Shown: piece by piece, positions 1 through 39,036 of the stretch | Layout of the letters: the number at the start of each line of letters is the position of its first letter | Position numbering within the stretch: position 1 is the stretch's first letter | DNA from: Thiotrichales bacterium | GTDB lineage: Bacteria > Pseudomonadota > Gammaproteobacteria > Thiomicrospirales > Thiomicrospiraceae | Length of the DNA stretch: 39,036 bases | Assembly: GCA_016936535.1 (NCBI GenBank) | Contig: JAFGXP010000004.1 | Location: forward strand, 1 to 39,036 | Reading direction: 5' to 3' | Made by a program: the position numbers and the translations under genes | Notes under the pieces: model-generated | Databases searched by the model: none | What the model was told of the DNA's origin: nothing | The model's input: only the letters and a program-made list of their open reading frames with translations

Positions 1-6
1 CAACTT

Positions 7-82
7 GTCCCGTTCGTCTAGAGGCCTAGGACACGGCCCTTTCACGGCTGTAACAGGGGTTCGACTCCCCTACGGGACGCCA
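7..82 (+). tRNA. tRNA-Glu (anticodon UUC)
   Basis: A complete 76-nt cloverleaf can be drawn. The acceptor stem GTCCCGT pairs with ACGGGAC, the anticodon loop CTTTCAC carries TTC, the T arm has GGTTCGACTCC, the discriminator is G and the CCA end is encoded. The sequence is very close to the Escherichia coli tRNA-Glu. It delivers glutamate to GAA/GAG codons. Only six bases precede it in the window, so whether it is part of a longer tRNA operon cannot be seen. Confidence 0.97.
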
Positions 83-88
83 TATTTT

Positions 89-127
89 AAACCCGCTTAA
101 TCTTTTAAGGTTTAGCGGGTTTTTTAT
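89..127. terminator. Rho-independent terminator after tRNA-Glu
   Basis: AAACCCGCT pairs with AGCGGGTTT around a 16-nt loop and is followed by a run of T on the plus strand. It sits 6 nt after the tRNA CCA end. The stem is nearly symmetric, so it may also stop relA transcripts arriving from the other side, although the T run on that side is weaker. Confidence 0.85.
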
Positions 128-132
128 TTGTC

Positions 133-204
133 GCTTGGCTTGAGCCAAGCCATCAAGCCACAACGTCTTCGTTACGTTTTCGTTTTCAGCTTTTGACTTG
201 ATGG
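133..204. repeat. Nested inverted repeats in the relA 3' flank
   Basis: GCTTGGC TTGA GCCAAGC (133-150) is a perfect 7-bp hairpin. Directly beside it CCATCAAG (150-157) matches CTTGATGG (197-204) as an 8-bp inverted repeat with a small AACG/CGTT hairpin inside. The region lies between the relA stop and the tRNA terminator, so it would be the relA mRNA 3' end. No clear U run follows on the minus strand, so termination is not certain. Confidence 0.45.
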
Positions 205-227
205 AAACTGATTTTTTCAGTAAAAGA

Positions 228-2384
228 TTAAATCGCCCGTATTGATGCGGACTCCACATTCTGAATCATTTCAATTCGATCTAATAAATTCCCTAACTGC
301 ATATTGGCATTTAACTCTAAAGTCAGTTTCATGCTCACTGTACGATCTTCTTTATCCGTGTAGGTATTGGAGGCGATAAGGTTAATCTCCATTGCGCTCA
401 ACTGTGTCATAACATCCCGTAACAGACCACGACGGTCAAAGGCCAAAATCGAGAGTTCCGCAGTATAACTGGGGTTCTCCGCAACGGTTTTATCCCAAGT
501 GACCTCAATTAAGCGCCGAGACTCTTCATCACTAAGGTGCAAAATATTCGCGCAGTCTCGCTTGTGGATGGTCACCCCGCGCCCGCGGGTAACGTAACCG
601 ACAATCTCATCACCCGGTAAAGGTTGACAGCAGGGCGCTAAGTAAGTTTTCAGGTTAATAGCACCAATCACATAAGCAGATAATTCTTGATTGGTCTCGC
701 TCGGTGTAAACAAACTGGGCAAACGCTGAACTGCGTTTTGAGGTTTATTTAATCCCTGCAGGGCACTGGCCAGTTGGCGATCGTTAATCCTGCCTTTGCC
801 TAAATCTTCGTAGAGCGCTTCCTCAGACTCCAACCTGAAACGCTGGACCAGTTTGCTGATTGGCACCTGTTCGGCATGCAAACGTTTCACTTCACGATGG
901 TAAAGCGCCTCACCCGATTTCATGTTTTCCGCACGGTTTTGTTTATTAAACCAACTGCGTACTTTATTGCGCGCACTGTTGCTATTGAGATAACCCAAGT
1001 TTGGATTTAACCAGTTACGACTGGGCTTACCCTGATTAATCGTCAAGATTTCCACACGGTCACCGGTTCGCAAAGCGTAACTTAGCGGCTGAATTCGGCC
1101 ATTCACTTTCGCGCCACGGCAGCGATGCCCGAGCTCGGTGTGAATGCTGTAGGCAAAATCTAGTGGGGTTGCTCCCTGACGAAGGGTAATAATTTCATTG
1201 GTTGGCGTAACGACATAAATGTGCTGGCTTTGCAGTTCCGTACTAATCTCCTGAAAGATTTCAGGATCATCTGAGGTTTCCAACATCTGACGGACATTGG
1301 AAATACTGCGTTCCAGATTATGATCAAAGCGATGCCCACCTTCTTTATAGCGCCAGTGTGCGGCCACACCATACTCTGCATGATGATGCATCTCAAGAGT
1401 ACGAATTTGAATCTCAACCGTGTTGTTTTCTGGGCCAATAATCACAGTGTGAATCGATTGATAACCGTTTTCTTTTGGTGAGGCGATGTAATCATCAAAC
1501 TCTTGTTTAATGTAATTCCAATGACTATGTATCGCACCCAAAGCCTCATAGCAGGTCTGAATCGAATCAACATAAATGCGAACGGCGCGCAAATCATAGA
1601 GCTCATCAATCGGAATTTTTTTGCGCGACATCTTTTTCCAAATGCTGTAAATATGCTTTGGTCGCCCAGTAATACTGGCTTTGATGTTGTGCGTTGCCAT
1701 TAACTGCTGCAAGGCTTCAATCACGCGTTTAATATAGTCTTCGCGTTCAACCCGCTTTGCTTTTAGACCCTGAGCAATCTCTTTATACTCATCTGGGTGT
1801 GTAAAACGAAAGGAAAGATCCTCAAGTTCCCATTTTAACTGGGCAATGCCTAAGCGATTGGCAAGCGGGGAAAAAATCAACTCTGTTTCCAGCGCAATCT
1901 GCCGACGCACTACCTCATCTTCAAATTTCAAATGACGCAAGCGAGCGACGCGATAGGCTAACTTAACGATCATAATTCGAATATCGACAGTCATGGCTAA
2001 CAGCATCTGCCGCAGTCGTTCGTTTTGCACATCATTATTGCTGCGTTCAATCTGGAATTCTTGAAAGCGGTTTAACTTGCGTATTCCCAGCACAAGGCTG
2101 CTGATTTTTTCACCAAAAAACTCTGCTAATTCGTGTTGGGTATAGATGCCTTCCAAGTTCCCATCACTGATAAGGGTCGCAATCAGGGTATCTTTATCTA
2201 TTTTTAAATCGGCAAGAATCTTGGCAACATCGACACTGCGAACCACGGTCTTTTCAGGCAAGCTGAGCGCTTCCAAAGCTAGCTGACAAGCTCTCTCAAT
2301 GAGGCGCTGATCATCAAGCGTGTATTTTTCAGGTTCTTGTCGATCCGGAAAGAGGGCGTGTAGCAGTTCAGGAAGTGTATTCAT
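228..2384 (-). CDS. relA: (p)ppGpp synthetase RelA
   Basis: RelA binds stalled ribosomes in amino acid starvation and transfers pyrophosphate from ATP to GTP/GDP to make the alarmone (p)ppGpp. The 718 residues show an inactive HD-like region (about 25-190), where the HDxxED hydrolase residues of SpoT are replaced by ISDGNLEG (72-79); a synthetase domain (about 235-345) with GRPKHIYSIWKK and the EFDDY signature typical of synthetase-only RelA; TGS (about 388-450); a cysteine-containing domain with CC near 585; and a C-terminal ACT domain (about 640-718). Length fits E. coli RelA (744). The ATG start has no strong ribosome site. The missing HD motif makes RelA much more likely than SpoT; a separate SpoT would be expected elsewhere in the genome. 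Confidence 0.95.
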   Translation of the reverse strand: MNTLPELLHALFPDRQEPEKYTLDDQRLIERACQLALEALSLPEKTVVRSVDVAKILADLKIDKDTLIATLISDGNLEGIYTQHELAEFFGEKISSLVLGIRKLNRFQEFQIERSNNDVQNERLRQMLLAMTVDIRIMIVKLAYRVARLRHLKFEDEVVRRQIALETELIFSPLANRLGIAQLKWELEDLSFRFTHPDEYKEIAQGLKAKRVEREDYIKRVIEALQQLMATHNIKASITGRPKHIYSIWKKMSRKKIPIDELYDLRAVRIYVDSIQTCYEALGAIHSHWNYIKQEFDDYIASPKENGYQSIHTVIIGPENNTVEIQIRTLEMHHHAEYGVAAHWRYKEGGHRFDHNLERSISNVRQMLETSDDPEIFQEISTELQSQHIYVVTPTNEIITLRQGATPLDFAYSIHTELGHRCRGAKVNGRIQPLSYALRTGDRVEILTINQGKPSRNWLNPNLGYLNSNSARNKVRSWFNKQNRAENMKSGEALYHREVKRLHAEQVPISKLVQRFRLESEEALYEDLGKGRINDRQLASALQGLNKPQNAVQRLPSLFTPSETNQELSAYVIGAINLKTYLAPCCQPLPGDEIVGYVTRGRGVTIHKRDCANILHLSDEESRRLIEVTWDKTVAENPSYTAELSILAFDRRGLLRDVMTQLSAMEINLIASNTYTDKEDRTVSMKLTLELNANMQLGNLLDRIEMIQNVESASIRAI

Positions 2385-2523
2385 TTCAGTCAGCAGTCAA
2401 ATTTGAGAGTCATTCAAAACAAAATTTCGGGGTATTTTAACGTAAAATCACGACAAAGCTTGGCAAGCGATATCAGAATCGTTTATTACGCTTTACAGAA
2501 TGGTTGCTGACAAATGTTAATTT

Positions 2524-2551
2524 TTGACATCGCTATTTTACACGCTAAGAT
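2524..2551 (+). promoter_or_regulatory. Sigma-70-type promoter of the DUF6447 gene
   Basis: A perfect -35 TTGACA (2524-2529) and a -10 TAAGAT (2546-2551) are separated by 16 bp. The predicted start of transcription is about 40 nt before the gene at 2597. Confidence 0.65.
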
Positions 2552-2596
2552 AGTGAGCATTTTAGAACGACCTTTCAATCACCTTAGGAGAAAAAA

Positions 2597-2839
2597 ATGG
2601 CGAAATTTACGTTAGGCGGTAAAGAGTTTGATACCAACGATTTAACCGATGATGCCAAAGCTCATTATCAAGCAATTCAAGTGTGCGAAGCAAAAATTTT
2701 AGACCTTAACGCACAAGTCGCGATCATGCAGACTGCGCGCAATGCGTATGGCGAAAAGCTATTAGAGCTGATGATTGCGGTTAACGACAAAAAAGAAACG
2801 CTTGCCAATACCGTCGATGAGGAAAAAATCCCGCTCTAA
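2597..2839 (+). CDS. Small DUF6447-like protein
   Basis: An 80-residue protein with a strong ribosome site (AGGAG, 7 nt before the ATG) and its own promoter, so it is very likely expressed. The N terminus (FTLGGKEFDTNDLTDDAK) resembles the small DUF6447 family, in which a short beta hairpin (x-GKEYD) is followed by a helix. The rest is an alpha-helical, coiled-coil-like stretch (about residues 20-65). There is no signal peptide and no cysteine pair; it looks cytosolic and acidic. Function is unknown for the family. It stands alone between relA (divergent) and dusA. Confidence 0.8.
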   Translation: MAKFTLGGKEFDTNDLTDDAKAHYQAIQVCEAKILDLNAQVAIMQTARNAYGEKLLELMIAVNDKKETLANTVDEEKIPL

Positions 2840-2851
2840 GATTCCTTCGTT

Positions 2852-2895
2852 AGAATACCGTTTTGTAATAGAGTTGCGTAATAGAACGGTCTTCT
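2852..2895 (+). terminator. Stem-loop between the DUF6447 gene and dusA (possible terminator)
   Basis: AGAATACCGTT (2852-2862) and AACGGTCTTCT (2885-2895) form an 11-bp stem with one mismatch. The loop holds the direct repeat GTAATAGA twice (2865-2872 and 2878-2885). There is no proper T run after it, so it may be a weak terminator or an mRNA 3'-end protector for the small gene. Confidence 0.35.
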
Positions 2896-2906
2896 TGAAA
2901 GCCGCT

Positions 2907-2936
2907 TTGAACATCCAAGTTAAAAAACGGTAAAAT
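2907..2936 (+). promoter_or_regulatory. Sigma-70-type promoter of dusA-xseAB
   Basis: -35 TTGAAC (2907-2912), 18-bp spacer, -10 TAAAAT (2931-2936). The expected start of transcription is near 2943, giving a very short leader before the dusA start. Confidence 0.55.
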
Positions 2937-2957
2937 GGCGCCTCGAAAAATCATGAG

Positions 2958-4079
2958 ATGGCTTTTATGACTGCCTTGCTCCCGAGCGTTTTTGGATCTA
3001 ACGCTTCCCCAACCGGCTCTATCCCTAACAGCGCCATGCACTTTAGCGTGGCGCCGATGCTGGATTGGACGGACCCTCATTGCCGGCATTTTCATCGTCA
3101 ACTTAGCAAACACGCTTGGCTTTATTCTGAAATGGTCACGACCGGTGCGCTGCTTTATGGCAAGAATCTCCCGCGTTTTTTGCAGCAAGATCCAACCGAC
3201 CATCCGGTCGTGCTTCAACTTGGTGGCAGTGATCCCCATGCTTTAGCGCAATGTGCGGCACTTGCAGCCGAATGGGGCTATTGTGAAGTAAATTTGAATG
3301 TTGGCTGCCCCAGTGATCGGGTGCAAAACAATCAAATTGGGGCTTGTCTAATGGCACATCCGTCGATTGTCGCTGAAGCGGTTGCCGCGATGAAAACCGC
3401 AACTCATCTGCCAATTACAGTGAAATGTCGCTTAGGCATTGATCATCAGAATGAAGGGGAAACTCTCGTAGAATTTGTTTCTGCTTTGGATCACGCCAAG
3501 GTCGATGGAATTATCTTGCACGCTCGTAAAGCTTGGCTGCAAGGCATTTCCCCAAAAGAAAACCGTGAAATTCCGCCTTTACGCTACGAACTGGTTCATC
3601 AAATCAAAGCCGCTTTTGCCCATTTGCCTATCGCCTTAAATGGTGGGATTAAGCAGTTGGAAGAGGGGGTGTCGCACCTTCACCCCTCAACAGACTTACC
3701 GGCGCTAAATGGTTTTATGATGGGACGTGCCATTTATGAAAACCCGTTTATATTAAGCAAGGTCGATTCTCAGTTATATGGCATGCACCCCGCATCGGTC
3801 TGTCGCTTTACGGTGGTTGAGCAACTTTTTCCCTATATCGAGGCGCATTTAGCACAAGGGGGTAAGCTAATGCAAGTTTGCCGACACATGCTTGGTCTAT
3901 TTTATGGGATGCCTGGTGGTCGCTTATGGCGACGACACCTGAGTGAAAAAGGCTTTGGAGAGGGCGCGGGCTTATCGGTTTTGCGCGAAGCCATGCAGTT
4001 GGTGCGTAATGAGCAAGATCGCGCTAGAGAATCGTCCCAGCCATGGTTCGAGCCTCATACGGGCGAAACTACCCCATGA
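2958..4079 (+). CDS. dusA: tRNA-dihydrouridine synthase A
   Basis: FMN enzyme that reduces uridines 20/20a in the tRNA D-loop to dihydrouridine with NADPH. The 373-residue protein has the FSVAPMLDWTD flavin-binding start (about 29-39), the Dus signature NVGCPSDRVQNNQIGACLM with the catalytic cysteine at about residue 117, KCRLG for phosphate binding and the LNGGI barrel strand. The DRVQN variant of the signature and the DWTD motif place it in the DusA branch rather than DusB or DusC. The start is uncertain: ATG at 2958 or 2967, both with poor ribosome sites, or at 3036 right before the conserved core. It overlaps xseA by 4 nt (ATGA), which implies translational coupling. Confidence 0.93.
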   Translation: MAFMTALLPSVFGSNASPTGSIPNSAMHFSVAPMLDWTDPHCRHFHRQLSKHAWLYSEMVTTGALLYGKNLPRFLQQDPTDHPVVLQLGGSDPHALAQCAALAAEWGYCEVNLNVGCPSDRVQNNQIGACLMAHPSIVAEAVAAMKTATHLPITVKCRLGIDHQNEGETLVEFVSALDHAKVDGIILHARKAWLQGISPKENREIPPLRYELVHQIKAAFAHLPIALNGGIKQLEEGVSHLHPSTDLPALNGFMMGRAIYENPFILSKVDSQLYGMHPASVCRFTVVEQLFPYIEAHLAQGGKLMQVCRHMLGLFYGMPGGRLWRRHLSEKGFGEGAGLSVLREAMQLVRNEQDRARESSQPWFEPHTGETTP

Positions 4080-5689
4080 TTTACCTTGACGTTCCCTTCG
4101 CTCAAAAAGAGCAGGCCAAGAAACTCGGCGCGCGATGGGATCCATTACAACGCAAATGGTATGTACCGGAAAATCTCAGTAACAACCTAGCGTCCTTCTC
4201 GCTGTGGCTACCGCCAAGCACAGGGATTGAGCCAATCTCACCCCAAACATACCCAACAATCCCCCAGCATGAACCAGAAACCCAACCCAGCTTGGCCAAA
4301 GGCCAATCTCTGAGCCACTTTCTTCAACGTGTCAGCCAAGTACTTTGGCAGAATTTCCCCGGAGCCCAATGGCTGATTGCCGAACTATCGCACCTTAGCG
4401 AGCGTCGAGGGCATCTTTATCTTGAATTAAGCGAAACCGATGCCCAAGGCAATACGCTTGCCAATGCCCGCGCAGTCATTTGGAAAACTCAAGCGGCGAA
4501 CATCCAACAACAATTCCAGCGCGACACCCAAATGACGCTGAGCGCGGGTCAAAAGCTGCTGATGCTCTGTGAAGTACAATTTCATTCACAATACGGTTTG
4601 TCGTTGGTGGTTCATGAAATCGACAGTCGTTTTAGCCTTGGAGAGTTAGAGCAAAAAATCAAACAAATTCGACAAAGATTGCAGCAAGAAGGCTTATACC
4701 GCGCTAATAAACAGCAGGTTCTGCCGACAGACTTCTTCCGGATTGCCGTTGTTGCACCACCCAAAGCCGCTGGATTAGGCGACTTTAAGGTTGATGCCGA
4801 GCAGCTAAGTCAGCATAAACTTTGTGATTTCACCTATTTTTTTAGTAGCTTTCAGGGAGAAAACCTCAAAAAAGAGCTACTGCAGGCACTCAGTCAGGTG
4901 CTTACCGAACACCAAAAACGCCCTTATGACGCCTTAGTGATTATTCGTGGCGGGGGGGCTAAACTTGACCTTCATCAACTTAATGAATATGAAATTGCAG
5001 CTCGTTTAAGCCAAATGCCAATGCCGGTACTCACAGGAATTGGCCACGAACGCGACAGTACCCTGTTGGATGAAGTCGCTCACAGCCGTTTTGATACGCC
5101 AAGCAAAGTCATTCACTTTATTTGGCAACAGATTCAACAACAAGCACAAAATGCAAACCAAAATTGGCATAAAATTCAACAGTATACACAACAAAACCTG
5201 AATTTCTGGCAAAGACACAGTGAGCAAAACTGGCAAACGGTACAACAATACACGCAACAGCATCTCGCGCGGGCACGTCAGCAAACTCAATTGCAGTATC
5301 AGAAGATTCAGCAGGGGGTTCAAAATCAAATAACACAAGAAAATCAAAGGGTTAAATGGTTATATCGTCAAATTATCCCGCTTGCCCAGCAGCAGATGAA
5401 CCAGCAGGAGCAACAAATTGAACATCTGGAAAACACCATCAACCAACACGCATATCATCGGCTGCAACGTAACAAGCAACAGCTGCACGACTGGATGGCG
5501 TTGATTCTAAACTCAGGCCCTAACGTTCAACAAAAACGGGGCTTTGTTATTGTCAGTAACGCCCAGCAACAAACGGTGACCCACTGCACTCAAGCGCAAA
5601 ATGAACCCCAACTATGGTTACACTTTCAAGATGGAGCCTTGGCGGTGCATCCTAATTTATCGAACGCAAAAAAACCATCCGATTCATAG
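4076..5689 (+). CDS. xseA: Exodeoxyribonuclease VII large subunit with N-terminal DUF5710 domain
   Basis: Large, catalytic subunit of exonuclease VII, which degrades single-stranded DNA to short oligonucleotides. The 537 residues contain, in order: a DUF5710-like module (1-about 35; IYLDVPFAQKEQAKKLGARW then RKWYVP), a linker rich in Pro/Thr, an OB-fold nucleic-acid-binding domain (about 75-180), the Exonuc_VII catalytic core (about 185-345) with RGGGAKLDL and GHERDSTLLDEVAH, and a long Gln-rich helical coiled-coil tail (about 350-490). E. coli XseA is about 456 residues; the extra length is the N-terminal module and the Gln-rich helices. The core looks divergent from E. coli (GHERDST rather than GHETDVT). 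The start at 4076 overlaps the dusA stop. xseB follows after 9 nt, which confirms the family. Confidence 0.92.
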   Translation: MIYLDVPFAQKEQAKKLGARWDPLQRKWYVPENLSNNLASFSLWLPPSTGIEPISPQTYPTIPQHEPETQPSLAKGQSLSHFLQRVSQVLWQNFPGAQWLIAELSHLSERRGHLYLELSETDAQGNTLANARAVIWKTQAANIQQQFQRDTQMTLSAGQKLLMLCEVQFHSQYGLSLVVHEIDSRFSLGELEQKIKQIRQRLQQEGLYRANKQQVLPTDFFRIAVVAPPKAAGLGDFKVDAEQLSQHKLCDFTYFFSSFQGENLKKELLQALSQVLTEHQKRPYDALVIIRGGGAKLDLHQLNEYEIAARLSQMPMPVLTGIGHERDSTLLDEVAHSRFDTPSKVIHFIWQQIQQQAQNANQNWHKIQQYTQQNLNFWQRHSEQNWQTVQQYTQQHLARARQQTQLQYQKIQQGVQNQITQENQRVKWLYRQIIPLAQQQMNQQEQQIEHLENTINQHAYHRLQRNKQQLHDWMALILNSGPNVQQKRGFVIVSNAQQQTVTHCTQAQNEPQLWLHFQDGALAVHPNLSNAKKPSDS

Positions 5690-5698
5690 GTACTTAAT

Positions 5699-5920
5699 AT
5701 GACAAACCCCAAGAGCTTCCAAGAGAATTACCAAAAACTACAACAAATCGCCACTCAGCTCGGACACAATCAAGAAGTCGATTTAGATCAACTCATTCCA
5801 TTGGTGGATGAAGCGAGCAAAGCTTACCAAATTTGCAAAGAGCGAATTGAAGCGGTGGAAAAAGCACTTAACCAGCGCTTAGGACAAACACCCGATGCAC
5901 AGGACGAAATCCCACAATAA
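5699..5920 (+). CDS. xseB: Exodeoxyribonuclease VII small subunit
   Basis: 73 residues with the XseB fold: a two-helix coiled coil that packs on the coiled-coil tail of XseA to form the exonuclease VII complex. The pattern SFQENYQKLQQIATQL followed by an acidic DLDQLIPLVDEASKAYQICKERI is typical of the family (E. coli 80 residues). The gene begins 9 nt after the xseA stop, with AGG about 9 nt before the ATG, and is the last gene of the dusA-xseA-xseB unit. Confidence 0.93.
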   Translation: MTNPKSFQENYQKLQQIATQLGHNQEVDLDQLIPLVDEASKAYQICKERIEAVEKALNQRLGQTPDAQDEIPQ

Positions 5921-5955
5921 GCTTTAAAAAATTAATTGTTGATGATTTCTGAATG

Positions 5956-5977
5956 AATCGAACTATGATTCGATTTT
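5956..5977 (+). terminator. Weak terminator candidate after xseB
   Basis: AATCGAA (5956-5962) pairs with TTCGATT (5969-5975) around a 6-nt loop, followed by TT and then G. The stem is AT-rich and the T run short; it could act as a weak stop 36 nt after xseB. Confidence 0.3.
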
Positions 5978-6124
5978 GAGAAAAAAGGTAAAGCAGAAAA
6001 AGCATGCGTACTAGGAGAGGATGCGGGTACAGAGCAAGCGGCATAATATGTATGACACATTCAATTTAACATAATATACATTATACGAATATATTATTGT
6101 AACAAGACAGGGTGCCTGCAACCC

Positions 6125-6155
6125 AAAAAAAACGCCGCGATTATTGCGGCGTTTT
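6125..6155. terminator. Bidirectional terminator for thrC and xseAB
   Basis: AACGCCGC (6131-6138) pairs perfectly with GCGGCGTT (6146-6153) with a 7-nt loop. Eight A precede it and four T end it, so the U run is longest for transcripts on the minus strand (thrC), but it can work both ways. Confidence 0.85.
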
Positions 6156-6291
6156 CCCATCCAACGTTTTCCATTCAACTTATGAAAAGCATTTATCTCA
6201 ATTTCATCTTAATAAAGCCAATGAATTGACTGCTCCTAAATACACAAATATGAAATACACAAACTTGACCAGAGACCTATTTGAACAGAGA

Positions 6292-7767
6292 CTAATCCAA
6301 AAACGCCAAAATCGCCTGCTCAATTTGCTGTTTATCAACCACTGTATCTTGAGCAATCGGCTTATCAAAAAGTTTCGAAATTTGCGGCGGGATTGTCACC
6401 TTAGCTTTTTGCGCAATCAACGCTAAGGCTTCTTTATCATCTGCAACTTTTTCGCCGGTAAGTGCATAGGCAATCATCGGTGAAAATTTGGTCCATTCTG
6501 CGGTTGAATAGACGATGGTTTTAATGGATTTATCGCCACGGCAAGTATCATAAGCCTTAAAACAGGTGGCCGTATGCGGACACATAAGATAATCCACAGC
6601 AAAAGCTTGTTTAATGTAAGCCAATCCTTCTTCATCATTGCAGAAATCCGCTGCAAAAATCGCCTGCAATTGTGCCAATTCTTCGGCTTCGAGTCGGTAA
6701 TATTTTTCATTATCCAACTGCAACATCAAGGTTTTGGTCCGCTCTGGGCCAAATAAATCAAACAACACTCGCTCGATATTTGAGGATTTTAGGATGTCCA
6801 TCGCCGGAGACGTGGTCGGAATCACTTTCGCCTGACGCAGATCATAGACACCCGTTTGAATAAATTGCGTCAAAATATTGTTATTATTTGAGGCAATGTG
6901 AATTTGTTGAACCGGCAATCCCATTTTCATCGCATAGTAACCGCCCAGTGCATTTCCAAAGTTACCACTCGGAACGTTCAAATACACCGGCTCACCGAGC
7001 GTAATCGCCCCTTGACGCACCAGTTCTAAATAACTGTAAACATGGTAAATGGTCTGAAAAATAATGCGTCCAAAATTCACAGAATTCGCAGCAGACAATG
7101 AAATATCATGCTTTTGCAACGCGGCTTTAAACTTTTCTGAGACTAAAAGAGTTTTGAGTGCGGTCTGCGCATCGTCAAAATCGCCATGAATCCCAATGAC
7201 TTTGAGATTGGCTGCATCTTCGGTAACCATCTGCAGCCGTTGTACATCGGACGTACCGCCGTCTGGATAAAGACAAGCAACCTGGACATTATCACGATTT
7301 TTAAAAGTTTCTAAGGCTGCAGGCCCAGTGTCGCCACTCGTGGCGGCAAGAATCAAATATTTTTCTTGGCGCTGCTGCGCTACAGCGGAAAGCACCTTAC
7401 CGAAAGGCTGTAAAGCCATGTCTTTAAAAGCTCGAGTAGGTCCGTGGAATAGCTCGCTAACATAGAGATCTTCATAGACTTTGACGACGGGTACTGGATT
7501 GCTCGGATCATCAAACAGATCATAGAGTGCCAGAGCTTCGTCAATGACCGCCCCATCAATGTCCACCGCAAATAAATCTAATAAATCTTTAGCCAGTTTT
7601 TTATAACCGGAATCAATGTGGCTCGCCAAAAAATCTCGACTGAATTGCGGCAAGGATTCTGGCGAATAGATGCCGCCAAACGAAGACATTGGGCTCAAAA
7701 TGGCCTGCGAAAAAGTAATGTGGGTCGGGCGATGGCCATCGTTTCCGCGTGTTTCAATAAAATTCAT
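6292..7767 (-). CDS. thrC: Threonine synthase
   Basis: PLP enzyme that turns O-phosphohomoserine into threonine and phosphate, the last step of threonine synthesis. The 491 residues match the longer threonine synthase class: N-terminal MNFIETRGN, the region SPMSSFGGIYSPE, the PLP lysine in HGPTRAFKDMALQ (Lys115), the phosphate-binding loop AATSGDTGPAA, the NSVNFGRI motif and NVPSGNFGN. hom lies two genes upstream on the same strand, with an RpfE-type gene between. A -10 box at 7892-7897 suggests its own promoter. AGG is about 7 nt before the ATG. Confidence 0.96.
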   Translation of the reverse strand: MNFIETRGNDGHRPTHITFSQAILSPMSSFGGIYSPESLPQFSRDFLASHIDSGYKKLAKDLLDLFAVDIDGAVIDEALALYDLFDDPSNPVPVVKVYEDLYVSELFHGPTRAFKDMALQPFGKVLSAVAQQRQEKYLILAATSGDTGPAALETFKNRDNVQVACLYPDGGTSDVQRLQMVTEDAANLKVIGIHGDFDDAQTALKTLLVSEKFKAALQKHDISLSAANSVNFGRIIFQTIYHVYSYLELVRQGAITLGEPVYLNVPSGNFGNALGGYYAMKMGLPVQQIHIASNNNNILTQFIQTGVYDLRQAKVIPTTSPAMDILKSSNIERVLFDLFGPERTKTLMLQLDNEKYYRLEAEELAQLQAIFAADFCNDEEGLAYIKQAFAVDYLMCPHTATCFKAYDTCRGDKSIKTIVYSTAEWTKFSPMIAYALTGEKVADDKEALALIAQKAKVTIPPQISKLFDKPIAQDTVVDKQQIEQAILAFLD

Positions 7768-7891
7768 GAGTTACCTATCCGTATTAATTAAGGTGGCGCA
7801 TGGCACCGCGCATCCGCAAAACACCGGATCGCAGATTATTCGCCGTTTATATGCCGCCTTAGTAAAGAGAAAACCGCAAAACAAAGCGCAA

Positions 7892-7897
7892 ATTATA
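7892..7897 (-). promoter_or_regulatory. Candidate -10 box upstream of thrC
   Basis: A perfect TATAAT on the minus strand about 125 nt before the thrC start, just after the end of the preceding gene. The -35 region 18 bp upstream (TTCGAG) is only a partial match, so the promoter is plausible but not strong. Confidence 0.4.
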
Positions 7898-7932
7898 CCG
7901 AAGATAAGTTGCCGCTCGAATCAAAATTTGGC

Positions 7933-8967
7933 TCAAACACATTTTGACCAATGCCGGCTCCAGCGCCAAAAACGTTTTAACTTCGCTTTCGTTAAGTAGT
8001 AGGAATGGCTTGCCCCTAAATCCAACAAGACCGAATCGATTTGTCCTGCAGATAAGGCCTCAAGGAGTGGTTGAGCCCAATCTTTTTCAAATTGCTCAAG
8101 ACTCACTAACCACGTTTCTAACTCCAGAGATTTTGATTCGGCTAGATGAATCAAACTATGACCAGCGGGTTGATACCATTCGGCAAAACGAGACAGGCGC
8201 GCAAAAGCTTGTGCTGAAGTCACTTTCGCCAGACCCTGCAAATAAGGATTATCGCTGTAAATCCGGGCCTGTGATCGTAAGTGAATTTGGGCTGAAGCCA
8301 AGCGCCCTTCTCCCCAAGGCCAAATGCTATTTATTTCAGGTTGAGCCAATTGACGTCGCTGCTCATTGACTGGATGACGATAAAATAGCATCTGACTTTC
8401 ATTTAACAGTTTTCGCCAATAAGGAGCCGCATTTCCACGAGGATAAGCATGGGTCACGGCTTGATAAGCGACCTGATTTAAAGGCGTGGATTGCAAATCA
8501 ATGGGCTGCGCAATTTGCATAAACCACTGTTCGGGCTGGGCGTAGAGTAATGCAATTTTATCTTGCGCAAAATGCTGATTAAACGCTTGCAAAAGTGCGA
8601 GTGATTCTGGCTCACGAATTGCCAACTCCTCCGGAGGAAACAGCAGCAAGGTGTCTCGGTCTGGAAGCATTTGCACGGGATTAACCGCGATCCAAAAGGC
8701 ATTGGAATCTTGCGAAAAACTATCTGGCAACAAGGCTGCGGCCAGTAAAGGCGCACTAGGCAGCGGTTGTGGCTGATGAAACAAGTAGCAGGCTTGAGCT
8801 TCAAAGGCACGAGATTGATGGTAATGCCTGCCGGCCCGAGCCAACAAGATGTTGAGTGCCGGCAATTTACGTTGTTTTAACGCTTCTTTGGCGGCATGCA
8901 CCCGCGAAGGTTCAAGTAAATTCGGGGCCCATAAAGTCAGGGCGACTGACGATGGTAAGTTTGACAT
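7933..8967 (-). CDS. RpfE-type / phosphoglycerate-mutase-like conserved protein
   Basis: A 344-residue protein of the family often labelled regulatory protein RpfE type, or cofactor-independent phosphoglycerate mutase related (alkaline phosphatase superfamily-like). I recognise it from the motif NSIWPWGEG near residue 218, the early acidic motif about the expected VQMLPDRDTLLLFPP region (105-120) and the basic, Trp-rich C terminus KRFWRWSRHW. The biochemical role is not known. ATG at 8967 is chosen because GAGAGAGGGG lies just before it; an in-frame TTG at 8982 would add five residues. It lies between hom and thrC on the same strand, immediately after the hom terminator, so it is transcribed either by read-through or from a promoter I cannot identify. 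Confidence 0.72.
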   Translation of the reverse strand: MSNLPSSVALTLWAPNLLEPSRVHAAKEALKQRKLPALNILLARAGRHYHQSRAFEAQACYLFHQPQPLPSAPLLAAALLPDSFSQDSNAFWIAVNPVQMLPDRDTLLLFPPEELAIREPESLALLQAFNQHFAQDKIALLYAQPEQWFMQIAQPIDLQSTPLNQVAYQAVTHAYPRGNAAPYWRKLLNESQMLFYRHPVNEQRRQLAQPEINSIWPWGEGRLASAQIHLRSQARIYSDNPYLQGLAKVTSAQAFARLSRFAEWYQPAGHSLIHLAESKSLELETWLVSLEQFEKDWAQPLLEALSAGQIDSVLLDLGASHSYYLTKAKLKRFWRWSRHWSKCV

Positions 8968-8987
8968 CTTCCCCTCTCTCAAAAAGC

Positions 8988-9019
8988 AAAAAAAGCCAGT
9001 GGGACACGCCGCACTGGCT
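8988..9019 (-). terminator. Rho-independent terminator downstream of hom
   Basis: On the minus strand AGCCAGTG (9019-9012) pairs with CACTGGCT (9001-8994) around a 10-nt loop and is followed by a T run (8993-8988). It sits about 28 nt after the hom stop and only 20 nt before the next start codon. Confidence 0.85.
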
Positions 9020-9047
9020 TAAACAAACGGTACGGCTTGCCGCACTT

Positions 9048-10361
9048 TTAACCTAAATCAGCAATACGAATGCGCTGGATCATTGAATCCACCGCCGTTA
9101 ACGCCTGTAAAGCGACTAAAGCCTGATTGATTTTACGTTCAGAAACTTTTTCGGTAAAAATAACAAGCGTTGCATCTTGTGGTTTTTCGGCATTTGGAAC
9201 CTGGTGTAACTGTTCGATATTGATGCCTAAATCAGCAAAAGCACCACTGATTTGAGCCAGAACACCGGCATGGTCCTGTACATAGCAACGCAAATAATAG
9301 GCGGATTCAATCGCATCAATCGGCTCGACTGGTGCCTGAGTCAAACGGTTGGCTTGAAAACCTAATGCTGGTACGCGTTCTGTAGGTTCCTGGGTTGCCG
9401 CACGAATGACGTCAATAATATCCGCCACTACCGAACTGGCGGTTGGCCCGGCACCGGCTCCTGGACCATAATACATCGTTGGGCCAACATGATTGCCTTT
9501 TACCATAACGGCATTCATGACACCGTCCACATTCGCAATCAGAACCTCTTTTTTTACCAATGCCGGATGCACCCGCAAAGAGAAACCGTCCGAGGTACGC
9601 CCAGCAAAACCAAGGTGCTTGATTTTATAATCAAATAATCGCGCAAACTCCATATCTTCAGCGGTAACACGCGTAATACCTTCGGTATAAACCTTGTCAA
9701 ACTGCAACTCAATACCAAATGCGATAGAGGCCAAAATGGTTAACTTATGCGCCGCATCAATACCTTCCACATCAAAAGTGGGGTCAGCTTCGGCATAGCC
9801 AAGTGCTTGAGCCGTTTTTAAGACCTGTGCAAAATCCGCTTCCGGCTTGGCCATTTCGGTCAGGATATAATTGCCTGTGCCATTGATAATCCCCGCAAGC
9901 CATTCAATTTGGTTCGCGGCCAAGCCTTCTCGTAATACCTTAATAATCGGGATACCACCGGCCACGGCGGCCTCATAGCGGATATTTACCTGATTTTTTT
10001 CAGCAAGGGCAAAGAGCACATTGCCCTGCTCGGCAAGCAGAGCTTTATTGGCGGTAACAATTTGTTTGCCGTTTTCAATTGCGCGCAATAACAGTTCTTT
10101 AGCCAGGGTGGTACCCCCCATGAGTTCGACCACAATATCAATATCAGGATGGTTTACCACGGCAAATGGATCATCGGTCAAATGGATACCGTCGGTATCG
10201 ACCAAACGAGCACGCTGTAAATCACGCACCGCAATCAATTCAATTTCGATACGATGGCCGATTCGGCGTTCAATCTCGTCTCGGGTTTCTTGCAGTATGC
10301 GAACCGTACCGCCACCAACCGTACCCAGCCCTAACAGACCGATCTTAAAGGTTTTCATCAT
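9048..10361 (-). CDS. hom: Homoserine dehydrogenase
   Basis: Reduces aspartate semialdehyde to homoserine with NAD(P)H, the branch to threonine and methionine. From ATG 10361 the protein has 437 residues: a Rossmann NAD(P) site GLLGLGTVGGGTV at the N terminus, the catalytic domain with TANKALLAEQG, AGIINGTGNYIL and DPTFDVEGIDAAHKL, and a C-terminal ACT domain (about 360-437; YLRCYVQDHAGVLAQISGAFADLGINIEQ) for threonine feedback. It is the single-function form, not fused to aspartokinase. An upstream GTG (10409) would add 16 residues without similarity; AGGA lies 10 nt before the chosen ATG. It follows alaC after about 145 nt. Confidence 0.95.
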   Translation of the reverse strand: MMKTFKIGLLGLGTVGGGTVRILQETRDEIERRIGHRIEIELIAVRDLQRARLVDTDGIHLTDDPFAVVNHPDIDIVVELMGGTTLAKELLLRAIENGKQIVTANKALLAEQGNVLFALAEKNQVNIRYEAAVAGGIPIIKVLREGLAANQIEWLAGIINGTGNYILTEMAKPEADFAQVLKTAQALGYAEADPTFDVEGIDAAHKLTILASIAFGIELQFDKVYTEGITRVTAEDMEFARLFDYKIKHLGFAGRTSDGFSLRVHPALVKKEVLIANVDGVMNAVMVKGNHVGPTMYYGPGAGAGPTASSVVADIIDVIRAATQEPTERVPALGFQANRLTQAPVEPIDAIESAYYLRCYVQDHAGVLAQISGAFADLGINIEQLHQVPNAEKPQDATLVIFTEKVSERKINQALVALQALTAVDSMIQRIRIADLG

Positions 10362-10464
10362 TGCATTTGTATCCTGATAGTGAAAATGAAATTGACCAGA
10401 TAGTGGCACACTTAAAAGAGAGGGAGTTTGAAGATTTTGACTTTAAAGGTGCCGTACTCTCTAG

Positions 10465-10500
10465 CAGATGGGGTGGCAAATCAGAGCCACCCTGCATCTG
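10465..10500. other. Long RNA hairpin between alaC and hom
   Basis: CAGATG plus GGGTGGC (10465-10477) pair with GCCACCC (10486-10492) and CATCTG (10495-10500), giving 13 bp with a 2-nt bulge and an 8-nt loop. It begins 6 nt after the alaC stop codon. No T run follows on either strand, so it is better read as an mRNA processing or 3'-stability element than a standard terminator. Confidence 0.55.
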
Positions 10501-10506
10501 AGCAAC

Positions 10507-11736
10507 TTACAGTGAGTCGGCTGGCGCTTGAGGTTTTAGAGCAGCTTCTTTAATCAGACCATCTTTGCGGAACATATCACGGATACCGCGAATCGCTTGA
10601 CGCGTACGATGCTCATTTTCAATCAAACCAAAACGCACATGGTCATCACCATAATCACCAAAACCGATTCCAGGTGAAACGGCGACCTTGGCCTCTTGCA
10701 ATAGCTTTTTAGAAAACTCTAAGGACCCCATAGCTAAATAAGGCTCAGGAATTTTCGCCCATAAAAACATGGTCGCTTTTGGTGGCGTAACGTCCCAACC
10801 AATCGCATTAAGTCCCTGACACAAGACATCGCGACGCGATTTATACATATCGCTGATCTCTTGCACGCACTCCTGCGGCCCTTCTAAAGCCGTAATTGCG
10901 GCTACTTGAATTGGCGTAAAGGTGCCGTAATCAAGATAGGATTTCATCCGTTTCAAAGCATGAACTAACTCCGGATTCCCTACCATAAACCCGACACGCC
11001 AACCCGGCATATTATAACTTTTTGACAAGGTAAAAAATTCAACGGCAATGTCTTTAGCGCCTTCAACTTGCATAATTGACGGGGCCTTGTAGCCGTCAAA
11101 AACAATGTCTGCATAAGCGAGGTCGTGAATTACCCAAATATTATGTTCTTTGGCAATTTTGATGACTCGCTCAAAAAAATCCAATTCAACGGTATCGCTG
11201 GTTGGGTTACCGGGAAAATTCAATACCAACATTTTCGGTTTTGGCCAGGTCTCTTTAATCGCTTTATCAAGCTCCTCAAAGAAATCCACATCTGGCGTCA
11301 TGCGAACATGGCGAATGTCTGCACCGGCAATCACAAAACCGTAAGGGTGAATCGGATAGGCAGGATTGGGGACCAATACCGTATCCCCCTTATCGACGGT
11401 TGCCAACGCCAAGTGCGCCAGCCCCTCTTTTGAGCCAATCGTTACCACGACCTCCGAGTTAGGATCCAGATCCACCTCAAACCGGGTTTTATACCAGTTA
11501 CAAATTGCCTTACGCAAACGAGGAATGCCTTGAGACACCGAATAACGGTGGGTTCCCTCACGCTGCACGACTTCAATCAGCTTGTCCACGATATGCTGTG
11601 GCGTATCCTGGTCAGGATTGCCCATACCAAAATCGATAATATCTTCCCCGCGGCGACGCGCTTCGGCTTTGAGCTCGCCGACAATGTTGAATACATAGGG
11701 AGGAAGTCGTTTAATTCTTTGAAATTCGTCTGCCAC
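10507..11736 (-). CDS. alaC: Alanine-synthesising aminotransferase AlaC
   Basis: Class I/II PLP aminotransferase; AlaC transfers the amino group of glutamate to pyruvate to make alanine. The GTG start at 11736 gives 409 residues beginning [17 protein letters not shown], which matches the E. coli AlaC start pattern; AAGG is 9 nt before it. A TTG at 11757 would add seven residues with no ribosome site. Seen motifs are [35 protein letters not shown] and the PLP lysine in [14 protein letters not shown] (Lys239). Its own promoter lies at 11842-11869. Because it stands before hom, it may share a transcript with the threonine branch. Confusion with other aspartate-type aminotransferases is possible but unlikely. 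Confidence 0.9.
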
Positions 11737-11841
11737 GAAAGGATGCCTTCTACTCAATTGTTGAGTCCGTTTCGCGCCTGTTTTTTGGCGGCGTAAACCA
11801 CTCAGACATGCTTAAAATGAGGGGTTAAAAATAAAAAGCTA

Positions 11842-11869
11842 ATCATACAGCATCCTATTTTTTCGTCAA
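11842..11869 (-). promoter_or_regulatory. Promoter of alaC
   Basis: On the minus strand TTGACG (11869-11864), a 16-bp spacer and TATGAT (11847-11842), both 5 of 6 matches to consensus. It gives a leader of about 100 nt before the GTG start. Confidence 0.7.
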
Positions 11870-11898
11870 TTGAAAATCCAGCTCGAATCGGCTTTAAT
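11870..11898 (+). promoter_or_regulatory. Promoter of the Mth938-domain gene
   Basis: TTGAAA (11870-11875), 17-bp spacer, TTTAAT (11893-11898). Its -35 box touches the -35 box of the divergent alaC promoter (11864-11869), so RNA polymerases may exclude each other. Confidence 0.65.
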
Positions 11899-11965
11899 AG
11901 GGGCCTTTCTACACGCCTGACGGCGAAAAAAATGGCAATTTCGGCCAGGAAACGGAGGCGAATCC

Positions 11966-12352
11966 ATGAAATTTAGCGAACACCGAGACTCGAACGTTAA
12001 GATTGTTAAACACTATCAACCGGGAGAGGTAAAGATCAATGCGGATTTCTATCGCTCAAGCTTATATCTAACTCAGCATCAGGTGTTTAGCGACTGGCCT
12101 GTTACTGACATCAGTCAGCTTGCACCGAGTGATCTCGATTCACTTCTCGCTTTAAAACCCGAGGTCATTTTACTTGGCACTGGCGAACAACAACGCTTTC
12201 CGGCACCCGCATTTTTTCAATACTGTGCCAAACACGGTGTTGGCTTGGAGGTCATGGCAAATGATGCCGCCTGCCGAACGTTTAATGTGATTGGCACCGA
12301 GGATCGCGAAGTCATTTTAGCGTTGATTTTTGCAGCGCCATCCACACAGTAG
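11966..12352 (+). CDS. Mth938-like domain protein (DUF498/Xcc1710 type)
   Basis: A 128-residue cytosolic protein. It carries the DUF498 core: LTQHQVFSDWPV, then SDLDSLLALKPEVILLGTGEQQRFP, then a region GLEVMANDAACRTFNVIGTEDREVILALI, all typical of the bacterial Xcc1710-type family related to the NDUFAF3 complex I assembly factor of mitochondria. The role in bacteria is not established. GGAGG is 8 nt before the ATG, and a good promoter precedes it. It is a single-gene unit convergent with nlpD. Confidence 0.88.
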   Translation: MKFSEHRDSNVKIVKHYQPGEVKINADFYRSSLYLTQHQVFSDWPVTDISQLAPSDLDSLLALKPEVILLGTGEQQRFPAPAFFQYCAKHGVGLEVMANDAACRTFNVIGTEDREVILALIFAAPSTQ

Positions 12353-12406
12353 GTGTGCACTTTCATTTCAAACGGGGCTTCCATACGATGGGAACCCCAC
12401 AAGAAT

Positions 12407-13150
12407 TTAATTCTGAAAAATCTGTTTAATTGAGATTTTTTGCCCTTGAAAGCGCACTTCGGCATACAACTTAGCCCGATTGGTAAGCCCACTGGCTCCC
12501 ATTTTTGCAATTGGCTGGCCGGCCTTAACTTGATCGCCTTTTTGCACATCCAAACTCTGGTTGTGTGCATAAACAGAAAGTTTGCCATCGGCATGCCGCA
12601 ACATCACCATATTGCCATACTCGCTGATTCCATCCCCAGCAAACACCACTTCACCGTCGGCCATGGCAAACACTTGCTGCCCAATAAAACCGTACACTTC
12701 CAAGGCGCTGACACCATTCTCATCCCGAACAAATTGATATTCCGTCTGTTCATTCATCGGCCAAACCCAATTCAAGCTATTGGACACCGGCGGTAAAACC
12801 TTTCCTGAGACAGAGGCCTCTTTTGGCGTTTGAGCTTTTGATGCCGTCTGAGCATTCGGGATCCGCAACTCTTGATTGACGTAAATCAAATCAGCTCGAG
12901 CAATTTGATTGACCTCTTGCAACAAACTCAAAGGCACATCGCATTTTTGCGCAATTTTAATCAAACTGTCACCGGGTTGAACAACATAGATCCCCGCACA
13001 GCTTCCATCTCTTTGATTTACCTGAGGCGCTTGACTTTGCCCACCCTGCTCACGTGCTGAGGGCTCATATTTTAGGGGCGAACTACACCCCTGAAGCTGC
13101 AAAGCCCCTAAGGTAGGAAGCAACAACAGTACAGCCATTTTTCTCATCAT
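12407..13150 (-). CDS. nlpD: NlpD-type lipoprotein with LysM and degenerate M23 domain
   Basis: Probable activator of the septal amidase AmiC during cell separation. The 247 residues start with a lipoprotein signal peptide and a lipobox (LQGC, Cys22). A LysM peptidoglycan-binding domain follows (about 54-98; YVVQPGDSLIKIAQ), then a linker, then an M23/LytM domain (about 150-247). The metal-binding residues of active M23 peptidases are lost (the usual HLH is KLY in TNRAKLYAEVRF), as expected for an NlpD/EnvC activator. AGGTG lies 4 nt before the first ATG. It is the last gene of the surE-pcm-yqaA-nlpD run, the usual gammaproteobacterial order. Confidence 0.9.
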   Translation of the reverse strand: MMRKMAVLLLLPTLGALQLQGCSSPLKYEPSAREQGGQSQAPQVNQRDGSCAGIYVVQPGDSLIKIAQKCDVPLSLLQEVNQIARADLIYVNQELRIPNAQTASKAQTPKEASVSGKVLPPVSNSLNWVWPMNEQTEYQFVRDENGVSALEVYGFIGQQVFAMADGEVVFAGDGISEYGNMVMLRHADGKLSVYAHNQSLDVQKGDQVKAGQPIAKMGASGLTNRAKLYAEVRFQGQKISIKQIFQN

Positions 13151-13180
13151 TTTTCACCTAATATTTTTTATTGATCTTTT

Positions 13181-13765
13181 TCAAGAGGAAGCATACTGCC
13201 AAATCAACAGCCCCCCAATCAGAGCGACCAGCCCCCATCCCAGCCAATCGACCCATTTGTGAATCCATGGCTCCAAAGGAGCCCCGCCCCACTTCATCAG
13301 CGCGGCAACCAAATAGAAACGCGCACCTCTTCCCACAAAAGAAGCCAAAATAAACGGCAAAAGCGCCATGGCATTGGCGCCTGCGGCAATCGTAAAAACT
13401 TTATAAGGAATTGGACTAAAACCGGCTATAAACACCACCCAAGCGCCATATTGTGAAAAAAAATGGTTGGCTTGCTCAAGCGTTGCCCCATACCCCAGCT
13501 CCAATAGCCAAGGCTCAATCCAAGCCATAGCAAAGTAACCGATGGCGTAACCCAACAAGCCGCCTAAAACCGAAAAAACCGTTGTGATCCACGCAAACCA
13601 TAGCGCCCTATTCGGTTTAGCCAAGCTCATCGGCATCAATATCACATCGGGCGGAATCGGAAAAAAAGAAGATTCCGCAAAACTCATTGCCCCCAAATAT
13701 ACAGGTGCTCGAGGATGCTTTGACCATTGCAGAACACGTTGATAGAGCGGCGAAAAAATTTTCAT
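13181..13765 (-). CDS. yqaA: YqaA-type DedA/SNARE-associated inner-membrane protein
   Basis: A 194-residue multi-pass membrane protein. It has the DedA-like start FAESSFFPIPPDVILMPMSLA (about 29-49), a Gly-rich helix SVLGGLLGYAIGYF, the FIAGFSPIPYKVFTIAAGA re-entrant-loop motif (about 112-130) and a final hydrophobic helix. These proteins are linked to membrane lipid transport, but the YqaA branch has no proven substrate. The ATG overlaps the pcm stop by 4 nt (ATGA), so translation is coupled. The surE-pcm-yqaA-nlpD order is common in related bacteria and supports the call. Confidence 0.85.
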   Translation of the reverse strand: MKIFSPLYQRVLQWSKHPRAPVYLGAMSFAESSFFPIPPDVILMPMSLAKPNRALWFAWITTVFSVLGGLLGYAIGYFAMAWIEPWLLELGYGATLEQANHFFSQYGAWVVFIAGFSPIPYKVFTIAAGANAMALLPFILASFVGRGARFYLVAALMKWGGAPLEPWIHKWVDWLGWGLVALIGGLLIWQYASS

Positions 13766-14466
13766 GACGCGACCCCTTTGCGCATCGGAACAAAGCTTAC
13801 ATTGCCTAAAGCAACCTGCTCAATACCCTGTTCATGACGAATAAACCCAAACAACTGCTGGGGTGAAGAACCGATAGGAATCACTAAACGACCACCAATG
13901 CGCAATTGCATCAAAAGTTCCGGTGGCACCGTTTCGGGCGAAGCCGCCGAGAGAATACCGTCAAATGGCGCTTCGGCAGGTAACCCCCAATGACCATCAG
14001 CGGTATAAAAGGTTACATTTTCAACTTTTAATTGTGCGAGACGCTCTTGCGCCTGTCTCGACAGTTCCGCAATGCGCTCTACACTAAAGACAGATTGACT
14101 TAAGGCAGAAAGAATTGCGGTTTGGTAACCCGAACCAGTGCCAATTTCTAAGACGTTTTGCATTGGCTGCTGTGCATCGGCATATAACCACTCAGTCATT
14201 CGCGCAACAGTGGAAGGGTGCGAAATTGTTTGCCCAAAACCAATTGGTAAGGCGCAATCTTCATAAGCGCGTTGCGCCAATGCAGGATCTACAAAAAAAT
14301 GCCGAGGCACCGTCGCTAAGACCTGTTCAAGCCGCGCACTGTGAAGCACACCGGCGGTTTTAAGCAGCTGCAACAAACGTTGACGGCGACGAGGAGAATG
14401 CACACCCACTCCATCCTGTTCGGCGCAGGCTGCAGGATTTAAACCATTTTGTGTAAAATTCTCCAT
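13762..14466 (-). CDS. pcm: Protein-L-isoaspartate O-methyltransferase
   Basis: SAM-dependent enzyme that methylates isoaspartate in aged proteins and starts their repair. From ATG 14466 there are 234 residues: the specific motif VPRHFFVD, the active-site segment GFGQTISHPSTVARM (about 76-90), motif I VLEIGTGSGYQTAIL (about 104-118) and the C-terminal GGRLVIPIG. It is longer than E. coli Pcm (208) at the N terminus. A TTG three codons upstream is also in frame; neither start has a good ribosome site. It begins 14 nt after surE, its classic partner, and overlaps yqaA. Confidence 0.94.
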   Translation of the reverse strand: MENFTQNGLNPAACAEQDGVGVHSPRRRQRLLQLLKTAGVLHSARLEQVLATVPRHFFVDPALAQRAYEDCALPIGFGQTISHPSTVARMTEWLYADAQQPMQNVLEIGTGSGYQTAILSALSQSVFSVERIAELSRQAQERLAQLKVENVTFYTADGHWGLPAEAPFDGILSAASPETVPPELLMQLRIGGRLVIPIGSSPQQLFGFIRHEQGIEQVALGNVSFVPMRKGVAS

Positions 14467-14480
14467 GCCGCGCAAGCCAA

Positions 14481-15260
14481 TTAAGAAGAGGTCACAGCTT
14501 GATCAGCCCAATCAATGAGCGCTTTCATAGCCGCATAATTGGTTAGATCAATTTTCAAAGGTGTAATCGAAACATATCCCTGTTCGACCGCATGAAAATC
14601 CGTGCCCTCGCTGGCATCGGCAGCAGCGCCCGCTGGACCAATCCAGAAGATAGGCAATCCCCGCGGATCGAGCTGACTCACGACGGGTTCAGACGCATGA
14701 CGCCGACCGAGTCGAGTCACCTTAAAGCCTTTAATCTGATCAATGGGTAAATCGGGAACATTGATATTGAGAATGGTATCGGCCGCCAAGTTCATTTGCG
14801 GCAAGGCGTCAAAGAGCTGAAGAAAGTAATGGGCTGCGCTGGCAAAATGTTGGGATCCACATAGTGAGATTGCCAGTGAGGGCTTACCAAGAAAGCGTCC
14901 CTCGGTCGCCGCAGCCACGGTACCGGAATAAAGAACATCATCCCCCATATTGGCTCCAGCATTTATACCGGAAATTACCATATCCGGCTGAAATCCTAGG
15001 GCACCATTTATCGCCAAGTGTACACAATCAGTCGGGGTACCGTTAACGCTGTATTGGGCAATTTTCTGTTCTGAATCGGCGCTGACCAAGGTGGTTCGTA
15101 ATGGGTTAACCAAGGTCAACGAATTACTGGCGGCGCTGCGGTTGCGATCGGGGGCAATAAGGGTCAGGGTTTCAATAAAAGGATGCGCTTTTAAACTGGC
15201 AAAAAGGGTCTGAATACCGGGTGCAAAATAGCCATCGTCATTGGAAATTAGAATTTTCAT
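14481..15260 (-). CDS. surE: 5'/3'-nucleotidase SurE
   Basis: Metal-dependent survival protein that removes phosphate from nucleoside monophosphates and short polyphosphate. The start at 15260 gives 259 residues (E. coli 253) beginning [15 protein letters not shown], with the metal-binding Asp8-Asp9, the [14 protein letters not shown] loop (Ser42) and [21 protein letters not shown]. The open frame runs about 106 codons further upstream, but that part is unlike SurE and crosses the promoter, so it is not used. A good promoter lies at 15295-15323. First gene of the surE-pcm-yqaA-nlpD unit. Confidence 0.95.
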
Positions 15261-15294
15261 TCCGTTACAATACACTCTCAATTTTTGGAACCCT

Positions 15295-15323
15295 ACTATA
15301 ACCACTGTAACGAAATTTAGCAA
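15295..15323 (-). promoter_or_regulatory. Promoter of surE
   Basis: On the minus strand TTGCTA (15323-15318), a 17-bp spacer and TATAGT (15300-15295). It directs surE with a leader of roughly 30 nt. One arm of the CGTTACA (15263-15269)/TGTAACG (15306-15312) inverted repeat falls in the spacer. Confidence 0.6.
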
Positions 15324-15370
15324 AGGAAGTGCGGCAAGGCAACGCGTTTGAGTCGCACAGGAAAGCCAAG

Positions 15371-15943
15371 ATGGATGATGAAGAAAAACAGATGTTTTCA
15401 GCCGCGATGCAAGATGTGACGCCTTTGACCCCCAAGCCCGTTCACCATGCGTTTGAGTGCGAAAACAGCGCTGAAAAAGCCCACCGTTTCTGGCGACAAA
15501 CTCGTCAAAAACAGCGTCAACCTCTCCCACCGGAACTCGCATTAGACCGCAAAGCTCTCTTTGCAAAGGTTGCCGCATTTGAAACCCTATCTTATGCTCA
15601 ACCCGGCGTTCGACCTCAAGAACTCAATCGGCTTAAAAAAGGCGAGTTGTACTTTCACGCCCAACTGGATTTACATGGCATGGACGAGCAGCAAGCTCGC
15701 AGAAGGCTAACCCGTTTTTTGGCCGAAGCAATTGCGCACCGATCACGAACCTTGCGAATCATTCATGGTAAAGGGTATAACTCGGACAGTGCTCACCCTG
15801 TTTTAAAGAATGTGGCCTATGAGTTGTTAATGCAATGTCCTGCCGTGATTGCTTTTTGCAGTGCACACGAAAAAGACGGTGGCGTTGGGGCCGTTAATGT
15901 ACTGTTACGAGCGCAAGAAGACAAACGCGAAAAACAAGACTGA
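15371..15943 (+). CDS. Smr-domain endonuclease-like protein (SmrA/YdaL type)
   Basis: The 190 residues begin [19 protein letters not shown], like the N terminus of E. coli SmrA, and carry a C-terminal Smr domain (about 95-180): the LDLHG motif, the HGKGYNS motif and [10 protein letters not shown]. Smr domains are stand-alone relatives of the MutS2 C terminus and nick DNA or RNA; the cellular role here is unknown. ATG 15371 is preceded by AGGA 9 nt away; a GTG at 15329 would add 14 unsupported residues. It is divergent from surE and convergent with ftsB. Confidence 0.88.
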
Positions 15944-16034
15944 GGGGTGCGGATTTTGCATCTAAAAAAGCGATGCGTGTTCAGCGGGTTTTGGATAGGA
16001 CGTCAAAATAAGAGACTTTACACAAACTGGATGT

Positions 16035-16427
16035 TTAGGGAAGTATTTGCCCTTCTTCCGGTGCAATTTGCATGGGGGGTTCTTCGGAAACCGTATCTTC
16101 AGGTTGAATCTCAAGGTCTTCAGGGCGAAGCACCTGTCCTGAAAAAGCCGGCACGCGAATCACTTCAATAAAGACTTCATTCGGTTTGACCATTCCAAGC
16201 ACTTGGCGAGCGAGTGATTCAATCGCTTCGGTCGAACCTTGCAAAGCATTGACTTCCTGTTTCAGGGCGGCATTCTGGGCTTGCTGCTCTGCCAAACTTT
16301 GTTTAATCTCTTTCAACTGCGCTTGGGCGTACACATACTGACTTAAACCGCCGTCTGCGGCCAAGAGCCGAAATAAAAAAACCACGCTCAGAAAGAGTAA
16401 GAGGTAATTAAGTTGTCTTAGTTTCAC
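16035..16427 (-). CDS. ftsB: Cell division protein FtsB
   Basis: Divisome protein that forms a complex with FtsL and FtsQ and helps to activate septal peptidoglycan synthesis. The 130 residues have one N-terminal membrane helix (about 5-22, YLLLFLSVVFLFRLL), then GGLSQY and a coiled coil (about 35-75), as in FtsB. The C-terminal acidic, Pro-rich tail (about 95-130) makes it longer than E. coli FtsB (103). The start is GTG with GGAGA upstream. It lies 61 nt after eno, the usual neighbour. Confidence 0.9.
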   Translation of the reverse strand: MKLRQLNYLLLFLSVVFLFRLLAADGGLSQYVYAQAQLKEIKQSLAEQQAQNAALKQEVNALQGSTEAIESLARQVLGMVKPNEVFIEVIRVPAFSGQVLRPEDLEIQPEDTVSEEPPMQIAPEEGQILP

Positions 16428-16488
16428 TCTTAGGTCTCTCCGAACGGGTTATTTCTGTTCGACAAAGCCCAGAAAATGCTTTTAACCG

Positions 16489-17829
<1,341 letters not shown>

Positions 17830-17867
17830 CTGAGCTGTTCAGACTCCGTCGCAATACTAAAACTGAC

Positions 17868-17903
17868 AGAATAAAGCCCCGAATTTTCAAGAAACTCGGG
17901 GCT
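17868..17903 (-). terminator. Hairpin terminator after kdsA
   Basis: AGCCCCGA (17903-17896 on the minus strand) pairs with TCGGGGCT (17882-17875) around a 13-nt loop, followed by TTATTCT. It begins 7 nt after the kdsA stop codon. The T run is broken, so termination may be partial and allow some read-through into eno. Confidence 0.65.
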
Positions 17904-17910
17904 CATTGGG

Positions 17911-18753
17911 TTACTTCTTAAGCAGTGGCGCTTCAATAAAACCATGTTTTTTCACGACCTGATCGAGCTCCATCAAGGTTTCAAGCAGAGGGCGCAAGTT
18001 CGCCAGAGGCCACATATTTGGACCATCGCTTAGCGCACTGCTCGGGTCAGGATGCGTTTCCATAAACAGTCCAGAAATACCGGCCGCCACGGCTGCACGC
18101 GCCAGTACCGGTACCATTTCACGCTGGCCGCCGGAAGTACTGCCCTGCCCACCTGGTTGTTGCACCGAATGGGTAGCGTCAAATACCACAGGACAATCTG
18201 TCGCGCGCATTTGGGCTAGGCCGCGCATATCGGAAATTAGGGTATTGTAGCCAAAGGAAGTACCCCGATCGCACACCATAATCTGTTGATTGCCGACTTC
18301 ACGAGCCTTTGCAACCACCTGCTGCATATCCCAAGGGGCCTGAAACTGGCCTTTTTTAATATTGACCGGTAAACCTTGACGACACACATTCTGAATAAAA
18401 TTCGTTTGGCGCACCAAAAAAGCGGGCGTTTGCAAAACATCCACAACCGAGGCGACTTCATCTAAGGGCGAGTCTTCATGAACATCGGTTAATACTGGAA
18501 CACCAATTTCTGTTTTAACTTTCTGCAAAATACGCAGCCCCTCTTCAATCCCCAAGCCACGAAAACTTTGGGTTGAAGAGCGGTTAGCCTTGTCATAGGA
18601 GGACTTATAAATAAAGCCAATGCCAAGTTCATCGGTTAAGGCTTTAAGTTCGGCTGCGGTGTACATCGCCATGGCTTCTGATTCAACCACACAAGGCCCT
18701 GCAATCAAAAACAAAGGTTTGTCGATACCAACTTGAAAGTGGGTAAGGTTCAT
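17911..18753 (-). CDS. kdsA: KDO-8-phosphate synthase
   Basis: Condenses phosphoenolpyruvate with arabinose-5-phosphate to KDO-8-phosphate, the first committed step to the KDO of lipopolysaccharide. 280 residues (E. coli 284) with [71 protein letters not shown] and [20 protein letters not shown], all typical of KdsA. AAAGGAA lies 6 nt before the ATG and the pyrG stop is 15 nt upstream, so the two genes share a transcript. Its PEP is the product of the neighbouring enolase. Confidence 0.97.
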
Positions 18754-18768
18754 GCCGTTTCCTTTTGT

Positions 18769-20400
<1,632 letters not shown>

Positions 20401-20467
20401 CTAGGATCACTTATAGAAGAAAAAGAACGTAAAGGAGTAAGAAATTGAGTCTTCAGAATGGAGCCGC

Positions 20468-20496
20468 ATTATAACTTAAGCGCCCAGAGACGGCAA
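20468..20496 (-). promoter_or_regulatory. Promoter of pyrG-kdsA
   Basis: On the minus strand TTGCCG (20496-20491), a 17-bp spacer and a perfect TATAAT (20473-20468). The leader is about 60 nt. It lies in the gap after tilS. Confidence 0.75.
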
Positions 20497-20578
20497 ACGA
20501 TTTACCAGTTTACCTATCAATATGACAGAGTGCCAACCCGCATAACCGTAAGGATTCGCTGCAGGTTCACGCTTAGGA

Positions 20579-22129
20579 TTAAGGCAAATCCTCTCCTTGC
20601 CAAGCCCGCCAAAGATCCAACCATGAAACGGTTGCAAAACATTCGTCATGCTCGTCCAAATCATCATGCCGATGCATGAATCCCTTGGTCGCGCAAGAAA
20701 AGGGCTTCAGCAGCGCATAGCGCACTTCCCCCTGCGTCTGTTTTGCATCGCTCCAGCAGAGTACTGGCCATAACGGCCTTTCCCACGGTGGAACCTGATG
20801 TTGTTGAAAAAAATGTTTGCGTTTTTTTCTCTCATCGCGATACCAAGACGTATCTACCAATTCAACCAAGGCCACCAGCTGCAATGATAATTGAGCCGGT
20901 CTCTCAACCGGGAGATAAAAGCCCAACAGGTCACTGCTCACCGGTTGTGCAGAACGCTTTGGCTTCTGATCACACCTATGCTCAGAAAAAAGTAAACAGG
21001 GCAATTGACGAATCGCGTTTAACTGTTTTTGTCGATCCAAGCGATAACGCACGACATAGAGGCGCTGTCGATAGACCCTCAGGGTAAGCGTATGATCTAA
21101 ACGATATTCCGAACGGCCCGACAAAGATGCGCTTGCCCCAAACCAGTGTTGCGCCAACCAGTCGTAATGACGCTGACCCAAGCTCACCTTGAATTGAGCG
21201 ATGGTGCGCAACCAGTATTGCAAAAGGTTTTTATGCTCAATCCAATCTAAATTCGGATAACTTGACAGAAAAAAGGGGCTTACGGCTTGAGTCGCTAACT
21301 GCTCGGCGGCGCGACGTTGCAGCAAAACTAAAGCCTCTTGCAAATGCCCAGCACTTTGCGCGAAATGTGCCTCGGCCTGTGGCACTCTCAAAGTAAAGTG
21401 CGGCAAAAGCTGCTGACGCAGCCAGTTTCGTTGATACGTCGTGTCTTGATTACTGGGATCTTCCACCCACTGCAACTGATGCTGCTGTGCGTATGCCAGC
21501 AGTTGGGCTCGAGTAAAAGCCAGAAGCGGCCGAGCATGCCAGTGGCTTTGTCGCCAAAACAGTTCCGGCATGGCAGCCAGACCATAAATCCCACTCGGTC
21601 TTAGCGCATTCAAAAGAAAGGTCTCGGCTTGATCACTTTGATGATGCGCCGTGAACAAGCCTTCGTTTTCCTTCAAAGCAGCGGTCAAAGCGCGATAGCG
21701 CGCTTTACGAGCTACTGCTTCCAAGCCCTGTTGCTGAGACGGCTCCACCTTTACTTTTAAGACAGCAAACTCAATCCCCCAAGCAGCACACAGATCTTGG
21801 CAGAAAGCCCCCCAAGCAGAAGAAGCCGATTGCAACTGATGATCAACGTAGAGCGCACGAAACGGAATGCCGCTGCGGCGGCAAAGATCGAGCAATACCA
21901 CCGAATCCAATCCACCACTTAGGGCCAACACCCAAGCCGAAGCGGGCTTTTCAGTTTGACGGTGGCCAAGAAACCACTGCGACAAAGAAAAGGTCGCTAA
22001 TGCGGAATCAAGACCGATCGGCGCGAATAATTGTGCATTGTGCAAACAATAAAACGGGTAAGTGGCTAAAGCATTCATTGAAGATAAAGACATAGTGGCT
22101 TGAAACGCAACAGAAAGGCCCAATGCCAC
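20579..22129 (-). CDS. tilS: tRNA(Ile)-lysidine synthetase
   Basis: Adds lysine to C34 of tRNA-Ile(CAU) with ATP so that it reads AUA. The 516-residue protein has the PP-loop LALSGGLDSVVLLDL (SGGLDS at 71-76), HHQSDQAETFLLNALR, the LAFTRAQLLAYAQ segment and VEDPSNQDTTYQRNWLR, all typical of TilS, followed by the helical and C-terminal tRNA-binding regions. About 70 residues precede the PP-loop, against about 20 in E. coli; the GTG at 22129 has AGGA 5 nt upstream, but an internal Met (residues 13 or 18) is possible. It starts 12 nt after accA. Confidence 0.93.
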   Translation of the reverse strand: MALGLSVAFQATMSLSSMNALATYPFYCLHNAQLFAPIGLDSALATFSLSQWFLGHRQTEKPASAWVLALSGGLDSVVLLDLCRRSGIPFRALYVDHQLQSASSAWGAFCQDLCAAWGIEFAVLKVKVEPSQQQGLEAVARKARYRALTAALKENEGLFTAHHQSDQAETFLLNALRPSGIYGLAAMPELFWRQSHWHARPLLAFTRAQLLAYAQQHQLQWVEDPSNQDTTYQRNWLRQQLLPHFTLRVPQAEAHFAQSAGHLQEALVLLQRRAAEQLATQAVSPFFLSSYPNLDWIEHKNLLQYWLRTIAQFKVSLGQRHYDWLAQHWFGASASLSGRSEYRLDHTLTLRVYRQRLYVVRYRLDRQKQLNAIRQLPCLLFSEHRCDQKPKRSAQPVSSDLLGFYLPVERPAQLSLQLVALVELVDTSWYRDERKKRKHFFQQHQVPPWERPLWPVLCWSDAKQTQGEVRYALLKPFSCATKGFMHRHDDLDEHDECFATVSWLDLWRAWQGEDLP

Positions 22130-22141
22130 GAAATCCTATGT

Positions 22142-23095
22142 TTAACCCTCAAAATTGCCATAGCGCATGTAACGCTGATAACGACTCGCCACCAACTCTT
22201 CGGGTGATCGAGTTTTGACATCGGCAAGTTGCGCCAATAATGCGGCCTTTAAAAAATCTGCAGCTTGTTGTGGGCTGCGATGCGCACCGCCCAGTGGCTC
22301 TGAAATAATTTGATCCACCAAGCCCAACTCTTTTAAACGCACCGCGGTAATACCCAAGGCTTCGGCTGCATCGGCCGCATTTGCTGCGTTTTTCCAAAGA
22401 ATAGATGCGCACCCTTCCGGTGAAATCACCGAATAGGTCGAATATTGCAACATCATGGTTACATCGCCAACGCCAATCGCTAAGGCTCCACCGGAGCCGC
22501 CCTCCCCAATAACCGTACAAATAATCGGCGTTTTCAACTCGGCCATCTCAATCAAATTACGGGCAATCGCTTCGCTTTGCCCGCGTTCTTCAGCATTGAT
22601 ACCTGGATAAGCGCCGGGCGTATCAATAAATGTCAAAATGGGAAGATGAAAACGTTCAGCCATCTTCATCAGACGCAACGCTTTTCGATACCCTTCAGGC
22701 CGTGGCATACCAAAATTACGGCGAATTTTTTCTTTAGTATCGCGACCCTTTTCTTGGGCAATCACCATCACCGCTTGGCCTTCAATACGGGCTAAACCAG
22801 CAACAATCGCCGCATCATCCGCAAAGGCGCGGTCGCCATGAAGCTCGGTAAACTCGGTAAAAATGCGCTTGAGATAATCTAAAGCATAAGGGCGTTGCGG
22901 ATGACGAGATAACTTTGCAATTTGTACATCCGTCAACTTACTGAAAATAGACTGCGTTAATTTGCTGCTCTTTTCTTCAAGGGCCGAAATTTCCTGAACC
23001 AAATCCATCTCGTCACTCTCTAAGCGACGCAGTTCTTCAATTTTTGCTTCCAGCTCAGCGATCGGTTGTTCAAAATCCAAAAAATCCAGTTTCAT
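22142..23095 (-). CDS. accA: Acetyl-CoA carboxylase carboxyltransferase subunit alpha
   Basis: With AccD it moves the carboxyl group from biotin to acetyl-CoA to make malonyl-CoA for fatty acid synthesis. From ATG 23095 there are 317 residues (E. coli 319), beginning [21 protein letters not shown], with [63 protein letters not shown] and [15 protein letters not shown]. The open frame continues 24 codons upstream, but that part is not AccA-like. A -10 box lies about 65 nt upstream. tilS follows in the same transcript. Confidence 0.97.
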
Positions 23096-23157
23096 ATCGT
23101 CATCCACTTTCAAGCTACTAGACCTTACACCGCCATCACGGTGCAAACATTGCGCGC

Positions 23158-23166
23158 ATTTTAGCA
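23158..23166 (-). promoter_or_regulatory. Extended -10 box upstream of accA
   Basis: On the minus strand TGCTAAAAT: a TGn extension followed by TAAAAT. No convincing -35 lies 17 bp upstream, which is acceptable for an extended -10 promoter. Leader length to the ATG is about 60 nt. Confidence 0.45.
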
Positions 23167-23542
23167 AAACTGCTTTGAGGAAGCACAGAATAACGCCAAA
23201 CCACCGATCTTAAAGGTGAACCTCAGCACAAGTGAATTCCAATTCATGGCAATGTCATAAAATATTTCTATGAAAATACCCTTCAAAGCGCACAAAAATT
23301 ACGAAATAATAGGCCCAATTAATAAAATTTATCATAGAAATGGCTTATCTAAGGGAAACCAGAACTCACCTCATGGCCTAAGGTCATTAGAACGCATTCT
23401 GCGTTTCGGTAAAGCTTGTTCATACTTTTTTAGCCGCATCCCAGAAAGCTGGCCCCAGCCATCTTCCCAACGAAAACGCACGAAAGTCGTTAATTAAAAA
23501 TGAACCGCTACTCAGAAAAGCACAATAAATAAGGAATAAAAC
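23167..23542. other. Non-coding gap between accA and the DUF481 gene
   Basis: About 375 bases between divergent genes. Besides the accA promoter it holds a 9-bp inverted repeat (23264-23341), a small hairpin AACGCA-TTC-TGCGTT (23391-23405) and the ribosome site of the next gene. No promoter for the DUF481 gene stands out. A 75-codon frame at 23270-23497 has no ribosome site and a composition unlike its neighbours and is not accepted as a gene. Confidence 0.6.
23264..23341. repeat. Inverted repeat with 60-bp spacing
   Basis: ATTTCTATG (23264-23272) is exactly complementary to CATAGAAAT (23333-23341). Allowing a single-base gap the match extends inward by about four more A/T pairs. The interior is AT-rich. 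It could be the scar of a small mobile element, a binding site pair or chance. Confidence 0.4.
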
Positions 23543-24298
23543 ATGATCAATCGCGCTGCCGCAATCCCATTGAGTCAACCCAAATTATGGCTTCTTACCG
23601 CTGCATTTTTCTGCCTATCCTCGCAATCGGTTCAGGTTCAGGCTCAAACCCTTACCGGATCGGGTGAGCTGGGTTACTCCGATACCAGTGGCAACACCGA
23701 AAGCACAGCACTCTATGGCGCTCTAAAATTAAACTATGCAAAAGATTTGAATGAAATTCAGACTCTGCTCGAAGCCAACTACCGTTCGGAAAATAAGGTT
23801 CAAACCCAAGAACGCTATCTTGCTGAGGGCCAACTGAATCGCTATTACGATACACAACGCTCTTTTTACAGTTTTGTCGGTGCACGCTTTGAGCACAGTA
23901 AATTTGAAGGGATTGAACTCGATGCACTCTACAGCATCGGCCTCGGTAAAGCCTTGTATCAAAGCGAGGCAACCCTATTTAAAGCCGAAGCCGGCTTGGG
24001 TTATCAAACGATTGAATACACCCAAAACTTTGGCAACGGCAATGAAGAACAAGCCATTGCACGACTCAAAGGCGAGCTTACGCACACCCTCAATCAATAC
24101 GTTGAACTCAGTCAAGACCTCACCCTAACCTCAGGATCTGATAACACCAAAACCGAGGCGAATAGTGCGGTTAAAGTCAAACTGGCTGAAAAACTCCGCC
24201 TCAGTGCCGGTTACAAATATCGTTACAACACCGACCCCGCTCTCGGTGCGCAAAAGCGCGACACCCAGACCCTTTTGACCTTGATTTACGATTTCTAA
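23543..24298 (+). CDS. DUF481 outer-membrane beta-barrel protein (YdiY-like)
   Basis: 251 residues with a Sec signal peptide (about 1-34, cleavage after VQVQA) and a mature part made of repeated amphipathic strands: GSGELGYSDTSGNTES, ALKLNYAKDLNEIQTLLEA, YSFVGARFEHSKFEG, and an aromatic end TLLTLIYDF, the beta-signal for Bam-mediated insertion. GELGYSxTSGNTxS is the hallmark of the DUF481 family, which includes E. coli YdiY. No function is established. TAAGGA lies 8 nt before the ATG. It is a single-gene unit that ends in a strong terminator shared with ycaO. Confidence 0.88.
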   Translation: MINRAAAIPLSQPKLWLLTAAFFCLSSQSVQVQAQTLTGSGELGYSDTSGNTESTALYGALKLNYAKDLNEIQTLLEANYRSENKVQTQERYLAEGQLNRYYDTQRSFYSFVGARFEHSKFEGIELDALYSIGLGKALYQSEATLFKAEAGLGYQTIEYTQNFGNGNEEQAIARLKGELTHTLNQYVELSQDLTLTSGSDNTKTEANSAVKVKLAEKLRLSAGYKYRYNTDPALGAQKRDTQTLLTLIYDF

Positions 24299-24312
24299 AG
24301 GACGGAGTAAAA

Positions 24313-24390
24313 ACGGTTGGGGCTCTGCAGAATAGCCCCTGTTTTAAACAGGGACGCTTCTTTTACAAAACAATGTCGAGCCTCAACCGT
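24313..24390. repeat. 13-bp inverted repeat around the DUF481/ycaO terminator
   Basis: ACGGTTGGGGCTC (24313-24325) is complementary to GAGCCTCAACCGT (24378-24390) with one mismatch. The left arm overlaps the terminator stem, so the two foldings exclude each other. The interval also contains the palindromic CCCTGTTT/AAACAGGG stem. Confidence 0.55.
24319..24345. terminator. Terminator between the DUF481 gene and ycaO
   Basis: GGGGCT (24319-24324) pairs with AGCCCC (24334-24339), followed by TGTTTT on the plus strand. On the minus strand a T run (GTTTTT) follows after a short gap, so it may serve ycaO as well. A second, palindromic stem (CCCTGTTT...AAACAGGG) overlaps it. Confidence 0.7.
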
Positions 24391-24431
24391 CAGCAATCCC
24401 TTCCATTCACCTTCCGATAAACCGGGCAAAT

Positions 24432-26207
24432 TCAATGTTCAACGGAAGCATGGCTTGACTTAAATTTTCTGCAATTTTGGTAAATATCGAGCAATCGTTG
24501 ATGTTGCTTAGACTGCGTAAAAATCTCGATTCCTAACGGAGCTTGCCAAAACTCTGAATGACCTTCCAAGTGTTCAAAAACCTGTTCGCTAATCGCTTTG
24601 CCAAATAAAGATGGCATTCCCGACATTTCGATACTAAACCCTTCTTCTGGTGTATGCAGTTGCATTTCTAGGGCATATTCAAAAGCGCGATACACTGGAT
24701 ACCAAGGACTGTCGGTTTGAATGAAATAGCGAATATCCAATAAAGATTCTATTGCCTCTTCAAAAACCTGCGCTTTCAGTTGGCACCAAAACTTCAACTG
24801 CAAGCAGTTCAAGTTGCCCCAAAAACTGCCTTTATCCGCCATTAAGCCAATCAGTGAAGCGACCCCTTGATGATCGCTAAAACCAAGATCTTCGATGAGT
24901 TCGACAATTTTAAGCGGGTCTTGTTCTTGCGGGTAAGCCAGCAGTGCGTCACGTAGCTCACGGCCAAGATTTTGGTTGGCTTCAATCAGTTCGTGTCTTG
25001 GATAAACCTCTGACATGCCCGGCACCAGAATACGACAGGATTCAAAACCAAATTGGCGGTAATTTGCCACATAAACCTGCGCACCCTCCTGAGTCACAAG
25101 ATCGCATAAATAATCCCATTGCGCGGCAAAATCGCCGTTAAAACCCCAATCCTTAAAGGAAAAGTCGTATTGATGACTGATAAACCGTCCATGGATTAGA
25201 CCACTGGAATCAATAAAGTGATTTTCTAAATTTTCATCCGCTGCCACGGCGAAATCGTCAAAACTCGGCATTTGAAAACCATCTAAATCGCGAAGGTGTC
25301 TTCCTTGCAAGGATTCTGTTAGGGTTCGCTCTAGAGCGACTTCAAAAATGGGATGTGCGCCAAAAGACGCAAAACAACGCCCCTGTTTTTGATCAAACAA
25401 CGTAACATTCATGACGGGATATTTACCGCCTAAGGAAGCATCCCGAACCTCGGTGTAAATGCCCTCTTCCGCCAAAGCATCAATCGCCTTTTGCACTTGT
25501 GGGAAACGCGCTATAACCTCATCAGGAACCAGAGGCAGGCATAAGTTCTCGCGCAGAATGCGGTTTTTTACCCAACGCTCAAACACTTCTGACAAACTCT
25601 GAATCTGTGCTTCTAAAGCACTATTACCGGCAGACAAACCATTGCTCGCATAAAGATTGCTCAGCAAGTTCACGGGAAAATAATGCACTTCATCGGTTTG
25701 AACACAACGCAATGGCAAGGCGCGTACCTGATCAAGATGATCGTTAAAGCTTAAAAAATGTGCAAACTCATAATTCTCTGCTTTAAAGCGTTCATAACCT
25801 GGACTGGTACTTAAGTCCGCATAGAAGCGCCAGAGTTGTGGACTGAGCATTTGTCGAAAATCCGCCTTGGTAAAACTTTTTTCGTCCGGATAATAGAGCC
25901 AATTATCCGCACTGTCACCGGGGGTTCGCTCTAACCAATAATCGGAAAAAAAATAGTTTGTGGACAGGCGTTCTAGAAACTCACCCAACGCACTGGCGAG
26001 CGTAGCCTTTTCAGAGGCCCCTTTTCCATTGGTGAAAACCCCAGGACAGGTTTTTTCAAAAATGTGTAAAGAGTGAATACCTGAAACGGGATTGAGCTTC
26101 AACCCTTCTTCGATTTGAAATCCAACTTCTTGGGCAATCTGTTGTAGGTTGGCGATTGACTCCTCAAGACTTTTGGCTTTACCCGGTATAAACGTTTGTT
26201 CACTCAC
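24432..26207 (-). CDS. ycaO: YcaO-type protein (S12 methylthiotransferase accessory factor)
   Basis: 591 residues, very similar in pattern to E. coli YcaO (586): it starts SEQTFIPGKAKSLEESIA, then FTNGKGASEKATLASALGEFLERLSTNYFF (about 58-87), LSNLYASNGLSAGNSALEAQIQSLSEVFERWVKNR (about 182-216), and SFGAHPIFEVALERTLTESLQGR (about 281-303), the conserved ATP-binding segments of the YcaO fold. The C-terminal third is helical and TPR-like. YcaO proteins phosphorylate amide backbones; the E. coli protein helps RimO thiomethylate ribosomal protein S12. No precursor peptide or cyclodehydratase partner is next to it, so a peptide-natural-product role is unlikely. GTG start with AGGAG upstream, behind a terminator-like leader. 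Confidence 0.93.
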   Translation of the reverse strand: MSEQTFIPGKAKSLEESIANLQQIAQEVGFQIEEGLKLNPVSGIHSLHIFEKTCPGVFTNGKGASEKATLASALGEFLERLSTNYFFSDYWLERTPGDSADNWLYYPDEKSFTKADFRQMLSPQLWRFYADLSTSPGYERFKAENYEFAHFLSFNDHLDQVRALPLRCVQTDEVHYFPVNLLSNLYASNGLSAGNSALEAQIQSLSEVFERWVKNRILRENLCLPLVPDEVIARFPQVQKAIDALAEEGIYTEVRDASLGGKYPVMNVTLFDQKQGRCFASFGAHPIFEVALERTLTESLQGRHLRDLDGFQMPSFDDFAVAADENLENHFIDSSGLIHGRFISHQYDFSFKDWGFNGDFAAQWDYLCDLVTQEGAQVYVANYRQFGFESCRILVPGMSEVYPRHELIEANQNLGRELRDALLAYPQEQDPLKIVELIEDLGFSDHQGVASLIGLMADKGSFWGNLNCLQLKFWCQLKAQVFEEAIESLLDIRYFIQTDSPWYPVYRAFEYALEMQLHTPEEGFSIEMSGMPSLFGKAISEQVFEHLEGHSEFWQAPLGIEIFTQSKQHQRLLDIYQNCRKFKSSHASVEH

Positions 26208-26260
26208 CTTGTTTCACTCCTCGTTTTCATGTTCGATTGCTTTGTGGCAAATCAGGATTT

Positions 26261-26301
26261 AAAAACGCAGACTTTACCGCTTAAAGCCTCGGGAAGTCTG
26301 C
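26261..26301 (-). terminator. Terminator-like hairpin in the ycaO leader (possible attenuator)
   Basis: On the minus strand GCAGACTT (26301-26294) pairs with AAGTCTGC (26274-26267); inside, CCG pairs with CGG. It is followed by G and TTTTT, a standard intrinsic-terminator layout, about 54 nt before the ycaO start and on its strand. Its loop (GGCTTTAAG) can pair with GGCTTAAATC upstream, which could act as an anti-terminator. Confidence 0.55.
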
Positions 26302-26428
26302 ATAAGCTGCATCATTTTTACTGATTTAAGCCTCAATATGTTTTATGAGTGAATGCGCGCTTTACTCAGTAGAATGGCTTAGCGTATTTGGTTAATAAAC
26401 TTATTTCTTCTCTCACTTTGGAGGCCTT

Positions 26429-26701
26429 ATGAAGAAAAGCTTCGCGCTCATTATTGGCAGTACCCTCTCTTTCAGCGCCTTTGCTGAACCGCACCCTGGC
26501 AAAGTATTACACGAAAGTGCCGATTGTATGAAATGTCATGCCAGCAAGCCGTACGATGCTCAAAAAACGCCTACTTATGAAAAATTGGTTAAGATGGTCG
26601 GATTTTGTAATGACAATCTCAATACCGGTATGTTTGAAGATGAGGTGGCTCAATTAGCGGACTATCTGAACCAAGAATATTACAAACATCCAAAACCCTA
26701 A
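26429..26701 (+). CDS. Small periplasmic monohaem cytochrome c
   Basis: 90 residues. A Sec signal peptide ends at AFA (Ala19), then a mature protein of about 71 residues has the haem site CMKCH (Cys33, Cys36, His37). A likely sixth ligand is Met in NTGMFEDEV, and the end DEVAQLADYLNQEYYKH resembles the last helix of class I cytochromes c. A third cysteine (GFC) is unusual. It is an electron carrier by family, but its partner cannot be told. GGAGG is 5 nt before the ATG. Single-gene unit ending in a strong terminator. Confidence 0.88.
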   Translation: MKKSFALIIGSTLSFSAFAEPHPGKVLHESADCMKCHASKPYDAQKTPTYEKLVKMVGFCNDNLNTGMFEDEVAQLADYLNQEYYKHPKP

Positions 26702-26732
26702 TCCCCTTGATTTTTCGGTAGGGTTAAAAAAC

Positions 26733-26766
26733 AAAAGCCATATCGCAAACCGATATGGCTTTTTTC
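26733..26766. terminator. Bidirectional terminator after the cytochrome gene
   Basis: AGCCATATCG (26736-26745) and CGATATGGCT (26751-26760) form a perfect 10-bp stem with a 5-nt loop, followed by T5 on the plus strand and preceded by A4, so it also works for the convergent gene at 26801. Confidence 0.92.
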
Positions 26767-26800
26767 TGAACCTCTTAAAATAAAGTGTCTTAACTGCGTT

Positions 26801-27700
26801 TTAATGCTTATTACGCTGTAGAACCTCGCTAAGCGCGCGTAACTGCTCAACTTTCTGCAGTCCAGCTCGTTCAATCCCCTCTTCGTAGAGTTGATCAGAG
26901 GCATCACGTACTGACTTATCCAACGCTTCAATCATAAAATAAGTATAGGTGCTTTTGCCAATTTCCGACCAATTACGCTGTTTGGCGCGCCATAACCGAT
27001 TTAAGGTGGCGTCTTGCTGCAGCACTTGTTGAGCTTGTTGCAATAACACAATCGCTGGAGCAATGCGTTCAAACGCATACAAGGGACGGTTATTGTCGTC
27101 GTAGAAAGTCTGACGATGGGTTGCCACCAAATCTAATACCGGCACCAACTCTTTTAACCCTGCCGAAAGCGCTTCAGACTGAGCGCGTTCAATTCGATCC
27201 AGCGTCATGACAGGCGCATCGGATTTCCAACGACCAAACACAATATAGAGGTTATTGCGCTCAACAAAATACTGTTTACCAATACCCAACTTCATGGTTT
27301 GCGCTTTAGGCACAATGTAATTCAAGCGCTCACGATCCAATTTTGTTGTATCGGTCCAAACCTCCCAGCCTGGGCCATAACCCAAAGCCATTGCTTGAGG
27401 ATCCTCTTTTTTAATCATCGGAATGCAGGAACTGCCGTAATCATGCCCCTCAACGTAATCCTGTACTTCTAATAAGTAGTCGCCATTTTTTTCAACTTGC
27501 TTGACCGTACCGGTGATAAAAGCATCGTCTTTGATGTTACCAGCCGGAAAAGCAACAAAAACTGAATCACCAGGCATAAAGTCATGTTGAGTGTCCTTGG
27601 CTTGCACCGCAGAACTCAACCCCCATCCGGCCATGAACAATGCGATGAGAACACGCCCGTGAAAAACAGATAAAAAAGAAGGAAAAGATAGTCTCAGCAT
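26801..27700 (-). CDS. Unrecognised periplasmic protein
   Basis: 299 residues, family not recognised. A Sec signal peptide (about 1-34; basic start, hydrophobic VLIALFMAGWGLSS, cleavage after AVQA) sends it to the periplasm. Residues about 38-95 look like a small beta barrel of the SH3/KOW style (PGDSVFVAFPAGN, FITGTVKQVEKNGDYLLEVQDYVEG). The middle (about 105-160) is mixed, and the rest (about 165-299) is mostly helical, with a possible coiled-coil end (GLQKVEQLRALSEVLQRN). Only one cysteine. AGAGA is 7 nt before the ATG. It follows uspA by 76 nt on the same strand and is probably co-transcribed. Confidence 0.85.
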   Translation of the reverse strand: MLRLSFPSFLSVFHGRVLIALFMAGWGLSSAVQAKDTQHDFMPGDSVFVAFPAGNIKDDAFITGTVKQVEKNGDYLLEVQDYVEGHDYGSSCIPMIKKEDPQAMALGYGPGWEVWTDTTKLDRERLNYIVPKAQTMKLGIGKQYFVERNNLYIVFGRWKSDAPVMTLDRIERAQSEALSAGLKELVPVLDLVATHRQTFYDDNNRPLYAFERIAPAIVLLQQAQQVLQQDATLNRLWRAKQRNWSEIGKSTYTYFMIEALDKSVRDASDQLYEEGIERAGLQKVEQLRALSEVLQRNKH

Positions 27701-27776
27701 GGCATCTCTCTTAAAATTTAAAAAATGAATCCTTTTCAGCGGGTGCTCGTTTCGATCAGCTCGCGGACAGAAAACA

Positions 27777-28232
27777 CTATTTCACTCTCAATACATCACA
27801 AGGCGTCTGTGCCCAAAGTGCCGGTCCAGAACCGCCAAACAACGCATGCAAAGCGCTGTGGCTTTGAAAACCAAGTACCAAACAATCAACCTCGTGCAAT
27901 TCAATGAGATGCAATAAAGTAGGTACAACTGGCCCAGCTTCGAGATAGCACTTACAGGCGACTTCAAATGGCGACTCAGAGAAAACCTCACGCTGCCATG
28001 CCAAAAATTTGGTTTCGGTTTCCGCCAGCAAGCTGTGATTTAGGTCCTGTTCCCAAACCCCTGGCAAACCAATAACAGCGGTATCTTCTAAAATGGGGTT
28101 GACCGCCAGTTCCAACACATGCACCACACTCAGATCCGCCTGCAAGGCCCTGGCAATCGCCAAGGCTCGCAACAGGGCTCTACGACTGGAATCGGAAAAA
28201 TCCACCGCAACGAGAAGATGTTGATAAGGCAT
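27777..28232 (-). CDS. Universal stress protein (UspA family)
   Basis: 151 residues with the Usp fold: MPYQHLLVAVDFSDSSRRALLRALAIA at the start and a final region VDCLVLGFQSHSALHALFGGSGPALWAQTPCDVLRVK. In ATP-binding members the end reads GxxGx9G(S/T); here GFQSHSALHALFGGSG keeps the spacing poorly and the first GxxG becomes GFQS, so nucleotide binding is doubtful. AAGGA lies 6 nt before the ATG. A perfect DnaA-box sequence lies about 52 nt upstream. Co-transcription with the periplasmic protein gene after it is likely. Confidence 0.9.
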   Translation of the reverse strand: MPYQHLLVAVDFSDSSRRALLRALAIARALQADLSVVHVLELAVNPILEDTAVIGLPGVWEQDLNHSLLAETETKFLAWQREVFSESPFEVACKCYLEAGPVVPTLLHLIELHEVDCLVLGFQSHSALHALFGGSGPALWAQTPCDVLRVK

Positions 28233-28283
28233 AGACGTTCCTTAAGCACGTGCGAACCAAACTCAAATTTTGTGCACAAAAAG

Positions 28284-28292
28284 TGTGGATAA
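28284..28292 (-). promoter_or_regulatory. Perfect DnaA-box sequence upstream of uspA
   Basis: TGTGGATAA on the plus strand, that is TTATCCACA on the minus strand, the strongest type of DnaA box. It lies about 52 nt before the uspA start. A single box may be chance. Confidence 0.4.
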
Positions 28293-28427
28293 GCGTGTGT
28301 GTAATCAATTTGTAATCTAAAAATTTGCTTTGGCATCAAGCATCTTACGGTCGTTGATTATAAATTAAGCGATTTACTCGCTTTCTCAACAAATCATGAC
28401 AATGCGAGCGATGCCGACCAACCAAAA

Positions 28428-29174
28428 TTAGACTGCCTTTGCCTGCCGCTGCTTGAGTGTTTCTGCCACTTGATTGCGTAAATAACGGGGGACAGCCAAT
28501 CCGTCATTTAGGCTTTGCCAAGCATGGCTATCGCGTTGCGCCAAATTCAACATAGCCATCGCATTGGGCTGAACCTCATGATAATGCGGGCAAAGCGCGG
28601 CTAAATCAGGAAAGCTTTGACTGACATCTCCATAAGCTTGTAATCGCACGCCTGAAGCCTTAGCTTGTGCTTGCAATGTCTGCCAAGCCAAAACCACTTG
28701 TTCCGGTTTCAACAGCTGTGCGTTCTCAGCTCGCCAAGTTTGCGTTAAAGGATCGTAATACCCCTCTTGCCAATAGACCTCATTCATTCGCGCATCCATC
28801 ATCGCGCACCAATACAGAGGCGCTTGGTGCGCGGTATAAAACACATCTTGATAAGCCATTGAAGCTAAAGAAGACAAAGCAACAAAACGACAATCCCAAC
28901 CAAGCGCCAAGCCTTGTGTCACCCCTGCCGCAATTCGTACACCGGTAAAAGCCCCCGGCCCTTCACCAAAGGCAATCACATCGACTTGCTTTCCGGTAAT
29001 GCCTGCTTGTGCTAAGAGCGTATCAATCATCGGCAAGATACGCTGGGCGTGTTGCTGCGGTGTCATTTCATGCAACGCATAGGTTTCACCTTGATGCCTA
29101 AGCGCCACCGAGCAAGCTGCGGTCGAGGTATCAAGGGCGAGTATCGTTGGGGAATCGGAAAGCGTGATTGTCAT
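28428..29174 (-). CDS. tsaB: tRNA threonylcarbamoyladenosine biosynthesis protein TsaB
   Basis: Part of the TsaB-TsaD-TsaE machine that puts threonylcarbamoyl on A37 of ANN-decoding tRNAs; TsaB is the non-catalytic partner of TsaD. 248 residues with an ASKHA fold: ILALDTSTAACSVAL at the N terminus, QQHAQRILPMIDTLL, and GEGPGAFTGVRIAAGVTQGLA (about 70-90), a hallmark of TsaB. The start overlaps the yoaA stop by 4 nt, with GAGGAAA in front, so it is coupled to yoaA. Confidence 0.95.
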   Translation of the reverse strand: MTITLSDSPTILALDTSTAACSVALRHQGETYALHEMTPQQHAQRILPMIDTLLAQAGITGKQVDVIAFGEGPGAFTGVRIAAGVTQGLALGWDCRFVALSSLASMAYQDVFYTAHQAPLYWCAMMDARMNEVYWQEGYYDPLTQTWRAENAQLLKPEQVVLAWQTLQAQAKASGVRLQAYGDVSQSFPDLAALCPHYHEVQPNAMAMLNLAQRDSHAWQSLNDGLAVPRYLRNQVAETLKQRQAKAV

Positions 29175-31135
29175 AAAATTTCCTCATCAAGGGACAATAG
29201 TGGGAGCGCGTCTTCAGCGCGATAAACCCATGGAAAAGGCGGCAGGCTCTCTCGAATCGTTTTGCCATAGCTTTTATTTGAAAGGCGCGGGTCACAAAGC
29301 ATAAGTACCCCCCGATCTGCTGAATCACGAATCAATCGTCCAGAACCCTGTTTCATCGCAATCACCGCCTCTGGTAGCTGAAAATGCACAAAACCGTTTA
29401 AACCTTTTTCTTTTAAATACTCTTCGCGAGCTCGAACCAAAGGATCATCCGGAGGCGCAAAAGGAATACGATCAATCACCACTAATTTTAGCGCATCCCC
29501 TTTTACATCCACGCCTTCCCAAAAGCTGCTGGTTCCAAGCAAAATCGGTTCTGGTTCTTGCCGAAAACGTTCCAGTAAAGTCGATTTGGGTTGCTCGCCC
29601 TGCACCAATAAACTGCCTTGCCAATGGGTTTCAAGAATCTCTTTTGCTTCCTGAAGCGCGCGGTGGCTGGTAAAAAGTAAAAACGCATGACCTTTGCTGG
29701 CTTTTAGCAGCGGCCAAGCCGCACGTAAACAAATTTTGATGTAGCGAGAATCTTTTGGATCGGGCAAGCCAATCGGATGATAAATAACCCCCTGCTTGCC
29801 GTAATCAAAAGGGCTTAGCCAATGTGACGTTTTCGCATCGCCAAGGCCGAGACGCTTGGCAAAATAATCAAAATTATGCTTCACACTGAGGGTAGCGGAG
29901 GTAAAAAGCCAAGCACCACCCAAAGCTTCACGCTGACGGCTAAAGGGGGCAGAAACATTCAGTGGCGTTAAGCAAAAGCGGAAGCGTCCCATTGAAGACT
30001 CGAGCCAACGAATCTGGTTTTCATGGGTTTCATTGCGCCAAGTTTCCAACTGTTCCAAGAAATTTTTGCTGCGTTTGGATAAGGCAGATAACTGCTTACC
30101 GCGTTCAGCCATTTTTTTAAGAGAATCATTCAGTTGCGTAAAGCTCTGAATGACGCGTTTGAGTTGAACCTGAAAAGCCGCTTCCGCCTCTAACTGCTCC
30201 CAAGTCCAACGCTTTTCCCATTTACCTAAGGTTTCACTGAGTAATTTTAGCTGCTCGGCCAACAGCTGCGCCTGATCGCTTAGGTTTTGGGATTCCACCG
30301 CTTCCGCCTTTTGCGCAGCGACTAGATCGCGAATCAGCTCGTCCAGCTGCGCACGCGATAAACTAAACCCCAAAAACTGAGCTGCAATATCCGGCAGTTG
30401 ATGAGCCTCATCAAAAATATAAATTTCGGCTTGCGGAAGCAACTCGCCAAACCCCTGTTCACGTAAGGCCAAATCGGCGCAGAACAAGTGATGATTGACC
30501 ACCAATACCTGCGCTTCCTGCGCCTTCAGTTTTTGTTCTGGGTAAAAGCAGCCCAGTTCACTGGAGCACTCTGCTGCCTGGCAAAACTCAAGGCGAGCGC
30601 ACGTTTTTTGCCAAATAGGATCATTTTCACCAACCGAAGTCAGTTCGGCCCGATCGCCTGTAAGGGTTTTCTCATCCAGCCACTCACGAATTCGCGCCAA
30701 CTTTTTCCAATTTTCTTTACTGTGCTGCTCAACGGTTTGCGAGATTTCCAACCGCTGAGGACAAACATAGTTCTCACGACCTTTTAACAAATGCGGCTTG
30801 CCTTTCAAGCCACACACCTTGAACAGCATGGGCAAATCCTTTTGCACCAGCTGCTCTTGTAGAGTTTTGGTTGCGGTGGAAACCAAGACTTTTTTGCCGG
30901 AGAGCAAGGCTGGTAATAAATAAGCAAAGGTTTTGCCCGTACCGGTACCGGCTTCGGCTAGTAAGGTCTCAGCCTGGGCAATCGCTTGAGCAACTTCTTG
31001 GGCCATTTCAATTTGCGCTTGACGCGGAGCATAGCCGGGAACCTGTTGACTAAGAAGCCCTTGATCGCCCATCACTTCAAGAAGGGATGGCGCATCTTTT
31101 GCGGAATGTTTATCGGTTTTGCCTGCCTTGACCAT
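29171..31135 (-). CDS. yoaA: YoaA/DinG-family Fe-S DNA helicase
   Basis: Superfamily 2 helicase of the XPD type that unwinds DNA 5' to 3' using ATP; E. coli YoaA aids repair of stalled replication forks. 654 residues (E. coli YoaA 636): Walker A EAGTGTGKT (61-69), STATKTLQEQL, Fe-S cysteines at 125, 185, 190 and 196 (x4 and x5 spacing as in DinG), DEAH (242-245), SATLSV, GTSSFWEGVDVKGD and QGSGRLIR. Its length and its overlap with tsaB favour YoaA over DinG. A TATAAT lies about 30 nt upstream with no clear -35. No LexA box is seen. Confidence 0.92.
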   Translation of the reverse strand: MVKAGKTDKHSAKDAPSLLEVMGDQGLLSQQVPGYAPRQAQIEMAQEVAQAIAQAETLLAEAGTGTGKTFAYLLPALLSGKKVLVSTATKTLQEQLVQKDLPMLFKVCGLKGKPHLLKGRENYVCPQRLEISQTVEQHSKENWKKLARIREWLDEKTLTGDRAELTSVGENDPIWQKTCARLEFCQAAECSSELGCFYPEQKLKAQEAQVLVVNHHLFCADLALREQGFGELLPQAEIYIFDEAHQLPDIAAQFLGFSLSRAQLDELIRDLVAAQKAEAVESQNLSDQAQLLAEQLKLLSETLGKWEKRWTWEQLEAEAAFQVQLKRVIQSFTQLNDSLKKMAERGKQLSALSKRSKNFLEQLETWRNETHENQIRWLESSMGRFRFCLTPLNVSAPFSRQREALGGAWLFTSATLSVKHNFDYFAKRLGLGDAKTSHWLSPFDYGKQGVIYHPIGLPDPKDSRYIKICLRAAWPLLKASKGHAFLLFTSHRALQEAKEILETHWQGSLLVQGEQPKSTLLERFRQEPEPILLGTSSFWEGVDVKGDALKLVVIDRIPFAPPDDPLVRAREEYLKEKGLNGFVHFQLPEAVIAMKQGSGRLIRDSADRGVLMLCDPRLSNKSYGKTIRESLPPFPWVYRAEDALPLLSLDEEIL

Positions 31136-31163
31136 GCTGAGCTGCCTGTTTTTGATTGCGGCT

Positions 31164-31169
31164 ATTATA
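31164..31169 (-). promoter_or_regulatory. Candidate -10 box of yoaA-tsaB
   Basis: Perfect TATAAT on the minus strand about 30 nt before the yoaA ATG. The -35 position has no good match. A perfect DnaA box lies a further 30 bp upstream. Confidence 0.45.
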
Positions 31170-31200
31170 ACGGCAGTAAATAGGCAACGGCCGATAAAAC

Positions 31201-31233
31201 TGTGGATAAGTCGTGGGATAAGTTTGGGATAAA
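31201..31233. promoter_or_regulatory. Three phased GGATAA motifs including a DnaA box
   Basis: TGTGGATAA (31201-31209, TTATCCACA on the other strand) is a perfect DnaA box. GGATAA recurs at 31216-31221 and 31227-31232, with spacing of 12 and 11 bp, about one helical turn. The cluster lies between the divergent yoaA and rpmJ promoters. Confidence 0.45.
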
Positions 31234-31249
31234 CCCCTACTTTTTATTC

Positions 31250-31278
31250 TGGACTTCAAAATCCAAAACCCTTATAAT
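31250..31278 (+). promoter_or_regulatory. Promoter of rpmJ
   Basis: TGGACT (31250-31255), 17-bp spacer, perfect TATAAT (31273-31278). Transcription would begin about 70 nt before the gene. The leader holds the palindrome TTCAAATATTTGAA. Confidence 0.6.
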
Positions 31279-31353
31279 CCGCCACTTCAAATATTTGAAC
31301 TTAAGTCGGATTGGTTTTGAAATATTCGACACACTATATGATGGATATATCTG

Positions 31354-31479
31354 ATGAAAATTTTATCTTCACTAAAATCAGCTAAGACTCGTCACAAAGA
31401 CTGCCAAGTTGTTAAACGTCGCGGTAAAGTGTACGTAATCTGCAAAACAAACCCAAAATTTAAGGCACGTCAGCGTTAA
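31354..31479 (+). CDS. rpmJ: Ribosomal protein L36, zinc-free (YkgO-like) type
   Basis: A 41-residue basic protein ([20 protein letters not shown] and onward to KARQR) in the large ribosomal subunit. It matches the second-type L36 of E. coli (YkgO) over its whole length: [27 protein letters not shown]. The canonical zinc ribbon has Cys at 11, 14 and 27 and a His; here only Cys17 and Cys30 remain and the first Cys is absent, so it should not bind zinc. The ribosome site is weak (GGA 9 nt before the ATG). It has its own promoter and terminator and is a one-gene unit. Confidence 0.95.
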
Positions 31480-31510
31480 TTTAACGCCGCCTCATTTTGT
31501 GTGAGTTTGC

Positions 31511-31538
31511 AAAAGCGCCCTGATCAGGCGCTTTTTTT
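31511..31538 (+). terminator. Terminator after rpmJ
   Basis: AGCGCC (31514-31519) pairs with GGCGCT (31527-31532), followed by T7. The T run overlaps the stop codon of cheV on the opposite strand. Confidence 0.92.
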
Positions 31539-32514
31539 ATGCATGAAAGAACGTTTGCTCAACTTGTTTTAACGTTGCCACAATCAAATCCGTATCAACT
31601 TTACCTATAAAGTAATTGGCTCCCATCGCCAAAACCTCTCGTGTATTATTTTCACTGGTCATCGACGTATGGACCACAATCGGCAGCGCGCGGGTTTTTG
31701 GGTTGGCGCGAACTTCACGAATTACAGTATGACCAGAAGCTACGGGCATCTCTAAATCGGTGAAAATTATCGAAATCGGCGCTAAGTCCTCTTGAGCAAA
31801 AAGATAATCTAGCAATAAGCGCCCATTATCAAAACTCTTGTAAGACAAACCGAGCTTGTCAAAAACCATACTCATATAATTTTGAATGGCGCGGGAATCT
31901 TCTGCAAACAAAATGGTTTTACTGCGCAATTGGGGTGAAAAATTTTGCTGTTCCGGTGTGATTTGCTCAGCAGCGGCAAAAATTTTCTGAGCCACACTCG
32001 GCATCGCTTCAATCAGCAACTTCTCAATATCCAAGATAAAACAAAGCGTTTGACTGTTTTCCAGATAGGTATGGTTAACAATTTGATTTTGATTGACATT
32101 GAGGGTGTAATTTCCGGCTGGATGAATCTGCGACCAGTCCTTTTCTTCCACGCCATGAATATGGGCGACCCGCAAACCCACAAAATTATGGCTAAAATCC
32201 GCCACAATAATGATGGATTTTTCACGTTCTTGCGCAGTCATCGAAAATCCCATCCACAAAGGTAAGTCAATTACCGGTAGATATTGACCTCGTAGCTCGA
32301 TCATTCCTTCAATTAAGCGATTGCTGTCTGGTATGGGAGCAACCGGATAGACGCGTCCTTCAAGCACTTCACGCACCTTAAAAACGTTCATCCCATAATA
32401 AGGTGGGATCTGCTGCAACTCACTGGCAAATTGCATCTGAAAAATCATCAGACTCAGCTGATTGTTCTTGCTGAGCTGAGCAGTTTTTTCAACTTGGTCT
32501 AAATACAGACTCAT
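31537..32514 (-). CDS. cheV: Chemotaxis protein CheV
   Basis: Coupling protein that links chemoreceptors and the CheA kinase. 325 residues: a CheW-like domain (about 20-165; FKVREVLEG, MIELRGQYLPVIDL) and a receiver domain (about 198-322) with acidic pair Glu205/Asp206, phosphoacceptor Asp253 in FTDLEMP, Thr283 and Lys305 (FIGKVD). This CheW-REC order defines CheV. AAGGGG is 7 nt before the ATG. No other chemotaxis gene is nearby; it is an orphan CheV, common in motile gammaproteobacteria. Confidence 0.95.
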   Translation of the reverse strand: MSLYLDQVEKTAQLSKNNQLSLMIFQMQFASELQQIPPYYGMNVFKVREVLEGRVYPVAPIPDSNRLIEGMIELRGQYLPVIDLPLWMGFSMTAQEREKSIIIVADFSHNFVGLRVAHIHGVEEKDWSQIHPAGNYTLNVNQNQIVNHTYLENSQTLCFILDIEKLLIEAMPSVAQKIFAAAEQITPEQQNFSPQLRSKTILFAEDSRAIQNYMSMVFDKLGLSYKSFDNGRLLLDYLFAQEDLAPISIIFTDLEMPVASGHTVIREVRANPKTRALPIVVHTSMTSENNTREVLAMGANYFIGKVDTDLIVATLKQVEQTFFHA

Positions 32515-32598
32515 CCATGCCCCTTTTTTCGCATTGCGAACCCATCAAAAAACTGACCTGAGTTTAGCTCAAAATTTGATGCACTGTCTAAACAACAA

Positions 32599-33240
32599 TC
32601 AAGTTTCCATCGCCGACGCATTCAACACTTGCAAGCGCTGTTGAACGGGTTTAAACGAACGACGATAGTCTGGCAAAATCGGTAGGTGGGCCAAACGCTG
32701 CAAATGCTCTGCCGTGGGATAACCTTTATGCTGAGCAAAACCGTATAAAGGATATTGCTGATCAAGTTCCATCATTTTTTGATCACGATACACCTTAGCC
32801 AAAATAGATGCGGCGGAAATGGAGGGAACCGATTGATCGCCTTTCACAATGGCCTGACAGGGATAATCCAGCTTGGGGCAGCGATTGCCATCAACCAGTA
32901 CCAAATCAATCGGATGTTGCGCAGCAATCGCGCTGACGGCTCGGCGCATCGCTAAAAGCGTAGCCTGCAGAATATTAAGCTCATCAATTTCTTGCGGCGT
33001 CGCAACGGCAATACTGTAGGCAACCGCCTGCTCTAAGATTTGCGGATAGAGTTGATTGCGTTTTTTTTCACTCAGCTGCTTAGAATCAGCAAGAGGCAGA
33101 GAACAGGAGCTTGGCAAAATCACCGCTGCTGCGACCACCTCGCCAACTAAAGGGCCGCGTCCAACTTCATCAACGCCGACCACCCAGCGCGCAGTATTGG
33201 ACGAAAATAATTCGATCTGCTCAACCAATAATCGCCTCAC
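32599..33240 (-). CDS. rnhB: Ribonuclease HII
   Basis: Cuts the RNA strand of RNA/DNA hybrids and removes ribonucleotides misbuilt into DNA. 213 residues with the catalytic signature [23 protein letters not shown] (Asp-Glu), [21 protein letters not shown] and [21 protein letters not shown] with further metal-binding Asp. Typical of RNase HII rather than HI or HIII. The GTG at 33240 overlaps lpxB by 20 nt; a TTG four codons later (33228) has GTGAGG 6 nt before it and may be the true start. Last gene of the lipid A operon, as in E. coli. Confidence 0.95.
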
Positions 33241-34420
33241 TTTCCAGAGCAGGAAACCAAGTTTGAATGGCCTTCAAAGCCAATTTGCCTGAAGGCTGTT
33301 TTAAAGCATCATATTGTTCAGCAAAGGCTGTCAGTTGGTTTTGTCGCAAAGCCGAATCCTCAATGAGTTTGCGTAATTCAGCCGCGATTTTGGGTGCTGT
33401 CGCCTCGTCTTGAATTAACTCAGAAACCAAAGATTGCTGGGCAAGAACATTCGGCAAGCCAATCCATTTCGTTGTTGCCAAACGTTTCATGATCCAGTAA
33501 GAAATTGGGTGGACTTTAATCGCCAAAACCAAAGGTCGACGCATGAGCGCGGTTTCGAGGGTCGCGGTTCCAGAAGTGACCAAGGCTTGATCGCAAGCTT
33601 CCAGTGCCAATTGAGCTTGACCATCAAGCAACGTTATCGAATCAGACAAGCCCCGCCCTTGCAGAGCTTGCTCAATCCGGTGTCGAATTTTTGGATTGGC
33701 TGCAGGAATCACAAAATGCATCTGCGGATAATCGTTTAACAGCTGCGCAGCAGCGTGCAGATAAAGGTCGATCATTTGCTCGATTTCGCCCAGTCGAGAA
33801 CCCGGTAAAATCGCGGTGATGGGTAAATGTTCGGCAAGACCGAGTCGGGTACAGGCGGTGGCCTTATTCGGTTGCTCGGGAACTTGCTGCGCTAGGGGGT
33901 GCCCAACATAAGCAACTGGAATTTGGTAGCGCTGATAATAAGGTGGCTCAAAAGGAAATAAGACCAAAACACCGTCCACGGTTTGCTTCATCTTTTCTAA
34001 GCGTTTTTCGCGCCACGCCCAGATGGATGGCCCAACATAATGCAAGGTTGCAATCCCCGACGCTTTAAGCTGCCGCTCAACCGTGAAATTGAAATCGGGG
34101 GCATCAATACCAATAAATAAGTCCGGCTGCGCCTTTTTAAGGCGGCGAATCAACCGCTTGCGTAAACGCAACAAGGTTGGCAAGCGTTTAATCACTTCAA
34201 AGAACCCCATTACCGAGAGCGTCTCCATGGGATACCAACTTTGCAGACCAGCTGCCAGCATTTTGGGGCCGCCAATCCCAATAAACTCGGCCTGCGGAAA
34301 GCGGGCTTTCAAGGCCAAAATTAGGTCTGCGCCCAAGGTGTCACCGGAAGTTTCTCCGGCAACCATGGCAAACAAGGGGTTTGCCGTGAGGGGGGTCTCA
34401 GTGAGGGGCTTTGAAACCAT
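33221..34420 (-). CDS. lpxB: Lipid-A-disaccharide synthase
   Basis: Joins UDP-2,3-diacylglucosamine and lipid X to the lipid A disaccharide at the inner membrane. 399 residues (E. coli 382) with [32 protein letters not shown], the [14 protein letters not shown] core, [25 protein letters not shown] and PMVL-like [15 protein letters not shown] fold family 19. The ATG shares its A with the TAA of lpxA (TAATG), indicating coupled translation. The ~14 N-terminal residues before FAMVAGE are variable. Confidence 0.97.
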
Positions 34421-35190
34421 TAACGCGTAATTCCGCGATGTGAACTCTGCAAAAACGCCACCAAATGACCCAGCGTATTGTGAACGTCATTCAACTGCTG
34501 CAACGCATCAATTGCTTGTTGCATCGTTAAACCTTGACGATAAATAATTTTATAGGCTTTTTTGATTAATGAGCGCTGCTCGGCATCGTAGTTTCGACGC
34601 TTAAGCCCTTCTAAATTGACAGATTTGGGAACCGCAATATTCCCAGAAACGACCACAAAGTCAGGGACATCTTGGTTGACCACACTGCCCATGCCACAAA
34701 AGGCATGCTGACCGATGCGACAAAATTGGTGCACCAGCGTATAACCGCCCAAAATGGCCCAATCTTCCACTAATACGTGCCCAGCCAAGGCGACATTATT
34801 GGCCATAATTGTGTGGTTACCGATTACACAGTCATGCGCAATATGCACACCTGCCATGATCCAATTATGGTTGCCAATCACCGTTTTTCCTAAGTCTTGA
34901 ATCGTGCCACGGTTAAGCGTGACATGCTCACGAAAGGTATTGCCCTCGCCAATCACCAAGCTGGTCGGCTCGCCAGCGTATTTTTTGTCTTGGGGAGCCG
35001 CTCCAATCGAGCCAAAGGGATAAAAGTGATTGTTTTTACCAATATCCGTCGGCCCAGAGACAACAACATGGGACTCTAAACGGCATCCCGAGTCGATTCG
35101 AATGTCGCCCTCTAACACACAGTAAGGGCCAATAACCACGTCCTCAGCAAGCTTAACCTGCGGACCAATAATTGCGGTGGGGTGAATCAA
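34420..35190 (-). CDS. lpxA: UDP-N-acetylglucosamine acyltransferase
   Basis: First step of lipid A synthesis: adds an R-3-hydroxyacyl chain to UDP-GlcNAc. 256 residues with left-handed beta-helix hexapeptide repeats (I/V-G-x-x), the HIAHD motif with catalytic-type His119, SIGAAPQDKKYAGEPT and NLEGLKRR before the helical C terminus. Appears to start at TTG 35190 with AAAGGTG about 7 nt upstream; the gene begins 3 nt after the fabZ stop. E. coli LpxA is 262 residues. Confidence 0.97.
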   Translation of the reverse strand: MIHPTAIIGPQVKLAEDVVIGPYCVLEGDIRIDSGCRLESHVVVSGPTDIGKNNHFYPFGSIGAAPQDKKYAGEPTSLVIGEGNTFREHVTLNRGTIQDLGKTVIGNHNWIMAGVHIAHDCVIGNHTIMANNVALAGHVLVEDWAILGGYTLVHQFCRIGQHAFCGMGSVVNQDVPDFVVVSGNIAVPKSVNLEGLKRRNYDAEQRSLIKKAYKIIYRQGLTMQQAIDALQQLNDVHNTLGHLVAFLQSSHRGITR

Positions 35191-35193
35191 TCT

Positions 35194-35631
35194 TTACACC
35201 TTTCTTTCTGCACACATCAAGTCGGCGGAGGCAATAATTTTGCCGTCAACCTTGGTTACACATTCAAACTTCCAAATGCCACGTTTATTACCCAGCGCAC
35301 GGACTTCAAAATCCAAGCGATCGCCAGGAACCGCAGGCTGACGGAAACGTGCATTATCGACCGCAGCCAGATAATACATTGAAGAACCGTCGGGTTTTTC
35401 GCCTTGGCTTCTAAACGCGAGAATACCCGTACATTGCGCCATCGCCTCGATAATCATGACACCCGGCATAATGGGATTGTTTGGAAAGTGGCCAGTGAAC
35501 TGGGGCTCATTAAACGTAATATTCTTATAACCCTTCAAACTCTCGTTGGCGGTAAATTCCGTCACTCGATCTACCAATAGAAAAGGGTAACGGTGCGGTA
35601 AATAATCAAAAATCTCTTTTACTTCCATCAT
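35194..35631 (-). CDS. fabZ: 3-hydroxyacyl-ACP dehydratase FabZ
   Basis: Removes water from 3-hydroxyacyl-ACP in fatty acid elongation; the substrate is shared with LpxA and LpxD, so the gene stands in their operon. 145 residues with a hot-dog fold: [12 protein letters not shown], the catalytic His48 in [12 protein letters not shown] and Glu62 in IIEAMAQ. Length as in other FabZ (E. coli 151). Starts with ATGATG; lies 22 nt after lpxD and 3 nt before lpxA. Confidence 0.97.
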
Positions 35632-35653
35632 CAGAGTATCCAGTGTTATCGCG

Positions 35654-36718
35654 TTATTGATTAGGGATTATGGGGGTTGATTCCACAAGATGCTGCAAAG
35701 CATCAATCTGTTTTTGCATCGCTTTCATTTGCGCGGCCATTTTATCAAGTTGGCGCAAGCGCACTGTTTGTTTTTGCCATTTAACCGCTTCTTGGGCAGG
35801 AAATCCGGCAAAAGCACCCGCTTGTTTGATATCGTGCGTCACGCCCGTTTTTGCCGCAAAGTGACAGGAATCGACGGTACTAAGATGTCCAGCAAATCCG
35901 GCTTGCCCAGCAACGATATTGTGTTTACCGAGTTTGGTGGTCCCCGCGAACCCAACCTGACCGGCAATGGCACTACCCTCACCAATCTGCACATTGTGCG
36001 CAATGTGCACCAGATTATCGATAATGCAGTGATCTTCAATCACGGTATCTTCTAAAGCACCGCGATCGATACAACAATTATTGCCAATTGAAACGTGACG
36101 CCCAATTCGGACGCGCCCGACTTGCGGAATTCGAGACCAGCGTCCTTGATGAGGTGCCCAGCCAAAGCCCTCGCCACCAATCACCGTGCCGGATTCAATC
36201 CGAGTGAAATCACCAATCAGACAGTCACGATGAATGACAACCCCAGCACCGATCTTACAGCCTTGGCCAACTTGCACGCCTTCTTCTAAGATCGCGCCAG
36301 CTTGAATCCAGCATCCCTGACCCAGCACTACGCCAGATTTAATCACTGCATTGGCCTCAATACAAAGACCATTTGGCAGAATAACGTCTTCTGCCAAACT
36401 GGCACTTGCCGCAATGGTATAAGCGGAGGGTAAATCGGGATAGAGTGCTTGTGCGCAGAGTGAATAGACATAGTAAGGCGCATCAACCGCCACACAAGCA
36501 ACCGGACACAACGCCTGATGCTCGGGTTTTAGAATGACCAAACCCGCATGGGTCTGTTCGAGTGCAGGCAAATATTGGGAGGCGTTCAGGAAACTCAAAG
36601 CATTCGGTTCAGCCAGTGCAAGGCTCGCCGCACAGGTCAACTCACCGTTTGAATCACCCTTAAACTGATATGAAATGGAATGCTCATCGAGCAGGGAAAG
36701 CAAGGAGTCGATGCGCAC
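35654..36718 (-). CDS. lpxD: UDP-3-O-(3-hydroxyacyl)glucosamine N-acyltransferase
   Basis: Third step of lipid A synthesis: adds the N-linked acyl chain. 354 residues from GTG 36718 (AGGTGG lies 6 nt before; the TTG two codons upstream lies too close to this site). Order: an N-terminal uridine-binding domain (about 1-100), a left-handed beta-helix of hexapeptide repeats (about 105-290) with GGEGFGWAP and [11 protein letters not shown] (catalytic His), and a helical C-terminal arm (about 310-354, [20 protein letters not shown]). E. coli LpxD is 341 residues. Follows skp by 20 nt. Confidence 0.96.
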
Positions 36719-36738
36719 AAGCAACCACCTTTCTCAGA

Positions 36739-37281
36739 TTACTTGTTAAAATCAGAACGTTTCTTGTTCGATTCGGTCTTGAGATAGTCCAACACATCTT
36801 TGGTCACATCAATACGACTGTTGGTGTAAGCAATTCCTTCATACATAATCAAATCAAAACCTTGCTTTTCACCGATGGTTTTAATGGCTTCATTAACCAA
36901 ATTTTGGATTTTGGCCAACTCTTCATTGCGGCGTAAGTTGATTAACTCCTGCACATCATTGCGACGACGCTGAATTTCTCGCGTCATCATCGTCAATTCA
37001 CGTTCTTTGGTCGCCAATTGAGCGTTACTCATCACCGTTTTGTTTTTTTCGTAATTACTCTGTTCGCTTTCCAGTTTTTTGGCTAAATCTTTGAGTTCTT
37101 GCTGCTCTTTAACAAACTCTTTTTTCAACTTTTCAGATGCCAACTCAGCTTGTGGTGCCTGTTCAAGCAACAATGCAACGTTGACAACGCCAAGTTTCAC
37201 TGGCTTATCTTCCGCCGCATGCGCCTGACTAAAAAGCGTAACCAAAGTAAACGCGCTAATATGTAAAAAAGATTTCAACAT
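36739..37281 (-). CDS. skp: Periplasmic chaperone Skp/OmpH
   Basis: Holds unfolded outer-membrane proteins in the periplasm until the Bam complex takes them. 180 residues: a signal peptide (about 1-22, cleavage after SQAHA), a beta strand VKLGVVNVALLLEQAPQ, and two long charged helices (about 50-135; KKEFVKEQQELKDLAKKLESEQ...EIQRRRNDVQELINL), then GFDLIMYEGIAYTNSRIDVTKDVLDYL, the usual OmpH end. It follows bamA by 123 nt, with a possible promoter in the gap. Confidence 0.95.
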   Translation of the reverse strand: MLKSFLHISAFTLVTLFSQAHAAEDKPVKLGVVNVALLLEQAPQAELASEKLKKEFVKEQQELKDLAKKLESEQSNYEKNKTVMSNAQLATKERELTMMTREIQRRRNDVQELINLRRNEELAKIQNLVNEAIKTIGEKQGFDLIMYEGIAYTNSRIDVTKDVLDYLKTESNKKRSDFNK

Positions 37282-37310
37282 GAATCCGTCCCACTCAAAA
37301 TAATCTGAAA

Positions 37311-37340
37311 ATTCTACCTTAAATAGCCCGAGGCTGGTAA
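37311..37340 (-). promoter_or_regulatory. Possible internal promoter before skp
   Basis: On the minus strand TTACCA (37340-37335), an 18-bp spacer and TAGAAT (37316-37311). It would add transcription of skp-lpxD-fabZ-lpxA-lpxB-rnhB beyond that coming from bamA. No sigma-E style GGAACTT element is seen here. Confidence 0.35.
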
Positions 37341-37404
37341 GGATAATTTCCTCAAGCCTGCACAGGGAAAGCCAGCAAGACGAGAGTTACCGCTTGACCA
37401 CAAC

Positions 37405-39036
37405 TTAAAAAGCGGTTCCGAGCGTAAACTGGAAGCTCTGAGTTTCGTCCCCTTCTTGGTCATTCAAGGGTTGTGCCACGCTAAAGGTTAGCGGACCAAC
37501 TGGCGTAATCCATGAGTACCCAATCCCCACCGAAGCGCGAAGCTCTGCCGTTTCCACTTGGTCAATTCCATCGAAAACATAACCGGCATCAAAGAACCAA
37601 GAGATACGTTGATTGCTCGAGTCCTCGATGAAAGGCGTCGGCGAAATAATCTCAATCGAACCCAATACACGCGTATTGCCGCCCTTAGGACGATCACTGC
37701 CATCCGTAGCAAGATCATAGCGCATCCCAAGCGAGTTGGATTCATAGCCACGCACCGTGCCAATCCCACCAGCATAAAAATTCTCATAGAAAGGTAAACG
37801 ATCAATATCACCATAACCATCGCCATAAGCAAACCCGCCTTTAAAATGCAAAGAGAGGTTTTGAGTCATCGGAAGATAGAGATTGTCTTCAGCAAAAACC
37901 TTATAGAAAGGCGCATCAGAGGTACCTGGAATCACGGCTTCAAGCGATACGGAAGTTTTACGGCCTTTGCTTGGGAAATAGAAACTGTTGGTGCTGTTAT
38001 GCGTCCACGCAAGGGTTGCCTGCACCGAATTGGTTTTATCGCCAAATTCGTTAATGTAATCGAAACAGAAAGCAAAGTTCTGATTACAAACCAGCTCTTG
38101 CGAGTCCACTTTCACCCCATAACGCAGGCTGTTATTTTCATCTATCGGATAGCCCAGATTGGCGCTGATACCATAATTATTGGTGGTAAAGTCTGCGATA
38201 TCCAACTCTTCAGCATCAATTTCACGATAATAAAGACCCAAGCCTAAACTGACGCCATCTGGGGTGAAATAAGGATTGGTCACACTGATATCGGCGGTTT
38301 TGCGTGCGGCACTGGTGGCTACCTGCAAATCAAGTTTGTTCCCACTGCCGATAAAATTTCGCTCGGAAAGCCCAAGGTTAAAACTCGCACCGTCTACTTG
38401 CGAATAACCGATACCCGCGGTAAAAGAACCTGTCGCTTGTTCTTCAATTTTGACCACTAAATCAACCTGATCATCAGAAACACGCTTGGTTTCAACCGCA
38501 CTGCTTTTGAAAAACCCTAAGCGATCTAAACGACTTTGCGATTGGCGAACTAATTTCAAGGAGTAAGGCGCGCTTTCCAGCTGACGCAACTCCCGCCGAA
38601 TGACATGGTCGCGGGAGCGTGTATTACCTTCAAATTCAACAAATCGGATATAGACACGATTTTTCGGCTCGACTTTAAAGGTAACTGACATGGTTTTATC
38701 TTGCGGATTAATGACGGTGTCCGGCGTCACTTCGGCAAAGGCATAGCCTTCCTCACTCAATCTTTCGCGCACTGCATTAACCGCGGCAATAATCTTACTG
38801 CGTGAAAAAACATCGCCCACCTTCACATCGGTCAGGGCATTAATTTCGGACTCAGTAAGAATGGTTTCACCGGTAAACTTCACCTCATTGAGCGTGAAGC
38901 GGTCGCCCTCTTGCATATTGATGGTAGTAAAAACTCGGGTTTTATCCACCGACAAGCTGACTTGCGTTGAACTTATCTGAAACTGGGCATATCCACGATC
39001 CAGATAATAAGAACGAATTTTCTCTAGATCAGCTTC
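37405..39036 (-). CDS. bamA: Outer membrane protein assembly factor BamA (partial, 5' end outside window)
   Basis: Core of the Bam complex that folds beta-barrel proteins into the outer membrane. The visible 543 residues are the C-terminal part; the frame stays open to the window edge. They begin in a POTRA domain ([16 protein letters not shown]), continue through two or three more POTRA domains (about 1-210) and then the 16-strand barrel, with [12 protein letters not shown] in the conserved L6 loop (the VRGF/Y motif) and the final beta-signal FQFTLGTAF. Full-length BamA is about 800 residues, so roughly 250 are missing. skp and the lpx genes follow, as in other gammaproteobacteria. Confidence 0.97.

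Follow-up and report, generated by a model that had tools for sequence, protein, structure and literature searches.

Exonuclease VII (ExoVII) is a single-stranded DNA exonuclease that acts in both directions and independently of metal ions, and it is usually regarded as a single, uniform housekeeping enzyme. DUF5710 is common on plasmid DNA-processing proteins, as the initial annotation of the locus described here had stated; these include primase-like, anti-restriction, and replication proteins. A DUF5710-like stretch was found in 1142 plasmid records, 924 of which were typed as conjugative. Rep_3-DUF5710 proteins of Acinetobacter pittii plasmids are described in one report, where neither XseA nor ExoVII is mentioned (PMC11233732). 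None of the ExoVII literature titles, retrieved mostly from outside the subscription journals, concerned a DUF5710-bearing or mobile ExoVII.

Architecture of the DUF5710-XseA locus

The window, i.e., the whole 39,036-nucleotide stretch of DNA that was analyzed, comes from a sulfur-oxidising bacterium and carries the sole XseA detected in its genome. The xseA gene (positions 4076..5689, + strand; coordinates that the initial annotation gave exactly) encodes an ExoVII large subunit of 537 amino acid residues that belongs to a divergent branch. It matched PF02601 (E 2.2e-57, 195 bits; cut-off 35.9) and TIGR00237 (262 bits; cut-off 180), and the best match in the fold search was 8txr, E. coli ExoVII(H238A) (E 6.7e-24); as aligned by fold, the two proteins are about 20% identical. 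Immediately upstream lies dusA, encoding tRNA dihydrouridine synthase A (2958..4079, +; NF008774, 459 bits). The co-encoded small subunit gene xseB (5699..5920, +; 73 residues) follows xseA directly. Its product is of the "xseB_Acin_var" type and scored 95.1 bits with the corresponding model NF045605 (cut-off 40) vs 46.7 bits with the general model TIGR01280.

Residues 1-46 of XseA (4076..4213, +) are a DUF5710 domain, as initially annotated, since they matched the PF18974 profile over positions 1-44 of 44 (E 1.9e-17, 63.2 bits; cut-off 26.5). No other DUF5710 match was present in the host genome (2.12 Mb), which excludes a chance match. The modeled domain has a beta-alpha-beta-beta-alpha topology, with a pLDDT of 86 when modeled alone and about 95 within full-length XseA, and all 22 DUF5710 domains of alignment A2 matched PF18974 at a loose limit. 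The domain is followed by a linker of about residues 47-77 (4214..4306, +), predicted to be disordered (pLDDT <50 at residues 49-73), and by the OB fold (tRNA_anti_2), residues 78-183 (4307..4624, +), which was recognized by PF13742 (E 1e-14, 55 bits; cut-off 27) and in the structure model. Mean pairwise identity among 42 family proteins was 0.585 for DUF5710, 0.166 for the linker, and 0.604 for the OB fold; the catalytic part reached 0.67 and the coiled coil 0.302 (residue numbers in this calculation equal the protein numbering minus one). DUF5710 in the family XseA is thus conserved like a functional domain, on par with the OB fold.

If the DUF5710 stretch were an annotation artefact lying outside XseA, the true start codon would be located further downstream. 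Nothing was found in favor of such a start. The ATG of the window xseA at position 4076 overlaps the dusA stop codon (ATGA). Among 49 family rows, an ATG or GTG lies exactly two residues ahead of the DUF5710 motif in 43, the xseA start overlaps a TGA in 37, and dusA lies immediately upstream of xseA in 45. Moreover, a single reading frame runs throughout, and the linker is divergent yet open. Starts at the domain edge and their overlap with TGA speak against translation beginning downstream of the module, and we regard an artefact as having practically no chance of being correct.

The catalytic region, which we delimited to residues 205-345 (4688..5110, +), was compared with E. coli XseA, whose catalytic residues we take to be D155, R205, H238, and D241; H238A agrees with the title of 8txr. 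The corresponding positions, taken from the alignment of the window XseA to 8txr, are D236, R291, H324, and D327. All four were invariant in the 37 sequences of alignment A3, which rules out a degenerate active site and, on the same grounds, a dead nuclease; one long-branch row outside A3 (L183) is without the last catalytic Asp. The variant motifs pointed out initially, RGGGAKLDL (4946..4972, +; canonical e.g. RGGGSIEDLW) and GHERDST (5042..5062, +, preceded by GI; canonical e.g. GHETDFT), are real, but they do not amount to a degenerate active site. Canonical XseA had RGGG.[IML]EDLW and GHE.D.T in 13 of 13 rows, whereas RGGGAKLDL and GHERDST occurred with small changes throughout the branch, including its members without DUF5710. 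The long coiled-coil helix seen in the structure model (residues 342-479; 5099..5512, +) is indeed rich in Gln, at about 30.6%, the highest content among 42 family proteins (median 18.7%). This indicates a trait of the host species, not of the branch.

Distribution and history of the fusion

An in-frame DUF5710 was present in 59 of 59 XseA from the host's GTDB family (62 genomes searched) and in all seven of its genera, which rules out a fusion unique to the host genome. The order-level search covered the same 62 genomes and added nothing. Further gamma- and betaproteobacteria carried the fusion as well, as did a planctomycete and large plasmids, so that it is not confined to one family. Plasmid-borne DUF5710-XseA was seen in Variovorax and Polaromonas; the 256 plasmid records were pooled, canonical and branch XseA together. 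Of 321 genomes sampled from the class, 15 had the XseB variant over the cut-off, of which 10 carried an in-frame DUF5710-XseA, two a split or interrupted fusion (G378 and G258), and three a branch XseA without DUF5710. DUF5710 was matched in 22 of the 349 genomes of a phylum sample. None of the 24 loci newly fetched from this sample contained XseA, and the fusion was seen there in the host genome only. Viral contigs (22 loci) all contained XseA, none with DUF5710 according to our own profile. Among 29 genomes picked from the branch, 18 had the branch XseA alone, 10 also had a full canonical XseA, and one had pieces of a canonical XseA. The extra XseA pieces of the Cellvibrio MAG, located at two contig ends, had low scores with the branch profile but good ones with the general profile, and therefore look canonical.

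The quick tree (75 of 157 non-redundant rows; eight ORFs with <250 aligned residues were excluded) separated branch XseA from canonical XseA with 100% support. The window XseA falls outside the canonical subgroup both by its position and by its motif unlike RGGGxxEDLW, and branch XseA are accompanied by the matching XseB variant. A distinct ExoVII branch, as proposed at the outset, was therefore recovered, but the added module does not define it, because the branch contains many members without DUF5710 (Acinetobacter, Psychrobacter, Cysteiniphilum, and Bacteroidota) and the DUF5710-bearing rows are not one clade. A single clade of DUF5710-bearing XseA was rejected on the quick tree by the AU test (p 2.6e-34), which partly restates the nesting of the domain-less Moraxellaceae and Cysteiniphilum-group rows.

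The DUF5710 state changes at least five times on the tree, where L163, L194, and L183 were set aside (cut 5' ends or poor placement) and L209, L208, and L177, with a split or interrupted domain, were scored as domain-bearing. On the simplest reading, the domain was gained once and lost four times; how many losses there were should be taken as approximate, since the tree is a quick one in which many forks are open and some branches are long (L183 and L213). We infer the direction of these gains and losses as follows: DUF5710 was lost or decayed in Moraxellaceae, the Cysteiniphilum group, the Cellvibrio MAG, and pND6-1, and it is degenerate in Noviherbaspirillum, where in one copy an IS21-type insertion breaks the domain while the remaining xseA is open. 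The repeated loss indicates that DUF5710 is dispensable for ExoVII as such.

Possible roles of the DUF5710 module

The window protein is most likely an active ExoVII with a tethered DUF5710 that binds DNA or a DNA-bound partner, a function that we infer; the activity of the branch would equal that of E. coli ExoVII. We consider it probable, though only somewhat so, that the branch ExoVII is catalytically intact and travels horizontally, with DUF5710 as an extra DNA-docking module, and serves as a housekeeping enzyme in Thiomicrospiraceae. According to this explanation, the XseA-XseB pair would move on plasmids and accessory islands, and the N-terminal DUF5710 would have been gained in the ancestor of the mainly proteobacterial part of the branch. 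The 46-residue domain would fold alone, tethered by the ~30-residue disordered linker ahead of the ssDNA-binding OB fold. It may keep ExoVII at a specific target, for instance ssDNA that is incoming or displaced, or a ss/ds junction, which the ordinary ExoVII active site would then trim. In Thiomicrospiraceae (here Thiomicrorhabdus), the branch form would have become the housekeeping ExoVII, mostly adjacent to dusA and with the domain retained, whereas the Acinetobacter-Psychrobacter-Moraxella group of Moraxellaceae and the Cysteiniphilum group would have retained the nuclease and lost the domain.

The DUF5710 sequence pattern appears to us reminiscent of HARP, presumably a DNA-binding fold of the SMARCAL1 damage-recognition type. 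Among the 50 matches listed in one DUF5710 search, two viral proteins (rank 33, E 1.5; rank 40, E 1.8) are named as HARP or SWI/SNF-related. Foldseek against solved structures gave no convincing match (best E 1.5); HARP structures were not among the solved structures listed by Foldseek/VIA-align, an absence that is not evidence there. The HARP profile PF07443 was found in none of 185 class genomes. The 22-domain DUF5710 profile searched against PDB sequences gave no meaningful match; the best was "Ika8" (E 7.9e-05), through short repeated pieces of which none passed alone. Kinship with HARP/SMARCAL1 is thus a lead only.

The anatomy of DUF5710-XseA also fits docking on a protein. DUF5710 might place ExoVII on, e.g., SSB, a sliding clamp, a relaxase, or a primase instead of DNA, which we consider possible but doubtful. 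The long disordered linker of the model resembles a tether, unrelated enzymes of conjugative plasmids that carry DUF5710 could have one common partner, and pPNAP03 has an ssb gene after xseA-xseB, located on the opposite strand. However, no conserved adjoining partner was seen (dusA lies upstream of xseA in 1 of 108 rows outside the family), and DUF5710 is also named in phage and giant-virus proteins, which makes a common bacterial partner less likely. Alternatively, the domain could be a remnant of a plasmid fusion that is almost neutral and does little of importance. This would be compatible with the four or more losses that the tree implies when read most simply, and with its decay in Noviherbaspirillum, including the interrupted copy whose other xseA sequence stayed open. 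Such a leftover is highly improbable, given that the domain is kept in every family XseA and conserved like the OB fold next to an unconserved linker.

The surroundings of the extra copies bear on a role in defence. In 10 genomes that also hold a canonical XseA, 156.6 kb of sequence with 105 ORFs around 13 extra copies matched 87 PADLOC families at E <= 1e-25, many of them near-duplicate models for one protein. Around the canonical xseA of these genomes, 160.9 kb with 128 ORFs matched three families with three members each, a control of housekeeping regions rather than other accessory regions. ORFs of at least 170 aa were called for both sets by a simple procedure based on length and GC3, and the XseA ORFs were among them. 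Defence genes were assigned near the extra copy in five of the 10 genomes (five of 13 loci). The Acidovorax copy lies alongside TRIP13, HORMA, cyclase, and SAVED effector models, which we take to be a type III CBASS; the Caenimonas sedimenti copy alongside BilD and IetA/IetS; and the Polaromonas copy alongside HsdS, AbiD, and LmuA/LmuB. Type II methyltransferase models occur near the C. koreensis and Variovorax ginsengisoli copies, while DrmD (two members), BilA, and type I methyltransferase models were matched in the pooled set only.

The excess of PADLOC families and the five individual assignments would agree with the mobile DUF5710-ExoVII being an anti-phage defence or plasmid counter-defence enzyme, of which the window copy would be a domesticated descendant. 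We nevertheless judge this unlikely. Matches were assigned at only five of 13 loci, and 14 of 20 neighboring ORFs scanned singly had no PADLOC match, including all those from L196, L200, L203, L176, and L178 (L202, L175, and L177 were left out of these scans). The window copy itself adjoins dusA and xseB. The partners vary between loci, and the window XseA and XseB matched none of the PADLOC-DB 2.0.0 families at E <= 0.001, so the co-location may merely reflect the pooling of accessory genes in islands. A broader idea, also tentative and to our minds on the unlikely side, is that of a second, mobile kind of ExoVII, a pair of XseA and XseB spread by horizontal transfer, in which DUF5710 would be a DNA-structure sensor. 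This kind would reside on plasmids and defence islands, act on foreign ssDNA that is incoming or replicating, in defence or plasmid establishment, and repeatedly replace the housekeeping ExoVII of entire bacterial lineages.

Comparison with known systems

One branch of ExoVII thus stands far apart from the rest, having a small subunit of its own, a plasmid-type domain, and carriage on plasmids and accessory islands, and in some lineages the branch XseA is the sole XseA found, standing in for the usual version. Results obtained with E. coli ExoVII may accordingly not transfer to Acinetobacter, Psychrobacter, or sulfur-oxidising bacteria. The branch is a natural test system for the requirements of the OB-coiled-coil machine, and DUF5710-XseA offers a first way to approach what DUF5710, a widespread domain, does.

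The window XseA shares the OB fold, the D/R/H/D core, the coiled coil, and the small subunit with canonical ExoVII (E. coli XseA/XseB, 8txr), but the canonical enzyme is without DUF5710, and the window protein differs further by its variant motifs and an identity of about 20%. The window XseB clearly belongs to NF045605, and the partners of NF045605 XseB fall in the branch of the window XseA; this model covers XseB only, and the branch XseA of Acinetobacter was seen here without DUF5710. The plasmid DUF5710 carriers, such as the ArdcN-zincin-Toprim proteins, those in records annotated as TraC or DNA primase, and the Rep_3-DUF5710 proteins, have the same domain as the window XseA and act on mobile-element DNA, but they are not ExoVII. 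The other carriers in the class sample likewise handle DNA: among 10 ORF pieces (nine proteins) that were scanned, five matched Toprim, two over the Pfam cut-off, and three of these five also had ArdcN and zincin. One more of the scanned pieces, the RNase_T exonuclease of L079, represents an independent joining of a nuclease with a DUF5710-like module, as in the window XseA. It differs from the latter in its nuclease fold and in the C-terminal position of the module, which in the protein scan scored 23.3 bits, below the Pfam cut-off of 26.5.

The fused protein and its conservation within the family

The xseA gene (4076-5689, + strand) encodes a 537-aa protein identified as the exonuclease VII (ExoVII) large subunit by NCBIfam TIGR00237 (262 bits; cut-off 180). 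Pfam placed DUF5710 at residues 1-46 (E 1.9e-17), the OB fold at residues 78-183 and Exonuc_VII_L at residues 209-524; the domain assignment is secure, and the fusion noticed in the initial annotation stands. The dusA gene lies upstream, and its TGA overlaps the ATG of xseA. The start at 4076 is well supported: among 49 family rows, an ATG or GTG is found two residues ahead of the DUF5710 motif in 43, the start overlaps a TGA in 37, and dusA is immediately upstream in 45 (the remaining four are one genus, g2). The xseB gene starts nine bases 3' of the xseA stop, and its 73-aa product scored 95.1 bits against the variant model 'xseB_Acin_var' compared to 46.7 bits against the general NCBIfam model.

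Modelled alone, DUF5710 adopts a beta-alpha-beta-beta-alpha arrangement (pLDDT 86). In the full XseA model the domain is also confident (about 95). A disordered linker spanning residues 49-73 tethers it to the OB fold, and the catalytic domain, a helix (residues 342-479) and a small C-terminal part follow. The closest solved structure is 8txr, E. coli ExoVII(H238A). Residues D236, R291, H324 and D327 correspond to E. coli D155, R205, H238 and D241, which we take to be the catalytic residues, and are invariant in 37/37 aligned sequences. The long-branch row L183, outside this alignment, lacks the last catalytic Asp. Judged by these residues, the enzyme should be active. Its coiled coil (window 5114-5515) contains 30.6% Gln, the highest among 42 family proteins.

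The source genome (2.12 Mb) most probably represents Thiomicrorhabdus, a sulfur oxidiser. Hydrogenovibrio and Sulfurivirga belong to the same family, as probably does Thiomicrospira, based on its identical protein start. Among the 62 genomes of this GTDB family, DUF5710 was found in 60 and XseA above the cut-off in 59. In all 59, the two matches share a single open frame of equal length, and no second XseA above the cut-off was found in any of the 62. In G057, DUF5710 lies on a 127-aa frame that has no XseA, and in G054 an additional DUF5710 occupies a 74-aa open frame (contig C39, 8206-8331). Neither XseA nor DUF5710 was found in G018 and G020; these two genomes belong to one genus and are small (1.3-1.5 Mb), with one rated 95% complete. 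Within the family, DUF5710 is conserved to the same degree as the OB fold (mean identity 0.585 and 0.604, with 0.166 for the linker; 42 proteins).

The ExoVII branch and its XseB variant

In a 75-row tree (quick method), the split between the divergent XseA branch and ten canonical XseA had 100% support. Every DUF5710 carrier falls within its mainly proteobacterial part (99% support), and the Bacteroidota members without DUF5710, plus the poorly placed L183, lie outside this part. The distinct ExoVII branch proposed initially is thus real, but it is wider than the fusion that was suggested to define it, as it includes members without DUF5710. The canonical rows have RGGG.[IML]EDLW and GHE.D.T in 13/13; the branch rows mostly have RGGG[AS]..DL and GIGHERD.T, with RGGG..DL missing from 2/144 and GHE.D from 9/144. 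Because the variant motifs are present with or without DUF5710, they are a trait of the branch and not of the fusion. At least five changes in DUF5710 presence are needed on the tree, in which many forks are weak. With the canonical and Bacteroidota sequences outside, the simplest reading would be one gain and four losses, placed in Moraxellaceae, in Cysteiniphilum and its sister family f50, in a Cellvibrio MAG and on plasmid pND6-1. In Noviherbaspirillum, DUF5710 has decayed. A literature search found no description of the fusion or the branch.

In a class sample of 321 evenly drawn genomes, xseA was found in 297, DUF5710 in 21 and the XseB variant above the cut-off in 15. The XseB variant accompanies branch XseA. 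Ten of the 15 genomes have an in-frame DUF5710-XseA (four from the own family, six from five other families), three have branch XseA without DUF5710 (G110, G248, G352), and G258 has interrupted fusion copies beside a canonical XseA. Several DUF5710-XseA pieces were seen in G258 (L206, L207, L208), one stopped just 3' of the domain. In G378, the last of the 15, DUF5710 is in an adjacent frame to xseA, as a separate 116-aa frame overlapping the xseA start (L209:6341-6688, - strand); this may reflect two separate proteins or a sequence frameshift. In G108, which has an in-frame fusion, xseB is on a different contig. A further weak variant match, below the cut-off, occurs in G176, the genome of L183.

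Spread across taxa, plasmids and accessory regions

Searching 84,980 species genomes with the query alignment A1 yielded at least 581 relatives. Among the best 80 of these, our own DUF5710 profile matched the XseA frame in 24, three of them weak or broken (L108, L115, L165). Carriers among the best 80 are Thiomicrospiraceae, Burkholderiales, HdN1, Beggiatoa/Thioploca, Fluviicoccus, Methylococcus, a Francisellaceae MAG, the planctomycete Singulisphaera and a Chitinophaga MAG, the last perhaps a binning error. Confinement of the fusion to one family, raised initially, is contradicted by Singulisphaera and by the five other families of the class sample. In the XseA tree, both HdN1 and Singulisphaera are nested within groups of other taxa, as would be expected from transfer. 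A canonical full XseA was also found in 10/29 re-searched genomes (nine Burkholderiales and Singulisphaera), and only branch XseA was detected in 18 others, incomplete MAGs among them; the Cellvibrio MAG has canonical-looking XseA pieces at contig ends. Noviherbaspirillum malthae carries four branch copies beside its single canonical XseA. In one of these four (L177:4282-8130), an IS21-type istA/istB pair (istB by Pfam, istA by appearance) lies inside the degenerate DUF5710, and the remaining xseA is open despite the insertion.

XseA relatives, canonical and branch pooled, were found on 256 plasmid records. Large Variovorax and Polaromonas plasmids carry DUF5710-XseA, which is annotated as two pieces in one of the Variovorax cases; on pPNAP03, xseA-xseB is followed by ssb on the opposite strand. 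Among the matches listed, those to plasmids of Pseudomonas and Acinetobacter all lack the first 39 query residues, and most start past DUF5710. Branch XseA without DUF5710 was also observed on Acinetobacter plasmids (H24-H40), on 22 IMG/VR viral contigs (L249-L270) and in phage records of Moraxella and Acinetobacter, including phage Mcat6 (H41). On pND6-1 of Pseudomonas putida ND6 (L213, 6787-8380), the order is reversed to xseB-xseA, followed by a ParB-type gene.

The surroundings of 13 extra branch copies (10 genomes, 105 ORFs, 156.6 kb) were compared with the canonical xseA regions of the same genomes (128 ORFs, 160.9 kb) using PADLOC models (ORFs ≥170 aa, E ≤1e-25). Around the extra copies 87 families matched, many of them near-duplicates that model a small set of proteins, versus 3 families with 3 members each around canonical xseA. 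TRIP13, HORMA, cyclase and SAVED effector models adjoin the Acidovorax copy, HsdS, AbiD and LmuA/LmuB the Polaromonas copy, and BilD and IetA/IetS the Caenimonas sedimenti copy. Type II methyltransferase models are close to the C. koreensis and Variovorax ginsengisoli copies, the latter with a RecD-type match also nearby. Defence matches were individually assigned in 5/13 loci, the single scans covering those other than L202, L175 and L177; singly scanned neighbour ORFs had no PADLOC match in 4/10 of one set and 10/10 of another. The window XseA and XseB matched no PADLOC model. Part of the extra copies thus reside in accessory or defence islands, from which a defence function does not follow.

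Putative role of DUF5710

The first choice for the role of DUF5710, by analogy with its other carriers, is putative DNA docking; its main rival is a putative protein docking module. Besides named DUF5710 proteins, viral fold matches to the domain were all weak (E ≥0.15) and comprised DNA polymerase III epsilon, an SF2 helicase, a topoisomerase and two HARP- or SWI/SNF-named proteins. The DUF5710 query matched 1142 plasmid records, 924 of them typed conjugative. In the class sample, the non-ExoVII carriers amount to ten ORF pieces from nine proteins. Five have a Toprim match (two above the Pfam cut-off), three of these five with ArdcN and zincin domains; the others include an RNase_T exonuclease and short proteins without another domain. 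In the RNase_T exonuclease (L079:1381-2493, - strand) the DUF5710-like module is a tail, a second, independent link between module and exonuclease. Rep_3-DUF5710 initiators occur on A. pittii plasmids, according to a published study (PMC11233732). Contact with single-stranded or branched DNA is a common denominator of the enzymes that carry DUF5710, and DNA docking is therefore favoured as the putative role of the domain.
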